This document shows, piece by piece, positions 1 through 64,000 of a stretch of 64,000 nucleotides of DNA (position 1 is the stretch's first letter; every line of letters starts with the position of its first letter). The stretch spans positions 4,180,001 to 4,244,000 of the forward strand of contig NZ_CP119968.1 in NCBI RefSeq assembly GCF_032163395.1, in the 5' to 3' direction. This DNA is from Gloeocapsopsis dulcis (GTDB lineage: Bacteria; Cyanobacteriota; Cyanobacteriia; Cyanobacteriales; Chroococcidiopsidaceae). The position numbers and the translations under genes are program-made. Below the pieces are notes generated by a model. The model worked only from the letters and a program-made list of their open reading frames with translations, made no database searches and had not been told where the DNA came from.

Positions 1-261
1 GGTAAGAAACGAAACAACAGGTGCTCGATGGCGTTCTAAAACAATAAATTTTATGCCATTTCCCAGGCGAAACTCACTCAGTTGATCGACAACGCGATCC
101 AAATAAGACTGCGCCGATGCTTCTGGAGTGGGTGTTTGCGTACGGGCGATCGCAATTGCTGGCAACGACGCCCAAGAAAACAAAATAATTATTAAAAAAG
201 TGAAGATCCGCCATCTTACATGGTGAGGTAAGAACAATTGGCAGCAACGTTTCAAACTCAT
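1..261 (-). CDS. M16 family zinc peptidase, N-terminal part (cut by window edge)
   Basis: An open frame runs from an ATG at 261 off the left edge, 87 codons visible. Residues about 17-40 form a hydrophobic signal/anchor segment ending in an Ala-rich site (ASLPAIAIA). After a Thr/Pro linker comes LGNGIKFIVLERHRAPVVSF, typical of the first strand of the insulinase (M16) domain just before the HxxEH zinc motif, which lies outside the window. It is therefore probably an exported or periplasmic processing peptidase. It is divergent from the TetR gene at 389. A GTG at 268 opens another frame that lacks these features. The family call rests on one short conserved segment. Confidence 0.7.
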   Translation of the reverse strand, partial: MSLKRCCQLFLPHHVRWRIFTFLIIILFSWASLPAIAIARTQTPTPEASAQSYLDRVVDQLSEFRLGNGIKFIVLERHRAPVVSFLT

Positions 262-388
262 AAGTCACAATAAAAGTACTTTTCCAGGATAGATCCCTTA
301 ACGATCTATTACACGTTCAGCGGGGAATCTGCTTGATCGTAGAAAATATCGCTACCAGTGGCACTGCAATCCTACAGGTATTAAGTCT

Positions 389-1006
389 ATGCAAGTTTTT
401 CATCGTCCTTCCCAATCTGAAGAATCCTCCCGCGATCGCATTTTAAAAGCGGCACAGCGGTTATTTGCCCGTCAAGGCTACGATGGTACAACAACACGTG
501 ACTTAGCGGTTGCAGCAGGTGTCGCTGAAGGGACACTATTTCGTCATTTTGCTAATAAAAAGGCGATTTTGATTGAAATTGCGACGCAAGGCTGGGTGGA
601 AATTCTCACCGATCTGCTGACTGAATTAAGCGAAATGGGTAGCTACAAGGCAGTGGCACAAGTGATGCAGCGCCGGATGTGGAATTTTCATAAAAATGCC
701 GATATGATGCGTGTTTGCTTTATGGAAGCGCAGTTTCACCCCGATTTACGCGATCGCATTCAAGCAGAAGTGATTAACAAAATGACCTATGTTGCCGAAG
801 CGTTCTTCCAAACTGCAATGGATCGCGGAATTTACCGCAAAACGAATCCGAAAATTGTCGCCCAAGTGTTTTTAGGCATGTTTGCGATCGCAGGCTTTAG
901 TCACAATACATTAATGGAACCCGATGCTTCGCCGAAAGCTATGCAGGAAATGGCAGAAGGACTTGCGGATATTTTTCTCAATGGTGTGTTAGAGAGGGGT
1001 GAGTAG
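389..1006 (+). CDS. TetR/AcrR family transcriptional regulator
   Basis: A 205-residue protein of normal TetR length. Residues about 15-62 carry the TetR helix-turn-helix (RDRILKAAQRLFARQGYDG, then TTRDLAVAAGVAEGTLFRHF), the DNA-binding domain. The remaining roughly 140 residues are a helical ligand-binding and dimerisation domain with no diagnostic ligand motif. TetR proteins usually repress a neighbouring gene or operon. The nearest candidates are the M16 peptidase upstream (divergent, about 127 bp between starts) and the M24 peptidase downstream. The inducer cannot be read from the sequence. Confidence 0.9.
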   Translation: MQVFHRPSQSEESSRDRILKAAQRLFARQGYDGTTTRDLAVAAGVAEGTLFRHFANKKAILIEIATQGWVEILTDLLTELSEMGSYKAVAQVMQRRMWNFHKNADMMRVCFMEAQFHPDLRDRIQAEVINKMTYVAEAFFQTAMDRGIYRKTNPKIVAQVFLGMFAIAGFSHNTLMEPDASPKAMQEMAEGLADIFLNGVLERGE

Positions 1007-1007
1007 A

Positions 1008-1040
1008 GTTATGAGTTTTGAATTTTGAATTTTGAGTTAA
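1008..1040. repeat. AT-rich short tandem repeat (TTTGAATT/TTTGAGTT type)
   Basis: Short units TTTTGAATTTTGAATTTTGA follow the TetR stop codon. The same type of repeat occurs at about 29.37-29.40, 46.83-46.92, 54.71-54.74, 55.87-55.95 and 63.67-63.79 kb, always between genes. It is a dispersed intergenic repeat of the kind common in cyanobacteria. Confidence 0.7.
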
Positions 1041-1103
1041 TTTCATTCATAGTTCATGACTTTGCATAGCGGTAGAACTAATGTCCGAATTTATCTTTAG
1101 TTT

Positions 1104-2483
1104 ATGAATATTCATAACATTGATGGGACGCTTGCGGATACTTTAGGCGATCGCCGACGACGATTAGCTGAAATCTTTGCTGCACCAGTCATTTTATGGT
1201 CAGGACGTCGTAGTCCGCGCAATTTTGCTGCAAATACGTTTCCTTTTCGCGCTAGTAGTCATTTTCTCTATTTTGCTGGGCTGCCGCTAGAAAATGCGGC
1301 GATTTGTTTAGAAGCTGGACAACTAACTTTATTTATCGATGATCCGTCTCCTAGCTATGCACTTTGGCATGGAGAAATGCCTTCAAAAGAAGATATCGCA
1401 CAAAATATTGGTGCTGACGCTGTTCTCCCAATGGCAGAATTATCAGCACACTTAGCCGGAGTTGCGACAATTCCAGTACAAGATGCAGCTACTTGGACGG
1501 AACAAACGCAGTTACTCGATCGTTGGGTATTGCCAGAAAGACCACTGGCAGGAATTGATTTAGAGTTAGCAAAAGCGATTATTTCTCTCCGCCTTGTTCA
1601 TGATGCTGGTGCATTAGCTGAGTTACGCAAAGCTGCGGCGGTGACGGTAGAGGCACATAAAGCCGGAATGGCAGCGACTATGAACGCTAAAACTGAAGCC
1701 GATATTCGTGCGGCAATGGAAAGTGTGATAATTGCAGAGAATATGAGTTGTGCGTATGCAAGTATTGTGACGACTCATGGAGAAGTGTTGCATAATGATC
1801 GCTATGACAACACAATCAAAGCTGGAGATTTATTACTTGCTGATGTTGGTGCGGAAACGACAACAGGTTGGGCAGCAGATGTCACGCGGACTTGGGCATT
1901 TGGTAAGTTTTCATCTACCCAAAGAGATATTTACGATATAGTCTTAGCAGCCCACGATGCTTGTATTGCCAAAGTGCATCCAGGTGTAGAGTATCGCGAT
2001 CTTCATTTTTTAGCAGCAACTACCATTGCTCAAGGATTAGTTGATTTAGGTATTTTGCAGGGCAACGCAGAAGATTTGGTAGAAAAAGACGTTCATGCGT
2101 TATTTTTCCCCCATGGTATCGGTCATTTACTCGGCTTAGATGTCCATGATATGGAAGATTTAGGAGATCTAGCGGGGTATGAACCAGGAAGGACAAGAAG
2201 CGATCGCTTCGGTTTAGGTTATCTGCGTTTGGATCGTCCTTTACGCCCTGGAATGCTGGTAACAATTGAACCTGGCTTTTATCAAGTACCAGCAATTCTA
2301 AATAACCCCGAAGTCCGCACCGCGTATCAAGATGTAGTTAATTGGGAACGCTTAGCGCAGTTTGCAGATGTCCGTGGAATTCGGATTGAAGACGATGTGC
2401 TAGTCACAGAAGCAGGAAACGAGGTATTAACCGCAGCATTGCCCACTAAAGCTGAGGATATTGAGCAATTAGTTTGCGGATGA
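1104..2483 (+). CDS. M24 family metallopeptidase, aminopeptidase P (Xaa-Pro aminopeptidase) type
   Basis: 459 residues, the normal length for aminopeptidase P. The N-terminal ~150 residues are the creatinase/AMP N domain (SGRRSPRNFAANTFPFRASS). The C-terminal pita-bread domain carries all five expected metal ligands: Asp in LLADVGAE, Asp in AADVTRTW, His in FFPHGIGHLLG, Glu in TIEPGFY and Glu in RIEDDVLVTE. The enzyme should remove an N-terminal residue preceding proline from peptides in the cytoplasm, using two Mn or Co ions. No signal peptide is seen. It stands alone after a repeat-containing spacer. Confidence 0.93.
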   Translation: MNIHNIDGTLADTLGDRRRRLAEIFAAPVILWSGRRSPRNFAANTFPFRASSHFLYFAGLPLENAAICLEAGQLTLFIDDPSPSYALWHGEMPSKEDIAQNIGADAVLPMAELSAHLAGVATIPVQDAATWTEQTQLLDRWVLPERPLAGIDLELAKAIISLRLVHDAGALAELRKAAAVTVEAHKAGMAATMNAKTEADIRAAMESVIIAENMSCAYASIVTTHGEVLHNDRYDNTIKAGDLLLADVGAETTTGWAADVTRTWAFGKFSSTQRDIYDIVLAAHDACIAKVHPGVEYRDLHFLAATTIAQGLVDLGILQGNAEDLVEKDVHALFFPHGIGHLLGLDVHDMEDLGDLAGYEPGRTRSDRFGLGYLRLDRPLRPGMLVTIEPGFYQVPAILNNPEVRTAYQDVVNWERLAQFADVRGIRIEDDVLVTEAGNEVLTAALPTKAEDIEQLVCG

Positions 2484-2725
2484 GTTTAATTCCTCCAGTT
2501 ACAAGTGCACGTTTTCCTTGAGATTGTGTCATAGCGATCATATCTACTGCTTCTTACTACATAATGCATTTTGCATTTTATCTATTTAAACTTCGTACTC
2601 AACGCATACAGTCGTGTATTGCAGCCAGCTTCGCAATTTGCTAATATTTCATAAGTTACTCAGTAGCTAAGCAAACAAGTGGTTATACATCATGGGGGAT
2701 TTTATTATGTTTACTCTCGGTAGTT

Positions 2726-3028
2726 ATGCACGTTATTACTCGTTCCCGTCTTGTTGAGTTTTGGAAAAAACATCCTGATTCTCAAACGAGTTTGCTTCTC
2801 TGGTACAAACTTACAGTTAATGCAAATTGGCAAAATTTTGTAGAGTTGCGCGAAGTTTTTCCCTCGGCTGACCAAGTTGGCAAGTTGATAGTTTTTAATA
2901 TTGGTGGTAACAAATATCGCTTAATCACTTTTGTTGATTACACATACCAAAAAGTATTTGTTCGCTACGTTCTGACTCACTCTGAGTATGACAAAGAGGA
3001 TTGGAAAAAAGATAGTTGGTATAGGTAA
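2726..3028 (+). CDS. higB: HigB-type mRNA interferase toxin
   Basis: A 100-residue basic protein that matches the HigB_toxin family in length and in its conserved blocks: an N-terminal RLVEFWKKHPDS, a central FNIGGNKYRLITFVDY and a C-terminal VFVRYVLTHSEYDKEDW. HigB toxins belong to the RelE-like fold and cleave mRNA in ribosomes. The cognate antitoxin lies downstream in the typical toxin-first order of higBA. The 150-bp gap to higA is longer than usual and contains a dispersed repeat. Confidence 0.9.
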   Translation: MHVITRSRLVEFWKKHPDSQTSLLLWYKLTVNANWQNFVELREVFPSADQVGKLIVFNIGGNKYRLITFVDYTYQKVFVRYVLTHSEYDKEDWKKDSWYR

Positions 3029-3089
3029 GTTGTTAACGAGTTGAAGAATATATAGCAATCCTATTTGAATTGTAAGATTTTTTAGGAAT

Positions 3090-3119
3090 GTAGACGCGAA
3101 GCGGCTTGCCATAGGCTAC
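3090..3119. repeat. Dispersed palindromic repeat between higB and higA
   Basis: The segment starts with GTAGACGCGAAGCGGC and ends with CATAGGCTAC, so it begins with GTAG and ends with CTAC. A near copy in opposite orientation lies at 46983-47012, before the P450 gene. It lengthens the higB-higA spacer. Confidence 0.6.
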
Positions 3120-3178
3120 CACTCCAGACACAGAGGAAAAAGTTAGAGAGAGATTTATAAATTATGTGAGATTGCTAT

Positions 3179-3607
3179 ATGTCTACTAATGTATCTAATA
3201 TCTATTTTGAACTTTTACAAAAATTCCCGCCTCGCCCAATCAAATCAGAGGCAGAACGACAAGTTGTTCAAGAAGTCGTTGATAGTTTACTGGATGGTGA
3301 GATAACACCAGAAGAACAAGAATATCTGAACCTATTAGGAATTCTTATTTATGAATACGAAGAAAAATCTATAGCAATTCCAGATTTAAGTGGTGTTGAG
3401 TTACTAAAAGCATTAATCGATGAATTTGGTCTTAAACAAAAAGATCTCATTTCTATTTTTAAAACTGAATCCATCGTATCTGCAATTCTCAATGGAAAAC
3501 GTAAATTTACTGTAGAACACATCGAAAAATTAGCTGAGTTTTTTCATGTTTCTCCCGCTGTTTTCTTTCCTCAACCATCAGCAATAGCACCACGTTCTAG
3601 CAAGTAA
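3179..3607 (+). CDS. higA: HigA-type antitoxin with helix-turn-helix
   Basis: 142 residues. The N-terminal half is acidic (ITPEEQEYLNLLGILIYEYE). The C-terminal half is an XRE-type helix-turn-helix (FGLKQKDLISIFKTESIVSA, followed by LNGKRKFTVEHIEKLAEFF). This fits a HigA antitoxin that neutralises HigB and autorepresses the operon. Its 3' end overlaps the convergent pentapeptide-repeat gene by 37 bp, so the two transcripts must overlap. Confidence 0.9.
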   Translation: MSTNVSNIYFELLQKFPPRPIKSEAERQVVQEVVDSLLDGEITPEEQEYLNLLGILIYEYEEKSIAIPDLSGVELLKALIDEFGLKQKDLISIFKTESIVSAILNGKRKFTVEHIEKLAEFFHVSPAVFFPQPSAIAPRSSK

Positions 3608-4545
3608 CGTTTTATCTCAGCAGAAAGTCCCTTGACATTTTGTATTTGAGTGTTTTCTACTTGTACATTATTAAGTTCAACACGAGTTAAGTCTGCATGA
3701 CTCAAATCTGCACCACTTAGATCCGCTTGTTGCAGTAGCGCGCCCTTGAAATTAGCACCACGAAGGTTAGTATTTTGCAAGTAAGCACTGCATAGGTTAG
3801 CGCTAGTTAGAATTGCCCCACTGAGATTAGCACGGGGCATTAAACAGCGTAAATCGGCATTTTGCAAATCTGCACCTTGCAAGTTAGCATCACGGAGATT
3901 GGCATTACTGAGATTAGCATTGACTAAACAGGCATTATATAAGTTAGTACGACTCAAATCAGCAAGTTTGAGATCGGCATCATTGAGAATTGCGTGCGCT
4001 AAATTAGCAGAATTGAGATTCGCATAACTCAGATTGCAACTACTTAATTTAGCGGCTTGCAAATTTGCCGCTTTGAGATTTGTGTTGCTAAGATTAGCAC
4101 CACTTAAGTTAGCTCCAGCAAAATCCTCGATTGGGTTTAAACCAAGCATTGTGGCAACTTTTGTAAAATCATCAGCTGTGGCTTGAGTTAGTATTTCTTG
4201 TGCTAAAACTAACTGTTGCTGATGGTACTCACTTGCTTTAACAGCATCATCTAGGGCTAAGTAAGCATTTCTCAAATTCAATAGTGCATTAACTTGACCT
4301 TTGTTATCCGCTATGCGCTGCGCTATCGTCAAGTGTTGTTCAAAACAAGCGATCGCTTCTGGTAAATTTCCCAAAGCTTGATACGCTGCACCTAAATTTC
4401 CTAACGCGGCACCTTCACGTTGTAAGTCTTGGTATGTGCGGTACAAATTTCGTGCCTGTTGCCAAGTTTGCAATGCTGCCTCAAACTCGTTTGATTGATA
4501 TTGGATAATTCCTTGTTTGAGTAATTGATTGGCAGCATTAGTCAT
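3571..4545 (-). CDS. TPR and pentapeptide-repeat protein
   Basis: 324 residues in two parts. Residues about 5-120 are tetratricopeptide-like helices (AALQTWQQARNLYRTYQDLQ, GNLGAAYQALGNLPEAIACF). Residues about 140-300 are tandem A(N/D)LXX pentapeptide repeats (GANLSGANLSNTNLKAANLQ) predicted to form a right-handed beta-helix. It ends in the KRYLLERGA tail seen in cyanobacterial proteins of this class. A protein-protein interaction role is likely, but no specific function can be assigned. It follows the C26 hydrolase gene by 17 bp and may be the last gene of the glutamine synthetase-like operon. Confidence 0.88.
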   Translation of the reverse strand: MTNAANQLLKQGIIQYQSNEFEAALQTWQQARNLYRTYQDLQREGAALGNLGAAYQALGNLPEAIACFEQHLTIAQRIADNKGQVNALLNLRNAYLALDDAVKASEYHQQQLVLAQEILTQATADDFTKVATMLGLNPIEDFAGANLSGANLSNTNLKAANLQAAKLSSCNLSYANLNSANLAHAILNDADLKLADLSRTNLYNACLVNANLSNANLRDANLQGADLQNADLRCLMPRANLSGAILTSANLCSAYLQNTNLRGANFKGALLQQADLSGADLSHADLTRVELNNVQVENTQIQNVKGLSAEIKRYLLERGAIADG

Positions 4546-4562
4546 AGGTTAGGAATTTGTTG

Positions 4563-5294
4563 TTAATACTCGCGGTTAGCCATTGCTGCTTGACGTGTTG
4601 CGGCAACGAATGCTTCAAAAATACGATGTTGTAAAGGATCAATACTACTTGAAAGTTCAGGATGCCATTGTAGTGCGATCGCCCAAGGGTGATATTTGTG
4701 TTCGAGTGCTTCAATCACTCCATCTGCTGCCCATCCGGTAACGCGCCATTCTGGAGATACAGTACGTACAGCTTGATGATGCCAGGAAATAACATCAACC
4801 GCGATCGCGCCGATAACTTCTTGTACAAGACGACTATCGGGAATAAGATCTACTGAATGTTGAATTGATAGTAATTGTTCAGCGCGATGCGTCACCACTT
4901 CACCGTATTCATCAGGAAGATGGGGAATTAATGTTCCACCAGTTGCAACTGCAAGTACTTCTAAACCACGACAAATACCGAGTATAGGAATATCAGAGGT
5001 TAAAGCGACTTGCGCTAAAGCAATTTCGGCGTGATCGCGTTCGGGATCGACGTTATAAATTGTCGGATGCATTGCACCATTGTAAATTGCTGGGTCAATG
5101 TCTCCCCCACCGGAGAAAATCAATCCATCAATCCTTTGCAAAATAACATGACTTGCTTCTGGTTCACCTGGAGGAATTAACAGTACTACTCCACCAGCAG
5201 CTTTAACAGCTGCTACATAAGAACTAGGTAGGCAATAACTACTAGTGTGAGCGTGACCAGAGGTTGTGATACCAATAATGGGAGGCTGCATCAT
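4563..5294 (-). CDS. Gamma-glutamyl-gamma-aminobutyrate hydrolase family (peptidase C26, PuuD-like)
   Basis: 243 residues with the class I glutamine amidotransferase fold: nucleophile Cys in PILGICRGLEVLAV, the oxyanion segment FSGGGDIDP, and the catalytic His/Glu in ALQWHPELSS. PuuD-type enzymes hydrolyse gamma-glutamyl amide bonds, for example gamma-Glu-GABA in putrescine breakdown. It starts 9 bp after the glutamine synthetase-like gene, and such pairs normally form ligase/hydrolase partners. The substrate is therefore probably a gamma-glutamylated amine made by, or derived from the product of, the upstream enzyme. Confidence 0.88.
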   Translation of the reverse strand: MMQPPIIGITTSGHAHTSSYCLPSSYVAAVKAAGGVVLLIPPGEPEASHVILQRIDGLIFSGGGDIDPAIYNGAMHPTIYNVDPERDHAEIALAQVALTSDIPILGICRGLEVLAVATGGTLIPHLPDEYGEVVTHRAEQLLSIQHSVDLIPDSRLVQEVIGAIAVDVISWHHQAVRTVSPEWRVTGWAADGVIEALEHKYHPWAIALQWHPELSSSIDPLQHRIFEAFVAATRQAAMANREY

Positions 5295-5303
5295 TTCCCA
5301 AGT

Positions 5304-6644
5304 TTAGCAGTTGACATACTGCTCGACTTCCCAGATTGTCACTTGCGCATTGTAACTATTCCACTCCTGGTATTTGAAGTCGAGGAAGGTTTTTGCGGCT
5401 TGTTCTCCTAAAGTTTGCATCAGTAAAGCATCTTTTTCTAAACATTGCAGTGCTTCGAGTAAACTTGTCGGCAGTGTTTGCAAGTCTGAAAATTCTAAAC
5501 CCCGAACAAACATATTTTCATCCAAGCGTTTCCCTGCTGTAAGATGTTTTGCCATCCCTTCTATTCCTGCTGCTAAGATTCCAGCTAAAGCAAGATAAAG
5601 GTTTGCTGCACCATCGACAAGACGACATTCAAAGCGCCCACCTTCGGGAATGCGAATCATGTGTGTACGATTGTTTCCACCGTAGGAAATATAGCGAGGA
5701 CTCCAAGTGCTACCCGATGCAGTTGTTATCGCACCAATGCGGCGGTATGAATTGATTGTCGGGCTACAGAGTGCGGCTAATCCACGACTATGCGACAGAA
5801 CACCAGCTAGAAATTCGTAGGCTATGTTTGATAGTCCCATTTCTTCGCTGACGTCGGCAAAGATATTTTGACCATCATTCCACAAACTCATATGAATGTG
5901 TGCGCCGTTTCCAGTCAGCTGGCTAAATGGTTTGGGCATGAATGTGGCAGTTAAACCGCGTTGTTCTGCTAAAGTTTTGACCATGTACTTAAAAAACACA
6001 TGGCGATCGCACGTCGTCAATGCATCACTATAAGTCCAGTTGATTTCAAATTGACCATTCGCATCTTCATGGTCGCACTGATAAGGTTCCCAGCCTAATT
6101 CTTCCATGTATCCCACGAGTGTGGAGATTAATTCAAATTGCCGCATCAAGTTCAACTGATCGTAGCAAGGGCGTGCGGCGGTATCTTGAGGATCAGCAAT
6201 TTGATAACCTTGTTCGCTCTTTTTAAGTAAGAAAAATTCAGCCTCAACTCCGGTTTTGTAGCTATAACCCAAGTTTTCACACTGTTGCAATACTTTTTTG
6301 AAAATCACGCGCGGCGATGCAGCAAACGGTTCGCCATCTAAATACACATCACTTGCCAACCAACCCACATTTGGTTGCCACGGTAGCACGATCAGCGAAT
6401 TGGGATCGGGTACAGCAGCAATATCATGGGCATCAGGACCTAACCCCAGATTACTGGCAAATGGCGCAAAGCAAGCTCCATCGATTTCTACTGCTGTCAT
6501 TTTTGCAGCAGGAACGAGCTTAGCACGGGTTCCTCCCAACAAGTCAGTATAAGATACAAGAAAAAAATCGAGTTGCAATTCTTTGGCTAACTCGGCTAGG
6601 GCTTTGCCTCGTGTCAAGGTTGTCGTCACTGCCGTACTCCCCAT
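5304..6644 (-). CDS. Glutamine synthetase family, type III (GlnT / gamma-glutamylmethylamide synthetase-like)
   Basis: 446 residues, with the GS beta-grasp N domain (LVSYTDLLGGTRAKLVPAAK) and the catalytic domain (KTGVEAEFFLL, GQFEINW, GNGAHIHMSLW, NSYRRI, NRTHMIRIP). The short length and the FFLVSYTDLLGG start resemble the type III/GlnT group, which also contains gamma-glutamylmethylamide synthetase; PuuA-like ligases are another possibility. It would ligate glutamate with ammonia or a small amine using ATP. A GGAG box lies 8 nt before the ATG. The promoter carries an NtcA-like site and a degenerate copy of the GntR operator found at 40.8-44.9 kb. The substrate is not decided by sequence. 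Confidence 0.88.
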   Translation of the reverse strand: MGSTAVTTTLTRGKALAELAKELQLDFFLVSYTDLLGGTRAKLVPAAKMTAVEIDGACFAPFASNLGLGPDAHDIAAVPDPNSLIVLPWQPNVGWLASDVYLDGEPFAASPRVIFKKVLQQCENLGYSYKTGVEAEFFLLKKSEQGYQIADPQDTAARPCYDQLNLMRQFELISTLVGYMEELGWEPYQCDHEDANGQFEINWTYSDALTTCDRHVFFKYMVKTLAEQRGLTATFMPKPFSQLTGNGAHIHMSLWNDGQNIFADVSEEMGLSNIAYEFLAGVLSHSRGLAALCSPTINSYRRIGAITTASGSTWSPRYISYGGNNRTHMIRIPEGGRFECRLVDGAANLYLALAGILAAGIEGMAKHLTAGKRLDENMFVRGLEFSDLQTLPTSLLEALQCLEKDALLMQTLGEQAAKTFLDFKYQEWNSYNAQVTIWEVEQYVNC

Positions 6645-6668
6645 TGCTCTGTCTCCGAGTAAACCAAA

Positions 6669-6684
6669 CTTGTTATGACAGATT
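6669..6684. promoter_or_regulatory. Candidate GntR-family operator, degenerate copy, before the GS-like gene
   Basis: ACTTGTTATGACAGAT matches the perfect 16-mer ACTTGTTATAACAAGT at 44920-44935 at 13 of 16 positions. It begins 25 bp upstream of the GS-like start codon. The left half is perfect, the right half weaker. Confidence 0.45.
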
Positions 6685-6686
6685 TG

Positions 6687-6700
6687 TAGCAGGAGATACG
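6687..6700. promoter_or_regulatory. Candidate NtcA site (GTAN8TAC) before the GS-like gene
   Basis: GTAGCAGGAGATAC fits GTA-N8-TAC exactly and lies 3 bp beyond the operator-like sequence. With only six fixed bases such matches arise by chance about every 4 kb, so the call depends on its position before a nitrogen-assimilation gene. Confidence 0.4.
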
Positions 6701-6755
6701 GATATTGAGTTTGCAGTTGAACAGAAATGCAATTTAACCTTTTTAGTTTGTCATA

Positions 6756-8609
6756 TTAGTCTCGATGCAACTGCCTCAAGTCAACCTTATCCAAAGTACC
6801 GCGATCGCCTGACCAAGTTGCAATTAAGAGTCCATAATCTTCAAATGTGGCGATCGCGCTAGGAGTTGCAGGTACTCTAAAGCTACCAATATTTTTGCCA
6901 TCGCGATCGAGCAGTACTATCTTTCCTTGTCTATCTGCAATGACGTAGCCCCAATAAGTCGCAACGACAAACGCTGGAGATATCTCCAACTCAATTCTAA
7001 ATACTCTAAATGGTTTTAAATCAATCAGTAGGGCTGAACTGGGATTGTTTTGATCGATAGCGAGAAGTCGATAAGGAAACGTAGCACTGAGCGTAACTAG
7101 ACGTAAGGATATTGGTAAGTTTAAGACACCCACAAAGCTACCTCGACGACTAAAAACCTCAAAAACAGTACCAGCACTTCCAGCTACTTCATTTTCTAGC
7201 TGAGTAGAAACCACAATACCATAACGACTGTCGAGGGGTATCAATTGCAATGGAAAACGACAGTTTTGAGGTGGCTTGATTGGTTGTAAACTAGGCAACT
7301 TCAAAATCTGGAATGTTGTCTGTTCTAACAACCTAGGTGCTACGGTTTTGGCGATCGCAATCCACTGTCCTTGAGGAGCTATTGCGATCGCTGAATTTAT
7401 ACACTCAAATGATAGTAATCGGTACTGCTCTAAAGAACACTCGGATTGTTTACCAAAAGTAGGGCAATAGGTTCTGGGTAAGCAGTAAATCGAATACACA
7501 AAACAGTTATGTAAGCGCTTCTGAGTTACTGCAAAGCATCCTTGAGGTCGTGGTATAAGTGTCTGCACCGGAGCATTTAACTGTATTTGCCATTGGTGTA
7601 AAGCGTCTTTAGCTAATGCATCACTTGTATAGGTTTGGCAGAAAATTTGCGATCCATAAGCTTGATAGACCTGCTGAGACTCAACTACCAGACTTGTCAC
7701 TAAAACCCGCAATGGTTCTTGTTGAGTCGTAACTGAGGGACAGACTGATAAAGAAACGGCTGGTTTTGCAAGAGGAATGGCTTCCTGTGCTAAACCGTAC
7801 ACCTCAGCAGCTAGTTGAATAGACCTTAACATCTGGGCAGCAGAAGTAAATCGACGAGCAGGTAATTTTTGCAGTGCCGTCAAAATTGTTGAACGCAGCA
7901 AGAATGGGATTGTATCTGGCACCTTGATGAGTTGATTCAGGTGAGCTAACATCAAGTCTTTAGGCGTACCCGAAAAAGGTCGATGTCCTACCATTAGTTC
8001 AAATAATAAGATTCCAACTGCGTAAAGATCAGAGGCAGGTGAGTACTCACCATAAAACCTTTCTGGAGCCATATATGCTGATGAGCCGATATCATCCAGA
8101 GCGCAACCGTAAAGTTCCTGACTAAGCCGAGCAATCCCAAAATCAGAAATTCGGGCTATCCAACCCGTAGTATGCAAGTTTAGCAATATATTCTCTGGCT
8201 TAATATCACGGTGGATAATACCACGGCTATGAGCATGTCCAAGACCTGCTAGGACATCGGTAATTAACTTTAAGCGCTCAGCTAAGCTTAATTGAATTTT
8301 TGATTGAATCAGACTGCGTAAAGTACCTCCCTCGCAATAATCCATTACCAGGTAACGTTTAGTCTGGGTATATTCTAAAGCTTGAAAGGTGATAATGTTG
8401 GGATGCGCTAAGCTCAATAAAAAGCGTAACTCCCGCAAAAATTTGTGGGTAGATTGCCGTTCAAGCTCTTTGAGCGCGACTAGTTGTCCAGTGCTGCGGT
8501 GAATGGCGCAGAAAACGCGCCCGAATTGTCCTTGTCCAACTATACCTAAAACGTGGTACTCTGAGTGCCGCAGTGCTTTTTTAGCAGAATATGTGAAAAG
8601 TCCACTCAT
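6756..8609 (-). CDS. spkG: Ser/Thr protein kinase, SpkG-like, with C-terminal beta-rich domain
   Basis: About 617 residues. The Hanks-type kinase domain (about 20-280) has a glycine loop (VGQGQFGRVF), catalytic Lys in VALKEL, HRDIKPENILL and DFGIARL, plus the SSAYMAPE activation segment, so it should be active. The C-terminal ~330 residues look like repeated beta strands, possibly a propeller (WIAIAKT, YGIVVST, GYVIADRQGKIVLLDRDGKN); no membrane helix is seen. It is the last gene of the operon that starts at 14754. In Synechocystis the corresponding operon slr0144-slr0152, as I recall it, ends in spkG. ATG at 8609 is preferred to GTG at 8612. Confidence 0.85.
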   Translation of the reverse strand: MSGLFTYSAKKALRHSEYHVLGIVGQGQFGRVFCAIHRSTGQLVALKELERQSTHKFLRELRFLLSLAHPNIITFQALEYTQTKRYLVMDYCEGGTLRSLIQSKIQLSLAERLKLITDVLAGLGHAHSRGIIHRDIKPENILLNLHTTGWIARISDFGIARLSQELYGCALDDIGSSAYMAPERFYGEYSPASDLYAVGILLFELMVGHRPFSGTPKDLMLAHLNQLIKVPDTIPFLLRSTILTALQKLPARRFTSAAQMLRSIQLAAEVYGLAQEAIPLAKPAVSLSVCPSVTTQQEPLRVLVTSLVVESQQVYQAYGSQIFCQTYTSDALAKDALHQWQIQLNAPVQTLIPRPQGCFAVTQKRLHNCFVYSIYCLPRTYCPTFGKQSECSLEQYRLLSFECINSAIAIAPQGQWIAIAKTVAPRLLEQTTFQILKLPSLQPIKPPQNCRFPLQLIPLDSRYGIVVSTQLENEVAGSAGTVFEVFSRRGSFVGVLNLPISLRLVTLSATFPYRLLAIDQNNPSSALLIDLKPFRVFRIELEISPAFVVATYWGYVIADRQGKIVLLDRDGKNIGSFRVPATPSAIATFEDYGLLIATWSGDRGTLDKVDLRQLHRD

Positions 8610-8729
8610 CACAAATTTTGTCAGTTCACTCGACCTTCATGTTGCTCGACTTTGTTGAATAAAAAGTAACAGAAACTGTTCTTGCCAAAGGTTAAGAAAA
8701 GCCTGCTTCAGTTACACCTCTCAGTTTTA

Positions 8730-9554
8730 TTAACGAATCAGCGTAGGAGTCAGCAGTAACCTTCTGTTTGATTCATCTAAACCATCTTGTTCAATCATGT
8801 TAGGTAAGTCTTGAATAATTTGAGAACACTGTTTGATAAAAGCAGCAGCCCACTCTTTTATCCACCGATGTTGTAACGCACTGACAGTTTCTGTACTTAT
8901 ACCAGAAAACGTAATTTCAGCAGAACGATTAATCTGAAATTTGTCTAACCACTCAACGTTAGGGCGAGTTAACTGCCAATAGTTGGCAATGAGCTTGGAA
9001 CCCATGTAATTACTACTGAATTTACTTAAACAATTTAGTGCTTTGAGTAACTCCTCTATCGTAGAGTTTACTTCTTCTGAAGCAACATGGGAAGAGTTAC
9101 CAGTGACGTATGACTCAGTAGTTCCAGTAGTTACAACTCCTTTAGGTTGAGGAATAATTTCTGTTAAAAGCTTAAATGTTGTAATCGTATCGTCTATATT
9201 TTTCTGCAACTCACTTTTAAGTTGCTTAGCTGCCAATTCCCGTAGTTTGTTTGCAGCAATATCAGCATTGGTTAAAACTAAAAATCTCAGGTTATCATTT
9301 AACTTATAGGAATAGGCATAATATCCCATGACTTGAAAATCAAAAAGCTCAGCTCCTTCAGGAATTTTTGTAATATTTTCCCGAATACTCTGGGTTAAAG
9401 TATACTTTTTATGCCACTCTAAGTTTTGCTGTTTGATATAAAAATAGGGTAATGCTTGCCCCTTAATTAAGGCAACTCCTAAAACTCCTGGTATTTTCAA
9501 AAAATCATGGATAAATTCCTGATTCATAAGATGAAATAATAAGTATTTTAGCAA
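8730..9554 (-). CDS. Conserved hypothetical protein, possibly roadblock/LC7-like N-terminus
   Basis: 274 residues, or 265 if the second Met (9527) is the start. The N-terminal ~100 residues (FLKIPGVLGVALIKGQALPY, then FDFQVMGYYAYSYKLNDNLR and FLVLTNADI) resemble the alternating strand/helix layout of roadblock/LC7 or profilin-like sensor domains. A linker rich in T, S and V separates it from a helical C-terminal part. No catalytic motif is visible. It lies between a ferredoxin gene and the SpkG-like kinase on the same strand and may connect the PAP operon to the kinase. I do not recall a counterpart at this place in the Synechocystis operon. Confidence 0.65.
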   Translation of the reverse strand: MLKYLLFHLMNQEFIHDFLKIPGVLGVALIKGQALPYFYIKQQNLEWHKKYTLTQSIRENITKIPEGAELFDFQVMGYYAYSYKLNDNLRFLVLTNADIAANKLRELAAKQLKSELQKNIDDTITTFKLLTEIIPQPKGVVTTGTTESYVTGNSSHVASEEVNSTIEELLKALNCLSKFSSNYMGSKLIANYWQLTRPNVEWLDKFQINRSAEITFSGISTETVSALQHRWIKEWAAAFIKQCSQIIQDLPNMIEQDGLDESNRRLLLTPTLIR

Positions 9555-9972
9555 AAATCAGATGGATTTTATTATTGTAGCCTTTAAGTTATATTTTCTG
9601 ATTTTGTTAATTAAATTCATTACATTTTTTGCCACTAATTTAATTAGTTAATCAACAAAAATAATCTCAATAACTTTTGAATGGTACACCAGTATTTGAT
9701 AAGCATTGAGTAATTTATTACTAATTTTAAATTAGCTAACTAAAAAAGGATTTTAAAACCATCATTATTTCATCGATAATTCCGAATCAGAAGCAAAACT
9801 TTAATTAATTTTTTTTCAAAAATATCAAAAACAAATTTGCAATATAAAGCAGAGTATAACACTTCTAGTTATACCAATTTGAAAAAAGGTTGCGACAAAT
9901 CATGATTCTCTAATTTTTTCTCTCCCCCAGCTCACTCATATGCAGCAACCTTAAGGCAACATAGTATTAACC
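9555..9972. other. AT-rich intergenic region within the PAP gene cluster
   Basis: 418 bp with long A/T runs and no credible coding frame. It separates the ferredoxin gene from the downstream hypothetical and kinase genes, so those two may have their own promoter. No clear terminator hairpin is visible. Confidence 0.6.
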
Positions 9973-10299
9973 CTAGTAAAGTTCAAACAACTCATCTTCC
10001 TGGTGAGTTTGGATGACGCAATCAGACATAGGATAAGCTCTACAAGTGAGTGCAAATCCAGCCTTAAGTTCTTTTTCTTTTAGGAAAGAATGATCGGATT
10101 GGTCAACTGAACCTTCTATAATCCTGCCAGTACAAACAACGCAAGCACCTGCACGGCAAGCATAGGGTAGTTCGACATTCTGCTCCTCAGCAGCATCAAG
10201 AATGTACTCGTTCTCACAAACTTCAATCGTAGTTTTTAATCTTTTTGCTTCGTTAACTAACGTAACTTTGTAAGTTTTGTCACCTTTTCTATTAAACAT
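9973..10299 (-). CDS. Plant-type [2Fe-2S] ferredoxin (slr0150-like)
   Basis: 108 residues. The cluster motif is CRAGACVVC (C-x4-C-x2-C) with the fourth Cys in FALTCRAYP, as in PetF-type ferredoxins. The acidic C-terminus ([10 protein letters not shown]) is typical of a photosynthetic electron donor. The Shine-Dalgarno AAGGAAG precedes the ATG by about 5 nt. It is part of the PAP-type operon, where it presumably supplies electrons for a photosystem assembly or repair step; the partner is unknown. Confidence 0.92.
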
Positions 10300-10354
10300 T
10301 TTTGCTTCCTTATGTAGTTATATTTTGCAATTAGCATCAACAATCAAAATAAAT

Positions 10355-11119
10355 TCAAGAAAATAAATACTTAACTGCTGCTTGTTGAGGAACTTCAGTT
10401 GTGGGTTGCACACTCAACTCGTGAATCTTCTTGCTCAGATCCCTTGCGGTGTGATAGTTAGCAATATCCGCTTCTTCAAAAAAGTATTTTGCAGCTTCGC
10501 GCAAATCTGTAACTGCTCCCTTTTTATCTCCTAGGTCAGCACGAATAAGCCCGCGATTGTGATAGGCTTGGGCATAGCTAGGATTGTTACGAATAGCTTC
10601 AGTGTAGTCTCCAATCGCCCCCTGCTTATCTCCTAAGCATTGATAGACAACACCTCGGTTGTAGTAAGCTTCGGCATACTGAGGATTGATACGAACAGTC
10701 TGGGTGTAAGTCTCAATCTTTTGCAAGTAATCTACTAGCTCTGCAATTTTTGTCTGCTCGTTATTAAGGCTCTTGCTGTAATCCTGTAGATTATTCATAT
10801 CTTGACCCAAGGTAGTGGTTAGTTGCTTTACCTGTGCTACTTGCTCAGTTAGCATCTCAAATTTAGTCTGGGTTTCAATTTTTTCTTGTACACTCTGGGC
10901 GATCGCAGTTTGATGACTCTGCTGGATGCCATCAATAAGCTGTTTGCGGTTGACGAGATTTAGCGCCACGGCTAATGATAGTGGAATAGAGGCAAATGCA
11001 ACTTGTTGGGAAACTACACATACAAGTGAACCGCCAATAGAACCAAGCACCGACAGAGTTTCTGCAATTTCTAACCAATGGGAATTTTTAATATTTGATG
11101 GAATTAAACGTCTTTGCAT
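10355..11119 (-). CDS. Membrane-anchored TPR protein (slr0151-like)
   Basis: 254 residues. The N-terminus has two short hydrophobic stretches (LSVLGSIGGSLVCVVSQQ, VAFASIPLSLAVAL) giving a membrane hairpin. Residues about 65-140 are coiled-coil (QEKIETQTKFEMLTEQVAQV). Two to three TPR motifs follow (AEAYYNRGVVYQCLGDKQGA, AQAYHNRGLIRADLGDKKGA). This layout matches the TPR member of the cyanobacterial PAP operon, linked in Synechocystis to PSII repair. Compared with my recollection of Synechocystis, this gene and the following ferredoxin are in swapped order. Confidence 0.8.
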   Translation of the reverse strand: MQRRLIPSNIKNSHWLEIAETLSVLGSIGGSLVCVVSQQVAFASIPLSLAVALNLVNRKQLIDGIQQSHQTAIAQSVQEKIETQTKFEMLTEQVAQVKQLTTTLGQDMNNLQDYSKSLNNEQTKIAELVDYLQKIETYTQTVRINPQYAEAYYNRGVVYQCLGDKQGAIGDYTEAIRNNPSYAQAYHNRGLIRADLGDKKGAVTDLREAAKYFFEEADIANYHTARDLSKKIHELSVQPTTEVPQQAAVKYLFS

Positions 11120-11270
11120 AGTGTCAAAATACCTTTAAGTAATTTCTCCAAGGAGGCTGAGATAGCCTTGCTGCTCCTTCAGGTGTCTGAATATATGTGT
11201 TCCTGCGTTCAAACGAGCGCCTACTTGCCAGCCACAAGCACCAATGAACGCGCCTTGAAAATCAGCCATA

Positions 11271-11738
11271 CTAGCTTAGTAGGATGTAGTTAAGTTCCAA
11301 AATGGGAGAAAATAAAGCTGTTTCCTGGAGAGTAAGATACTGCTGAATGACCTCTGGCATCAATGTAAAGGTTGTCTTGCAGGTGCGGTCAAACTGATAA
11401 GACTTGGCGATCGTGTTGTGCCAAAGTAAAAGACCTTCGCGTAGACGCTCCTGATCGTTGAATAACAATGCAGCAGCCGCATAACGTAACAGTTGTACGA
11501 TATCCCTTCTCCATGTTTCTGTGAAATCCCCAGTAGCACTACAAAATAAGTTGGGGTCAAGGGCGCGCATTTTTGCTTCTACTTGGCTAATGATTTCTGC
11601 TTCGGCAGATCGAATCTTCTCATAGGCACTTACACGCTGATCTAAAGACTGAAAATAGTTTTTGAGAAACTGGAGTTGCTCAGCTTTGGCATAGCAACCA
11701 TCGGCTTCTATACTTAAGCGGGTTAGTTGTGTCAACAT
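11271..11738 (-). CDS. Phycobilisome-like helical protein of the PAP operon (slr0149-like)
   Basis: 155 residues, mostly helical. The start LTRLSIEADGCYAKAEQLQF and the central block YEKIRSAEAEIISQVEAKMR resemble the globin-like fold of phycobiliprotein subunits, but no Cys sits at a standard bilin attachment position that I can identify. The DNA has a good ribosome site (AGGAAAG) before the ATG. It is flanked by the two ferredoxin-side genes of the operon. It is probably a structural or scaffold partner in photosystem assembly. Its relation to the protein at 13033-13509 (same size and similar layout) suggests an old duplication. Confidence 0.75.
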   Translation of the reverse strand: MLTQLTRLSIEADGCYAKAEQLQFLKNYFQSLDQRVSAYEKIRSAEAEIISQVEAKMRALDPNLFCSATGDFTETWRRDIVQLLRYAAAALLFNDQERLREGLLLWHNTIAKSYQFDRTCKTTFTLMPEVIQQYLTLQETALFSPILELNYILLS

Positions 11739-11771
11739 GGATTTTTCTTTCCTAAGTAAACGTCTCTGTTC

Positions 11772-12254
11772 TTAAGCTTCACGGGTGCGGGCAAGAAAAT
11801 CTCCTACGGAAGTGCGAGTCTCCTGGAGTTGGCTAATCATAGAACGGGTAATCAACTTACCAGCTTCCACCAAAACCTTGCCGCTAAGGGGATGAAGGAT
11901 ATTTTGCTCTGCACGGCGACCAATCAGTGCTTCAATATCATCAATTGCGTTAACATGCACTCCAGAAGGGATCTCAATCACAACACCTTCACCCATGACT
12001 CGCGCTTGGCAGGCAAGGCGAGAATTCGGTTGAGCTGTCGCGATCGCCTCTAGTGTCCGCTTCTCTCGACGATTAAGCGGAGAAAGACTTTCCATGCCTT
12101 CTTTGATGTAAACATGACAGGTAGAGCACATGCCTCTGCCGTCACACTCTGGAAGAATATTTAATTCTTGTTCCAGTACGCCAGTTAGAAGGTTGTCGTT
12201 GGTTCTGAGTACTGTCTCTTGAGTAGTAGGTTCTAGCTTGACAATTTTGACCAT
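11772..12254 (-). CDS. [2Fe-2S] ferredoxin with C-terminal extension (slr0148-like)
   Basis: 160 residues. The cluster motif is CDGRGMCSTC (C-x5-C-x2-C) with a fourth Cys in RLACQARVMG, the spacing of adrenodoxin-type rather than plant-type ferredoxins. A ~60-residue extension (ALIGRRAEQNILHPLSGKVL onward) follows the ferredoxin core. It is the second ferredoxin of the PAP operon, so the operon carries two different [2Fe-2S] types that are unlikely to be interchangeable. Confidence 0.9.
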   Translation of the reverse strand: MVKIVKLEPTTQETVLRTNDNLLTGVLEQELNILPECDGRGMCSTCHVYIKEGMESLSPLNRREKRTLEAIATAQPNSRLACQARVMGEGVVIEIPSGVHVNAIDDIEALIGRRAEQNILHPLSGKVLVEAGKLITRSMISQLQETRTSVGDFLARTREA

Positions 12255-12334
12255 GTTTTGGACTCCTTTTCTCTATTTCTTGGCTACGCCAACAGCATCC
12301 ATAAAGTTGATAGTACCCAAGTTTTCAAGAATAA

Positions 12335-12997
12335 TTAGGTTTTACTTCTACACAGTCGAGCCATGACAGTTTCATGCTCATGTTTCTCCTCTAACCACAC
12401 TTGTGCAGGTTTGAGGCGCTCCGGCATCCCTAAAACAAAGCGGTTGCAATCAGCTTCTAAGGATTCACAGGAGGTTTGTACGCAGTGGAGTTGTCGTCCA
12501 GTGAGTTGGCTAAAGAAAGCACTCAGTATGCCTGCTTCCAAAAAACACGCTGGTTGTGCTCCCTGCGGAGCTTGCTGAGCAAAGGGAGAGTTCCAGATCT
12601 TCACAACTAGAAACCCCTGCTGGTAGTAGCTCATGTCAAAGTCAAAAGTACCCCAGCCGTGGGTTTTCCAACATTGTTTGAGACACTGAAGTAACTCCAC
12701 CATCTCCATCTCAGCGAGTGGCTTGCCATAGTAGTCACTAACTTCTTCAACAAAGCGAGCATAGAAGTTCTTGCCCCACCAACGACCGCAGTTGAAAAGT
12801 ACCACACCCGCAGCTTGACCTGTCTCTTGTTCGATGCCAGCATAAATAGCCTGAACTAGAGTTTCTGGTAAAGCCAAAAGGCGATCGCCTCGACGGTTTT
12901 CGATCAAGCCTGCTTCAAAATCACCTTTGATGTAAGCATCCGTGGCAAAGTAGTTTCCTGGTAAGCGTTGTTTAAGTAAATCGACAATAGCAATCAT
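12335..12997 (-). CDS. V4R domain protein (slr0147-like)
   Basis: 220 residues with the V4R (4-vinyl reductase) small-molecule binding fold: LEAGILSAFFSQLTGRQLHC, CESLEADCNRFVLG and an upstream VVLFNCGRWWGKNF. V4R domains bind hydrocarbon-like ligands; in photosynthetic bacteria they are associated with bacteriochlorophyll biosynthesis (BchJ). In the PAP operon they are thought to act in pigment handling or assembly rather than as proven reductases. It is paralogous to the first gene of the operon (14026-14754). Confidence 0.85.
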   Translation of the reverse strand: MIAIVDLLKQRLPGNYFATDAYIKGDFEAGLIENRRGDRLLALPETLVQAIYAGIEQETGQAAGVVLFNCGRWWGKNFYARFVEEVSDYYGKPLAEMEMVELLQCLKQCWKTHGWGTFDFDMSYYQQGFLVVKIWNSPFAQQAPQGAQPACFLEAGILSAFFSQLTGRQLHCVQTSCESLEADCNRFVLGMPERLKPAQVWLEEKHEHETVMARLCRSKT

Positions 12998-13032
12998 AAG
13001 CAGTCTCCTACTACAAAGTTTTGATAATATTC

Positions 13033-13509
13033 CTACAACTGAGTTAAAGCACTTGACCTCAAGAGGGTAGTTTCAGCTTGCTCTAGAAAAGGTTGTAATA
13101 AAGCTAACTGTTGCTCAGTAAGAAGTTCCTTTAGTTGAGTCTGCAATAACTGATACAGCCTCATTTCAATCTCTTGTGTTTGATGAGCTTGCACCAATTC
13201 TGTCAGCCATTCCAGCAGTCGTCGCTGGAGAAATTCTTGGTTATTTAGTAGCATAGCCATGGCGCAGTAGCGTAAGACCGAGAGCCAGCGTTTCAGGGTT
13301 CGCTCTAAAGTTTCTTGCTGTTGGGGAAAGGTCTTTAAGAGTTGATCGGCGATGGGTTGGAAGATAACTACCTCTTGCTCGCACAATAACTCATAGGTTT
13401 CTAAGCGCGCTTGCAAGGATGAAACATGATACTTAAAAGTCTTAATTTCCTCTGGCTTCAGATAGCAATCTTCTGCCTCATAAAGTAACGTTTTGATTTC
13501 TGGATGCAT
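13033..13509 (-). CDS. Phycobilisome-like helical protein of the PAP operon (slr0146-like)
   Basis: 158 residues, almost entirely helical and rich in Leu, Glu and Gln. It shares layout with the protein at 11271-11738: an N-terminal EAEDCYLKPEEIKTFKYH, a central YELLCEQEVVIFQPIADQLL, then LRYCAMAMLLNNQEFLQRRL. The last block corresponds to LRYAAAALLFNDQERLREGL in the paralogue, which supports common origin. No bilin-binding Cys motif was identified. Its position between the repeat protein and the second V4R protein matches the Synechocystis order. Confidence 0.75.
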   Translation of the reverse strand: MHPEIKTLLYEAEDCYLKPEEIKTFKYHVSSLQARLETYELLCEQEVVIFQPIADQLLKTFPQQQETLERTLKRWLSVLRYCAMAMLLNNQEFLQRRLLEWLTELVQAHQTQEIEMRLYQLLQTQLKELLTEQQLALLQPFLEQAETTLLRSSALTQL

Positions 13510-13519
13510 ATTTTTAACT

Positions 13520-14029
13520 CTAAAATAGCTCGGACAGATCTGTTAATGTGGTTGTGACTAGCCCTTTCAGAGTGGGTTCTGAAGTAGACAAGTCGTTTGG
13601 TAGAGAACCTATTTCGGGATTACCTTCCCAAGGAAGAAACTGGAAAAACTCTCTCACCTGGAAAGTTAAGTGCATAGATGAATCTGCAAGATGCCAGGTA
13701 CGCTCTAACCGTTGACCTTGCCAATGACAAAGGCTAAAGAATTCTTGTACTGACAGGCACTGCCAGGAAGTATGATGATTCGCGATCGCTGCTTCCGCTT
13801 GCAGGGTTAAATACAGAGATGGGTCTAAGTGCTGCCAGTTGTCCTCTAACACTTGCCCTTGCCAATTACAAAGGCTAAAAAACTGTTGTACTGATAGGCT
13901 CTGCCACAGGGTTGAATTCAGAGGCTGGTTTGGGTACTGCCAGTAGTTCTCTAATGCTTGCCCTTGCCAGTTACAAAGGCTAAAAAACTGCTGTACTGAT
14001 AGACACGACCAGGAATCCTGACTGCTCAT
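13520..14029 (-). CDS. Trp-rich internal-repeat protein of the PAP operon (slr0145-like)
   Basis: 169 residues containing three near-identical 24-residue units (about 7-30, 42-65, 89-112) built on LSVQQFFSLCNWQGQ-LE--W, plus a decayed fourth (VREFFQFLPWEGN, about 125-137). The DNA is also repeated around 13740, 13860 and 13975, so the copies arose by recent duplication. Each unit carries one Cys and three Trp. Function is unknown. The start codon overlaps the stop of the upstream V4R gene by 4 bp, indicating translational coupling. Confidence 0.8.
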   Translation of the reverse strand: MSSQDSWSCLSVQQFFSLCNWQGQALENYWQYPNQPLNSTLWQSLSVQQFFSLCNWQGQVLEDNWQHLDPSLYLTLQAEAAIANHHTSWQCLSVQEFFSLCHWQGQRLERTWHLADSSMHLTFQVREFFQFLPWEGNPEIGSLPNDLSTSEPTLKGLVTTTLTDLSELF

Positions 14030-14754
14030 CTCAGTCGCTCCCCACTCTGCAGTCGCTTTTCAATGTCTCGTGCTGTAGCACCTTCGTTCTGCCAAAAGGT
14101 TGCGGCATCAATGCGATCTTGTTTACCCAGGAGAAATTTACAGTAGGTTTCGCCCATCGAGTAGCATTGGATTTCGATACAGCTTAACGGTTTTTTTACT
14201 AAATCACTAAAAAATCCAGCAAACAAACCTGCATATAGATGACACACGGGTTTACCAACATCACCTAAAGTACGCGCGACTGCTGAATCAAAGATGTTGA
14301 CAAACGTAAATCCATTCTTCTGGTCACTCATGTCTACTTCCCAGTTTCCCCATCCTTGGGCAACGAAAGGCCACCACCAAGCCTCTAGCAGGAACGCTGA
14401 ATTGACTTCACTAACGCTCTTCTCGTACTCCTTTTCAAACCATTGCTGGAAAAAACTGGCATCTTTACTACCCCACTGGTAGCCAATGTTGTACATGACT
14501 ACTGTGGAAGCACTACCTACTTCTTCTTCTAAGCCCTCTATTAAACCGATGATGAAATCTTCGCTAGTAAAAATATTACGGGTTTCATTCCAGTCAGTAA
14601 CTGTTCCGACATCAGGTTGAAAATGGAAAAAATCATCAAAACTATAATGATCGTGCTTTTTGGGGTACTTTTGTTTTAGAGAATGTTCTAATTTGAAAGC
14701 AAGCTTCTGTTTAGCAGTGACAACCATGTTTGTAGAAGTAACGACCATGTACAA
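14026..14754 (-). CDS. V4R domain protein, first gene of the PAP operon (slr0144-like)
   Basis: 242 residues. The C-terminal two thirds is the V4R domain (HLYAGLFAGFFSDLVKKPLS, CIEIQCYSMGETYCKFLLG; upstream VVMYNIGYQWGSKD), probably binding a hydrophobic or tetrapyrrole-related ligand. It heads a same-strand cluster of eight close genes down to 9973 followed by the kinase region. In Synechocystis the operon is described as promoting photosystem II assembly. The 918-bp upstream region is shared with the divergent cyanobacteriochrome kinase. Confidence 0.87.
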   Translation of the reverse strand: MYMVVTSTNMVVTAKQKLAFKLEHSLKQKYPKKHDHYSFDDFFHFQPDVGTVTDWNETRNIFTSEDFIIGLIEGLEEEVGSASTVVMYNIGYQWGSKDASFFQQWFEKEYEKSVSEVNSAFLLEAWWWPFVAQGWGNWEVDMSDQKNGFTFVNIFDSAVARTLGDVGKPVCHLYAGLFAGFFSDLVKKPLSCIEIQCYSMGETYCKFLLGKQDRIDAATFWQNEGATARDIEKRLQSGERLR

Positions 14755-15672
14755 AGTACTCCTGTGAAAATGAGTAGGTAATCTACTTATTGTTTATAAA
14801 CCAGATGATAACCAAGTGTAATTCTATGAATTTGACGTTTCTTAGACAGTTGGTTGGTGTTAATATATGACCTTATTTCTAACTTTGCTTGTTTGTTGTT
14901 ACATCGATAAAACTACTAGCTTTTTGGATGTTAAGTTTATTTAAATACGTAATTATACTGGATATATAGTGTTTTTTTACTCATTTGCTTTAGTTAATGG
15001 CGCAACAGGTTAATAGCCATTGTTATGGATGTGTCAACAATATCAATATCGTTCCAAGTCTTTTTATCTTTTTAATCTTGCTTAGGAAGCGGTTTTACAG
15101 TTTCTTTTTCAAATGATATATCAGCATTAATACAGGTAGTCATTATAACTTTGTTGAAAATTCCGTATATACACCATTTTCTACCTTTGTGCTTTATTTT
15201 ATAGTGAAGTAAATAATTTTTTGCTTTTTTGTTGCTAAAAGTAGAACTTGAATTTATGGAGGTTAACCTAACACTTAAAATACACAAGTAATAACAAACA
15301 TGAGCTTCCAAATCCAATATTTCAGTAATAGTTTATTTTAGGTTTTACCTTTTAATTGATTTAAATTTTATATTTTGATGGTGAATAAATGGCTTAAAAA
15401 TAAAAATATATTTGCAGTAAAATAAAACTTTAATTTCCTGGCAATCCCCCAATTCTTTGTATAAACCCTATACTTTCCCACGTTTTTGCAACGTAAAAAC
15501 TTAACAAGATTGGTATTTTACCAAGCTAAACAAGCGAATAATCTTGTAATGTGAATTGAACTAAACCAACAAAAGTATTCGTCCTGTGCTTGAAGGAACT
15601 TTCCTTCTGACTAAACAAGGCTCAATTCTTCATAGGATCTTGACGTCAAGTTTCTCCTGAGCGAGACCGTAA
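14755..15672. other. Long AT-rich divergent intergenic region
   Basis: 918 bp between the PAP operon and the cyanobacteriochrome kinase, strongly AT-rich. A minus-strand open frame at 15072-15317 has no recognisable domain and is probably chance. The region must hold both divergent promoters and long 5' leaders. I see no tRNA and no clear riboswitch. Confidence 0.6.
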
Positions 15673-17733
15673 ATGGCAGACTATATTCACATGGCAGAAT
15701 CATGCATTAATCACAATAGGCACACAACAGAGCTTGAAAAAGATTACTCCCCCTCCTTTGCAGTGCTTGATGCGGTTAGTACTTTAATAGTTGTACTAGA
15801 TCTGCAAGGTTACATTGTTTACTTTAATCAAGCCTGTGAGAAAACCACCGGTTATTTGTTTAAAGATGTTAAGGGCAGGCATATTTGCGAACTATTCCTT
15901 ATGTCGCAGGAGGTAGAACTAACTGAAATCGTCTGCCAGCAGCTACGAACTGGCGATTTTCCCAATGAGTACCAAGCCTACTGGCTTACAAAAGACGGGA
16001 CTCAGCAACAGGTTGCTTGGTCTAACACCATTTTGAATAATCACGGTTCCGTCAAATATATTGTTTGCAGTGGTACTCAGGTTACCGAACCTCAACTGAT
16101 AAAAACAGTATCAAAACACTGTAGTCAAAGCTCCCAACTACTTGCCGAGATCGCGTTTAAGATCCGCCAGTCTTTGCAGTTGGAGGAAATCCTCCAAACC
16201 GCCGTTACAGAGGTGCGAAATCTGCTTCAGACCGATAGAGTTGTGATTTATCGCTTGTGGTCAAATGGAACTGGCAGCGTGGTGACAGAGGCAGTTGATT
16301 CTGAGTGGTCTGCTATTTTAGGAAAAAATATTACTGATATTTGCTTTGAACAATACGGGTATATTGAGCAGTATCGTCAAGGGCGAATTCGGGCAATTAC
16401 TGATGTAGAGAAGGCTGACATTCAACCTTGTCATGTCGAATTTCTCAAGCAGTTTGATGTGAAGGCAAACCTCGTTGTTCCTATTCTTCACAAGGAAGAA
16501 CTCTGGGGTTTACTGATCGCGCATCAGTGTGCCCATACTCGGCAGTGGACTAGTTTTGAAACTGAACTTTTGAAGCAGCTAGCTGATCAAATAGGCATTG
16601 CCCTTGCCCAAGCCCAACTACTAGAAGCACTACGCGAGAGTGAAGAGCGTTATGCACTTGCGATTCGTGGTGCCAATGACGGAATATGGGATTGGAATCT
16701 GAAAACCAATACGGTCTATTTTTCTTCTGGCTGGAAAGCCATGCTCGGCTACCAGGATCATCAAATTGGCGATCGCATTGATGAATGGTTTAATCGAATC
16801 CATCCTGATGAGCAAGAACACGTTAGGAAGCAATTTGCTGCTCATTTAGAAGGAAACACCCCTAATTTCAAAAGCGAACATCGGATGTTGCATCAAGATG
16901 GCACCTACCGCTGGATGTGTAGTCGCGGGCTTGCTGTTTGGAATGCAGAAGGTAATGCCTGTCGCCTAGTCGGTTCTCAGAAGGATATCAGCGAACGCAA
17001 GTGGGCAGAAGAAGAAATTCTCAAAGCGTTGGAAAAAGAAAAAGAACTTAGCGAACTTAAATCTCGCTTTGTTTCTATGGTTTCCCATGAGTTTCGCACG
17101 CCGCTGACTACAATCTTATCCTCTATCGAGTTGCTGGAATATTACAGCGCTCAGTTAACTGAGAAAGAAAAGCTGGATTTTATGACTCAAATTCGTACCG
17201 CTGTTCAACGGATGACTCAGCTTTTAGATGATGTTTTAGCAATTAACAAAGCAGAAGCAGGAAAACTAGATTTCAACCCAGTTCCCGTTGCTCTAGACAC
17301 TTTCTGCCGCACTTTAGTGAAAGAGATGCAACTCAACAATGGAACTAATCATGTGATTTCTTTTACGAGTCAATGCCAGTATTTAACTGTTTGCATGGAT
17401 GAAAAACTTCTACGGCACATCTTCACTAATTTGCTCTCAAATGCTGTCAAGTATTCACCGCAAGGTAGTACTATCCATTTTGAAGTTAGTTGTCAGAATG
17501 AAGAGGCGATTTTTCAGGTTAAAGATGAGGGGATTGGCATTCCTCCAGAGGAGCAAGAACAATTGTTTGAGCCATTCCATCGAGCTAAAAATGTCGGTAG
17601 TATCCCTGGTACAGGACTTGGGTTATCTATTGTTAAAAGATTAACAAAATTACACGGTGGCAGAATTACGGTTGCTAGTCAAGTCGGAGTTGGTACAACT
17701 TTTATAGTTACTCTTCCTTTTAATTCCTTTTAA
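15673..17733 (+). CDS. Sensor histidine kinase PAS-GAF(cyanobacteriochrome, DXCF type)-PAS-HisKA-HATPase
   Basis: 686 residues, soluble. PAS domains lie at about 30-140 and 325-445. A GAF domain lies at about 155-315. The GAF has the bilin-binding Cys in PCHVEFLKQF (C253-H254), the family block VKANLVVPIL, and a D-I-C-F motif (D222-C224) 29 residues before C253, the position of the second Cys of DXCF cyanobacteriochromes. The kinase has the H-box SHEFRTPLT (H472), an N-box (NLLSNAVKYSP) and a glycine-rich box (GTGLGLSIVKRL). It is probably a blue/green-type photoreceptor. It precedes a response regulator-kinase by 15 bp. Confidence 0.9.
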   Translation: MADYIHMAESCINHNRHTTELEKDYSPSFAVLDAVSTLIVVLDLQGYIVYFNQACEKTTGYLFKDVKGRHICELFLMSQEVELTEIVCQQLRTGDFPNEYQAYWLTKDGTQQQVAWSNTILNNHGSVKYIVCSGTQVTEPQLIKTVSKHCSQSSQLLAEIAFKIRQSLQLEEILQTAVTEVRNLLQTDRVVIYRLWSNGTGSVVTEAVDSEWSAILGKNITDICFEQYGYIEQYRQGRIRAITDVEKADIQPCHVEFLKQFDVKANLVVPILHKEELWGLLIAHQCAHTRQWTSFETELLKQLADQIGIALAQAQLLEALRESEERYALAIRGANDGIWDWNLKTNTVYFSSGWKAMLGYQDHQIGDRIDEWFNRIHPDEQEHVRKQFAAHLEGNTPNFKSEHRMLHQDGTYRWMCSRGLAVWNAEGNACRLVGSQKDISERKWAEEEILKALEKEKELSELKSRFVSMVSHEFRTPLTTILSSIELLEYYSAQLTEKEKLDFMTQIRTAVQRMTQLLDDVLAINKAEAGKLDFNPVPVALDTFCRTLVKEMQLNNGTNHVISFTSQCQYLTVCMDEKLLRHIFTNLLSNAVKYSPQGSTIHFEVSCQNEEAIFQVKDEGIGIPPEEQEQLFEPFHRAKNVGSIPGTGLGLSIVKRLTKLHGGRITVASQVGVGTTFIVTLPFNSF

Positions 17734-17748
17734 TCAAGGTACAAACAA

Positions 17749-18831
17749 ATGCAAAAAATTTTAGTTATTGAAGATGAGGAATCTGTCCGTTCCAATCTTC
17801 TTAAGATTCTCCAGTTTGAGAAATTTCATGTGATTGGAGCGGAGAACGGTTACGTCGGCTTGCAGGTGGCTAAGGAACAAGTACCTGATTTAATTCTTTG
17901 TGACATTATGATGCCTGAGCTGGATGGTTACGCTGTCCGAAATACCTTAAGCGAAGACCCTGTTACTGCAACAATTCCATTTATTTTTCTTACTGCCAAA
18001 GTTGACAAAGCTGATATGCGTTTAGGTATGAGCTTAGGAGCAGATGATTATCTGACTAAGCCATTTACGCGCAATGAACTATTAAATACAATCTTTGCCC
18101 GACTTGATAAACAGGCAGCTTTTAACATACAGTTTCAGGAAAAACTAGATAGATTGCGCGGTAGTATTACCTATTCGTTACCTCATGAACTACTGATACC
18201 ACTGACTCAAATTCAGCAAGTTTTACAAACTATAACAAATACATCCGACTCGATCGATCAACATAAAATCCAGGAAATGACAAAGGGAGCTTATGCTTCA
18301 AGTCTGCGTTTACAAAGACAGCTCCAGAATTTTTTACTTTATGCACTACTTCAAAACACAGCTGTTGATCTAGAGCAAGTCAAGGGACTACGAGGTAACT
18401 GTACTAGTATGGCAACGTCTGCGATCGCAGACGTTGCCATCGAAAAGGCTAAAGACTTCGAGCGCGAATTTGATTTGCACTTGGAACTTCAAGATACAAG
18501 CATTCCAATTTTAGAAGCAAATTTGGCGAAAATTGTGGAGGAACTAATAGATAATGCCTTCAAATTTTCTCCACCAGGAACGCCCGTTCGGATAGAAAGC
18601 ATTCTTGATCGCAATATGTTTATCCTATACGTTGAGGATCAAGGACGGGGGATGACAAATGAGCAAATTGCTAAGCTTGGGGCTTATATGCAGTTTGAGC
18701 GCAAATACGAGCAACAAGGCATAGGATTAGGACTCACTATCGCCAAACGCCTAGCTGAATTGTATGGAGGAGAATTAACGATAGATAGCATTCCTGGCAA
18801 AACAACTGTGTGTGTTACGCTTCCAATGTAG
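17749..18831 (+). CDS. Response regulator-histidine kinase hybrid (REC-HATPase)
   Basis: 360 residues. The REC domain (about 3-120) has the acidic pocket IEDEE and phospho-acceptor Asp in LILCDIMMPELDGY, with K in YLTKPF. The second half is a kinase-like module with a divergent H-box (SLPHELLIPLTQIQ), N-box VEELIDNAFKFSPPG and glycine box GIGLGLTIAKRLAE. It probably receives phosphate from the upstream cyanobacteriochrome kinase and passes the signal on. It has no DNA-binding domain, so the output is a further phosphorelay or a protein interaction. Confidence 0.88.
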   Translation: MQKILVIEDEESVRSNLLKILQFEKFHVIGAENGYVGLQVAKEQVPDLILCDIMMPELDGYAVRNTLSEDPVTATIPFIFLTAKVDKADMRLGMSLGADDYLTKPFTRNELLNTIFARLDKQAAFNIQFQEKLDRLRGSITYSLPHELLIPLTQIQQVLQTITNTSDSIDQHKIQEMTKGAYASSLRLQRQLQNFLLYALLQNTAVDLEQVKGLRGNCTSMATSAIADVAIEKAKDFEREFDLHLELQDTSIPILEANLAKIVEELIDNAFKFSPPGTPVRIESILDRNMFILYVEDQGRGMTNEQIAKLGAYMQFERKYEQQGIGLGLTIAKRLAELYGGELTIDSIPGKTTVCVTLPM

Positions 18832-19078
18832 GATTTTGTTAGACAAAGATATAGGAAAGGCAGATAAAAGCTAATAACACCGCACTCGTTCAAATTAAGT
18901 TATTGCAAGAACTGGTGTTGCTAGTGCATCTTTGCAGTAATCAGCTAAAAAAGCAGTGCGATCGCCATTTCTTGTCCACAATACCGGTAAGTTAGCTGAA
19001 ATTTGGCAGCGCTGGATTCCTGAAAAAGAATTCCCCATACAATTTTGAGTAGATACTAATGCACTAAGGGCGATCGCG

Positions 19079-19624
19079 ATGAATCGTACTGCACATCAAC
19101 TTAGCCTTCAAAAGTTTCTGTCTCTGCCAGACAACGACCGCTACGAGTTGGTGGAGGGACAGCTTAAACCTAAAATGTCACCCAAATATAAACATTCGAC
19201 CTTGCAACTACGTCTGTTAATGGTACTAAACCAATGGTGCGAGCAACAGAAGCGCGGTCGGGTTCGTCCTGAATGGGGTGTAATTTTACAACGACAGCAA
19301 AAAGATTGGGTTCCTGTTCCTGACCTAATCTATGTGTCCTACGAACGGCTACCTCAAGCGTGGAATGAGGATGAACCTTGTCCTATTGTACCGGAGTTAG
19401 TTGTAGAAATTATCTCTCCTGGTCAAACCTTTGGGGAAATGACCGAGAAAGCAACTGATTATCTACTTGCTGGTGTAGACCAAGTTTGGGTAGTAGACAC
19501 CAAAGCGCGATCGGTTACAGTTTTTGAGCGCGATTCCTTACCGCAGACGATTTGGAGTAATCGCTCAATCAGCGTACTACCAGGTTTTGTCTTAAATGTT
19601 TCTGATTTGTTTGATGTAGTTTGA
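19079..19624 (+). CDS. Uma2 family protein (DUF820, restriction endonuclease-like fold)
   Basis: 181 residues with the DUF820/Uma2 pattern: YELVEGQLKPKMSP, VRPEWGVIL, WVPVPDLIYVS (catalytic-type Asp), VPELVVEIISPG (Glu) and KATDYLLAGVDQVWVVD (Lys, D). These residues fit a PD-(D/E)XK nuclease fold. Uma2 genes are abundant in cyanobacteria, and their role is unproven. This copy is intact, in contrast to the broken copy at 34777-35333. Confidence 0.9.
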   Translation: MNRTAHQLSLQKFLSLPDNDRYELVEGQLKPKMSPKYKHSTLQLRLLMVLNQWCEQQKRGRVRPEWGVILQRQQKDWVPVPDLIYVSYERLPQAWNEDEPCPIVPELVVEIISPGQTFGEMTEKATDYLLAGVDQVWVVDTKARSVTVFERDSLPQTIWSNRSISVLPGFVLNVSDLFDVV

Positions 19625-19890
19625 AGGGAGTAATGAGCAGTGCCATCTTACAGTTCTAAAAAGTGTATTGCAAATAATTATGAAGATTACTACATCTGGT
19701 GCTAAAGCTATGTCTACTATCACTCTGTGAAGAATAAGAGTAGTGTTTGACCCAAACTGCATCACGTACCTGAGCAAGCAGCTTTCGGGGACGAGGTTCT
19801 AGCATATTTCAGCAAACACCATTGTATAAAATATTGTTAAATAAAACCTGGGTGTTTTACTAAGATGGCTTAGGCAGATATGCGGAACTT

Positions 19891-20010
19891 TGCTGTTTAT
19901 CCACCTCCTTTGAGAGAGATAAACAGCAGTCTTGCTGTAGATCCACCGATGTCGGCTAGATATACAGTAAGGAATTTGTTCATCCACCGAAAACCGAAAG
20001 ATGAACAGTA
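19891..20010. repeat. Three tandem hairpins with covarying stems
   Basis: Three units spaced about 42 bp. Unit 1: TGCTGTTTATC (19891) pairs with GATAAACAGCA (19918). Unit 2: CTGTAGATC (19935) pairs with GATATACAG (19959). Unit 3: TTGTTCATC (19976) pairs with GATGAACAG (20000). Each loop is 15-16 nt and starts with CACC. Stem sequences differ but mostly remain paired. No gene is recognised in 19625-20150 apart from this structure and the hairpin below. Confidence 0.6.
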
Positions 20011-20063
20011 AAACTCTGTACAATAAATTGTTAGACCACTGAATCTTATCTTGGTTGAAAGCG

Positions 20064-20086
20064 TAGTTTTTTGATCCAAAAAACTA
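20064..20086. repeat. Perfect 10-bp hairpin with 3-nt loop
   Basis: TAGTTTTTTG-ATC-CAAAAAACTA, followed about 65 bp later by the small membrane gene. It could be a weak terminator on either strand. The stem is AT-rich, so the terminator call is uncertain. Confidence 0.45.
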
Positions 20087-20150
20087 AGTCCAATGCCTTG
20101 TGTGGTAAAACATTGAGGTAGTGTTAGCCTAGCTTGAAGGAGTGTCAGTT

Positions 20151-20548
20151 ATGAAGTTTTGGAGAGTCTGGGCAATTCTCCTCGGTTTATCTTTAATGGT
20201 TGGTGAAACTATCTGGATCTGGGGGCAGGGGCGAAACCCACTTTTTATTCTAGATGACTTCTTCGTAGGATTACCGCTTGTTGTAACAGCAATCCTCATG
20301 GCTCGACCATCTATTCCTCGCCTTTGTGCCTTCTCGTCTTCATTTGCTGCAAGCGCAGGTATGTTATATGGGAGCTTCTTTGAAAAGCTTGCTGACTTGT
20401 CCAAACCAGCGTCGAGTAATATTGAGATTCGACTACTGCCTTAATTGGTTTGGCATTCACATCCTCCATACTAGGCACATTTGGGAGTATTCGTGCATCT
20501 AGTAGGTGGGTATCAGAAATACTAAAATTACGTTGTAATTTTGCCTAA
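20151..20548 (+). pseudogene. Small membrane protein gene, frameshifted near 20420
   Basis: ATG at 20151 has a good AAGGAG box 8 nt upstream. The first frame gives two to three membrane segments (VWAILLGLSLMVGETIWIWG, VGLPLVVTAILMA, then FAASAGMLYGSFFEKLAD) and stops at 20444. The next frame continues a plausible third or fourth helix (TTALIGLAFTSSILGTFGSI, then RASSRWVSEI) up to the stop at 20548. One missing base (or two extra) between about 20415 and 20435 explains the break. No function is recognised. It sits at the edge of the attC-like cassette region. Confidence 0.65.
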
Positions 20549-20573
20549 CCAGACAGCTTGCAGTTTGCTGAAT

Positions 20574-21048
20574 ATGAGTGAAACGGTATACATTGAAACC
20601 AGTATCTTAGGCTATCTTACAGCCAGATCAACCAAAAATCTGATTCTGGCTGCAAATATGGAGATCACAAAAGACTGGTGGGAATCTCGTCGAAGTGCTT
20701 TCAATTCTCTACACTTCGGAGGCAGTTCTAGAAGAGGTTGCACAAGGAGATGGTGCGATCGCTGCTCAACGACTGGAGATTCTACGTGACTTTCCCTTGC
20801 TAGCACTAAATCAAGATGTACAAGGTTTAGCTGCACAGTTTCTATCCCGGAGCAATCTGCCTCCAAAAGCGAGAGTTGACGCAATTCACATTGCTGCTGC
20901 AACCGTCCACGGCATGGATTATTTGCTAACGTGGAACTGTAAGCATATTGCTAACGCTCAAATCCAAGGGAAGTTGGCAGATATTAGCCTCGATTTCGGC
21001 TATGTGTTGCCTGTTCTCTGCACGCCAAACGAACTGATGGGAGATTAG
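20574..21048 (+). pseudogene. PIN-domain (VapC-like) toxin, frameshifted near 20707
   Basis: The first frame from ATG 20574 reads VYIETSILGYLTARSTKNLI, with the first PIN acidic residue (E in YIETS, equivalent to the usual D), then WWESRR. After about 20707 the reading moves to another frame: LYTSEAVLEEVAQGD, then ARVDAIHIAAATVHGMDYLL and TWNCKHIANA, with the D/H residues expected in the PIN core. One extra T in AATTCTC would explain the shift. PIN toxins are ribonucleases. The partner antitoxin-like gene follows by 3 bp. If real, the frameshift inactivates the toxin. Confidence 0.75.
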
Positions 21049-21051
21049 GTC

Positions 21052-21279
21052 ATGTGGAAAGATGAAATTGTCGAAGAAATTCACCAAATCCGCGAAGCGT
21101 ATGCAAAGTCTTTCAATTATGACCTAGATGCAATATTTGAAGATTTACGAAAGAAGGAATCTGAAAGCGGCAGAGAAGTTGTGAGCTTGTCGCGAAAACG
21201 CGGTCTAACAACACGTTGGAGCGGACGGGTGAGAGATCTTGGTGGGGATGCAGAGAGTGCTAAACGCCGCTCACCTTAG
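21052..21279 (+). CDS. Antitoxin-like partner of the PIN toxin, C-terminus running into an attC-like site
   Basis: 75 residues. The N-terminal part (MWKDEIVEEIHQIREAYAKS, then FNYDLDAIFEDLRKKESESG and REVVSL) matches small proteins found next to PIN-domain toxins in cyanobacteria. The last ~28 residues (from about RGLTTRWSGRVRDLGG) are encoded by the inverted-repeat DNA at 21203-21288, not by conserved protein sequence. The original stop may therefore have been lost at the cassette junction. Confidence 0.7.
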   Translation: MWKDEIVEEIHQIREAYAKSFNYDLDAIFEDLRKKESESGREVVSLSRKRGLTTRWSGRVRDLGGDAESAKRRSP

Positions 21280-21288
21280 CCGTTCGAT
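21203..21288 (+). repeat. attC-like site 1
   Basis: It starts with GTCTAAC (perfect RYYYAAC) and ends with GTTCGAT (one mismatch to GTTRRRY). Inside, TTGGAGCGGAC faces GCCGCTCACC as an imperfect inverted repeat with an unpaired base. Length 86 bp. The orientation agrees with the + strand genes before it. Confidence 0.6.
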
Positions 21289-21303
21289 TGCTTCGTGTTG
21301 CTT

Positions 21304-21939
21304 ATGAACAGCAAAGATATTGTCCGACAAGGTTACGATAAAGTTTCTTATGCTTATCGCAATGACGAAGGCAATGCCGCATACCCTTTGGATTATGCCG
21401 CGTGGTTGTCGGAATTGACTCCGCTTCTGCCGCCCGAATCGAGAGTTTTGGAGTTGGGTTGCGGTTGCGGCTTGCCCGTCGCGCAAATCTTGAGCGAAGA
21501 CTTCGCCGTCACAGGAGTTGATATTTCGCCTGTGCAGATTGAACGCGCACACAGCCTTGTTCCGCGTGCAGATTTTATTTGCGCTGATATGACCGAACTT
21601 GATTTTCCGGCACAGAGTTTCGCGGCAATCGTTTCTTTGTATGCGATAATTCACGTTCCACTTGATGAACAACCAGCTTTGTTTGCCAAGTTGTTTGACT
21701 GGTTACAACCTGAAGGCTATCTGCTGATTACTGTCGGAAGCCGCGCTTGGACTGGAACTGAAACGGATTGGCTGGACGTTTCCGGCGCAACAATGTTTTG
21801 GAGTCACGCCGACGTTAAAACTTATGAATCGTGGCTGACGGAGTTTGGTTTCAAGTTGCGTTGGAGTAAATTGATACCGGAAGGAAATGGCAGGCATCAA
21901 CTTATACTTGCCGAAAAACCGGAAAACAAAAGCGTGTGA
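21304..21939 (+). CDS. Class I SAM-dependent methyltransferase
   Basis: 211 residues from ATG 21304. The SAM-binding motif I is VLELGCGCGLPVAQIL, followed by VTGVDISPVQIERA, ADFICADMTELDF and ISL/YAIIHVP-type strands, a small-molecule methyltransferase layout. The substrate is unknown. Composition is more GC-rich than its neighbours and the gene lacks HIP1 octamers, which suggests transfer. It starts 15 bp after attC-like site 1 and ends 13 bp before site 2, the tight packing expected of a gene cassette. Confidence 0.88.
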   Translation: MNSKDIVRQGYDKVSYAYRNDEGNAAYPLDYAAWLSELTPLLPPESRVLELGCGCGLPVAQILSEDFAVTGVDISPVQIERAHSLVPRADFICADMTELDFPAQSFAAIVSLYAIIHVPLDEQPALFAKLFDWLQPEGYLLITVGSRAWTGTETDWLDVSGATMFWSHADVKTYESWLTEFGFKLRWSKLIPEGNGRHQLILAEKPENKSV

Positions 21940-21952
21940 AAGCGAAGGCGCA

Positions 21953-22066
21953 ATCGAACAATTCAATGGACGTGAGGGCGAAACAGCGACTTTGTTATTT
22001 AGCTTGTCCGTCAAACTCGGAGTTGCGCGGTGGCGGTTTCGCCCCACGTCATCTCAACCGTTGGCA
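21953..22066 (+). repeat. attC-like site 2
   Basis: It runs from ATCGAAC to GTTGGCA, 114 bp. A long inner stem pairs GACGTGAGGGCGAAAC (21969) with GTTTCGCCCCACGTC (22036), broken by one bulged base. The outer arms AACAATTCAATG and CATCTCAACCGTT also pair imperfectly. The end boxes are degenerate; the fold is the main evidence. Confidence 0.55.
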
Positions 22067-22130
22067 GCACTTATTGGTACTCTACGACCAGCCCATATCT
22101 TATCTGTATGTATATGAGGTGAGGCATCTT

Positions 22131-22775
22131 ATGCGACGATTGATGTTCTACGGCGATCAGGCAATCGCAGCAAATCAGCAGATAGATCAGTATCTGCTGA
22201 AACTATTAGGCACAACCGCCGCACGCATTGGCTATATTTCTTCGTCAAGCGATCCAACCCGGCAGTACTTCATCCTAAAACGACAGTACTATCAGCAGTA
22301 TGACCTCAAACTCTTGCTCTACGTTGAACTTGATGTCGAATACAATCCTGACCTTGTTGATCAGTTGTTCGCCTGTGATGCAATTCATTTATCTGGCGGT
22401 AATACCTATTACTTCTTGTACTGGCTCCAACAACGTGGTTTGATGAAGCGACTCCAGCACTATGCTAACCATGAAGGTGTGCTAATTGGCGTCAGTGCTG
22501 GAGCAATTATTCTGACACCGGACATAACCTCGGCACAGCTATGTGGTGATGTGCCGTATGCCCCGCTTACAATTTGTCAGGGATTGGAGCTAGTAGACTT
22601 TGCGTTTGTGCCGCATGTGCAGGATACGCCAGAAGATTATATCCGTATGCAAGCGTATGCCAACCAGCAGCAACGAGTTCTATACGGCTGTCATGATGGA
22701 GATGGGGTTGTTGTTGCTGGTGAAACGGTTACGTTGGTAGGTAATGTTATGAGGATGACGCAGACAAGTGCGTGA
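22131..22775 (+). CDS. Peptidase S51 (dipeptidase E-like) family
   Basis: 214 residues from ATG 22131, with GAGGTGAGG upstream. The S51 features are the nucleophile elbow GVSAGAIIL (Ser), the block IHLSGGNTYYFLYWL, and a later VPHVQDTPEDYI and GCHDGDGVVV containing His and acidic residues. These enzymes cleave Asp-X dipeptides or process cyanophycin-type peptides; the present substrate is not fixed. No HIP1 octamer lies in the gene. It is flanked by attC-like sites 2 and 3. Longer upstream frames run through the site 2 DNA and are not real coding. Confidence 0.85.
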   Translation: MRRLMFYGDQAIAANQQIDQYLLKLLGTTAARIGYISSSSDPTRQYFILKRQYYQQYDLKLLLYVELDVEYNPDLVDQLFACDAIHLSGGNTYYFLYWLQQRGLMKRLQHYANHEGVLIGVSAGAIILTPDITSAQLCGDVPYAPLTICQGLELVDFAFVPHVQDTPEDYIRMQAYANQQQRVLYGCHDGDGVVVAGETVTLVGNVMRMTQTSA

Positions 22776-22811
22776 GTGATGCATTGTGACATGCACGCTT
22801 GGTGAACTGCT

Positions 22812-22899
22812 GCCCAACAAACCCGTTGCACACCGACCGAAGAGGGCAATCGGTTATGATTCAGAGGTTATCTACGGCAGGTGAAGCGGAACGTTAGCT
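22812..22899 (+). repeat. attC-like site 3
   Basis: It starts GCCCAAC (perfect RYYYAAC) and ends GTTAGCT (one mismatch to GTTRRRY), 88 bp. CGTTGCACACCGACCG faces CGGCAGGTGAAGCG as an imperfect inverted repeat, with a small inner hairpin CCGA/TCGG. It lies 36 bp after the S51 stop. Confidence 0.55.
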
Positions 22900-22980
22900 G
22901 GCTTCGTTTCTGGGTGGTGGCAGTATTTTGAGAATTGTTGGTGACGCATTCAAAGTTACATTAGTGATTGATCGTCCAAA

Positions 22981-23778
22981 TTGCGCAGAGGTATTCTTGT
23001 TTTGCCTGAAGCAGTATTGAAAGGTCGCGTTGCTCTAGTGACAGGTGTTGGTCGGCGTAAAGGTATTGGTTTTGCGATCGCGCAACAGTTGGCAATATTA
23101 GGTGCAGACGTTTTCATTCATTCCTTTTCACCCTACGATGCGAGTCAGGCGTGGGGAGCCGATCCCGATGGGGTCCCTGCACTAATTGCGACGCTTCAAG
23201 AACATGGCACTCGAATTGCACATGCTGAAGGAAATTTTCTTGATCCGGTTGTGCCGCATCAAATCATGAATACTGCGGTGCAAATCTTTGGACACATCGA
23301 TATCCTGGTTGTCAATCATGCTTACAGTACGACGGGAAATTTGGAAGAATTGACCGCTGCAGAAATTGACATACATTTGCAAGTGAATGTGCAAGGAACA
23401 TTGTTGTTAGTGCAAGCCTTTGCGGCTCAACATCAGGGTCGTTCTGGTGGTCGAGTCATTCTCCTCACCTCTGGGCAACATCTCAATCCAATGCCAAGTG
23501 AACTTGCCTACATTGCGTCAAAGGGTGCGTTGCATCAACTCACGCTGAGTTTATCGGCTCATTTAATTCCGAGAGGGATTACTGTAAATGCCATAAACCC
23601 TGGTGCGACAGATACAGGATATGCGACTGCCGAACTCTACGAATCAGTGCGTGCAGCCAATCCTCAAGGGCGATGGGGGCAACCCGAAGATGCTGCCCGT
23701 TTGATTGGTTGGCTAGTAACCGATGATGCACAATGGGTGACTGGGCAGGTGATCAATTCGACAGGAGGTGGAGTTTGA
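22981..23778 (+). CDS. SDR family oxidoreductase 1
   Basis: About 265 residues; the start is unclear (TTG at 22981 or a nearby non-ATG codon). The Rossmann motif VALVTGVGRRKGIGFAIAQQ, the NVQG motif (LQVNVQGTLLLV), the catalytic Ser strand RVILLTSGQHL and Y-x3-K (AYIASKGAL) are all present, followed by NAINPGATDTG. It is a classical SDR, resembling 3-oxoacyl-ACP reductase, that uses NAD(P)H. The substrate is unknown. One HIP1 octamer lies in the Rossmann segment. It occupies the cassette between attC-like sites 3 and 4. Confidence 0.85.
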   Translation: MRRGILVLPEAVLKGRVALVTGVGRRKGIGFAIAQQLAILGADVFIHSFSPYDASQAWGADPDGVPALIATLQEHGTRIAHAEGNFLDPVVPHQIMNTAVQIFGHIDILVVNHAYSTTGNLEELTAAEIDIHLQVNVQGTLLLVQAFAAQHQGRSGGRVILLTSGQHLNPMPSELAYIASKGALHQLTLSLSAHLIPRGITVNAINPGATDTGYATAELYESVRAANPQGRWGQPEDAARLIGWLVTDDAQWVTGQVINSTGGGV

Positions 23779-23796
23779 TTGCGTGTGTAAATCGCA

Positions 23797-23883
23797 AGCT
23801 AACAAGTCGCTGCACCGGAACGCCGCAATATAGTCGGTTGAGTGGCAAAGGATATCTGCTTCCGGTGAGCTTGGTCGTTGGGC
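23797..23883 (+). repeat. attC-like site 4
   Basis: It starts AGCTAAC (one mismatch) and ends GTTGGGC (perfect GTTRRRY), 87 bp. The arms CACCGGAA (23813) and TTCCGGTG (23860) are a perfect 8-bp inverted repeat. The outer arms pair imperfectly (GCTAACAAG and CTTGGTCGTTGGGC). This is the clearest of the five sites. Confidence 0.65.
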
Positions 23884-23919
23884 AGAACTAAATCTAAGGA
23901 AAATGAGAAGTTTAAGATT

Positions 23920-24672
23920 GTGGCTGAAGATAGAGGCAAAAAAAGAGTTGCGCTTGTCACGGGTTCGACATCTGGGATAGGGCTGGCGATCGCAAAACGA
24001 CTTGCCGAAGATGGCTATGCTGTTTCTTTTCATTCCAAGTCTTCGGTGCTGGTTGGGCAGTCATTAGCAGACGCGCATCCTGATTCATCTTATTTTCAGG
24101 CGGATCTATCTGCTCAAAGCCAATCTCGTAATTTGATTACTGAGGTTCTGTCGTATCATGGTCGGCTGGATGTATTGGTCAATAATGCAGGTATTAGTGC
24201 GACGATTCCACATACATCTCTGAAGGAAGCCTCAGCGGAGATCTGGCGAAATCTGTATGAGGTCAATGTCATTGCACCTTGGACGCTCATTGCCGAGGCT
24301 GAAATTGCGCTACGTCAGTCATCAAGTCTTGCCTGCCCTAGCTGCATTCTCAACATTAGCTCTCATGCTGGGATTCGCCCCAAAGGAGCCTCAATTCCAT
24401 ACTCTGCTAGTAAAGCTGCTCTGAACCACATGACAAAGTTGCTTGCCGTGAGTCTAGCGCCACAGATTCGTGTGAATGTGATCGCACCAGGTTTGGTTGA
24501 AAGTCCGATGAGCAAAAATTGGACAGCAGCACGAAACCTGTGGAAAGAGCGATCTCCGATGGGTCGGGGAGCACAACCAGAAGAGATCGCACAAGTAGCT
24601 TCCATGCTAATTGCCAGTCACTATGTTACAGGCGAGATCTTGATTTCAGATGGAGGGTTAAATCTCACTTAA
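23920..24672 (+). CDS. SDR family oxidoreductase 2
   Basis: About 250 residues from GTG 23920, which has GAGAAG 9 nt upstream; a TTG at 23878 lies inside attC-like site 4 and is unlikely to start the protein. It has the Rossmann motif ALVTGSTSGIGLAIAKRLAE, the NNAG motif (VLVNNAGISA), the catalytic Ser strand CILNISSHAG and Y-x3-K (PYSASKAAL), ending ILISDGGLNLT. It is a classical SDR with unknown substrate. It is only distantly similar to SDR 1, so this is not a recent tandem duplication. One HIP1 octamer lies in the Rossmann region. Confidence 0.87.
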   Translation: MAEDRGKKRVALVTGSTSGIGLAIAKRLAEDGYAVSFHSKSSVLVGQSLADAHPDSSYFQADLSAQSQSRNLITEVLSYHGRLDVLVNNAGISATIPHTSLKEASAEIWRNLYEVNVIAPWTLIAEAEIALRQSSSLACPSCILNISSHAGIRPKGASIPYSASKAALNHMTKLLAVSLAPQIRVNVIAPGLVESPMSKNWTAARNLWKERSPMGRGAQPEEIAQVASMLIASHYVTGEILISDGGLNLT

Positions 24673-24686
24673 TAGTCCAAATTCAT

Positions 24687-24773
24687 GCTGAACAATCCGA
24701 CTGGAGCGGACTATAGAAAACTCTTGATCATACTGCGAAGGTTCATTACAGCCGCTCAGCCGGTACGTTATGC
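24687..24773 (+). repeat. attC-like site 5
   Basis: It runs from GCTGAAC to GTTATGC (one mismatch each), 87 bp. The arms ACTGGAGCGGAC and GCCGCTCAGC pair with an extra-helical base. It resembles site 1 in its inner arms (GGAGCGGAC / CCGCTCA). Confidence 0.55.
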
Positions 24774-25060
24774 CGCTTAGTCCTTGACGAAGACGCAACC
24801 GTAGGCTTGATTGTTGGGCTTCAAGCTGTGCTAATGAGTCAATGTTTTAGGGTGTTTGAGAAATTGGGTTTGAATCTTTGTTCGTGAGCGATCACCTCTC
24901 TCATCCCTAACAGTTTGAGTATCTGCCAGATTGGTTCCTGAAAGTAGGAGTTAATGCGTTACAGAAGCGACCTATCATACTCATTCAGTAAAAAAACAAA
25001 GCAATTGAGTGTTTATTGATACACTATTTGTCTCCCCGACAGAGCAGGGTAAGCTAGATC
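24774..25060. other. Intergenic remainder downstream of the cassette-like array
   Basis: No gene is seen. A further GTTGGGC (24813) sits inside a GCTTGA/TCAAGC hairpin (24805-24826) and may be a truncated attC remnant, but no matching left arm was found. Confidence 0.4.
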
Positions 25061-25408
25061 ATGCACTGTACTTACCTTAAGGAGAAGATAGAGCCTATAA
25101 AAACGCTGGAGGAAGTCAAGCAATGGCTGGGTCAACACAAGTCGTTGTTGCAAGACGTTATCAAAGTTCGGGAATTAGGGGTTTTCGGCTCCTATGTCAG
25201 GCAGGAGCAGACGGAAACCAGCGATGTTGACGTGCTGGTAGAGTTTTCGGAGAACACCGAGCCTATTGAAATTTATCAATTTATCAACATTCATAATTGG
25301 GAACTTCATAGAGGTGGACTTTGTTTGTGTAGCAGCGAATTCATTCGCACTCGCATTCATGCAGGAGATCTATTGCTATTCTTCAAGTTTTACGTACACC
25401 TCTGTTAG
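25061..25408 (+). pseudogene. Nucleotidyltransferase (MNT/minimal NTase type), probably degraded at the C-terminus
   Basis: The N-terminal 70 residues are a good minimal nucleotidyltransferase with GSYVRQEQTETSDVDVLVEF (GS-x10-DxD). After about codon 75 the frame no longer matches the family. Pieces of the expected C-terminus appear in alternate frames (NFIEVDFVCV, then EFIRTRIHAGD), so two small indels near 25300-25340 are likely. Such proteins are antitoxins or AMPylating partners of HEPN toxins; no HEPN gene is visible next to it. The tail overlaps the convergent GNAT gene by 33 bp. Confidence 0.6.
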
Positions 25409-25849
25409 ATGCGATCGTGCATAAGAAATATCCCATTGCCGAAACCCTAAACTCTGATAAAACTTTGCAGCTACATCATTCTCTTTTTGATAACTAGTAG
25501 CAATGATTTCAACATCAGGACACAGCTTGAGGCGGCGAATTACCTCAATCATGGTAGCTCGTCCATAGCCTTGACGCTGATACTTGCTATCAATCATTAA
25601 CCGCATGATGAATCCTACACCCGCAACAATCTCATACATCGCAAATCCAATCATCGGCATTTCGGGTTGCTCGTAACCACAGACAGCAGAATCATAGACA
25701 GCTAAGGGGAAAAGATTGGGATTAACGTAAGCTTCAGCTAAAGATTGCGTGGTAGTAGCAACTAAACTCTTTTGTGATTCTGCCACCCGAAGATTCAAGC
25801 ATTCTCGGAAATTTTCTCGCGTAACTATGCGTAAGTGAACTTTCATCAC
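25376..25849 (-). CDS. GNAT family N-acetyltransferase
   Basis: 157 residues. The acetyl-CoA binding loop is YQRQGYGRATMIEVIRRL (Q/R-x2-G-x-G/A) after the strand GVGFIMRLMID, with the C-terminal NDVAAKFYQSLGF and EVYVKLEE of the spermidine-acetyltransferase/GNAT type. It transfers acetyl from acetyl-CoA to an amine; the substrate is unknown. It is followed upstream on the same strand by another GNAT gene (37 bp apart), possibly forming a two-gene unit. Confidence 0.9.
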   Translation of the reverse strand: MMKVHLRIVTRENFRECLNLRVAESQKSLVATTTQSLAEAYVNPNLFPLAVYDSAVCGYEQPEMPMIGFAMYEIVAGVGFIMRLMIDSKYQRQGYGRATMIEVIRRLKLCPDVEIIATSYQKENDVAAKFYQSLGFRQWDISYARSHLTEVYVKLEE

Positions 25850-25886
25850 AAGCTTGTCTACCTAAAATTGAATTGCCTTTCGCTGC

Positions 25887-26438
25887 TTAGCTTAACAATC
25901 TAACTCGATTGTCTTTTGTGAGGATAAACTGCTCCAAGTCATGATACTGCCCTTTCCAAAAGCCATGCTGCTTCAATATACCGTGTCTCTGGAAACCTAG
26001 TTTTTGCAACAATTTTTTAGAGGCTACATTCTCTAACATCACCTCTGCAATAACATACTGTAGCCCTGTAGTTTCAAATCCATATTGCAGGATGGCACGT
26101 AAAGCTTCACTCATGATGCCTTGTTGCCAAAACTGACTGGCAAGTTCATAACCCACCTCAGCAGCATTTGCTTCTCTATCCCATGTGAAGCCGCAGGAAC
26201 CAATCAAACAGTTGTCTTGTTGACAAGCAATTCCCCAGCGTATACCACGCCCACTTTCAAATCCTTTTGATCTTCGCTCAATGACTTCAATTGCTTCATC
26301 AAGATGGGTGAATGTATCAAGATCGTGAAACTGAGTCACTTTAGAGTCGGAAAATATAGCAAAAATAGCTTTAGCATCTTCTTGAGTTGCCTGACGAAGT
26401 AGCAACCGCTTTGTTGTAAGGTGTGGGAAAGAGAGCAT
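25887..26438 (-). CDS. GNAT family N-acetyltransferase, RimJ/RimL type
   Basis: 183 residues. RimJ/RimL-like features are the start TKRLLLRQATQEDAKAIFAI, the central GIACQQDNCLIGSCGFTWDR, AEVGYELASQFWQQGIMSEA and the terminal NVASKKLLQKLGFQRHGIL. Such enzymes acetylate protein N-termini or small molecules, including antibiotics. The target cannot be deduced. Confidence 0.9.
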   Translation of the reverse strand: MLSFPHLTTKRLLLRQATQEDAKAIFAIFSDSKVTQFHDLDTFTHLDEAIEVIERRSKGFESGRGIRWGIACQQDNCLIGSCGFTWDREANAAEVGYELASQFWQQGIMSEALRAILQYGFETTGLQYVIAEVMLENVASKKLLQKLGFQRHGILKQHGFWKGQYHDLEQFILTKDNRVRLLS

Positions 26439-26500
26439 TGAAGTAATTAACTACGGCTTAATAACAATTAGTAGCAGCAGACTTTATTAGACTTTAGTAT

Positions 26501-27418
26501 GTGAGGCTATATCCAAGGGAGAAGTATCAGGTGAAACCTATTTATCTACCCTTCGCAGATGGGCAATGGCGGATGGCAATGGGGTTAAAGCCTTTACAGT
26601 TGCAACATTGGATTGAAATTGATGAAGATTTTTCTGAGGAATTGAATTACAAAAACAAATTGCTCAAAGAACATTATTCAGATGTTGTGGGAAGTCTTCC
26701 AGGAAGTGAAGCAGGACAACGGGAAGTATTAGAACTGATATTGAAGCATTTATTGCAGTATTTTCCAGATTATTATCAGCAGCAGGGTAATTGTGTAGTG
26801 AATAAGATTACCAAACAAGTTTGGTATCTGAGTGATTTTACAAAAAATCCGCTTGATTTAGCTGGGCGCTTGGTGCAAGAAGATTTATGTTTAATGCAAC
26901 TTAAACGTGAATATATACTGACAGCTGGTTCAGTGTGCTTTCCAGCGCGGTGGCGCTTGTCAGAAAAGTTGGGGCGTCCTTTGGTGCAGATTCACGATCC
27001 GGTTCCTGATTATGCCCAGAAGCTAGAACAATCTGTGAATAAATTCTTTGATCGCCTGAAGCCAGAATTTCCTGGGTATCGCCTGAATTGGGGAATTGTT
27101 GATTCTCCTGAATTGTGTCTAACTCAACGTCACAGTACTGAAGTATTTGGTGCAGATATTACTGCTGAAAATGCTGGGGAGAAGCTTTGGTTAAGAGTCG
27201 AGCGTCAAACACTGCGACGTTTACCTGTGAGTGGTGGTATTTTATTTACAATTCGTACTTACGTGTATCCGTTGAAGTCGGTTGTGAGCGATCCGGCGAT
27301 CGCATCTCAACTAGCAGCAGTAATTGAGCAAATTCCTCCTCAAATGCAGATTTATAAAAATATCTTTCCTATTCAAACCGTACTTTTAGCGTATTTAGAG
27401 CGAGTCGTAGCTTTTTAA
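26501..27418 (+). CDS. DUF3445 protein, haem-dependent oxidative N-demethylase family
   Basis: About 305 residues; the start at GTG 26501 is uncertain. It carries the DUF3445 blocks LAGRLVQEDLCLMQLKREYI, SVCFPARWRLSEKLGRPLVQ, IHDPVPDY and LRVERQTLRRLPVSGGILFT, followed by IRTYVYPL. Family members include the haem-binding subunit of an enzyme that oxidatively demethylates dimethylamine to methylamine plus formaldehyde with NADPH. The oxidoreductase partner subunits are not seen nearby. This activity would feed methylamine into the gamma-glutamyl route suggested by the genes at 5.3 and 41-44 kb, but the link is inference. Confidence 0.85.
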   Translation: MRLYPREKYQVKPIYLPFADGQWRMAMGLKPLQLQHWIEIDEDFSEELNYKNKLLKEHYSDVVGSLPGSEAGQREVLELILKHLLQYFPDYYQQQGNCVVNKITKQVWYLSDFTKNPLDLAGRLVQEDLCLMQLKREYILTAGSVCFPARWRLSEKLGRPLVQIHDPVPDYAQKLEQSVNKFFDRLKPEFPGYRLNWGIVDSPELCLTQRHSTEVFGADITAENAGEKLWLRVERQTLRRLPVSGGILFTIRTYVYPLKSVVSDPAIASQLAAVIEQIPPQMQIYKNIFPIQTVLLAYLERVVAF

Positions 27419-27597
27419 GGCTATATTTTGCGTTCCTATATCAGTCCTCAGCCGAAGGCTGAAGTAAATCACTCTTTCGAATTGGAGGCATATGCCCATG
27501 GATGAAATATCATAGTGATTGCATCTGCTGAAATAGATCCAACAGGGTTAAACTAACCCGCATCTTTCCGCAAACGTGGGATGGCTGAGTAACAAGG

Positions 27598-29373
27598 ATG
27601 AATAGTTTGATATCAGGATTTTTGAATGGTGGGCTAGTGCATCTGGGTGAACTCACTCAGTGGACTATCGTAGAGGCGTTTATTCCTCATGGTCACTGCT
27701 ATCTTTGGAAGCCAGACTTAGTAGGGCTACATCTAGTCTCGGACGCTCTGATTGCCCTTGCTTACTACTCAATTCCCCTTACCCTATTCTACTTTGTGCG
27801 CCAACGAGAAGATTTGCCCTTTGATTGGATCTTTCTCTTGTTTGGAACCTTTATCATAGCGTGTGGTACAACCCACTTAATGGGGATATGGACGCTATGG
27901 CATCCTAGCTACTGGTTATCAGGAACAATCAAACTTGTGACAGCTGTCGTCTCAGTTTACACGGCTGTACTCCTTGTGCCATTAGTACCACAGGCTTTAG
28001 CGCTGCCGAGTCCAGCGCAGCTAGAAACTGCTAACCAAGAGCTACGAAATCAGATTGCTGAACGCGAACAGGCAGAAGAACAGATTCGTACCTTAAATAT
28101 GAAGCTGGAACAACGAGTTGTGGAACGTACTGCCCAGCTTGAAGCTGCGAATCAGTTAAAAGATGAATTGCTCGTACGCGAACAGGAAGCCCGCGCTAGT
28201 GCTGAGGCGGCGAATCGCGCGAAGGATGAGTTTCTTTCAATACTCTCCCATGAATTGCGGACTCCCCTTAATGCAATGCTGGGATGGTCTCAACTTCTTC
28301 GCAGCCAAAAGTTGAATGAAGCAACTCGTTCTCGCGGACTTGAAGCGATTGAGCGTAACGCCAGAGGTCAAGCAAATCTGATTGAGGATCTTCTCGACAT
28401 TTCGCGGATTATTACTGGTAAGCTGCGCTTGCACGTTCGTCCGATTGAACTTGTTCCGGTGATTGAGGCAGCAATTGATACAGTTCGTCCTGCTGCTGAT
28501 GCAAAGCAATTGCAGATTCAAAGTGTGCTCGATCCCTTGGCAGGTCTAGTTTCGGGAGACTCGGATCGCTTACAGCAAATAGTTTGGAATTTATTAGCGA
28601 ATGCTATTAAGTTTACGCCGAAAGGTGGACAAGTTCAAGTGCGGCTAGAGCGAGTTAACTCGCACGTTGAAATTATTGTGAGTGATACAGGGCAAGGAAT
28701 CAGTGCTGACTTTTTGCCGTATATTTTTGAGCGCTTTAGGCAAGCTGATAGTACACACACGCGATCGCATGGCGGTTTAGGTTTAGGATTGGCGATCGTA
28801 CGTCACTTAGTAGAACTGCATGGCGGAAGTGTGCAAGCACAAAGTCCTGGAGAAGGGCAGGGATCAACTTTTGTTGTTCAGTTACCAGTTACAGCAGTGT
28901 TAAATACTAATGAATCGGAACGAGTACATTCTACTGTAAGCAGCGAAGTTTCCTTTGATTATGCTCCAACGTTGAGTGGTTTAAAACTTTTAGTGGTTGA
29001 TGATGAGCCGGATGCGCGAGACTTACTTTCAACAGTACTCCAAGAGTGTGGTGCTTTGGTGACAGCGGTGGCGTCGGTTACAGATGCGATCGCTGCAATT
29101 GAACAGTTCCAACCGGATATCTTAGTCAGTGATATTGGCATGCCAGGGGAGGATGGTTATAGTCTCATTAGCCGCATTAGAGCGATGGAGGCACAAAACG
29201 TTGGGAGAATTCCAGCTGTTGCTCTGACAGCGTATGCCAGAGTCGAAGATCGCACTCGTGCCCTAGCAGCAGGATTTCAGATGCATATCGCCAAGCCCGT
29301 GAATCCAACTGAGTTAGTTGCTGTGATTGCTAACCTTGCAGGGTGGAAAGGAGTTTTGAATGTTGAGTTTTGA
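27598..29373 (+). CDS. Ethylene-receptor-like hybrid histidine kinase (ETR1-type N-domain-HisKA-HATPase-REC)
   Basis: 591 residues. The N-terminal ~125 residues have three membrane helices like the ETR1 ethylene-binding domain: LVSDALIALAYYSIPLTLFY (Asp49), then IIACGTTHLMGIWTLWHP, whose C89-x3-H93 matches the Cu(I)-binding Cys/His of plant ETR1. A coiled coil (about 140-205) leads to the H-box LSHELRTPLNAML (H218), N-box LLANAIKFTPKG and glycine box GLGLGLAIVRHLVE. A C-terminal REC domain (about 465-580) has LVVDDEPDARD and the acceptor Asp in ILVSDIGMPGEDG. Unlike Synechocystis Etr1 there is no GAF photosensor. Confidence 0.92.
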   Translation: MNSLISGFLNGGLVHLGELTQWTIVEAFIPHGHCYLWKPDLVGLHLVSDALIALAYYSIPLTLFYFVRQREDLPFDWIFLLFGTFIIACGTTHLMGIWTLWHPSYWLSGTIKLVTAVVSVYTAVLLVPLVPQALALPSPAQLETANQELRNQIAEREQAEEQIRTLNMKLEQRVVERTAQLEAANQLKDELLVREQEARASAEAANRAKDEFLSILSHELRTPLNAMLGWSQLLRSQKLNEATRSRGLEAIERNARGQANLIEDLLDISRIITGKLRLHVRPIELVPVIEAAIDTVRPAADAKQLQIQSVLDPLAGLVSGDSDRLQQIVWNLLANAIKFTPKGGQVQVRLERVNSHVEIIVSDTGQGISADFLPYIFERFRQADSTHTRSHGGLGLGLAIVRHLVELHGGSVQAQSPGEGQGSTFVVQLPVTAVLNTNESERVHSTVSSEVSFDYAPTLSGLKLLVVDDEPDARDLLSTVLQECGALVTAVASVTDAIAAIEQFQPDILVSDIGMPGEDGYSLISRIRAMEAQNVGRIPAVALTAYARVEDRTRALAAGFQMHIAKPVNPTELVAVIANLAGWKGVLNVEF

Positions 29374-29481
29374 GTTATGAGTTGAAGATGTTTTTAGCTC
29401 AAAACTTAGAATAATGATGGATATTGAGGATCAATGACCAATTACCGCTGCGCCGACTTATGAATAGGGTTAACTCAAAAC

Positions 29482-30855
29482 TCAAAACTTTGAATAGCTT
29501 CTAGACAAACTTAGTTTGTGAAAGCGCCACAAGAAAACTCCAGCGGCGATCGCAACACCAATTGATTGTCCTAACCATAAGCCAGTTCCACCCAAACCAA
29601 AGTGAAATCCGAGCAAGTAACCAGTGGTTAAGCCAATTCCCCAGAAGGTGCAGAAGCTGATTAACATTGGTACGCGAGTATCTTTGAGTCCATAGAGTGC
29701 GCCGGATGTTGTTTTTTGTACGCTATCTAAGATTTGCGCAACAGCGGCAATCGTGAACATTGGCATGATGATCGTCAATATTGAGGCATTTTCTGGCGCG
29801 CGGACATCGATATATAGCCCAATGACTTGCTGGGGAAATACAAGAAGTGCGATCGCCATAACTGTCATAAATACGACTCCACTACATATCCCCACATAAC
29901 CCGCCTGTCGCGCAGCAGCGAGGTTTTGCTGTCCATTCCACTGCCCGACGCGAATTGTTGTTGCAAATGATATTCCCAGCGGTATCATGAAGATTACAAT
30001 AATGGTTTGCAATACGATTTGATGCGCGGCGAGTACCGCCGTTCCTAACGCTCCCATTAAGTAAGTAACAACCGTAAATAGTCCGGTTTCTAACGCAGCA
30101 GATACCCCAATCGGCACACCAATTAATACTAATTCCCGAAAGATTGGCAACTTCAACTGATGTAAATTCTCAAACAGGCGGTAAGCTTTTAGTTTCTTGT
30201 GCCGAAGTGTGTAAGCGACGAGTGATAAAAACATTCCCCAAAGTGATAAAATGCTTGCCCAAGCAAGCCCTCTTAGCCCCATTGCCGGAAATCCCAATTT
30301 ACCAAGCCCCAAGGCGTAGTTGCCTGCGATATTGAACAGCGTACCACCGACAACAATCACCATTATCGGACGTGCGTGAGAAAGCCCAGAGACGACACTG
30401 CGTAACGTTGCAAACGCTAAAGCGGGAAATAATCCCCAAAGCATAATATCTAAGTACGTCTTTGCTAGCGCTATAGTCGTTGCTTGTTGTCCAAACTGGC
30501 GCATGAGCAAATCGATATTTCCCAGGAAGAACATTACGGGAATTGCCATAATTAGTGATAGCCATAACCCTTGACGCGCAACTTGTTGAACTCGTGCTTT
30601 GCAGCCTGCACCGTAAGCTTCAGCAACTAAAGGGCTAACTCCGATGACAACTCCACTTGCAGTGTTTAGTAGTGCTATGAAGGTTATTGCGGCTAATCCT
30701 CCCGCTGCTAAAGTTTCTGACCCTAACCTACCCATAATTATGGTGTCTACAAAGCCTGTTGCAGATTGGGCAACTTGGGCGCTGGCTAAGGGAATTGCCA
30801 GTCGGAGAAACTCCCTGAATTCAGTACGAAGCGATTGGCTTGGGGTTAAAGACAT
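29482..30855 (-). CDS. MATE family efflux transporter (NorM-like)
   Basis: 457 residues with 12 predicted membrane helices. The start EFREFLRLAIPLASAQVAQS, the block SATGFVDTIIMGRLGSETLA and the mid-protein repeat LVLIGVPIGVSAALETGLFT are characteristic of the two-fold repeat of MATE exporters. It should export cationic drugs or metabolites in exchange for Na+ or H+. It is convergent with the ethylene-receptor-like kinase gene, with intergenic TTTGAGTT repeats between. Confidence 0.93.
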   Translation of the reverse strand: MSLTPSQSLRTEFREFLRLAIPLASAQVAQSATGFVDTIIMGRLGSETLAAGGLAAITFIALLNTASGVVIGVSPLVAEAYGAGCKARVQQVARQGLWLSLIMAIPVMFFLGNIDLLMRQFGQQATTIALAKTYLDIMLWGLFPALAFATLRSVVSGLSHARPIMVIVVGGTLFNIAGNYALGLGKLGFPAMGLRGLAWASILSLWGMFLSLVAYTLRHKKLKAYRLFENLHQLKLPIFRELVLIGVPIGVSAALETGLFTVVTYLMGALGTAVLAAHQIVLQTIIVIFMIPLGISFATTIRVGQWNGQQNLAAARQAGYVGICSGVVFMTVMAIALLVFPQQVIGLYIDVRAPENASILTIIMPMFTIAAVAQILDSVQKTTSGALYGLKDTRVPMLISFCTFWGIGLTTGYLLGFHFGLGGTGLWLGQSIGVAIAAGVFLWRFHKLSLSRSYSKF

Positions 30856-30990
30856 CGTGCATATTGCATGAGACTGGAAACAGCTATAACTAGCTCTAGT
30901 TCACTTTAGCATTGCTGATTGTTGACAATCTACAATTTTATTTATAGACTATTGCTTAATCCTGCTGCACATCTCAAAGTACATCCCCAC

Positions 30991-31689
30991 ATGAAAAGGC
31001 GATCGCAACTCACAATTGTTCATCGTAGTCTTGAAGTACAGGCTGCGGATGCGATCCGTGAAGAAATTCTTAGTGGTATCCTCACACCAGGTTCGCGGTT
31101 ATTGGAAATTGAATTATCAGAACGATTAAATCTAAGTCGCGGTACGATTCGATCCGCATTACAACAGCTAACGTATGAAGGTTTAGTCGAACAATTTCCG
31201 TATCGCGGTTGTGCAGTTTCAGGATTGAGTTCGCGGGATGCTTGGGAACTCTACACTCTACGCAATGCTTTAGAAGGATTAGCCGCAAAACTGATCGCAG
31301 AGTCAATTACACCTACTAAGACTAAGATTTTGAATACTAAATTACAGCAATTAGTCAAGGCTGCCAAACTCGGCAAATGGCAAGAATTAGCAGATACAGA
31401 CTTTGCATTGCATAAAACTATTATTGAACTTTCTGAACACCAACGCTTGCAGCAACAATACAAAATTGTTGAACAGCAAATTAGATTGTATATCGTATCT
31501 TGCAATGCGATTCATCCAGATTTAAATGAAATTAGATTGCAGCACGAAAGTTTAGTTGATGCAATTTGTTCAGGTAATGCTGAAGTTGCAGAGCAAATCG
31601 CTAAAGAACACAACGGTGATGGTCAAGCATTAATAGCACATTTAAAAGCATTAGAACAAGAAAATTTAAATCTACAAGAAAATGATTAA
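30991..31689 (+). CDS. GntR family regulator, FadR/FCD subfamily
   Basis: About 232 residues from ATG 30991 (an upstream frame to 30919 has no start support). The winged HTH is AADAIREEILSGILTPGSRL, LEIELSERLNLSRGTIRSAL and QQLTYEGLVE. The C-terminal FCD ligand domain (about 85-220) has metal-type residues in TDFALHKTIIEL and the terminal SLVDAI. The regulator overlaps the HAD hydrolase gene by 8 bp, so the pair is co-translated and the HAD substrate may be the effector. Confidence 0.9.
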   Translation: MKRRSQLTIVHRSLEVQAADAIREEILSGILTPGSRLLEIELSERLNLSRGTIRSALQQLTYEGLVEQFPYRGCAVSGLSSRDAWELYTLRNALEGLAAKLIAESITPTKTKILNTKLQQLVKAAKLGKWQELADTDFALHKTIIELSEHQRLQQQYKIVEQQIRLYIVSCNAIHPDLNEIRLQHESLVDAICSGNAEVAEQIAKEHNGDGQALIAHLKALEQENLNLQEND

Positions 31690-32380
31690 TTTTAATAACT
31701 ATCAAGCCTTAACGTTTGACTGCTACGGAACTTTAATTGATTGGGAAAGTGGTATCTTAGGCGCAATAAAATCTATTTTATCTGCTCATGATGTTAAAAT
31801 AGAAGAGTTTGATATTATTAAGTATTATTCTGAATTTGAGCCAGTAATTCAGCAAGGCAGTTATATTAAATATCGAGAAGTTTTAAAGAAAGTTGTACAA
31901 AAATTTGGCGATCGCCTTGGATTTGAACCAGCTCCAAGAGAAATAGACTCGCTTCCTGAATCTTTACAAAACTGGCAACCATTCCCTGATACTGTAGAAG
32001 CACTTCAGTTACTCAAGCAAAAGTACAAGTTAGTTATTATTTCTAATGTAGATGATGATTTATTTGCTGCTACTGCTAAGAATTTAAAAGTTGAATTTGA
32101 TGAGATTATTACAGCAGAACAAGCAAAAAGCTACAAACCTTCCTTAAATAACTTCAAACTTGCATTTTCCAGGATTGGGATACCACAAGAGCAAATATTA
32201 CACGTTGCAGCAAGCTTGTATCATGATATTGTTCCCGCTCGTTCTTTGGGATTAACAACAGTCTGGGTAAATCGCAACGCAGAAGATAGCACTAATTTAC
32301 CGCAAAGCAGTCAACCGAATTTAGAAGTACCAGATTTGCGATCGCTTGTTTCTTTAGTAGTATCGTCTTCAACCAAATAA
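31682..32380 (+). CDS. HAD family hydrolase, haloacid dehalogenase type II-like
   Basis: 232 residues. HAD motif I is LTFDCYGTLIDWESGI (nucleophile Asp), motif II KLVIISNVDDD, motif III lysine in EQAKSYKPS and motif IV HVAASLYHDIVPARSLGL. The DCYGTLIDW segment is typical of the 2-haloacid dehalogenase type II subgroup, but many such proteins are phosphatases. It is translationally coupled to the GntR regulator. Confidence 0.9.
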   Translation: MINFNNYQALTFDCYGTLIDWESGILGAIKSILSAHDVKIEEFDIIKYYSEFEPVIQQGSYIKYREVLKKVVQKFGDRLGFEPAPREIDSLPESLQNWQPFPDTVEALQLLKQKYKLVIISNVDDDLFAATAKNLKVEFDEIITAEQAKSYKPSLNNFKLAFSRIGIPQEQILHVAASLYHDIVPARSLGLTTVWVNRNAEDSTNLPQSSQPNLEVPDLRSLVSLVVSSSTK

Positions 32381-32483
32381 TTAGGTTATCTTTTAGCTGA
32401 CATTTGTAAATTGACTGATAGATAGTTGTTATTCTGGCAATAAAACATTTTAGGACAGATGCTGAACTGTTAGCATTGAGCTA

Positions 32484-33362
32484 TCAGTTTCTCCGTTGAC
32501 TTAAACGTTCATATCGACTAAAAATATCATTTGTGATTTTAGCTGCTGTCTTATTATGACTTGCTAAACATAGTGCGTATAAAACTGAATTAGTTGAGTT
32601 TTTCATAAGAACTGGGTTACTGACGTGTGGGACAAGAGAACGTAACTGTTCTGTATACAGGCTTGCTAACCATTCACCTTTAAGCGTTTCACGGCTTAAC
32701 GCAGGGTCTTGATCTGCAAACAAATTTAATTGTAATTGCACTGGTGGTTTGTATATTTGCTCAATCCAATCAGTATTGCCCATAACTTTGTTTATTTGTT
32801 CCTCTACGTGCGGTGCTGGACGCTGATCTCTAGGAAGTAAGCGAGTCACACCCATCACAGAAAAATTTATAAAAATATCACAGGTTTCGGTATTTGCTAA
32901 TTCTCTAATAGTATTCCAATCAACTTGTAACCCATAAGGATCTAAAAAAACAAATGCTCTTGTTTTTGAAGAATAGGGAATGTGCGGAACTATCTCGTTA
33001 CATAAAATTTCATTGCAGTTGCCTTGACGTATTTTAATCTCACACTCTGGAAAATCTTCACGAAGCTTTTCTACACGTTCTACACGCTGAGGAGAGATAT
33101 CTATAAACCAGTATTCATCAAACCGAGGTTCTGTCTGCAAAGCACGTAAAGGAGAACCATCAATATACCGCTGTTCGTCTTCTTTAGCTTTTGGTCTAAC
33201 AGAGCCAGCAAAAGCATCAATGTAGTAGTATGCTCTGAGCCATTTTTCCTTTTGCTTGTTCATGATAACAGAGTAAGCTTGAAGATATTTTGTGAGTAGA
33301 TTTAACTTTTGCTCTGACCAACGTCCAATAATGTCCTCACCGTCATTACCAAGCCGACTCAT
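32484..33362 (-). CDS. tcmP: Three-Cys-motif partner protein (TcmP-like)
   Basis: 292 residues. It begins with GRWSEQKLNLLTKYLQAYSV and has AYYYIDAFAGSV, YWFIDISPQRV and AFVFLDPYGLQVDW, a Rossmann methyltransferase-like arrangement with a DP(Y)G catalytic-type loop. The TcmP family is named for its consistent pairing with a three-Cys-motif protein, here the gene 14 bp upstream. The biochemical role of the pair is not established. It occurs in phages and on bacterial mobile elements. Confidence 0.85.
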   Translation of the reverse strand: MSRLGNDGEDIIGRWSEQKLNLLTKYLQAYSVIMNKQKEKWLRAYYYIDAFAGSVRPKAKEDEQRYIDGSPLRALQTEPRFDEYWFIDISPQRVERVEKLREDFPECEIKIRQGNCNEILCNEIVPHIPYSSKTRAFVFLDPYGLQVDWNTIRELANTETCDIFINFSVMGVTRLLPRDQRPAPHVEEQINKVMGNTDWIEQIYKPPVQLQLNLFADQDPALSRETLKGEWLASLYTEQLRSLVPHVSNPVLMKNSTNSVLYALCLASHNKTAAKITNDIFSRYERLSQRRN

Positions 33363-33376
33363 TAGGCAACTCTCAA

Positions 33377-34165
33377 TTACTTCACAGAAACTAGATACTT
33401 CTGTCCTAACTCATGCAGCTTATGTTGTCTAGGAAATTTCTTCTGCCATTCAATAATGTGCTTCTCCCAAGCTACTGGCATCTCGTCCCATGTGCGCCCA
33501 TCCAGTAACCTACCACCAGCTTTTGAGTGTTTTCCTCCCCACTGCTTGAAAAAGAAAGCAACTTTTGCTTCTCGCGTTTGCTGCAAAATTTCATCAATCC
33601 ATTCTGATTTTATTGGACGGTGGTTGTACCCTGATTCTCCGCCTACAATTACCCAATCAATATCTGTCAAATCCAAATGTAAAGATCCCAATAGGGGTTC
33701 ACATGAGAGAAAACGCACGCTGGCTGGTACTTGTCGCAAAGCGTCTATTCTAGATGTGTATCTTTGGTTTTCTACAGATACACCCATCCATATATTTTCA
33801 GACCATTCAAGCCGTTGTGCCAATTCTACTAAACGTTCACTACGCTTAGTTAAAATCTGGTAAATATGCCAAGGAGTTTCTTGCATAATGCTAAAAATCT
33901 CCTGTAAGTAAGCAAATGGAATATCTTCATGAAAGAGGTCACTCATCGAGTTGACAAAGATACGGCTAGGAGTGCGCCATCTCTTTGGTTGCTGTAGTCT
34001 TTCTGGATGCAGCGTTAGCTGAAAACCTTTTGGAAAATTTTGAGGAAAGCGTTCAGTCAGTGCTTCAGCATAGCAGTAGCGACAACCTGGACTAACCTTG
34101 TTACAGCCAGTTGTAGGATTCCAGGTCTTATCAGTCCATTCAATACCAGTATCGCTACTTGACAT
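33377..34165 (-). CDS. Phage Gp37/Gp68 family protein (DUF5131, three-Cys motif)
   Basis: 262 residues. The start GIEWTDKTWNPTTGCNKVSP leads into GCRYCYAEAL, giving C-x7-C-x2-C, which suggests a metal or iron-sulphur site similar to radical-SAM cores. Later blocks RIFVNSMSDLFHEDIPF, WVIVGGESGYNHRPI and FFFKQWGGK are typical of the Gp37/Gp68 family. It is the first gene of a two-gene operon with TcmP and has a perfect inverted repeat upstream (34203-34237). Confidence 0.88.
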   Translation of the reverse strand: MSSSDTGIEWTDKTWNPTTGCNKVSPGCRYCYAEALTERFPQNFPKGFQLTLHPERLQQPKRWRTPSRIFVNSMSDLFHEDIPFAYLQEIFSIMQETPWHIYQILTKRSERLVELAQRLEWSENIWMGVSVENQRYTSRIDALRQVPASVRFLSCEPLLGSLHLDLTDIDWVIVGGESGYNHRPIKSEWIDEILQQTREAKVAFFFKQWGGKHSKAGGRLLDGRTWDEMPVAWEKHIIEWQKKFPRQHKLHELGQKYLVSVK

Positions 34166-34202
34166 CTCGCTAAGCTCTAATGATTTGACTGGTCATTACC
34201 AC

Positions 34203-34237
34203 TAAGTGTAGTACAAAAGATCTATCTATTACACTTA
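34203..34237. promoter_or_regulatory. Perfect inverted repeat upstream of the Gp37/TcmP operon
   Basis: TAAGTGTA (34203) and TACACTTA (34230) are perfect inverted 8-mers separated by 19 bp, 38-72 bp upstream of the start codon. It is a plausible operator. No regulator is encoded in the pair. Confidence 0.5.
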
Positions 34238-34263
34238 TGTTGTATTTTTAACATAATTAAGTC

Positions 34264-34773
34264 CTATCCCTTTTCTGAGTTCACTAGTTTAGCTCTGATC
34301 ACTGGAGCATCACGAGCAGCCGTATGCAACTCTAAGATAGCTTTTCCTAATGGTGAATGATGCCAAATCAGGACAGAAATACTGTTGATACGGGCAGGTA
34401 CAGCGCAATTTAGTGTTAGTCCTTGTAATCGATGTGGTGGTTTTGTGGTAGCAATTTGGCGTAATTTTAGCTTGAATGAGTGGGGAAGTGCGATCGCTTT
34501 TATCGTCTCACAGCGTTTTACCCAAACACGCATTTTGGCAGGAGCTTGTATTGCAAAATTGCCTTGAATTCCCAAGCGGAAATTATTTTCGCACAGCCAC
34601 AATAAGGAACACGGATAATCAGCAACAGTTGCTTCCAGCGATTGAAAAGGCGCAAGTTTACCCGCAGCATCACCTACCAATATTTTGGCAAATTGTAAGC
34701 CATCAACACCCGCAAAATCCCATAATTGATAGTTTGGTAGGTCAATGGTCGCAAACAAGAGAACTGCATGCAA
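34264..34773 (-). CDS. Hypothetical protein
   Basis: 169 residues beginning MHAVLLFATIDLPNYQLWDF. The DNA shows normal codon use and a continuous frame without recognised domain motifs. It contains several short beta-prone segments and a Cys-containing block YPCSLLWLCENNFRLGIQ. It starts 3 bp after the true stop of the broken Uma2 gene, so both may be one transcript. I do not recognise the family, and it could also be a chance frame. Confidence 0.45.
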   Translation of the reverse strand: MHAVLLFATIDLPNYQLWDFAGVDGLQFAKILVGDAAGKLAPFQSLEATVADYPCSLLWLCENNFRLGIQGNFAIQAPAKMRVWVKRCETIKAIALPHSFKLKLRQIATTKPPHRLQGLTLNCAVPARINSISVLIWHHSPLGKAILELHTAARDAPVIRAKLVNSEKG

Positions 34774-34776
34774 ACA

Positions 34777-35333
34777 TTAGGGAAACAGTTGATGAATGTG
34801 GATTTCAATATCTGGAAAAGCAAGCATCGATAGTGTTTGATCTTCGTTAACAATGAGTTCCTGCTGATACTTTTCTGATCCAGGTTCGCGCAATACATAC
34901 AATTGGCGCTGATCGACATCCAAAATCCAGTATTCAGGAATTTTAGCGTTGGCGTAAACACGTGCTTTAACCGTGCGATCTTTCTCCCATGTGGTATCAG
35001 CAATTCTACTAAAAGGAAAATGTCGTTTATAGTGGGGTGACGATCAAAGTACTTACGAGGATCGACGCGGACAACTGCAATATCAGGTTCAGGTTCTGAG
35101 TATAAATTGATTTGGATCGGATCTTGAACCCTAATTAAAGCTTTACCAACAAGCAACTGTCGCAAAACATCAGCAGTGCATAGAGTCGTTGCAGCATGAG
35201 GAGGATTTTGAGCACTCATGGAGATGATTTGCCCTTCAATCAACTCAACTCGTTCATCAGAGGCTATAATTCCCGCTGCGGTCATGCGGTAGTATTCATC
35301 TACAGTCCATAAGCGCAAATCTGTTGTCGTCAT
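34777..35333 (-). pseudogene. Uma2 family protein (DUF820), frameshifted near 35005
   Basis: The first frame gives LWTVDEYYRMTAAGIIASDE, RVELIEGQIISMS, EPEPDIAVVRVDPRKY and then loses the family match. The rest continues in a second frame (IADTTWEKDRTVKARVYANA, KIPEYWILDVDQRQLYVLRE) to a stop at 34777. A missing A in GAATT at the junction (GTAGAAATTGC expected) restores an intact protein of about 186 residues. It is therefore either a recent pseudogene or an assembly error. An intact relative lies at 19079. Confidence 0.8.
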
Positions 35334-35688
35334 TGCCCAAGTTCCTTTGTAGTATCACACCCGCACTCGTATTTTATCGGGATCGTAAGCCGCTATGCGC
35401 CCTACAGTTGCTTTGACACAACGAATTTTACCATCAACTAAACCAACTTCGAGTTCAGTAGCAATCCCTGCATATTCTGGGGCAATCTGCGCTAATGGGG
35501 CGCACCTGGCGGTTGGGGAAGTACACGTTATGACTGAAAGCCTATTTCTGGAAAAAAGCTTAAAGGAAAGGTATAAATGAAATCGAGCTTTCATTATAAA
35601 GATAGTTCTTCACTAGCTATAGGAGTACTAGATATCAAGGGATTGTTTGCCTCGCTCAAGATGCATTTCCGAACCAACATCGGCTCAG

Positions 35689-36471
35689 ATGATACCGCAT
35701 TATAAAGAGTTTGCCCCTTCACCCGCTATTGCTCATGCCGTTGAAGCCTTTTGGTACTTCTCAGCACCTGACACCACAAATCGGACAGCTCCCTTGCTTC
35801 GTCATCGAGTGCTACCTGATGGCTGCATCGATCTAATCTTCCGATTCCAGCATTCAATGACTGAAGCGGAAATTACCAACCCATTTCTAACGGTTTATGG
35901 TCCAACAGATTGCTTCAAACTGATTGAGATTAAACCCTTGACGGAGTTTGTAGGGGTTCGATTCAAGTCTGGTGAGGCTGGTTCTTACCTAGCGCTGAGT
36001 CCCTTAGCTTTGTTTCAACAAGAAGTTAAGGCACAAGAGTGTTCAGCACATCTGGCTAATCTCTTTAATCAGCTTTGTGAATGTGGCTCCGCTAAACAAG
36101 CTTTAAGCATCCTACAGAAGGCATTGTTGGAGTCAAACGCAATCCATGCTGTGTACGAAACCCCAGTACGTGTTCGCCAAGCGTTAAAACTACTCACTGC
36201 TAGTCGTGGGCAGATGCGGGTATCCGACGTGGTGGAATTAGTGGGTGTTAGTGAGCGAACCCTGCGGCGTGATATTGTTGCAGCCGTTGGACTAACACCC
36301 AAAATGTTGTTACGGATACTGCGATTTCAAAGGGCGCACGCGCTCCTGCATTCAAAAGAAGCACTTAATTTGTGCGATATTGCTCTAGATAGTGGATACG
36401 CTGACCAAGCACATATGGGACGTGAGTTCCAAGAGTTTTCTGGTCTCACACCGATTGCCTTCGTCCGATGA
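35689..36471 (+). CDS. AraC family transcriptional regulator
   Basis: About 260 residues from ATG 35689. The N-terminal domain (about 1-150; FAPSPAIAHAVEAFWYFSAP, HRVLPDGCIDLIFRF) is the DUF6597-type sensor. The C-terminal HTH pair is MRVSDVVELVGVSERTLRRD and ICDIALDSGYADQAHMGREF-type (LCDIALDSGYADQAHMGREF). It probably regulates the VOC protein gene that follows by about 95 bp. The inducer is unknown. Confidence 0.88.
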   Translation: MIPHYKEFAPSPAIAHAVEAFWYFSAPDTTNRTAPLLRHRVLPDGCIDLIFRFQHSMTEAEITNPFLTVYGPTDCFKLIEIKPLTEFVGVRFKSGEAGSYLALSPLALFQQEVKAQECSAHLANLFNQLCECGSAKQALSILQKALLESNAIHAVYETPVRVRQALKLLTASRGQMRVSDVVELVGVSERTLRRDIVAAVGLTPKMLLRILRFQRAHALLHSKEALNLCDIALDSGYADQAHMGREFQEFSGLTPIAFVR

Positions 36472-36566
36472 AGCTCAGTTTTTTGCCTTGTCCGATTTCT
36501 TCAAGACACCTTTACCAAACTTAAGACAAAATAGCTGCGTTTAATCTACTAGGAGCAGTGACCGCA

Positions 36567-36953
36567 ATGAAGTTCGGATATGTGATTCTCTACGTGCCCG
36601 ATGTGTCCGCTGCTGTGAGTTTTTATGAGCAGGCTTTCGGTCTGACGCAACGTTTCATGCACGAAAGCTTGCAGTATGCCGAGATGGAAACGGGCGGCAC
36701 AGCACTTGCTTATGTTTCCCATGAACTCGCAAACTCTAATCTTCCAGACGGGTTCCAAGAAAACAGTTTATCAGCTCGACCAGCGGGAATGGAAATTTGT
36801 TTTGTAGCGGAGGATGTATCAAGCGCTTTTTTGTGTGCGGTAGAGGCGGGTGCTGTTGCAGTGGTCGAGCCTAAAGTGAAGCCTTGGGGACAAACCATCG
36901 CTTACATTCGCGATCCGAATGGGATACTCGTCGAAATTGCTAGCCCAATGTGA
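36567..36953 (+). CDS. VOC family protein (glyoxalase/bleomycin resistance fold)
   Basis: 128 residues from ATG 36567; an AGGAG box lies 11 nt upstream, whereas a GTG at 36558 is too close to it. The VOC pattern is visible: FGYVILYVPDVSAAVSFYEQ at the start, AEMETGGTALAYVSH, and the terminal TIAYIRDPNGILVEIASP with the metal-ligand-type Glu. It may be a lyase, dioxygenase or drug-binding protein. It is located after the AraC regulator. Confidence 0.88.
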   Translation: MKFGYVILYVPDVSAAVSFYEQAFGLTQRFMHESLQYAEMETGGTALAYVSHELANSNLPDGFQENSLSARPAGMEICFVAEDVSSAFLCAVEAGAVAVVEPKVKPWGQTIAYIRDPNGILVEIASPM

Positions 36954-36959
36954 ACAAAG

Positions 36960-37226
36960 GTGATGAAACCAAAAGTATCTAGCGAACTAGAGCAAATTCC
37001 TGGCGTTGGCAAGAAGATTGCTCAAGATTTCAGAGAGATGGGAATCTTCTCAATTGAAAACTTGAAAGGACAAGATCCAGAAGTGCTTTATCAAAGGCTG
37101 TTTACTTACCAGGGCAAGTCAGTAGACCGTTGTATGCTTTACGTTTTCCGGTGTGCTGTGTATTACACCTCAGTAAAAGCGTCAGTACCAAAGATTTCAA
37201 ACTTGCGTAGTATTGTCCTGCTTTAA
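36960..37226 (+). CDS. Cdd1/pathogenicity-locus-like helix-hairpin-helix protein with an abnormal C-terminus
   Basis: 88 residues. Residues 8-70 match the Cdd1-like family: LEQIPGVGKKIAQDFREMGI (helix-hairpin-helix), GQDPEVLYQRL, then DRCMLYVFRCAVYYTS. After YYTS the protein ends SVKASVPKISNLRSIVLL, unlike the usual tail of the family (a Trp-rich WWNWK-type end). The last ~20 codons overlap a reverse-strand fragment (37206-37338), so a recombination joint is likely here. It probably binds nucleic acid non-specifically; its role is unknown. Confidence 0.75.
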   Translation: MMKPKVSSELEQIPGVGKKIAQDFREMGIFSIENLKGQDPEVLYQRLFTYQGKSVDRCMLYVFRCAVYYTSVKASVPKISNLRSIVLL

Positions 37227-37338
37227 CTGAGTAGGCGATCGCACATCCAGGTGCAATGCGATATTCTGCAACGATTTTACCCAGTGGTGCAGGTATATCA
37301 GAATAAAATACGTGGGTAGATTTAGCCGTAACAGTCAC
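37206..37338 (-). pseudogene. Possible N-terminal fragment of a DUF1989 (urea carboxylase-associated-like) gene
   Basis: A GTG-start frame reads TVTAKSTHVFYSDIPAPLGK then IVAEYRIAPGCAIAYSVKAG, which resembles the start of DUF1989 proteins (R-I-x-x-G ... V-x-A/K-G-Q). It then runs into the Cdd1-like gene from the opposite strand. It is probably the remnant of a gene cut by a rearrangement. The family call is tentative. Confidence 0.3.
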
Positions 37339-37395
37339 TTTTCGATTGAATTAAAGATACATTTGCTGAGGCGAAATAGTCATTCAACTTCTCAT

Positions 37396-37875
37396 TTAGA
37401 GGTCAATTCTAGAATTCCACGGTAGCCAGTCTTCATCTAGTGCTTGCTCCAGCGTAAAACAAGGTTGTTCTGGAACCAAGCTATAATCCAGATCGCTTGC
37501 TTTCAAAAACAGTTTTCGACCATTTTTATACTGCTTGAGAAAGTTCTCTTGCAGAAATGTTTTTAGACTGGGGCTAGTTTCCAGTTGTTCTTGAATTTGA
37601 ATCCGAAAGTTGGTAATTTCTAAATTCCATCCCCTAAAACACATTTCCCTCTCAGATTTCCAGTATGTAAGCTTGAGTAGATGTTCGCATAGCCGCATCA
37701 AATAGCTGGAGGCTGCATGGCGATCGCTTCTACCCAAACTTTCTACCTCTTCAATCAAATTTTCTAGGTCAATATTTTCAAAGTCTCCCAACTGCAATTT
37801 CTTCAAGGTTTGTGCTAGCCAGAGTTGATAGTCTGTCTCGTACAAAGATTTTTTGACTTCTATTTCCATGCTCAT
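37396..37875 (-). CDS. DUF29 domain-containing protein
   Basis: 159 residues with the DUF29 pattern: LYETDYQLWLAQTLKKLQLG near the start, IDLENLIEEVESLGRSDRHA, LMRLCEHLLKLTYWKSER, and the end YSLVPEQPCFTLEQALDEDW. The family is abundant and expanded in cyanobacteria, is all-alpha and has no known function. The start codon is preceded by a weak purine-rich stretch. Confidence 0.9.
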   Translation of the reverse strand: MSMEIEVKKSLYETDYQLWLAQTLKKLQLGDFENIDLENLIEEVESLGRSDRHAASSYLMRLCEHLLKLTYWKSEREMCFRGWNLEITNFRIQIQEQLETSPSLKTFLQENFLKQYKNGRKLFLKASDLDYSLVPEQPCFTLEQALDEDWLPWNSRIDL

Positions 37876-38074
37876 AGTAGTTGCCCCTTTTTAATATTGA
37901 TACCGCATATATAATGAGTATGCGATCGCGTCGCGGGTTGTATTAAGGGTCAATAGTCTAGGTTAAGATTATAGCAATTACCTCAAACTTCGCAGTGATG
38001 ATGAGGAGATTGCAAAGGATAGTCTTAAAATTGCCCTTCCAAATTCTGCAACTGAACTGAGTGGCGTAGATATA

Positions 38075-38896
38075 TTAATCCAAAATTTGGAGCAAATCAC
38101 CGCAACGGATCGTACCCCCTTGCACTACGCTGGCATAAACGCCTACATTACCATCATTGTGCTGTACTGCGGTTTTGAGAATACTCGGATCGTTGGGTAG
38201 ATCGCCCTGGGGTAGTGTTGTCATTACACAACGGGGACAAAAGCTTGTAATCTTGATTTGAACTTCCTCACCGATCGCAAGTGTGCGATTAATCCAGTTA
38301 TTTTCAATAAAATTGTTGCTCGTAGTCGAAGCAATTTCAATATTAGGACGAAACCTGCGTATCTCAAATCGCCCCGACGGAGTTAATTCTTGTAAGTGTT
38401 CGATTGTTGCTGTCGTTAACAGATGTACTGTTGCTAAATCAAAAAAAGTACCCGCAGGTATCTTCTCATTTGTGACTGTTTCCCGATGCGGAAGCCCTTC
38501 CATATCTAACCAATATTCTTCTAAGCTAGGTTGCGGTGGTGCGGTTGATTCGAGTTTTACCTCACGCCCCAGAATACTGGAAAGCCTCTCGTTAGTATTT
38601 TCTTGTTCGCTTGATAGTTTTGTCCCGTCTGGGAGAGTAATTTCAACTGGCGGAATGTGGCTTGTTGTCGGTGAATTAGTAAAAGCAGCGTGGAAGTCAA
38701 ACAATTTAGCCCATTTGCGGGGATTTTTGGCGCTGACGACTTTACCTGTGGCTGATTCGATTAAAGCATAAGCGCGATCGCCTACTATTCCTTGTTCGCC
38801 AATCTCAGTTGCATTTAATTCTTCCCCCATCATTGATTTGACAGGATAACGCCATAAAGAAACAACCGAGCCAACGACCGATGCTGCTGTCATCAC
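38075..38896 (-). CDS. MOSC domain protein with N-terminal beta-barrel
   Basis: 273 residues. The N-terminal MOSC_N barrel is SLWRYPVKSMMGEELNATEI and the MOSC domain has FEIRRFRPNIEI, then TSFCPRCVMTTLPQG and GVYASVVQGGTIRCGD. MOSC proteins bind molybdenum cofactor (as in MOCOS and mARC/YcbX) and handle sulphur or reduce N-hydroxy compounds. No C-terminal ferredoxin domain is present. It is the third gene behind amt (6 bp after the small membrane protein), an unusual partner for an ammonium transporter. Confidence 0.88.
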   Translation of the reverse strand: MMTAASVVGSVVSLWRYPVKSMMGEELNATEIGEQGIVGDRAYALIESATGKVVSAKNPRKWAKLFDFHAAFTNSPTTSHIPPVEITLPDGTKLSSEQENTNERLSSILGREVKLESTAPPQPSLEEYWLDMEGLPHRETVTNEKIPAGTFFDLATVHLLTTATIEHLQELTPSGRFEIRRFRPNIEIASTTSNNFIENNWINRTLAIGEEVQIKITSFCPRCVMTTLPQGDLPNDPSILKTAVQHNDGNVGVYASVVQGGTIRCGDLLQILD

Positions 38897-38902
38897 AATA
38901 CC

Positions 38903-39325
38903 TCACTGGTACTTGTTACGATTAATAGTCTTACGCTTTCTTCGACGATTCTTTGGCGAACGACGTTGTAATAAGCTACCTGACACTACCATACCTATTA
39001 AAGTCATTGGTAGCTGCCATTGCTGTTTATTTGAGCTTATGAGCGATACTGTTTCTTTCGTTCGAGAAGGTTGATTATCAACTGTTGAATTATACACTGA
39101 ACTTGCTAAAGAAAAGGCACTTGCAGCAATTAAAAGACTCAAAACTACAGGGTTTTTGGGTGCTGGTTTACCACTCTTAATTGTGTACGAAGCATAGATG
39201 AACCATAAAAACAAAACTGCGCTAACAATTAGGAAAAAAGTAATAATTGTGGAATTGTTGCCAAAAGTGTAAATTGGTCCTTCAACTTCGAGGAATTCCT
39301 TTGGATTACTAAATGGGCTACTCAT
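38903..39325 (-). CDS. Small two-helix membrane protein between amt and the MOSC gene
   Basis: 140 residues. Two membrane helices are visible (STIITFFLIVSAVLFLWFIY, then NPVVLSLLIAASAFSLASSV), followed by a loop and a third weaker hydrophobic stretch (LPMTLIGMVVSG). A very basic tail RRSPKNRRRKRKTINRNKYQ probably stays in the cytoplasm. It begins 15 bp after the amt stop codon and ends 6 bp before the MOSC gene, so the three are co-transcribed. The family was not recognised. A role as an accessory of the transporter is possible. Confidence 0.7.
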   Translation of the reverse strand: MSSPFSNPKEFLEVEGPIYTFGNNSTIITFFLIVSAVLFLWFIYASYTIKSGKPAPKNPVVLSLLIAASAFSLASSVYNSTVDNQPSRTKETVSLISSNKQQWQLPMTLIGMVVSGSLLQRRSPKNRRRKRKTINRNKYQ

Positions 39326-39340
39326 TATTTTCTTCCTTCT

Positions 39341-40756
39341 TTATTCTTGCATTCCAGGTTGTGGATCTAATCTACCTGCTATTATTTCGCTACGTTGTTG
39401 TGCATTAACAGCTGATGTTGCCCAATTCATGCTGTATTCGGGATAGCCTTCGACGCCTAAATCTGCAACGTCTAATCCAGCAATTTCTTCATCACGTGGT
39501 ACGCGCAAGAGATTAAATTTCTTGAGTAACCAACTTGTCCCATACCCTGGAATAAACCCTAAGATAATCACGCAAACCAAGGTAGGAACTAATTGCCCGA
39601 TAAATCCAGTTAAAGGTACGCCTTCACCTTGAGGATAACCTGTTGCTAATACTCCAACTGCCAAACTTCCTAATAAACCACAAAAACCATGAACGCCAAA
39701 TGCACCTACAGCATCGTCAATACCAATTTTTTCAATCAATAAAGCAACTTTCGGCATTAAGAAAGCACCAAAGAAAGCTAAGACTACCACAACAGTTGGA
39801 TGATATAAATCCATTCCTGCACCAACTGAAATAATACCTGCTAGTCCTCCAGAAATTGTGAAAAATGGGTCAGCTTTAGAGGAAATATAAGCACCAATAA
39901 TTCCAGATGCTAATGCAAGGGTTGTATTAACTCCAATCGAAGCTAAAGTCATTGGAGTTCCGTAAATTGTTGTTTCTCTGGTATAGCCTGGTAGGAAAAT
40001 TACACACGCTGCTAAAAACGCATAAAAGCCAACAAAAATCAGCATTAAACCTACCATTGTTAACGGTAGATTGTGTGGTAAAATTGGTCTGGGATTACCT
40101 CTTTCATCGTACTTACCAATGCGAGGACCAAGGTTAATTAATACACCTAAAGCGAAGAAACCAGAAACACCGTGAACAACTGCTGAACAGCCAAAATCGT
40201 GATAGCCAAATGCAGTATAAAACCAGCCAAAAGGGTTCCATCCCCATGCTGCTGCAACGACCCAAGTGAATGAACCGAGAACAATTGATAAGATAATATA
40301 TGCACCAATTTTAACGCGCTCTATTAAGGCTCCTGAAAGAATTGAAGCTGTGGTCATTGCAAATAGTGCAAAGGCAAAAAAGAAAACTCCAGTTAAATGA
40401 TCGGCAGTGTTTGGTGCTAAGGCAGGAGACCAAGGATAAGATGTTTCTACTACCGCCATTGCGGCTGTTACGGTTTCATTTGTTGCAGGATTCGTCCAGG
40501 GACCAAGTATTCCGCCGCTAACAGGAAATAGGGGAAAAGCGTTATAAACCCACCAACCAAAGAAGAAAAATGCGAGTCCTACACTTGAGAGGGTAAGAAG
40601 GTTTTTTACCATTGTGGCAAGGACATTTTTTGTGCGCGATGCACCACCTTCGTAGGCAAGAAAACCCACATGAATTAATAACATGAATACAGAGGCGTAG
40701 AAGTAGTAGCTCTCTGAAATGAAGATTCCTAAAAATTCTTGTGCTTCAGCATTCAT
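39341..40756 (-). CDS. amt: Ammonium (methylammonium) transporter, Amt family
   Basis: 471 residues with about 11 membrane helices and no cleavable signal peptide. Family features are GWGWNPFGWFYTAF-like loops, the conserved DFGCSAVVHGVSGFFALGVL block with the first pore His, FGVHGFCGLLGSLAVGVLAT with the second, and a long cytoplasmic tail. Amt proteins move ammonium and also methylammonium. The gene is divergent in subfamily from the usual Amt1 by the region ARTTRNV-like start (EGGASRTKNVLATMVKNLLT). The promoter carries an NtcA-type site and a degenerate GntR operator, so both nitrogen limitation and an amine-type signal may control it. Confidence 0.92.
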   Translation of the reverse strand: MNAEAQEFLGIFISESYYFYASVFMLLIHVGFLAYEGGASRTKNVLATMVKNLLTLSSVGLAFFFFGWWVYNAFPLFPVSGGILGPWTNPATNETVTAAMAVVETSYPWSPALAPNTADHLTGVFFFAFALFAMTTASILSGALIERVKIGAYIILSIVLGSFTWVVAAAWGWNPFGWFYTAFGYHDFGCSAVVHGVSGFFALGVLINLGPRIGKYDERGNPRPILPHNLPLTMVGLMLIFVGFYAFLAACVIFLPGYTRETTIYGTPMTLASIGVNTTLALASGIIGAYISSKADPFFTISGGLAGIISVGAGMDLYHPTVVVVLAFFGAFLMPKVALLIEKIGIDDAVGAFGVHGFCGLLGSLAVGVLATGYPQGEGVPLTGFIGQLVPTLVCVIILGFIPGYGTSWLLKKFNLLRVPRDEEIAGLDVADLGVEGYPEYSMNWATSAVNAQQRSEIIAGRLDPQPGMQE

Positions 40757-40790
40757 GGGTAATGCTTAATAAGTTCATACTTGCGATAGA

Positions 40791-40805
40791 TTTGTTATTA
40801 CAAGT
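40791..40805. promoter_or_regulatory. Candidate GntR operator, degenerate copy, before amt
   Basis: TTTGTTATTACAAGT matches the core palindrome CTTGTTATAACAAG at 12 of 14 positions and lies 35-49 bp upstream of the amt start codon. Confidence 0.5.
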
Positions 40806-40830
40806 TTGGGGCTGGTGCTGTTTGTTATTT

Positions 40831-40844
40831 GTAACTAGTGTTAC
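40831..40844. promoter_or_regulatory. Candidate NtcA site (GTAN8TAC) before amt
   Basis: GTAACTAGTGTTAC fits GTA-N8-TAC exactly and is nearly palindromic. It lies about 75 bp upstream of the start codon, a location consistent with NtcA-activated ammonium transporter promoters. Confidence 0.5.
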
Positions 40845-40901
40845 CAACAAGGATTTAGATTAAGAAAAGTGGGGGATGAGATTAAACAAAATCCTTTGTC
40901 C

Positions 40902-42212
40902 TTACTGCCCCACGATAAAATCTGTACCTGCGAGTGGTAATTTTGCCATTGCGGAAGCTTCGAGGGTGAGTGCGACTAAGTCTTCGCGTTCGAGGTTGTG
41001 GACGTCGGATTTACCGCAAGCACGGGCTAAGCTTTGCACTTCCATGACTAGGGATTGCAAGTAATTTGCAACGTAGGTTGTTGCTTCGTCGATTGGTAGC
41101 CTTTGCATTAATTCTGCATCCTGGGTGGTGATACCTACAGGACACATTCCGGTATGACAGTGATGACAGTGATAAGGTTCAGTACCGAGTTTGTGGTAAT
41201 CTTCTATGTAAACAGGTTTGTTGCACCCCATGGCAATTAGAGTTGCAGTACCTAAACTGACAGCATCTGCACCTAATGCTAAAGCTTTAGCAACATCAGG
41301 TCCTGAACGAATACCACCAGAAATGATTAGCTGTACTTCTCCATAAACGCCGATTTCTTGTAAAGCTTCTACCGCTTGCACAAGTGCGGGAAGCGTGGGG
41401 ATTCCAGCATGTTCTTGAAAAATACTTTGTGTCGCAGCGGTTCCGCCTTCCATGCCATCAAGGACGATCGCATCTGCACCAGCTTTGACGGCAAGTTTGA
41501 CGTCATCTTTAACGCGGGTAGCACCCATTTTGACGTAAATTGGAATTTCCCAGTCAGTTGCTTCGCGCAATTCTTCTATCTTTATTTTTAAGTCATCAGG
41601 ACCAATCCAATCAGGGTGACGACACGGCGATCGCTGATCGACTCCTTCGGGTAACGTCCGCATTCCAGCGACGACTTTATTAACTTTTTGCCCTAGTAAT
41701 AAGCCACCACCACCAGGTTTTGCACCTTGCCCGACAACAATTTCAATTGCATCAGCTTTTTTCAAATCAGTTGGGTTAAAGCCATAGCGGGAAGGGAGAC
41801 ACTGATAAACCAACTTGGAAGATGCTTCGCGTTCAGCAGGTAACATCCCACCATCACCTGTTGTTGTTGAGGTTCCCAGGAGTGTTGCAGCGCGCCCTAG
41901 GGCAACTTTGGCATTGTAAGACAGTGCGCCGAAACTCATTCCTGCAACTGTAATTGGAATTTTTAACTCCATCGGGCGTTTAGCATGGCGCGTACCTATG
42001 AATGTTTTCGTGGTGCATTTCTCGCGGTAGCCTTCGAGGGGAAGTCGCGTTAGGGAAGTTGTCAGAAAAACGAGATCGTCAAATCGTGGCACATTACGCA
42101 ACGCCCCATAACCGCGAATCATATAGCGCCCTAATTCTGCACGTTCTTGAATTGCGGCGATCGCTTCGGGTGTGTATGTACTACTTGTTTTTAATACTTG
42201 TTTGCTATCCAT
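40902..42212 (-). CDS. FMN-binding glutamate synthase family protein (MgsC/GlxD-type)
   Basis: 436 residues, equivalent to the central and FMN domains of the glutamate synthase large subunit as a separate protein. It has FDDLVFLTTSLTRLPLEGYR, the FMN region ISGGIRSGPDVAKALALGAD, AVSLGTATLIAMGC and the [3Fe-4S] cysteines in CHHCHTGMCPVGITTQD. In methylotrophs the corresponding subunit makes N-methylglutamate from glutamate and methylamine (MgsC); in rhizobia it is GlxD. It is the third gene of a three-gene set, 28 bp after the GXGXG gene. The length matches MgsC. Confidence 0.88.
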   Translation of the reverse strand: MDSKQVLKTSSTYTPEAIAAIQERAELGRYMIRGYGALRNVPRFDDLVFLTTSLTRLPLEGYREKCTTKTFIGTRHAKRPMELKIPITVAGMSFGALSYNAKVALGRAATLLGTSTTTGDGGMLPAEREASSKLVYQCLPSRYGFNPTDLKKADAIEIVVGQGAKPGGGGLLLGQKVNKVVAGMRTLPEGVDQRSPCRHPDWIGPDDLKIKIEELREATDWEIPIYVKMGATRVKDDVKLAVKAGADAIVLDGMEGGTAATQSIFQEHAGIPTLPALVQAVEALQEIGVYGEVQLIISGGIRSGPDVAKALALGADAVSLGTATLIAMGCNKPVYIEDYHKLGTEPYHCHHCHTGMCPVGITTQDAELMQRLPIDEATTYVANYLQSLVMEVQSLARACGKSDVHNLEREDLVALTLEASAMAKLPLAGTDFIVGQ

Positions 42213-42240
42213 TCCCCTACTCTCTCTTAATCACTAACCC

Positions 42241-42936
42241 CTAATAATTCGCCCAGTCTTTCGCTTTGAAGTGATACAGTTGTTTAGCACAGATGACTTT
42301 TTTAAAGTTGTAGTCTTTGGCACTTATATTGAGTGCAGCTAGTTCGTGTTCTAAGAATTGCCAATCAGCATCAGACATCGGTTCAAGTTTGGCGTCTGCA
42401 CCCAGTGAGTTGATTTCTCCACCGACAAAAATTGTACCTTCGTAGATCGAATCTGCTAAATTAGCTCCGGCGTTGCCACAAACAATCATGCATCCTTGCT
42501 GCATCATAAATGCTGAACTGTAGCCGACATTGCCAGTCACGATTAATGTTGCGCCTTTAAGCGAAATTCCTGCACGCGATCCTGCGTTACCGAGAATGCA
42601 AATTTTCCCTCCGTGGGCAGATGCGGCGGCGTTGGCCGAGGCATTGCCGTGAATGGTGATGTTACCACTCATCAAATTTTCGCCTACTGACCAGCCACAG
42701 TCACCGAAAACTTCGATATTGATATTGTCGCTTAAACCCCCACAGTAGTATCCTACGGGTCCTGCGATTGAGATAGCAATTTGGGTGATGCCGACGGCGA
42801 GGTTATGTCTTCCTGCGGGGTTGAGGAGTTTTGTGGGGATACTTTCGGATGCTAGGGCTTTGAGTTTTTGATTGATTTCGCGGGTGGTGAGGTTTGCGCA
42901 GTCGATAAGGGTTTGTTGGGGAACTGTTTGGTGCAT
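42241..42936 (-). CDS. GXGXG-motif protein (MgsB/GlxC-type)
   Basis: 231 residues corresponding to the C-terminal right-handed helix domain of glutamate synthase as a free subunit. It starts LIDCANLTTREINQKLKALA and carries repeats rich in G (VFGDCGWSVGENLMSGNITI, HGNASANAAASAHGGKICIL, GNAGSRAGISLKGATLIVTG, GNVGYSSAFMMQQGCMIVCG). It acts as a structural subunit with the FMN subunit. It lies between the amidotransferase and FMN genes, in the same order as mgsABC/glxBCD. Confidence 0.9.
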   Translation of the reverse strand: MHQTVPQQTLIDCANLTTREINQKLKALASESIPTKLLNPAGRHNLAVGITQIAISIAGPVGYYCGGLSDNINIEVFGDCGWSVGENLMSGNITIHGNASANAAASAHGGKICILGNAGSRAGISLKGATLIVTGNVGYSSAFMMQQGCMIVCGNAGANLADSIYEGTIFVGGEINSLGADAKLEPMSDADWQFLEHELAALNISAKDYNFKKVICAKQLYHFKAKDWANY

Positions 42937-42998
42937 AGAGGGTTTGGGAACGAACCTTACTAGGCGTAGAGGGCACAGAGGAAGAATTTAATCAGGTT

Positions 42999-43937
42999 TT
43001 AGACGAGTTCTAGGTGTGGGCTGGGTTTATTAGTGGTTGACCAAATTTTGATTTCTCCGGCGTCGGGTTCGGAGATTTTGGCGTTGGGGTTGTAGTGGGG
43101 AAGGTTGAGGAAGCAGCGGTATTCGGAGGCGATCGCAATCATTTCTGGGGTTTCGTAAATTGCTGCTGGTTTGGCGGCGAATTTGTCGCGGACGAGTGCA
43201 ATTTTGTCTGGGGTGGCGACGAGAAATGTGTATGTGCCGTCGATATCGTTGAGGAGATTTTGGAGGGCTTGTTCTAAGGAGAAGCCTTGGAGGAGTTGAT
43301 AGCGGATGTAGTGGGCGATCGCTTCGGAATCGTTGTCGGTTTCAAATGCAATGCCTTTCTTTTCTAGAGAAAATCGCAGTTTGTAGTAATTGGAAATTTG
43401 ACCATTGTGTACAAGGCATAAATCTGGTGCTGAGGTGAAGGGATGTGAATGATAGGTATCTACAACAGATTCTGTTGCCATGCGGGTGTGTCCAATTCCA
43501 TGACTTCCTGCAAAGCCTTTTAATTGATATCTTTGAAATAAATTTTCCGCTGTGCCAACTTCTTTATAAATTTCTAATAGCTGTCCAATACTCATTAAAT
43601 GTATTTGGGGAAATTGAGTAGCTAGGTGTTGCTTAAATTCTGCTAAATCTAAAGTTTTATTACTTGTGTCTAAAATGATCCGTCTACCACTACCAATAAC
43701 ATCAAATTTAATAACTCTAGCTTGACTGTGTAACCAGCTTTTTACTTCTTCCCAAGCTGCTTGTTCAGCAGCAAATAATAGGAGTTTTATATTATGTGGA
43801 ACTGAATTACTATAAATTCCTACCCCACACGAATCAGGTCCTCGTGTTTCTAGTGGCTGAATTAATTGCAGTAAATCGATACCTAAGTTTTTGTATAGCT
43901 CAGATTTTCGATAAATAATTCCTGCTATACCACACAC
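42999..43937 (-). CDS. Class II glutamine amidotransferase (MgsA/GlxB-type)
   Basis: 312 residues. Its mature N-terminus MCGIAGIIY supplies the nucleophile Cys2, with the GATase II blocks GIGHTRMATESVVDTYHSHP, LVHNGQISNYYKLR and FETDNDSEAIAHYI. It would produce ammonia for the FMN subunit, or in the N-methylglutamate synthase act as a remodelled subunit that does not use glutamine. It is the first gene of the trio, with a perfect 16-bp GntR operator 87-102 bp upstream. The length matches MgsA (about 300). Confidence 0.9.
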   Translation of the reverse strand: MCGIAGIIYRKSELYKNLGIDLLQLIQPLETRGPDSCGVGIYSNSVPHNIKLLLFAAEQAAWEEVKSWLHSQARVIKFDVIGSGRRIILDTSNKTLDLAEFKQHLATQFPQIHLMSIGQLLEIYKEVGTAENLFQRYQLKGFAGSHGIGHTRMATESVVDTYHSHPFTSAPDLCLVHNGQISNYYKLRFSLEKKGIAFETDNDSEAIAHYIRYQLLQGFSLEQALQNLLNDIDGTYTFLVATPDKIALVRDKFAAKPAAIYETPEMIAIASEYRCFLNLPHYNPNAKISEPDAGEIKIWSTTNKPSPHLELV

Positions 43938-44023
43938 TACTTATTCCTCCAAAATTATTATGTAAGTGCTGATTATAGTTAATAACTTTTACACTCTATA
44001 TAGCTAACTTTTGTTAAAATCCA

Positions 44024-44039
44024 TCTTGTTATAACAAGA
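44024..44039. promoter_or_regulatory. GntR operator, perfect palindrome, before the amidotransferase operon
   Basis: TCTTGTTATAACAAGA is a perfect 16-bp palindrome. It shares the 14-bp core CTTGTTATAACAAG with the site at 44919-44936, and the core has the G-T...A-C spacing seen in HutC-type operators. It lies between the GntR gene and the amidotransferase operon. Confidence 0.75.
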
Positions 44040-44091
44040 ATATTTTGATAAAACTGTGCCTAAAACTACCGATTTTTCTTTCCTTTTTAAT

Positions 44092-44883
44092 TTAAATAGT
44101 AGTATTTTGCTTGGTCAACGTTACTGAGTAACATAATGTGTCTGCACGAGAAAGCGTCTCACCACAAATGACAGGTTTTTCTCCTGTTGTATAAGCAATG
44201 TAGCTATTTACAAGTAATGGTGCGCCCAGGGGAATATCTAGATAGTCGCTGACTTCATGGGGCGCATGGGTGCATTCAATGATTGTTTCTACATGTTCAA
44301 TTGAGACACCATTACTATCGAGTGTCGGATAAATTAAGCTTGATTGTAGTTCTGTTGCAAATGTCTTACCTAAATCGAAGGGAATGTAAGTAATGTCTAC
44401 TGCAACAGGAATTTGATCGGTGAGAATGACTTTTTTCTGACAGTAAACTTGTAGTGTACCATCATCTAGCTGTAACTGCTTACACACCTTGGGTGAAGGT
44501 ACGACTGTTTCAAAGCTGAGGCTACGAATGCTGGCGGTAGAACCTTGTCGCGCCATGTCTTCATCAAAAAAGATCAGAGGGTTAGAAAGGGAACGCGTGA
44601 CTTTTTTGCGATCTTTGACAAAGACACCCTTACCGCGATGCGAAATGACTAGCCCTTGATTAACGAGATTGGCGATCGCTCGTCGTACTGTAATCCGACT
44701 AACGTTAAACTGCAACATCAACTGATGTTCGCTAGGAAGTTGCTCTCCTGGAGAGTAGTCACTACTATAAATTTGCTCGCGTAGCTTTTCTGAAATTGCT
44801 AAGTGTAAAGGAAGTTTAGAATTAACTGCTACTGGCGATGTCATTGAAAATATCCGAGAGCCTCTATTTATTGATTGTGTCAT
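44092..44883 (-). CDS. GntR family regulator, HutC subfamily (UTRA domain)
   Basis: 263 residues, or 249 if M15 is the start. The winged HTH is LREQIYSSDYSPGEQLPSEH, QLMLQFNVSRITVRRAIANL and HRGKGVFVKDRK. The C-terminal UTRA domain (about 95-250; IRSLSFETVVPSPKVCKQL, ECTHAPHEVSDYLDIPLGAP) binds a small effector. It is most likely the repressor acting on the two perfect CTTGTTATAACAAG palindromes flanking it and on the degenerate copies before amt and the GS-like gene. The effector may be an amine or a glutamyl-amine. Confidence 0.9.
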   Translation of the reverse strand: MTQSINRGSRIFSMTSPVAVNSKLPLHLAISEKLREQIYSSDYSPGEQLPSEHQLMLQFNVSRITVRRAIANLVNQGLVISHRGKGVFVKDRKKVTRSLSNPLIFFDEDMARQGSTASIRSLSFETVVPSPKVCKQLQLDDGTLQVYCQKKVILTDQIPVAVDITYIPFDLGKTFATELQSSLIYPTLDSNGVSIEHVETIIECTHAPHEVSDYLDIPLGAPLLVNSYIAYTTGEKPVICGETLSRADTLCYSVTLTKQNTTI

Positions 44884-44918
44884 GTATTGCTCTTACTATC
44901 GGTGGCTTAACCTGAGTA

Positions 44919-44936
44919 TACTTGTTATAACAAGTA
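44919..44936. promoter_or_regulatory. GntR operator, perfect 18-bp palindrome, in the divergent promoter
   Basis: TACTTGTTATAACAAGTA is perfectly symmetrical. It lies between the divergent GntR gene and FAD oxidoreductase gene, so the regulator can control itself and the oxidoreductase. Confidence 0.8.
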
Positions 44937-45003
44937 GACTGGCATTGGTATCAGATAATGTTCGCGATCATTTGCCTCTAAGCTTTAACTGGGAGAACAA
45001 TGG

Positions 45004-46200
45004 ATGGTTGAGACAGCAGATGTTGTTGTAGTGGGGGGAGGTTGTATTGGTGCATCTATTGCGTTGCATTTAGCTCAAAATCAAGCTGGAAAGGTGGTGC
45101 TGCTAGAACAAAAGGAACTGGCAAATGGTGCATCGGGTAAAGGTATTGGTATTATTCGCACACACTATACGCACCCTGTTTTAGCAGAGTTAGCATATCT
45201 ATCTCAACAACGATTCCACAATTTTAAACAACTTTTTGGTGGATACGAGAGTGGTTTTGATCCTTGTGGATACTACGTTTTAGTCGGAAATGCAGATGTA
45301 GCAACTCTCAAGGCTGTTGTGCAAATGCATCAATCAATGAAAATTAACGTAGATTTGATTGATTTAGCAGAAGTTCAAGCTAGAGTTCCTCACCTCAATC
45401 TTGATGATGTTGCCGCTGCTGCTTATGAACCATTTTCAGGTTATGGTAGCCCGCCACAAACAACGCTAGCTTTTGCACAACGTGCTGTAGATTTAGGAGT
45501 AGAAGTTCTCACACAAACACCTGTTCAAGATATTGAGTTGGATGCAGTAGGAATTCACGGTGTCGTTACAAGTAAGGGTGCGATCGCCACGCGCACTGTT
45601 GTTGATTGTGTTGGTCCTTGGGCAAGAAAACTTACTCAAAGCTTAGGCTTAGATTTTCCTGTTAATCCTGTTGTGGAACACGTTGTTGTCGTAGAAAGAC
45701 CCTTGGAATTTTCGCATCACCCTGTTGTTTCTGACTTAGTGAATCTCTGCTACTCACGCTCAGATCCGCATCAACCTTATACGCGAATTGGTAATTCTGA
45801 TCCTAAATATCATTCGCAATTTATGTTACAAGATGCTGATGACTTTCACGGACAAATTTATCCGCAAATTACTGAAGAATTGCAGCAAAAACTGATTCAG
45901 CGCTATCCAGTTCTCGAAAAAGCTAAAGTTGTTGATCAGTATTCGGGAATATGGGGCGTGACACCAGACTATCAACCGATTATTGACTATCTCAAGCACA
46001 TTCCAGGGTTATACTGTGCCGTTGGTTTTAGCGGTCATGGTTATAAACTTAGCCCCATAATTGGTGAACTGATGAGTCAATTTATCTTAGGCGATCGCTC
46101 TGTGATGGATAAATTAAAGATCTTTCGCTTCAGTCGTTTTCAAGAAGATGACTTAGTTAAATCACCTATCACTTATGGTAAAGCAAAAGGATTGCGCTAA
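45004..46200 (+). CDS. FAD-dependent amine/amino-acid oxidoreductase (DAO family, sarcosine oxidase beta-like)
   Basis: 398 residues. The FAD-binding motif is VVVVGGGCIGASIALHLAQ with the acidic residue in VVLLEQKELANGASGKGIG, and the C-terminal FAD motif is PGLYCAVGFSGHGYKLSPII. The enzyme family oxidises secondary amines such as sarcosine, glycine, D-amino acids or N-methylglutamate. It resembles the beta-type subunit of heterotetrameric sarcosine oxidase/N-methylglutamate dehydrogenase, but the other subunits are absent in this window; a PuuB-like gamma-glutamylamine oxidase is an alternative. A palindromic operator lies 68-85 bp upstream. Confidence 0.85.
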   Translation: MVETADVVVVGGGCIGASIALHLAQNQAGKVVLLEQKELANGASGKGIGIIRTHYTHPVLAELAYLSQQRFHNFKQLFGGYESGFDPCGYYVLVGNADVATLKAVVQMHQSMKINVDLIDLAEVQARVPHLNLDDVAAAAYEPFSGYGSPPQTTLAFAQRAVDLGVEVLTQTPVQDIELDAVGIHGVVTSKGAIATRTVVDCVGPWARKLTQSLGLDFPVNPVVEHVVVVERPLEFSHHPVVSDLVNLCYSRSDPHQPYTRIGNSDPKYHSQFMLQDADDFHGQIYPQITEELQQKLIQRYPVLEKAKVVDQYSGIWGVTPDYQPIIDYLKHIPGLYCAVGFSGHGYKLSPIIGELMSQFILGDRSVMDKLKIFRFSRFQEDDLVKSPITYGKAKGLR

Positions 46201-46470
46201 AAATTCACATTATCAGGGGGCGGAAAAGTAGGTTAGGGGTACTTGCCAAACCCATGATTTAGATATAGAATATTTTTTATATAATGGAGATATAAGTAAT
46301 TAGTTTTAAAAGCATATATTCCCATTATGAAGAAAACAATATCATAAACACTCTCAAACATCAAGCGGAAACTTTCATATCCATCTTGACCGAAATTAGT
46401 AGTGGTCGAGGAAGTTGCACAATAGTAAATATGTAGCCGATTATATAGTGCTGCTATAAAAATAAAATCA

Positions 46471-46830
46471 ATGTCTAAGATATTAAAAACTCTGATGCAA
46501 GCTGCGATTGCATCTCCCCTGGTATTTACAGCAAGCCTTTATAGCTCAAATGCCCTAGCTCAAATACCAAGCACTCCAACTAATAGCGCACAACAAGGTT
46601 GTCTTTCAGGGTATCCTGATGGAACATTCCGAGGCGATCGCCCAGTGACACGCTACGAATTTGCCGCAGGGTTAAACGCTTGCTTAGACCGAGTAAATCA
46701 ACTGCTTCCCAATCGCGATCTAGCCACACGCGCGGAATTTGAAGCTTTAATTCAACGCCAGCGGGAACTCAACGCCGAAATCCGAGAACTCAACGGAAGA
46801 GTAGGTAATCCACCAGACACAAAAGATTGA
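46471..46830 (+). CDS. Short SLH-domain protein with signal peptide
   Basis: 119 residues. Residues 1-30 form a signal peptide (MQAAIASPLVFTASLYSSNA, ending ALAQ). Residues about 45-75 match the S-layer homology domain seen in cyanobacterial porins (GCLSGYPDGTFRGDRPVTRY, then EFAAGLNACLDRVNQLL), followed by a charged coiled coil (LATRAEFEALIQRQRELNAE). Porins of this type continue into an OprB barrel that is absent here, so this is either a stand-alone periplasmic SLH protein or a truncated porin. Confidence 0.75.
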   Translation: MSKILKTLMQAAIASPLVFTASLYSSNALAQIPSTPTNSAQQGCLSGYPDGTFRGDRPVTRYEFAAGLNACLDRVNQLLPNRDLATRAEFEALIQRQRELNAEIRELNGRVGNPPDTKD

Positions 46831-46831
46831 G

Positions 46832-46950
46832 AGTTTTGAATTTTAAGTTTTGAGTCCTAAAGAGTTTTGAATTTTGAATTAAAAGAATCTTCTTAACTCA
46901 ACACTCAACACTCATAACTCTCTTCAGCTCAACACTGAGAACTTATAATT
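46832..46950. repeat. TTTTGAATTTTGAGTT-type repeats with inverted copies
   Basis: Units such as GAGTTTTGAATTTTGAATT, followed by inverted copies AACTCAACACTCAACACTC, could form an extended AT-rich hairpin. The segment ATTAAAAGAATCTTCTTA is also found at 54768-54785 beside the cydA gene. Confidence 0.65.
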
Positions 46951-46982
46951 CCCCGTCTCCTTTGCACTCCTGCGCTTCAGTC

Positions 46983-47012
46983 GTAGCCTACGGCAAGCCG
47001 AAGAAGCGCTAC
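46983..47012. repeat. Dispersed palindromic repeat before the P450 gene
   Basis: GTAGCCTACGGCAAGCCGAA followed by GAAGCGCTAC: the inverse of the repeat between higB and higA (3090-3119). It overlaps a longer upstream reading frame of the P450 gene but is not conserved protein coding. Confidence 0.6.
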
Positions 47013-47027
47013 GTTCAAAAAAGTCTT

Positions 47028-48404
47028 ATGAATAATCAAAAAATTCTAGATGGTCCAAGTCCATCCTTAATAGGTCGTAGAATCAATATGCTGTGGTGGA
47101 TTTTCAATCCGCTAGCAATACTAGAAAAACGCTATCAGCAGTACGGTGATATTTACGTTATCGCCAAGAACACGTCACCGCAAGTCGTTTATATTAGTAA
47201 CCCCGAAGCACTCCAGCAAATCTTTAGTGCGCCAGCAGGAACTTTTGACAGTAGCGGTGCAAACAATGTTTTATTACCTTTACTAGGCGATCGCTCGCTC
47301 ATTTTACTCGATGGTGCAGCGCATCAACGCCAGCGTAAGTTATTGATGCCACCATTTCATGGCGATCGCTTAAAAACGTATGGCGAAACAATTCGTCAGA
47401 TAACGCAACAAGTCATCAGTCAGTGGGAAGTTGGTAAATCCTTCAACGTCCGCGCTGCAATGCAAGAAATTTCCTTGCGCGTGATTTTGAGTGTAGTTTT
47501 TGGATTAGATGAAGGCGATCGTTTTGAGGAACTGAGAAAACTACTGACACGGCTATTAGACGGGGTAGGTTCTCCGATCAGTTCAATGTTACTCTTCTTT
47601 CCCTCACTACAAAAAGATTGGGGGATGTGGAGTCCGTGGGGGCGTTTTCTGCGATTGCGATCGCAAATTGATCAAATCATATACACCCAAATTAAAGCAA
47701 GAAGAGAATCTGACTCAAAGCACGACGATATTCTCAGTTTACTGCTCGATGCCCGCGATGAAGATGGTCAACCAATGACTGACAAAGAACTGCGTGACGA
47801 ACTGGTAACATTACTATTCGCGGGACATGAAACAACTGCTTCGGCTTTATCGTGGGCGTTGTACTGGATTGACAATTTACCTGAAGTGCGCGAGAAGTTA
47901 TTGCAAGAACTTGATACACTTCCAGCAGCCGATCCGAGTGCTGTTATCAAGCTACTTTATTTAAATGCTGTATGCTGCGAAACCCTGCGAATTTACCCGA
48001 TCGCAATTAATACTTTTCCGCGTATTGTCAAATCGCCCATCGACATTATGGGTTACCATTTTGAACCAGGTACGCTGTTACTTCCTTCTACTTATCTCAC
48101 GCATCACCGCGAAGATCTTTACCCAGAACCCAAGTGTTTCAAACCCGAACGCTTTCTCGAAAAACAGTTTTCACCTTATGAGTATTTACCCTTTGGTGGT
48201 GGTAATCGTCGTTGTATTGGACTTGCTTTCGCGCAGTTTGAGATGAAATTAGTTTTAGCGACAATTCTGACGCAATATGACTTACAACTAGCAAATAAAA
48301 CAGCGATCAAGCCAACTCGCCGAGGATTGACTGTTGCGCCTTCAGCACATCTCCGGATGGTTGTGAAGCAACTGCGATCGCAGAAGTCTCCTGCTTTGGT
48401 TTAA
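47028..48404 (+). CDS. Cytochrome P450
   Basis: 458 residues from ATG 47028 (an upstream in-frame extension to 46962 runs through a dispersed repeat). The I-helix is LVTLLFAGHETTASALSWAL with the oxygen-binding Thr, the K-helix CCETLRIYP (ExxR), and the haem loop FGGGNRRCIGLAFAQFE with the axial Cys. It resembles the cyanobacterial class often annotated CYP110/120, acting on fatty acids, alkanes or terpenoids. No redox partner gene is adjacent. It is likely soluble or peripherally bound by the hydrophobic N-terminus. Confidence 0.93.
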   Translation: MNNQKILDGPSPSLIGRRINMLWWIFNPLAILEKRYQQYGDIYVIAKNTSPQVVYISNPEALQQIFSAPAGTFDSSGANNVLLPLLGDRSLILLDGAAHQRQRKLLMPPFHGDRLKTYGETIRQITQQVISQWEVGKSFNVRAAMQEISLRVILSVVFGLDEGDRFEELRKLLTRLLDGVGSPISSMLLFFPSLQKDWGMWSPWGRFLRLRSQIDQIIYTQIKARRESDSKHDDILSLLLDARDEDGQPMTDKELRDELVTLLFAGHETTASALSWALYWIDNLPEVREKLLQELDTLPAADPSAVIKLLYLNAVCCETLRIYPIAINTFPRIVKSPIDIMGYHFEPGTLLLPSTYLTHHREDLYPEPKCFKPERFLEKQFSPYEYLPFGGGNRRCIGLAFAQFEMKLVLATILTQYDLQLANKTAIKPTRRGLTVAPSAHLRMVVKQLRSQKSPALV

Positions 48405-48453
48405 AGCAGCTACACTAGATACCGATGAAACTGAGTCATAGCGCTAATTGCTG

Positions 48454-50073
48454 TTAAATTATCGACAGAGAATCTGATGTGATTTGAGTGTGAGTGCGAT
48501 CGCTTGTTTTTGGCAGTTCAATTGTAAAAGTTGCGCCTTGTTCAATGCCAGGACTTTCTACCTTAACAGAACCACCATGAAGTTGCACTATATGCTGTAC
48601 GATCGCGAGTCCTAAGCCTAATCCACCTTGTTTGATTGAACCTTCAGCTTGGCGAAAACGTTCAAATACGTGTGGTACTAAATCAGGGCTGATACCTTGA
48701 CCTGTATCACTCACAATAACTTGAATTGTGCGATCGCTCCACTTAAGTTCAACTCGAATGCGCCCATGATGAGACGTGAACTTAATTGCATTTGATAATA
48801 AATTCCAGATAACTTGTTGTAAGCGGGTTGCATCACCAAAAAGCAGTGCCAAGGGATAAGCTGAATCATCTTCGCCTTTACTGAGACTAGTAAAAGAAGA
48901 ATCAATAGTAAAATCTAGTTGAATATCTTTAGCTTCGGCTACAGGATGCACTGTGTCTATTGCTGTTTGAAGGATAACCACCAAGTCAACAAATTGCATA
49001 TTGAGGTGGAGTTTTCCCGAAACAATCCGCGATACATCGAGTAGATCGTCGATAAGTTGTTTCTGTAACCTAACGTTGCGTTCTATCGTTTCGTAGGCGC
49101 GGCAAATTTGGTTTTCTTTGAGCTTTTTACTTTGTAATAGTTGAGTATACATGAGAATGGCAGTTAGCGGATTACGCAACTCATGCGAAACCATTGCTAA
49201 AAACACATCTTTAGATTTGTTAGCCGTTTCCGCTGCTGTACGTGCTAGTTGTTCTTGTACCAATAATTGTGCGCGTTCTTGTTCCAAGCACTTGCGATCG
49301 GTAATATCGCGCCAAGCAATCACGAAGCCATCACCTAACTTAGTCGCACGAATATCTAATGCTTTGCTGATGTACTTCTCATCATCGAGTGCATAGAATA
49401 AAACTTCTTTAGTCAGGGGTTCGCCCGTTTCTACTACTTGGCAAAAATTGTTAAATAGCTCATCTTGGGAAAACAGCGGTAGGGTTAAAAGTGAAGCATT
49501 AATTTGTTCTTGCGCACTCATCGAGTTAAAAGCACAAGCAGCATCATTAACATACTCAATTGCAAAGTCTACAATATCACCTCCAGCATTGCGGATGCTC
49601 GTAAAAATCCCAAAGCAATCAAGCATTGTTTCTATAGAAGTCCGAAATCGCTGTTCGCTTTGTTCGAGCAAAGTTTGTAAGTGAGTGCGTTCAATCGCAT
49701 TATGAATTGCCAAACGCAGACTTTCTGCTGTAGTTTCTCCTTTAACAAGATAGTCAGAAGCACCGCTTTTCATCGCTTGCACTGCGATCGCTTCATTGCC
49801 TTGACCTGTTAACATAATGACCGGCAAATTGGTTTTACCCATTTGCAACTGTAATTCACTTAAAAATTCCAATCCATTAATATCAGGTAACAAGAAGTCT
49901 AATAAAATAACATCTGGTTTGACTAAGTTGCACAACTCTAGTCCTTCTTCCCCACACTCTTCTCCAAAAATCTGGTACGTATATGTATCATCTTTTAGCA
50001 AATAGCGGTGATATGTATCTCGGTCTTCTAGACAATCATCGATAATGACAATAGTCCGCTGATTTTGTACCAT
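48454..50073 (-). CDS. Hybrid histidine kinase REC-PAS-HisKA-HATPase
   Basis: 539 residues. The REC domain (about 8-125) has IVIIDDCLEDRDTYHRYLL and the phospho-acceptor Asp in VILLDFLLPDINGLEF, with KGE in DYLVKGETTAE. A PAS-like domain (about 140-265) is followed by the H-box MVSHELRNPLTAILMY, N-box NLLSNAIKFTSHHG and glycine box GLGLGLAIVQHIVQLHG. It follows the Rcp1-like gene by 2 bp and may take phosphate from the phytochrome kinase and relay it onward. Confidence 0.9.
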   Translation of the reverse strand: MVQNQRTIVIIDDCLEDRDTYHRYLLKDDTYTYQIFGEECGEEGLELCNLVKPDVILLDFLLPDINGLEFLSELQLQMGKTNLPVIMLTGQGNEAIAVQAMKSGASDYLVKGETTAESLRLAIHNAIERTHLQTLLEQSEQRFRTSIETMLDCFGIFTSIRNAGGDIVDFAIEYVNDAACAFNSMSAQEQINASLLTLPLFSQDELFNNFCQVVETGEPLTKEVLFYALDDEKYISKALDIRATKLGDGFVIAWRDITDRKCLEQERAQLLVQEQLARTAAETANKSKDVFLAMVSHELRNPLTAILMYTQLLQSKKLKENQICRAYETIERNVRLQKQLIDDLLDVSRIVSGKLHLNMQFVDLVVILQTAIDTVHPVAEAKDIQLDFTIDSSFTSLSKGEDDSAYPLALLFGDATRLQQVIWNLLSNAIKFTSHHGRIRVELKWSDRTIQVIVSDTGQGISPDLVPHVFERFRQAEGSIKQGGLGLGLAIVQHIVQLHGGSVKVESPGIEQGATFTIELPKTSDRTHTQITSDSLSII

Positions 50074-50075
50074 AA

Positions 50076-50528
50076 TTACCCTCTTACTGAGTTAGGAAGA
50101 ATCACTGCTTCAAACCAGTAATCAATTAACACTTGAACAGTTCGCATCAATTTTTTGACATCAATTGGCTTAAGAATATAACCGTTCACTCCACACTGAT
50201 AACAAATTTCAATATCTTTAGGATTAGAAGAAGTCGTAAAAACCACAACTGGAATCATTTTCAGTTCGCTATCTTGCTTAATTTGCTCTAATACCTCTCT
50301 GCCGTCTGTTCCTGGTAAATTAAGATCGAGAAGAATAATTCCAGGTCGAGGTGCTTTGGTCGAGTCTTGATATTGACCATTATGTCGGAGAAAGTCTAAT
50401 GCATCGTCTCCATCAACACAGCGATAGACAACGTTACTAATTGATGCTTTGCGCAGAATTCGTTCAAAAGCAGCAAAATCTTCATCACTATCTTCAATGA
50501 CTAGTAGTGGTTGAGTTGATCCTGCCAT
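50076..50528 (-). CDS. rcp1: Rcp1-like response regulator
   Basis: 150 residues forming a single REC domain of the Rcp1 type: PLLVIEDSDEDFAAFERILR, LDFLRHNGQYQD (the long beta3-alpha3 insertion typical of cyanobacterial phytochrome regulators), acceptor Asp in IILLDLNLPGTDGREV, TTSSNPKDIEICYQCGVNGY and KPIDVKKL. It has no output domain. The start ATG is adjacent to the stop of the phytochrome gene, so translation is coupled. Confidence 0.93.
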   Translation of the reverse strand: MAGSTQPLLVIEDSDEDFAAFERILRKASISNVVYRCVDGDDALDFLRHNGQYQDSTKAPRPGIILLDLNLPGTDGREVLEQIKQDSELKMIPVVVFTTSSNPKDIEICYQCGVNGYILKPIDVKKLMRTVQVLIDYWFEAVILPNSVRG

Positions 50529-52796
50529 TTATCCACCTTTACCTTGCAAAGTGAAATAAAAAGTACTGCCTTTTCCGTATGTTGATTCCACCCAAATTTC
50601 TCCGTTATGACGCTCTACAATTTTTTTAGCAATAGTTAAACCAGCACCTGTTCCACCACCATATTTATGAACTGTGTGTAATCGTTTAAAAATCCGAAAA
50701 ATTGCATCAAAATATTTTTCTTTGATACCAATTCCACTATCTTTTACATAGAAAACTGTAGGTAGTTCTTTTTTGCTATGATTGCCATCTAAAAAACCAA
50801 TTTCTACTTTTTTAGTTGCTTTATCGTTATATTTAATTGCATTAGTAATTAAGTTACTAAACACCTCACTCACCTGAACTTTATCACAATATATAGCTGG
50901 CAACGGACGAGGAATGTGAATTTCTACATGAGATTCTTTTAAACTAATACTTAAAACATCAATAACGTTACTGACTAACTCATTCAAATCCGTCTGCTGT
51001 ACAGAAAGTTCCACTCGTCCTAAACGGGAAAAATGTAGTAATGAATTAATTAAGTCTTCCATCCGCTGCGTCAGACGTACCAATGTTTGTAGTTTTGATA
51101 CTCCTTCAGCATTCAATATCTCGGCATAATCTTCAATCAAGAAGTTTGAGTAGTTGTGAATTCCTCGCAGCGGTTCTTTCAAGTCGTGGGAAGCAATATA
51201 AGCAAAAGCATCAAGTTCATTGTTGCTACGCGCTAACTCGATATTAATTCTGGCAAGTTCGTCTGCTTTACGCAATACAATTGAGACGATCGCACTCCGT
51301 AGTTCTAAAACAGCATCGATTTCACGTGGTTTCCACGGTAAAGACTGCGATCGCACTGTTTCTTGCCATAATTCAAATGATTTACGCGGCGATAATCTAC
51401 CATCTTGTTCAACTACCACAGATTGCTGTGGATTGCCACCCCAGTTGACTGTTTGAATCATTTCTGGGCGAAACCACAATACATAGTTTTTTTGCATCTG
51501 AGAAATCGATAAGACAATTAAACCACTCCCTACATGCTTAAATTTCTCCGCTGTCGGATAAATCTTCGATAAGCAATCTGTATAAAAAATGTCATTATCA
51601 ATCTTCGCCTCTACCCATTCCAGCAGATCGTGAAGATCGCTTTTATTCGGTGTGTTTCCTGCAAGTGAGAAGTCGCCATTATTACAAATTGCCACACCTT
51701 GAGCATCTACTAAACTTAATAAGTCAGTTTTATCCTTGACTAAACCATCCATGAAATTTTCAGTCGAAGGCATTGTTTCAATAAATTTGGATTGAATTGT
51801 CTTTAATTTTATTTTGTAGTCTAGTTTTTCATTTTCTTCTTTATTAGTTAATTCTAAAGACATGACTTGTCCTAAAAACTCACATGCAGTCCGAACTTCA
51901 TAGGAGACATACTTAGGTGAGTAATGATGACAAGCAATTAAACCCCATAATTTTTTATCTTTATTTAATGAGATTGACATGGAAGCGGTAACGCCCATGT
52001 TTTTGAGATACTCTAAATGGCAAGGAGAAACGCTTCTTAAAACTGCATAGCTGAGATCAAGTGGTTTATTTGTAATAGAATTATACGGGGGAATTAATTG
52101 TTTTGGTTGAGAATTAATATCAGGAATTAGTCGCAGGTGATTGAGTGTATAAAGTTTTTTGGCTTGTTCAGGAATATCAGACGCTGGATAATGTAAACCT
52201 AAATAACTAGGTAAGTCTTCGCGTTTTTCTTCAGCAACAACTTTACCAGCTTGTTTGCCATCAAACTGATAAATCATAACTCGATCAAAACCCGTAAGTT
52301 TTTGTACCTCTTGGGTGATATTTTGACACAACTCCGATAGAGTAGATGCATTTTGCATCTTGGCGATCGCACCTTTGACAAAATGATAAAATCGGATAAA
52401 ATCTCTCTCTTCTTGGGTTAGTTTAGGTTCTAATTCAAGAATTAATATGTTATCACAGCGATGAAGTATGCCATCAAAATTTTTAACTTTGGCGCTATTA
52501 TTTAAAGAGAGTTTGATCGGATTAACACTTTCAAAATCTTTTAATAAACATCCTTCTATAAAAAGAAGTTCTTGAGCCGTTAAGAAATCTTTTAAGCTTT
52601 TATTAAGTAACTCTTGTGGCTGAAAACCAAGTAGCTCAAATGTATTATCACTAACTTGAATAATTTCTAGCTGAGGCTCTTTTAACGCGAAAAGGATACC
52701 GTGTGGCTGAACTGATCCAGAAAGGTGAAGAAATTCTTTATCATATGCCGTTAAATCGATTGATTGGACTATACTATCGTCTTTACTCTGACTCAT
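50529..52796 (-). CDS. cph1: Cyanobacterial phytochrome histidine kinase, Cph1 type
   Basis: 755 residues from ATG 52796. Domains are PAS (about 14-100), GAF (about 140-300), PHY (about 310-500) and HisKA/HATPase (about 520-750). The GAF has YPASDIPEQAKKLY and the bilin Cys in SVSPCHLEYLKNMG, which from this start is residue 259, as in Cph1. The biliverdin-type N-terminal Cys is replaced by Tyr (DLTAYDKEFLH), so phycocyanobilin is expected. The kinase has the H-box ASHDLKEPLRGIHNYS, N-box NLITNAIKYNDKA and GGGTGAGLTIAKKIV. It forms a three-gene operon with rcp1 and a hybrid kinase. Confidence 0.93.
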   Translation of the reverse strand: MSQSKDDSIVQSIDLTAYDKEFLHLSGSVQPHGILFALKEPQLEIIQVSDNTFELLGFQPQELLNKSLKDFLTAQELLFIEGCLLKDFESVNPIKLSLNNSAKVKNFDGILHRCDNILILELEPKLTQEERDFIRFYHFVKGAIAKMQNASTLSELCQNITQEVQKLTGFDRVMIYQFDGKQAGKVVAEEKREDLPSYLGLHYPASDIPEQAKKLYTLNHLRLIPDINSQPKQLIPPYNSITNKPLDLSYAVLRSVSPCHLEYLKNMGVTASMSISLNKDKKLWGLIACHHYSPKYVSYEVRTACEFLGQVMSLELTNKEENEKLDYKIKLKTIQSKFIETMPSTENFMDGLVKDKTDLLSLVDAQGVAICNNGDFSLAGNTPNKSDLHDLLEWVEAKIDNDIFYTDCLSKIYPTAEKFKHVGSGLIVLSISQMQKNYVLWFRPEMIQTVNWGGNPQQSVVVEQDGRLSPRKSFELWQETVRSQSLPWKPREIDAVLELRSAIVSIVLRKADELARINIELARSNNELDAFAYIASHDLKEPLRGIHNYSNFLIEDYAEILNAEGVSKLQTLVRLTQRMEDLINSLLHFSRLGRVELSVQQTDLNELVSNVIDVLSISLKESHVEIHIPRPLPAIYCDKVQVSEVFSNLITNAIKYNDKATKKVEIGFLDGNHSKKELPTVFYVKDSGIGIKEKYFDAIFRIFKRLHTVHKYGGGTGAGLTIAKKIVERHNGEIWVESTYGKGSTFYFTLQGKGG

Positions 52797-53051
52797 AAGC
52801 TTTTCTTCGATCGAATTGCATTGCTTTAATTTAAAGCGCCTTTGCAACAGCATAAATAACGGCTCACACCTTCACTATGCGTCAACTGAAAGCTGGCACT
52901 TCAGATGGGTCTACGGGATTTAATCCGTTTAACTTAGATTTTAACTATTCTTTAACTATGGCAACTAATAATGTTGTAATTATTTCAATACTTTAAGCAT
53001 TTTGTAAATTTGGTAATAATTTTAATAGTACGGCGAAAAGGTACCTTGTTG

Positions 53052-53071
53052 TCAAACGCGATCGCGTTTGA
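53052..53071. repeat. 20-bp palindrome with extended HIP1
   Basis: TCAAACGCGATCGCGTTTGA is perfectly self-complementary and contains the HIP1 octamer. It lies between the divergent phytochrome and oxidase genes. It could be a hairpin in RNA or a protein-binding site. Confidence 0.5.
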
Positions 53072-53250
53072 AGTTGCCAACAGAAATCTTATTGTCAAAA
53101 GACTTGTCAGACTTGTTATGAGCAATTAATGATGTGTTTTTAAAGCTATTTGAGCATTTATTCCTATTAAAATAGCTTAAAATTTCCTTACATAACTCAA
53201 GCAAACTTTGCATTCTGCGTGTAAGGTTTAAATAAGTTAATAGTCAGGGA

Positions 53251-54706
53251 ATGCAAAATATGGAGTTGCTATCCAATACTGTAGTACTATCGCGAATGCA
53301 GTTTGCCCTCACGGCAATCTTTCATATACTATGGCCTGTCCTCACAACAGGTATGGGAATATATTTAGTCATCGTTGAAGGTTTATGGTTAAAAACGCGT
53401 AATCCTGACTACTACTACCACGCCCGCTTTTGGTCAAAGTTTTACGTATTAAATTTTGGTATTGGTGTAGCTACTGGTATCCCAATGGAATTTCAGTTTG
53501 GCACAAATTGGGCACCTTTTTCCGAAGCTGTTGGTAACTTTTTTGGGAGTGTCATCGGATTTGAAGCTTCCTGGGCATTTATGCTAGAGGCAGCATTTTT
53601 AGGTATTATGCTATTCGGCTGGGAGCGCGTCAATCCCATTGTTCACTTGACTTCGACAATTCTGGTTGCTGTCGGCGCTAACTTATCCACACTATGGATT
53701 TTGACTGCCAATTCTTGGATGCAAACGCCTGCGGGTGGAGAAATGGTAGATGGTAAATTTATTGTTCACGATTACTTTCAAGCCATTCTAAATCCCTTTA
53801 TGGTGAATAGCGTGTCGCATATGTTCTTTGCAACGCTAGAAACTTCGCTGTTTGTCATTGGCGGAATTAGTGCTTGGTACATTCTTAACAATCGTCACAG
53901 CGCGTTTTTTTCCAAGTCACTCAAAATTGTCTTAGCTGCGGCGATCGCTGTCGCCCCCTTACAAATTTATATTGGACACTTAAGCGGCGAACAAGTTTAT
54001 CACTACCAACCCTCAAAACTCGCCGCGATGGAAGCCCAATGGCATACTACACCCGCAGGGCAACCCGCAGATTGGAGTTTGATTGCACTTCCCAACGACA
54101 AAGCCGAAAAAAACGACTGGGAAATCACTGTTCCCAATGCATTAGGCTACATTCTCGAATTCAAGAAAAACCTTTCTGAACCGGTACGTGGCTTAAGTGA
54201 ATGGAAACCTGAAGATCGTCCGCATTTAGTCGGTTTAATCTACTACGCCTTTCGCACCATGATTGCGATCGGCTTTTTCTTTGCTGGGTTAATGCTATTT
54301 AGCACTTTGCAGTGGTTACGCGGTAAGCTATCACCAGAAAATATTAAGCCAGCAACGGTTATTAATGCTCGGTTGGATTTTTGCTGCACCTTTAGGATAC
54401 ATTGCCGTAGAATCTGGTTGGATTGTACGCTGTGTAGGTCGTCAGCCGTGGACATTGTATGGACAAATTCGTACTGTCGATGCTGCTTCTCATCTTCCTG
54501 CAAGTAATGTTTTAGTCTCGCTTGTCAGCTTTGCAAGTGTCTACACAATATTATTTATTGCTGCATTGTACTTTGGTAGCCGCATTGTTCGCCGCGGACC
54601 AAACTTAGAATTACCATTACCCGAATTGGAAATTACCAAACCTGCGATCAATACAACTCCTGGGAAATTCATTCCTGATGAACGTCCGGCTGAAGCAGAA
54701 CAATAA
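53251..54706 (+). pseudogene. cydA: Cytochrome bd-type quinol oxidase subunit I (CydA/CioA), frameshifted at about 54370
   Basis: The first frame (53251 to about 54365) encodes the bulk of subunit I: MQFALTAIFHILWPVLTTGM with the haem-ligand His, then PMEFQFGTNWAPFSEAVGNF, LEAAFLGIMLFGWERV and HPYIGHLSGEQVYHYQPSK-like (IYIGHLSGEQVYHYQPSK). The C-terminal third continues in another frame (MLGWIFAAPLGYIAVESGWI, then VRCVGRQPWTLYGQIRT) with the diagnostic GRQPW motif. An extra A in ATTAATGCTC explains the shift. The short Q-loop resembles cyanide-insensitive oxidases. It is an essential partner of cydB, so a sequencing error is quite possible. Confidence 0.88.
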
Positions 54707-54852
54707 GTAAGAGAGTTTTGAATTTTGAGTTTTGAATTTTGTTTGCGTAAGCGTGCCGGAGGCAATTATTAAAAGAATCTTCTTACCTCATATCTTTTTG
54801 GGTTTACCCATTACTAACCTTCATTTATAAACATTTATATGAGTTGAATATT

Positions 54853-55866
54853 ATGGAAACACTAGAGTATTTTTTACCTCAGGTGTGGTTTGCAATTTTA
54901 GCCTTGTTTCTCTTCCTCTATGTCATGTTAGATGGATTTGATTTGGGAGTTGGAATTTTATCGCTAACCTCGTCAGATGAAGAACGCCGAGGATTATTGA
55001 TGACTAGCTTAAGTAACATTTGGGATGCTAATGAAACATGGCTAGTGTTGATGGGTGGTGGATTATTTGGAGCATTTCCTCTCGCCTATGCGACGATTCT
55101 TAGTGCGCTCTATATCCCAATATTGACAATGGTATTTGGGTTTATTTTTCGCGGAGTAGCGTTTGAATTTCGTGAGTTATCAAACCGCAAATTCTTTTGG
55201 AATATTGCCTTTGGTGCGGGAAGTTTTACTGCAGCATTAGGTCAAGGTTTTGCACTTGGTAGCGTGTTAAAAGGCATTAAAGTTGATGAAACAGGGCATT
55301 TTATCGGTAGTACTTGGGATTGGCTGAGTTGGCAATCAGTATTAGTAGCATTGACGTTGATTCAAGGTTACGTCTTAATTGGTTCAACATATCTTGTGTG
55401 GAAAACTGAAGGCGCATTGCAAGAGACTCACTACAAAACTGCAAAACTTGCCGCTTGGACAACATTAATTGGTGCAGTACTCATTACAATCACTACACCG
55501 ATATTTTATGTAAGTGTGAGAAGTCGTTTGTTTGATCGACCATTGGTGTATGTTTTTGCTGTCATTCCTTTAGTAGGAGTGTGGTTAATTTGGCAACTAC
55601 TACAAAGCTTGAATCGTAAAGAAGAACGCGCACCTTTTGTTTGGACAATCTTACTTTTTTTACTCACGTTTATTGGACTAGCTTTAGTTGTATTTCCCTA
55701 CATTATCCCGACTCGAATTACTATCTATGAAGCTGCGGCTGATCCCAGTTCGTTAGTCGTCATGATCATCTTTATTGGTTTTTTGATTCCTGTAATGTTG
55801 TTCTACAACTTATATCAATATGTTGTATTTCGCGGCAAAGTGACAGATGGTTCGTATGGGGAATAA
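54853..55866 (+). CDS. cydB: Cytochrome bd-type quinol oxidase subunit II (CydB)
   Basis: About 337 residues from ATG 54853, with eight or nine membrane helices. Family blocks are QVWFAILALFLFLYVMLDGF, DLGVGILSL, NETWLVLMGGGLFGAFPLAY and FIFRGVAFEFRELS. It forms the second subunit of a quinol oxidase that reduces oxygen, using three haems in subunit I. It is intact. It follows cydA by 146 bp, with TTTGAGTT repeats between, which is longer than usual for this pair. Confidence 0.93.
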   Translation: METLEYFLPQVWFAILALFLFLYVMLDGFDLGVGILSLTSSDEERRGLLMTSLSNIWDANETWLVLMGGGLFGAFPLAYATILSALYIPILTMVFGFIFRGVAFEFRELSNRKFFWNIAFGAGSFTAALGQGFALGSVLKGIKVDETGHFIGSTWDWLSWQSVLVALTLIQGYVLIGSTYLVWKTEGALQETHYKTAKLAAWTTLIGAVLITITTPIFYVSVRSRLFDRPLVYVFAVIPLVGVWLIWQLLQSLNRKEERAPFVWTILLFLLTFIGLALVVFPYIIPTRITIYEAAADPSSLVVMIIFIGFLIPVMLFYNLYQYVVFRGKVTDGSYGE

Positions 55867-55870
55867 AAGA

Positions 55871-55953
55871 AGTGAGTGGCTAGTGGTTAGTTTTGAATTT
55901 TAAGTTTTGAGTTTTGAATTGAAGAAAATAACTCAAAACTCAACACTCATAAC
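55871..55953. repeat. TTTGAGTT-type repeats plus a 23-bp block with an inverted copy at 63770-63792
   Basis: The block at 55872-55894 (starting GTGAGTGGCTAGTGG) is the exact reverse complement of 63770-63792. AT-rich repeats follow on both sides. The two copies are inverted relative to each other, about 7.9 kb apart. Confidence 0.65.
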
Positions 55954-55985
55954 TCCCCGTCTCCCTTACTCCTCACCCCTCGCCC

Positions 55986-56417
55986 CTATTTCCCAATATC
56001 CTCATTCCATAGTTGAGGATTTTTTTGAATAAATTCTTGCATCAAATTTTTACATTCATCTAAATCTAAATCAATGACTTCTACACCGTGAGACTCCATA
56101 AATTCTTTAGCACCAGGAAAGGTTGCAGATTCCCCAGCAATAACTTTTTTAATACCAAATTGGACAACTGCGCCCGCACACAGATAGCAAGGCATCAAAG
56201 TAGAATAGAGCGTTGTATTCTTATAAGTTCCAATTCTGCCAGCATTGCGCAGACAATCGATTTCTGCATGAGTCACTGGATCTGCATCTTGAACCCGCTT
56301 ATTATGTCCTCTCCCGAGAACCTTTCCATCTTTGACTAGTACAGAACCAATGGGGATACCACCTTCATCTCGTCCTTGTTTTGCTTGGGCGATCGCAGCC
56401 GTCATAAATTCATCCAT
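55986..56417 (-). CDS. Cytosine deaminase (yeast Fcy1-like, nucleoside deaminase family)
   Basis: About 143 residues from ATG 56417, with an AAGGGAGA box. The zinc site is THAEID (His, Glu) with PCYLCAG (PCxxC). The blocks EGGIPIGSVLVKDGKVLGRG, NTTLYSTLMPCYLCAGAVV and the C-terminus WNEDIGK resemble yeast cytosine deaminase, which converts cytosine to uracil and ammonia. Guanine deaminase is less likely given the C-terminal W-x-ED-I-G. It is divergent from the nucleoside hydrolase gene, with 15 bp between start codons. Confidence 0.87.
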   Translation of the reverse strand: MDEFMTAAIAQAKQGRDEGGIPIGSVLVKDGKVLGRGHNKRVQDADPVTHAEIDCLRNAGRIGTYKNTTLYSTLMPCYLCAGAVVQFGIKKVIAGESATFPGAKEFMESHGVEVIDLDLDECKNLMQEFIQKNPQLWNEDIGK

Positions 56418-56432
56418 AGATTCTCCCTTACT

Positions 56433-57350
56433 ATGACCAAACAACTTGTCCTCATGGATCACGATGGTGGTGTTGACGATTATCTCGCAACAATGCTACT
56501 CATGACGATGGATAATGTACAACCTTTAGGTGTTGTTGTGACTCCGGCAGATTGTTATGCCCAACCTGCTGTTAGTGCTACACGCAAAATTTTAGATCTA
56601 ATGAGGCGTAATCTTCCTGTTGCAGAAAGTACCGTACGTGGTATTAATCCTTTTCCAAGACTTTACCGCCGCGATTCCTTCATTGTCGATCATCTCCCAA
56701 TTCTCAATCAAAGTGAAGTCCGTACGCCTTCGGTTCCCGAAACAGGACAAGAGTTTATGGTACGCGTGTTACTTGATGCGACTGAACCTGTGACACTCAT
56801 GGTAACAGGTCCACTGACAACCGTTGCAGTTGCATTAGATACCGCACCGGAGATTGAGGCGAAAATTGCCAAAATCGTCTGGATGGGTGGGGCGCTGAAT
56901 GTTCCAGGAAATGTAGAAAAAAGCCTCGAAGCTGGACAAGATGGATCTGCTGAGTGGAATGTATACTGGGATCCAATTGCGGCAGCGCGAGTATGGGAAA
57001 CTGCAATTGAAATCGTGATGTGTCCTTTAGATTTAACAAATACTGTCCCTGTTACTTCAGAAATTGTCTATCAAATGGGTAAACAACGTCAGTACCCACT
57101 TTCCGATTTAGCTGGACAATGTTATGCCTTGGTGATTCCGCAAGATTACTATTTCTGGGATGTACTAGCAACAGCTTATCTAGCGCATCCAGAGTTTTAT
57201 CAATTGCGAGAATGGGAAACAGAAATCGTCACAACTGGTGCAAGTCAAGGGCGTACCAAGATAACTACTGGTGGGCGTAAGGTTTGGGCAATGGATCAAG
57301 TTGATAAAGCAAGTTTTTACGATTATATTTTGCAACAGTGGAAGCGGTAG
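56433..57350 (+). CDS. Nucleoside hydrolase (inosine/uridine-preferring family)
   Basis: 305 residues from ATG 56433. The N-terminal LVLMDHDGGVDDYLATMLLM is a variant of the Ca-binding DxDxGxDD motif, followed by VTPADCYAQP, VTLMVTGPLTTVAVAL, the loop GGALNVPGNV and AEWNVYWDPIAAARVW. The enzyme cleaves the N-glycosidic bond of ribonucleosides, releasing base and ribose. Paired with cytosine deaminase, it suggests pyrimidine and purine salvage that yields ammonia. The first 19 codons of a longer frame overlap the deaminase gene and are not likely used. Confidence 0.9.
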   Translation: MTKQLVLMDHDGGVDDYLATMLLMTMDNVQPLGVVVTPADCYAQPAVSATRKILDLMRRNLPVAESTVRGINPFPRLYRRDSFIVDHLPILNQSEVRTPSVPETGQEFMVRVLLDATEPVTLMVTGPLTTVAVALDTAPEIEAKIAKIVWMGGALNVPGNVEKSLEAGQDGSAEWNVYWDPIAAARVWETAIEIVMCPLDLTNTVPVTSEIVYQMGKQRQYPLSDLAGQCYALVIPQDYYFWDVLATAYLAHPEFYQLREWETEIVTTGASQGRTKITTGGRKVWAMDQVDKASFYDYILQQWKR

Positions 57351-57447
57351 GTGAATATAGTATTAAGATGATTGAACCACATTAGCAAAGCCTTCCCGTA
57401 GGTAGACACAAAGAGCACAAAGGGAAGAAGTACTGAGGTTTTATAAA

Positions 57448-58005
57448 TTATGAAATAGATTGCTGTAAGTAGTTCAATCCTATAAAAATAGCAGATACAG
57501 TTCCCGCAACGTTGATTTCTCCTACTGCAATTTTTTCTATTACTTTTGAGGTAGGAAGAAGTATTACTTCTATGTCTTCTGTAATATCTAATTCTTGTTT
57601 AACAACTTTTTTAACGTCTTGAGCAAGGAATAAATAGATTTTGTTTGAGTCTTTAACAGGATTGTCGTAGAGAACTCCCAGCGGTATTGCTGTTTTTGCT
57701 ATATATCCAGTTTCTTCTCTTAATTCTCGTAATGCAGCATCCTGCGGATCTTCTATTCTGAAATCAAAAGTGCCCGCCGGAAGTTCTAGTAAAATTTCGC
57801 CTGCACCATGACGGTATTGACGAACAAAAACAACTTCTTGATTACTAGTAACTGGTAAAATCAAAGCAACATCAAGTCGAATATTAACAAAATAATCATC
57901 AACGATCTTGCCATTAGGTAATTGAATCTCATCTTGGCGTACTTTGCACCATTGATTATTAATTACCATTTGAGAGCTTAAAATTTCCCATTTTCTTAAA
58001 TCCAT
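57448..58005 (-). CDS. NUDIX hydrolase (ADP-ribose pyrophosphatase-like)
   Basis: 185 residues. The Nudix box is GTFDFRIEDPQDAALRELRE then ETGYI (G-x5-E-x7-REUXEE-type), and the surrounding VIFVRQYRHGAGEILLELPA is typical of ADP-ribose or sugar-nucleotide hydrolases. It presumably hydrolyses a nucleoside diphosphate linked to another moiety, using Mg. The enzyme's specificity is uncertain. It is convergent with the nucleoside hydrolase gene, with a small repeat-like spacer. Confidence 0.9.
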   Translation of the reverse strand: MDLRKWEILSSQMVINNQWCKVRQDEIQLPNGKIVDDYFVNIRLDVALILPVTSNQEVVFVRQYRHGAGEILLELPAGTFDFRIEDPQDAALRELREETGYIAKTAIPLGVLYDNPVKDSNKIYLFLAQDVKKVVKQELDITEDIEVILLPTSKVIEKIAVGEINVAGTVSAIFIGLNYLQQSIS

Positions 58006-58121
58006 AAATCGCCAAAGGTTAACATAACAATCAAAACTTTAACATATACACTAATACTAAATAATACTCTCTCCCCTTACTCCTAACTTTGTGCCCTTTG
58101 TGTCCTTCGTGGTTTGTTACC

Positions 58122-59165
58122 ATGCGAATTGAAATTGAAACTTTTACAGTAAACAAACGCTTTCCCTTAACAATTAGTCGCGGAACAACTTCCCAGACAA
58201 CAAACTTGTGGATTAAAGTAGAACAAGATGGTATTACTGGTTGGGGAGAAGCATCGCCGTTTTCCTTAGGAAATTATCGACAATCTACAGAAATTCTCCA
58301 ACAAGCATTGCAGCAAACAGTCCCACGATTAGAAGTGTATAACCCTTGGCAGCGACAGCAAATTGAAGCTGTATTAAATACTCAACTACCTTCAGCCGCA
58401 AAAGCCGCAGTAGATATGGCATTACACGACTGGTTTGGGAAGTGTGTCGGTTTACCGCTATGGCAAATCTGGGGATTAGATTGTTCGCACATTGTTCCTA
58501 CTTCTGTCACTATTGGTATCAATATCCCCGAAGATGCAAAAGCACGAGTGCGCGCTTGGCTACAATTTGCTGACGTGCGTGTCATTAAAGTAAAGTTAGG
58601 TAATCCTGCTGGAATTAACGCAGATCGCGAGATGTTCTTAGCAGTACAGGAAGAAGCAACGACACCTGATATATTTGTTGATGCAAATGGTGGATGGAAT
58701 TTAGCAGATGCCATTGAGATGTGCAATTGGTTAGCTGATATGGGTATCAAGTATGTCGAACAACCTTTGGCACAAGGAGAAGAAGATCAGTTACTAGAAT
58801 TGAAAAAGCGATCGCCTCTGCCAATTTTTGTTGACGAAAGCTGTCATACTAGCCGCGATATTCCTCAACTCGCACCTTACATTGATGGCATTAATATCAA
58901 ACTAATGAAAGCTGGAGGGTTAACTGAAGCAATACGCATGGTACATACTGCCCGCGCTTACGGGTTACAAGTGATGTTTGGTTGCTATTCTGATAGTACG
59001 CTAGCAAATACCGCCGCCGCGCAACTTTCACCCCTAGCAGATTATATAGATTTGGATAGCCATATGAATTTAATCGACGATCCCTTTGTCGGTGCAATGC
59101 TACAAACAGGGAGGGTGATTCCCAACAACAAATCAGGATTAGGAGTAGAATGCAGTGCGGCTTGA
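58122..59165 (+). CDS. dgcA: Enolase-superfamily epimerase/racemase (dipeptide epimerase or DgcA-like)
   Basis: About 347 residues from ATG 58122. Active-site elements are the K-x-K Lys pair in VIKVKLGNPAG, metal ligands in IFVDANGGWN (Asp), KYVEQPL (Glu) and PIFVDESCH (Asp), and the general-base Lys in INIKLMKAGG. This is the MLE/dipeptide-epimerase layout (L-Ala-D/L-Glu epimerase type). The adjoining DUF1611 gene supports an assignment as an N-acetyl-D-glutamate racemase (DgcA), because this pair is described for D-glutamate catabolism. The stop overlaps the next gene by 11 bp. Confidence 0.85.
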   Translation: MRIEIETFTVNKRFPLTISRGTTSQTTNLWIKVEQDGITGWGEASPFSLGNYRQSTEILQQALQQTVPRLEVYNPWQRQQIEAVLNTQLPSAAKAAVDMALHDWFGKCVGLPLWQIWGLDCSHIVPTSVTIGINIPEDAKARVRAWLQFADVRVIKVKLGNPAGINADREMFLAVQEEATTPDIFVDANGGWNLADAIEMCNWLADMGIKYVEQPLAQGEEDQLLELKKRSPLPIFVDESCHTSRDIPQLAPYIDGINIKLMKAGGLTEAIRMVHTARAYGLQVMFGCYSDSTLANTAAAQLSPLADYIDLDSHMNLIDDPFVGAMLQTGRVIPNNKSGLGVECSAA

Positions 59166-60195
59166 AGGTAATCAACGAATTGCAATTCTTCTGCATGAAG
59201 GAATTCGGGGTAATGGTAATGGTAAAACCGGATTAGCACTATTACGCTACAGCGAAGCCCCAGTTGTTGCAGTGATTGACAAAGATTGTGCAGGTGAATC
59301 ATTATTTGAATTAACGGGGATCTCAATTGATGTTCCTATTGTTGCCTCGGTAGCTGATGCATTAACTTATACACCCGATGTTCTGACGATTGGAATTGCA
59401 CCTTCAGGAGGCGTGTTACCGCAAGCATGGTTGCAGGAAATTCAATGTGCAGTAGCCGCAGGATTATCAGTAGTCAATGGACTGCACACACCACTGGCAA
59501 CAATACCATTGCGATCGCACCTACGCGCAGGACAATGGATCTGGGATGTACGCCAAGAACCATCCGACTTAGCAATCGCAAGTGGTAAAGCGCGATCGCT
59601 ATCGTGTCGTCGCGTCTTAACTGTGGGTACAGATATGGCTGTCGGTAAAATGTCTGCAAGTCTAGAACTTAATGCCGCAGCGAAAAAACGGGGATTGCGT
59701 TCTAAATTCCTCGCAACAGGACAAGCAGGGATTATGATCTCTGGTGATGGTATTCCCTTAGATGCGGTGCGTGTAGATTTCGCTGCAGGGGCTGTCGAAC
59801 AACTTGTGATGCGCTACGGTGCAGACTACGATATTTTATTCATTGAAGGACAAGGTTCAATCTTACATCCTGGTTCGACTGCAACTTTACCTCTGATTCG
59901 CGGAACGCAACCAACGCATTTAATTTTAGTCCATCGTGCCGGACAAACTCATATTCGCAACCATCCACACGTCCCAATTCCACCTTTAACGGAAGTTGTG
60001 AAACTCTACGAAAGCATTGCAACAGCTGGAGGTGCGTTTGCACCTGTTAAAGTTGTCGGAATCGCCCTCAATACTGCGCATTTAGATGAATTAGCTGCAA
60101 AACAGGCGATCACGCAAGTTCAAGCCGAAACAAATCTATCCTGTACAGATGCTGTCCGCTTTGATATAGAGTCTCTATTGAACACAGTTTACTAG
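59155..60195 (+). CDS. dgcN: DUF1611 protein (DgcN-like N-acetyltransferase)
   Basis: 346 residues; the start is GTG 59155, overlapping the end of the epimerase gene. It has an N-terminal Rossmann-like part (IAILLHEGIRGNGNGKTGLA, VVAVIDKDCAGESL), a P-loop-like VGTDMAVGKMSASLEL and FIEGQGSILHPGS. DUF1611 members include DgcN, which acetylates D-glutamate so that the partner racemase can convert it to the L form. Here the pair would recycle D-glutamate from peptidoglycan. The P-loop nevertheless suggests an ATP-dependent step, so the exact reaction should be tested. Confidence 0.8.
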   Translation: MRLEGNQRIAILLHEGIRGNGNGKTGLALLRYSEAPVVAVIDKDCAGESLFELTGISIDVPIVASVADALTYTPDVLTIGIAPSGGVLPQAWLQEIQCAVAAGLSVVNGLHTPLATIPLRSHLRAGQWIWDVRQEPSDLAIASGKARSLSCRRVLTVGTDMAVGKMSASLELNAAAKKRGLRSKFLATGQAGIMISGDGIPLDAVRVDFAAGAVEQLVMRYGADYDILFIEGQGSILHPGSTATLPLIRGTQPTHLILVHRAGQTHIRNHPHVPIPPLTEVVKLYESIATAGGAFAPVKVVGIALNTAHLDELAAKQAITQVQAETNLSCTDAVRFDIESLLNTVY

Positions 60196-60383
60196 AACTA
60201 ATACTTAGTAGCGGAAGCTGCGAGAAATCTTGTATTAATCTTATGTTGCTTTCACTACAAATACTTAACTTCATCTACATCTACAAACAGCAAAACTCTT
60301 TGCCTGTTAGCTTTGAGGAAAATCACTACAGAGTAATGCTATATTTTTTGTATAAATAACTACACAAAAATTTGTTCTTGCAC

Positions 60384-60551
60384 TTAGAAGACAGCTTGAT
60401 ATTCCTTTTTCTTCATATTCTTGAGAATTTCAATGACCAATTGCCGTTGTTTTGGCGTCAATTTCTTCAAACTGTCTCCCCACAGTTGTTCAATAGCTTT
60501 TTGGTGAGCATCATCATTGTTGTTCGCGGAACTGTCTTTTGAGTCATTCAT
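60384..60551 (-). CDS. Small charged hypothetical protein
   Basis: About 55 residues from ATG 60551, with AAGAAGAGA nearby. The N-terminus is rich in Asn, Asp and Ser (MNDSKDSSANNNDD), and the C-terminal half is a basic helix (SLKKLTPKQRQLVIEILKNM, then KKKEYQAVF). It has no Cys or membrane segment. It could be a small regulator or a phycobilisome-degradation-type adaptor, but the function is unknown. Confidence 0.45.
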   Translation of the reverse strand: MNDSKDSSANNNDDAHQKAIEQLWGDSLKKLTPKQRQLVIEILKNMKKKEYQAVF

Positions 60552-60740
60552 TTCAATCTCTTCTTGTCTTGAAGATGAACTGCATAGATCGTGTTGATTT
60601 AGGTATGCCAAACCCCAACACCTGACTTAATTAGAAAAATCTCTACTTTATAATTAAGAATAAACAAAGTAGTAAGAGTTTATCTGTACGGTTCCGAACA
60701 TAACAAGATAAAAAACCTCGCATGCAATAGTTTGAGCAAG

Positions 60741-61457
60741 CTAGTCGTCTCTAGCGCCAAGTAATCGCTGAAAATCTTTTCTAATTACCTGATAACACTC
60801 ACATGCCGTTAGTTCCAGTATTTCTCGGTTTATAATGTTGATTTTGCCACGACTGTAGCGAATCATTCCAGCTCTACTCAGCCTACTTGCAGCTACTGTC
60901 ACGCCACTACGGCGCGTACCTAGCATTTGAGCAATAAATTCTTGGGTTAAGGGTAATTCTTCTGATGCGGTGCGATCGCTTACTGTGAGTAACCAGCGCG
61001 AAAGTCTCTCCTCTAAGGTGTGCAAACGATTGCAAGCAGCAGATTGTCCAACTTGGGTATAGAGTGCTTGTGTATAACGCAGCATAAGTTTTTGTAAAGC
61101 ACCACCTCGGTAAAACTCCTCTTTCAACACCTCAGCTTTCATTTTTAAGACATTACCTGGAATCTGTACCACCGTTTGGTGAACTGCTGTATCATCTCCC
61201 CAGCATACAGGCATACCTACTATACCTTCTTTGCCAATTATTCCTATTTCAATAGTTGAACCATCCTGCATGATGGAAATAGCGGAAATCATTGCTGTTG
61301 TAGGAAAGTAAACATCAAAGATTACTTCTCCAGCATTATGCAGTACCCTTTGAAAGGGTAGTGAAACATTTTCTAGATGGGGAGCAAGACGCTGATAATC
61401 TTCAGCAGGTAAAGCCGCAAGCAACCTGTTGCCATGCCGATTTAAATTTTCGCACAT
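60741..61457 (-). CDS. Crp/Fnr family transcriptional regulator
   Basis: 238 residues. The cyclic-nucleotide-binding-like domain (about 10-130; GEVIFDVYFPTTAMISAIS, EIGIIGKEGIVGMPVC) lacks the clear R-S-A-T phosphate loop, so cAMP binding is doubtful. The HTH is PLTQEFIAQMLGTRRSGVTV and SRLSRAGMIRYSRGKI. It is a typical Crp-family helix-turn-helix with a non-canonical effector domain. Target genes and effector are unknown; the nearest genes are the small protein at 60384 and the M48 gene. Confidence 0.88.
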   Translation of the reverse strand: MCENLNRHGNRLLAALPAEDYQRLAPHLENVSLPFQRVLHNAGEVIFDVYFPTTAMISAISIMQDGSTIEIGIIGKEGIVGMPVCWGDDTAVHQTVVQIPGNVLKMKAEVLKEEFYRGGALQKLMLRYTQALYTQVGQSAACNRLHTLEERLSRWLLTVSDRTASEELPLTQEFIAQMLGTRRSGVTVAASRLSRAGMIRYSRGKINIINREILELTACECYQVIRKDFQRLLGARDD

Positions 61458-62037
61458 TTATGACAGCAATTTTCTCAAGGTAAAGTAAATTTGTATACCT
61501 AACATTAGTGCAGACCGCAACCCAAAGAGTTAGTATTTGATTTTTGCTTTAAAGAATAAACTCAACAAAGCCAAAAATAATTTCACAAGTTCTTACCATG
61601 AAAGCAGAAACTAAATTAAATTATTAAAACTTAATTATTTCTTTATTTTTATAATTAGAAAAACTTTTCAATATTATAAGTTTTAAAAATATGCTACTTC
61701 TAGTCAGGCTAAGCAAAGCAATAAATTATCCAATTAAATTAGATTACTGATAATTACCTGTGTTTTAGGAAATTATTAAGTAGATAAAAAGCAAAACTTA
61801 GCTAATTAATCTAGTTTTTTTTGTTACTAAATGTATGAATTAGCTGCTGTATTTTTTTATGTAACTAGCTTTTTATATAATCTGCACTGAGTATATATTG
61901 GTTACTAAGAAAAGTCATGTATCAATTTCAAAACTCGACAAGAGCAAAAAATATTTTTTTCGGTTTGTCTTGTATCTTAACTAAAGAAAATTGCCTACAC
62001 TGAGAATAAATTCAACCAGCAATTGAGCCTTCCGCTT
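61458..62037. other. AT-rich intergenic region
   Basis: About 580 bp, very AT-rich, between the Crp gene and the M48 gene. I see no coding frame, tRNA or strong hairpin. It presumably contains the divergent promoters. Confidence 0.55.
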
Positions 62038-63642
62038 ATGAAACCCACCTGGAACTCACTGTTGCTTAGCCTGAACCTAGTCATACTTTCTGCTGGAACA
62101 TCAACTGTCTTAGCTGAACCTGTTATTAAAGAACCTGTAAAAGACTCTACTCCCAGTGTGATTGTTGTCCCTGTAGAAGAACAGAGGCAACCCGCAGCTA
62201 ATACAACAACCGAGAGCAAGCAACCAGCATCTACACAAGAAATTATTGATAAACTTAATGCCACTTCAACCCTGAGACCAGAAGAAATTGCGCGTCAGCA
62301 AAAATTTATTGAAGCCGATCGCTTGTACTTAGGAGGACAATTCGCAGCAGCCGAAAAAATCTATCGGGAAGTCAAAGCATCATTTCCCACAGCATCAACT
62401 GATATTGTACAACGTCCACCAGCAATTGTTGATCCCGCTCAACTTCCACCAGCAGGTAAAGTTTATTGGCGCGAAGCAGAAGCAGCTTTCCAACACAAAG
62501 TTGCTTCCAGAATGATGGTACCACTGCGGTTGTTAGTAGAGCAATATCCAGAATTTATTCCTGGTCATCTGAGACTCGCCCAAGCACTACAAAAATTTGA
62601 CCACAACAAAGAAGCGATCGCCGTTTTAGAACGCGCCGTTACACTTTATCCCGAACAACCCGATTTAGTCAAAGCTAAAGTAGCAGCACTTGCTGAATCA
62701 AAACAATGGATGGAAGCATCCCTGGCAGCGCGTCAGTTTGCCTTACTAAGAAGTCCAAACGCAGAACACGCGAACGAGTTTACTCAACTTGCAGATACGC
62801 ATCTCGAACGATATCAAAAGCACTTGCGGGCGGAGCTGAGAGGAAATATGATTACCAATGTCCTTACTGGGGCATTAGGCTATGCACTCACAGGTAATCT
62901 TTTAGGTCCTTTTTCGGCAGTGCAAACTACTACAATGCTACTCCGTGGCGAATCAGCTGTTGGTGAATCTGTTGCCAACCAAGCGCGGGAACAGCTAGAA
63001 ATTGTCACTGATAAAACAGTTGGAGATTATGTTAACGAAATCGGACAAAGACTCGCACAAGTTGCTGGCAGAAACGATTTTAAATACGAATTTTATATAG
63101 TTTTAGATAAAGACTTAAACGCTTTTGCGCTACCAGGCGGTAAGGTATTTGTGAATGCTGGAGCAATTACAAGGACTAACTCTGAAGCAGAATTAGCTGG
63201 GTTACTAGCGCATGAATTAGCCCATGCAGTTTTATCACACGGTTTTCAGTTAGTTGCCGGAGGAAACCTTGTTGCTAATGTGACGCAATTTTTCCCTTAT
63301 GGTGGTACTGTCGCGAATCTTGTTGCACTCAACTACAGCCGCGAAATGGAACAGGAAGCCGACATTTTAGGTACGCGACTTCTCGCTTCGACTGGCTATG
63401 CTGCCGATGGCTTACGCAACTTGATGGTGACACTGAAACAAGAAGAAACACGCACAGCTTTTAGTTGGTTATCTTCGCACCCACCCACAAGCGATCGCAT
63501 TCGCTATCTTGAGTCAATCATCCAACGCCATGGTTACAACCGCTATGCTTACGAAGGAGTTGCAAGACACACCCAGATCAAACAAAGGGTAGAAAAATTG
63601 CTACAACAGAAACAATCCGAACGGAAAAAGCATCAACGATAA
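62038..63642 (+). CDS. M48 family metallopeptidase with N-terminal TPR region (BepA-like)
   Basis: About 534 residues from ATG 62038. A signal peptide (LLLSLNLVILSAGTSTVLAE) leads to a TPR-like helical region (about 85-250; EKIYREVKASFPTASTDIV, RLAQALQKFDHNKEAIAVLE). The C-terminal M48 domain (about 310-490) has the zinc motif HELAHAVLSHG with the third ligand in MEQEADILG. The order of domains (peptidase last) is reversed relative to E. coli BepA. It should act in the periplasm on misassembled outer-membrane proteins; the upstream Crp gene might control it. Confidence 0.92.
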   Translation: MKPTWNSLLLSLNLVILSAGTSTVLAEPVIKEPVKDSTPSVIVVPVEEQRQPAANTTTESKQPASTQEIIDKLNATSTLRPEEIARQQKFIEADRLYLGGQFAAAEKIYREVKASFPTASTDIVQRPPAIVDPAQLPPAGKVYWREAEAAFQHKVASRMMVPLRLLVEQYPEFIPGHLRLAQALQKFDHNKEAIAVLERAVTLYPEQPDLVKAKVAALAESKQWMEASLAARQFALLRSPNAEHANEFTQLADTHLERYQKHLRAELRGNMITNVLTGALGYALTGNLLGPFSAVQTTTMLLRGESAVGESVANQAREQLEIVTDKTVGDYVNEIGQRLAQVAGRNDFKYEFYIVLDKDLNAFALPGGKVFVNAGAITRTNSEAELAGLLAHELAHAVLSHGFQLVAGGNLVANVTQFFPYGGTVANLVALNYSREMEQEADILGTRLLASTGYAADGLRNLMVTLKQEETRTAFSWLSSHPPTSDRIRYLESIIQRHGYNRYAYEGVARHTQIKQRVEKLLQQKQSERKKHQR

Positions 63643-63669
63643 GTAAATAGAGATCGCAAGAGACGGAAA

Positions 63670-63793
63670 GTTATGAGTGTTGAGCTTAAGAGAGTTATGA
63701 GTTCTCAGTGTTGAGTTTTGAGTTAAGAAACTCTTCAATTCAAAACTCAAAATTCAAAATTCAAAACTTAAAACTAACCACTAGCCACTCACT
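63670..63793. repeat. TTTGAGTT-type repeats with the inverted copy of the 55.87-kb block
   Basis: GTTATGAGTGTTGAGC-type units, followed by inverted AACTCAAAATTCAAAATTC units, and 63770-63792, the exact reverse complement of 55872-55894. Confidence 0.65.
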
Positions 63794-63832
63794 ATTCATC
63801 CCTAATCCTTCTTTTACATCGAGGAGTCGCTT

Positions 63833-64000
63833 ATGTCACCACAATTGCAATTTGCTTGGCGAGGTATTGGTTTGACCGTTGGGATAGCCACACTGTTACT
63901 TGGTAATAGCGTTACAGCTGCACCGCGCTATAACTGGATTGCGCAGGTTAATCCTACAATACCACCCGTTGTTGTCGATACAGAGCCATTGCCACCAGTC
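63833..64000 (+). CDS. Exported protein, N-terminal part (cut by window edge)
   Basis: 56 codons from ATG 63833, with a GAGGAG box 6 nt upstream. The N-terminus has a signal peptide (LTVGIATLLLGNSVTAAPRY) and continues with Pro-rich sequence (NPTIPPVVVDTEPLPPV). The rest lies outside the window, so no family can be given. Confidence 0.55.
   Translation, partial: MSPQLQFAWRGIGLTVGIATLLLGNSVTAAPRYNWIAQVNPTIPPVVVDTEPLPPV

Follow-up and report, generated by a model that had tools for sequence, protein, structure and literature searches.

Does the gene labelled as a type III glutamine synthetase (GS) in Gloeocapsopsis dulcis have a promoter in which an NtcA box is combined with an operator of a GntR-type regulator, and does it thereby belong to the same regulon as an operon 35 kb away? 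This had been predicted from the DNA sequence of the stretch studied here, a window of 64,000 nucleotides. The prediction that both loci belong to one regulon is supported by conservation of the site in six genomes, by a gene cluster of a distant relative, by the loss of the operator in a genome in which no such GntR was found and by a composite site shared with other genes. We analysed the promoter, the identity of the gene and the relatives of both, and regard the GS-like gene and the distant operon as likely parts of one regulon for nitrogen from amines.

Layout of the promoter

Read on the minus strand, the promoter consists of an NtcA-like box (GTATCTCCTGCTAC, 6699-6686), the dinucleotide AA, a predicted operator (ATCTGTCATAACAAGT, 6683-6668), the bases TTGG and a predicted -10 element (TTTACT, 6663-6658), followed by the start region (Table 1). 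A GTA-N8-TAC sequence followed by an operator-like sequence had been predicted, and this pair does exist, with the predicted match of 13 out of 16 positions to ACTTGTTATAACAAGT; only the coordinates had been given one base too high. The order of the two elements was also said to be the same as before the ammonium transporter gene amt. This is true for the order but not for the spacing, because the gap between box and operator is 2 nt at the GS-like gene (called gmaS in the following) and 25 nt at amt. One half-site of the gmaS operator (ACAGAT on the plus strand) had been described as weak. It is the half nearer to the NtcA box, and its ATCTGT is invariant in six genomes.

Table 1. Positions of promoter elements and genes in the window.
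Feature	Position	Strand	Basis
NtcA-like box GTATCTCCTGCTAC, GTA-N8-TAC	6686..6699	-	pattern search; GTA/TAC invariant in six genomes
Predicted operator ATCTGTCATAACAAGT, 13/16 to ACTTGTTATAACAAGT	6668..6683	-	motif search and comparison
Predicted -10 element TTTACT, 22 nt past the NtcA-like box	6658..6663	-	promoter comparison
gmaS, gamma-glutamylmethylamide synthetase-like (labelled type III GS)	5304..6629	-	profiles, homology, residues
Peptidase C26 of the gamma-glutamyl hydrolase type, following gmaS at a distance of 9 bp	4563..5294	-	ORF and domain
amt, ammonium transporter family	39341..40756	-	below NCBIfam cut-off, above Pfam cut-off
Operator before amt, ACTTGTAATAACAAAT	40790..40805	-	motif search
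NtcA-like box before amt, 25 nt from operator	40831..40844	-	pattern search
mgsC-like, Glu_synthase domain	40902..42212	-	domain and homology
mgsB-like, GXGXG domain	42241..42936	-	domain and homology
mgsA-like, glutamine amidotransferase domain	42999..43937	-	domain and homology
Operator before mgsA, TCTTGTTATAACAAGA	44024..44039	.	motif search
GntR/UTRA regulator, presumed owner of the operator	44092..44883	-	profile and homology
Perfect operator ACTTGTTATAACAAGT between gntR and DAO	44920..44935	.	motif search
DAO-family FAD oxidoreductase, candidate N-methylglutamate oxidase	45004..46200	+	profile; substrate inferred

NtcA-activated promoters possess a GTA-N8-TAC box with a -10 element 22 to 24 nt downstream, and the gmaS promoter has both, the latter at 22 nt. 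Orthologues of at least 76% identity all have TTTACT in their gmaS promoters (9 of 9), at a spacing of 22 nt (23 in genome G008). At amt no clear -10 element was visible by eye at 22 to 24 nt from the NtcA-like box, and with its gap of 25 nt the amt promoter must be built otherwise than the gmaS promoter.

The listed open reading frame of gmaS starts with an ATG at 6644. The start is probably the GTG at 6629, because none of the other five close genomes has this ATG, all of them reading ATT, and an extra A lies between the two codon positions in G002 and G014.

Probable identity of the GS-like gene and of the amine pathway

The NCBIfam call for the protein is type III GS (589 bits, cut-off 470). 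Among solved structures it comes closest to 7cql (507 bits), which we take to be the Rhodovulum GmaS (RhGmaS) of the structural paper, and then to 9qur, named glutamate-methylamine ligase (357 bits). The chain numbering of 7cql fits the numbering in the accessible part of that paper with an offset of 20 (PMC7948447). All 15 ATP-binding, catalytic and methylamine-pocket positions given there are identical to RhGmaS, and Ala60 aligns with RhGmaS Ala48, where GS has the ammonia-binding Asp50'. Of all 18 positions compared with RhGmaS, 17 agree; position 61, at a loop end, differs. On the basis of these residues gmaS, with a predicted gamma-glutamylmethylamide synthetase activity, is a more fitting name for the "type III GS-like" gene, as it had been called, than glutamine synthetase gene. 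An ordinary GS was ruled out by model scores and pocket residues, and a gamma-glutamylputrescine synthetase by its model (252.7 bits, cut-off 650) and the same pocket.

On plasmids of Aquabacterium and Acidithiobacillus a gene named glnT directly precedes homologues of mgsABC. The identities to the Acidithiobacillus plasmid copies are 41% for GmaS, 38% for MgsA and 44% for MgsB, and MgsC reaches 65-67% to plasmid homologues (among the 15 listed of 242). Thus, all three MgsABC subunits of the N-methylglutamate pathway have their counterparts in the window. A canonical MgdC was not found in the genome at E up to 1e-20; the one match, of 27% identity to the C-terminal half, fits the glycine cleavage T protein. 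The DAO-family protein (DAO) is 23% identical to a sarcosine-oxidase-beta-like protein of the Acidithiobacillus plasmid. Judged on the MgdC search and the DAO comparison an MgdABCD heterotetramer was not detected, and DAO is a candidate for its replacement. The related genome G148 possesses a full-length MgdC (58% identity) 2.8 kb from mgsC.

Single motifs and composite sites against background

In the window four operator sites with up to three mismatches were found, located before gmaS, amt, mgsA and gntR/DAO. Shuffled sequences gave a mean of 0.53, and none of 100 shuffles reached four. The GTA-N8-TAC pattern occurs nine times in the window with 10 expected, and at up to three mismatches the operator occurs at 55 places of the own genome compared to 51 for the reversed control, both of which is background. 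Because each box alone is at background level, only relatives could settle the question. The original prediction had warned that the site could be due to chance; this caveat holds for each box taken alone, whereas the composite of both stands out by comparison.

A composite with the 2-nt gap, allowing two mismatches over 18 fixed bases, was found 19 times in seven related genomes and three times for the control. Sixteen of these matches sit in three orthologous promoters: six before gmaS, six before a copper amine oxidase gene and four before a second GS-like gene. The remaining three were set aside, two of them lying inside long reading frames. When 386 genomes were scanned blindly for the gap-2 composite, with a tolerance of one mismatch, six matches in three genomes were obtained, and two for the control. 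The gap-25 composite was not above its control in the same scan (5 versus 12 matches), so that support for this spacing comes only from loci carrying GntR. Eleven of the 12 control matches are from a single family (f41), and two of the five true ones are the amt promoters of G000 and G001.

In 48 loci (787 kb, counted after removal of three duplicates) the operator with no more than two mismatches occurs at 52 sites, whereas 200 scrambled palindromes gave 0.4 sites on average and at most 8. Where an NtcA-like box and an operator are paired within 150 bp of each other, the gap is exactly 2 or 25 nt in 12 out of 14 cases, and in 17 out of 22 when three mismatches are allowed. Among the gap-25 pairs, which number eight to eleven, five come from the amt promoters of near relatives and are therefore not independent.

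Conservation in close genomes

GmaS (at least 80% identity) and GntR (at least 75%) co-occur in exactly the same seven of 100 genomes, the own one included. The original prediction was to be given up if close relatives lacked the site. Of the seven genomes, six (the own one again counted) have an intact gmaS composite. Among these six, no column varies in the NtcA core (0/6), four of eight vary in its spacer, one of 16 in the operator and none in the next 22 bases. The sole variable operator column is C or T, and the T, found in two of the six genomes, is nearer to the palindrome. Upstream of the box, 19 of 40 columns vary among the four alignable genomes; this is a gap-free recount, since a first count with gaps scored as changes had given 72 of 79. 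Upstream of the box the DNA of G000 and G001 has a wholly different sequence, with 8 to 11 of 40 bases in common with the other four. Conservation therefore begins at the NtcA box. As it extends from the operator to the start codon, it is not specific for the operator in the close genomes.

In G008 the GntR is present and the NtcA box and the -10 element are kept, the left half of the operator is degraded, and the gap-2 search of the seven genomes gave no composite match. The GntR match in G004 has a TAA at its first codon, which lies before the likely start.

GntR loci in distant relatives

The scan for the GntR yielded 39 named cyanobacterial loci. An operator with up to three mismatches is present in 29 of them, and perfect ones are found even beside orthologues of 46-51% identity; in the locus DNA examined for the other ten no such site was found. 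The palindrome is thus common to the GntR gene and its targets and recurs together with the GntR, as would be expected for its operator.

A distant parallel comes from an Oscillatoriales MAG (locus L094), where DAO, an operator, gmaS (GmaS 76% identical), gntR, another operator and mgsABC form one cluster. Both operators match 15 of 16 positions and precede gmaS and mgsA. The gmaS promoter of this cluster reads GTATCTCCAGATAC-AA-ACTTGTTATAACAAGC-TTGATTTACT, with NtcA box, operator and -10 element placed as in the window. In G148 GmaS is 77% identical, the NtcA box and TTTACT are kept and the operator is lost; a search for the GntR with E up to 1e-25 found none there.

None of 20 more distant GmaS homologues (49-54% identity) has an operator within three mismatches before its gene. 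In three loci (L108, L117, L121) gmaS (51-53%) is the third gene in a row behind a desaturase-family gene which carries the operator. Desaturase-family and MetX-like genes recur beside gntR in ten loci, these three included, with operators of 0 to 2 mismatches, and in L104, also one of the ten, a partial gmaS match follows them. Upstream of the desaturase gene two operators lie 39 bp apart in four loci (L077, L104, L108, L109), possibly as a double site.

In five further loci relatives of the GntR (41-50% identity) are located near genes for a BCCT transporter, a Rieske oxygenase and DAO. Operator-like sites lie between the BCCT and Rieske genes of these five, so that betaine or carnitine use may be under the same motif. 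In locus L079 the GntR gene of G057 is interrupted (9800-10512), and the operators there are still strong.

Other putative members of the regulon

The gap-2 composite precedes the copper amine oxidase gene in six of the seven genomes (in the own genome outside the window, at C1:3585530-3585560). It precedes the second GS-like gene in four of the seven, which are all known carriers of this gene. In G000 and G014 neither this gene nor its promoter match was found. In G057 operators precede amt, the second GS-like gene and a trimethylamine monooxygenase gene (770 bits, cut-off 675). The composite between the monooxygenase gene and its divergent neighbour faces the neighbour, a frame of 611 residues, the GcvT-like part of which resembles TMAO demethylase (433 bits for the scanned fragment, below the cut-off of 1100).

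One further site with two mismatches in the own genome lies inside a reading frame which by eye is acetyltransferase-like. Another site on the 307-kb contig C3 (G000:C3:242099-242114; 1501-1516 of locus L005) matches the operator in 14 of 16 positions about 86 nt before a frame that looks amidase-like by eye, and this gene is a possible further member.

Two further observations concern the window itself. Partial matches to a GcvT-like gene and its small partner, both longer in other GntR loci, are found at 34357-34746 and 35361-35507 and have apparently decayed. At 18986-19045 a match of 20 residues with 100% identity to the C-terminus of a solute-binding protein, encoded near gmaS in G001, points to a rearrangement between 6.7 and 19 kb.

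A proposed two-input promoter and its alternatives

The sequence comparison shows that the composite site exists, that it is conserved and goes together with GntR, and that targets are shared; binding of NtcA and GntR, activation, repression, the ligand and the substrate are inferred. In our model, to which we assign a probability of about 0.7, these genes would form an NtcA-activated, GntR-repressed regulon for obtaining nitrogen from methylamine and related amines, with gmaS behind a two-input promoter. NtcA, active in nitrogen shortage, would bind the GTA-N8-TAC box at about -41 and recruit the polymerase to the TTTACT -10 element. The HutC-type GntR would bind the palindrome between the two; as the whole operator sits in the space that separates box and -10 element, a bound repressor would exclude the polymerase. 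An amine-related ligand would release GntR, and gmaS would be on only when nitrogen is short and GntR released. The regulon would comprise uptake by Amt, GmaS, the N-methylglutamate synthase MgsABC, the oxidase DAO and the copper amine oxidase encoded elsewhere in the genome.

A mere coincidence of two weak motif-like sequences in the same promoter would agree with the background level of each motif alone. We consider it very improbable in view of the conservation, the parallel in the distant L094 and the recurrence of the composite before functionally related genes. Control by NtcA alone, with an ancestral, decaying operator-like sequence no longer usefully bound by GntR, is a rather unlikely explanation. 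In its favour, the operator in the window matches in just 13 of 16 positions, in G008 it is degraded further with the GntR still there, and in G062 and G083 the promoter of GmaS has retained an NtcA-like box but no operator. Against it speak the 15 invariant operator columns out of 16 in six genomes, when nearly half of those just upstream vary in the four that align, and the T for C in two of the six, which is nearer to the palindrome.

The regulon might also be real and serve another primary amine or amide, e.g. ethylamine, polyamines or arylamines. The C26 hydrolase encoded next to gmaS is reminiscent of PuuD from putrescine utilisation, the copper amine oxidase has the same composite, and G062 and some others possess a GntR paralogue together with BCCT and Rieske genes. 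Still, this seems unlikely to us, since the pocket residues are identical to those of the methylamine enzyme and the score of the gamma-glutamylputrescine synthetase model is far below its cut-off. The adjacency of glnT and mgsABC homologues on the two proteobacterial plasmids, and the distance of only 2.8 kb between mgsC and the full-length MgdC gene in G148 point in the same direction.

Significance and comparison with known systems

Methylated amines are common dissolved nitrogen compounds, and the users described in the literature found are heterotrophic and methylotrophic bacteria. If the model is true, a conserved, nitrogen-gated regulon would make phototrophs direct users of these compounds. 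The gmaS promoter would be a clean two-input case for study. Labels such as "type III glutamine synthetase" in cyanobacteria can mask GmaS. A paper on whole-cell biocatalysis in Synechocystis mentions the enzyme (PMC12588301). We tentatively extend the model, at somewhat less than even odds, to scattered cyanobacteria ranging from Gloeocapsopsis to Leptolyngbya- and Pleurocapsa-like ones. In these GntR and NtcA may form an AND-NOT gate with fixed spacings of 2 or 25 nt on the promoters that both act on, and the phototrophs themselves would import methylated amines and demethylate them as a nitrogen source, some of them via a short N-methylglutamate route with a single DAO replacing MgdABCD. 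In the literature searched (including what was accessible of PMC6243067, with subscription journals mostly outside) we found no account of the regulon or of a GntR-controlled amine use in cyanobacteria. The kinds of parts are known, and their combination in cyanobacteria was not found described in that literature.

The gmaS promoter resembles NtcA promoters in its box and in the -10 element at 22 nt, but differs from them by a second palindrome between the two. As this palindrome fills the space from box to -10 element, it seems that a second and specific signal acts on the promoter. With the GntR/HutC-UTRA repressors the regulator shares the HTH and UTRA domains and a palindromic operator which is also found beside its own gene. 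Its best solved relative is YvoA, with DasR further down. In contrast to these repressors, its operator is ACTTGTTATAACAAGT, paired at some promoters with NtcA-like boxes, and its targets are amine genes.

PlmA (PMC5083789) is likewise a member of the GntR family linked to cyanobacterial nitrogen control, whereas the GntR of the window has a UTRA domain and orthologues of at least 75% identity in only seven of 100 relatives. In Ruegeria pomeroyi the AraC-type TmaR activates tdm and later genes and mildly represses tmm, according to PMC13390433. As in this TmaR/TmoR control of trimethylamine use, one regulator would be in charge of methylated amine genes including gmaS-mgs, but here it would be a GntR acting with NtcA, and in cyanobacteria. 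Compared to the proteobacterial N-methylglutamate pathway (gmaS, mgsABC, mgdABCD), the GmaS ligand residues that were checked agree and the three Mgs subunits match in size and domains. The differences are that the genes of the window are spread over about 40 kb, that a single DAO is present and no canonical MgdC was found, and that the regulator is a different one.
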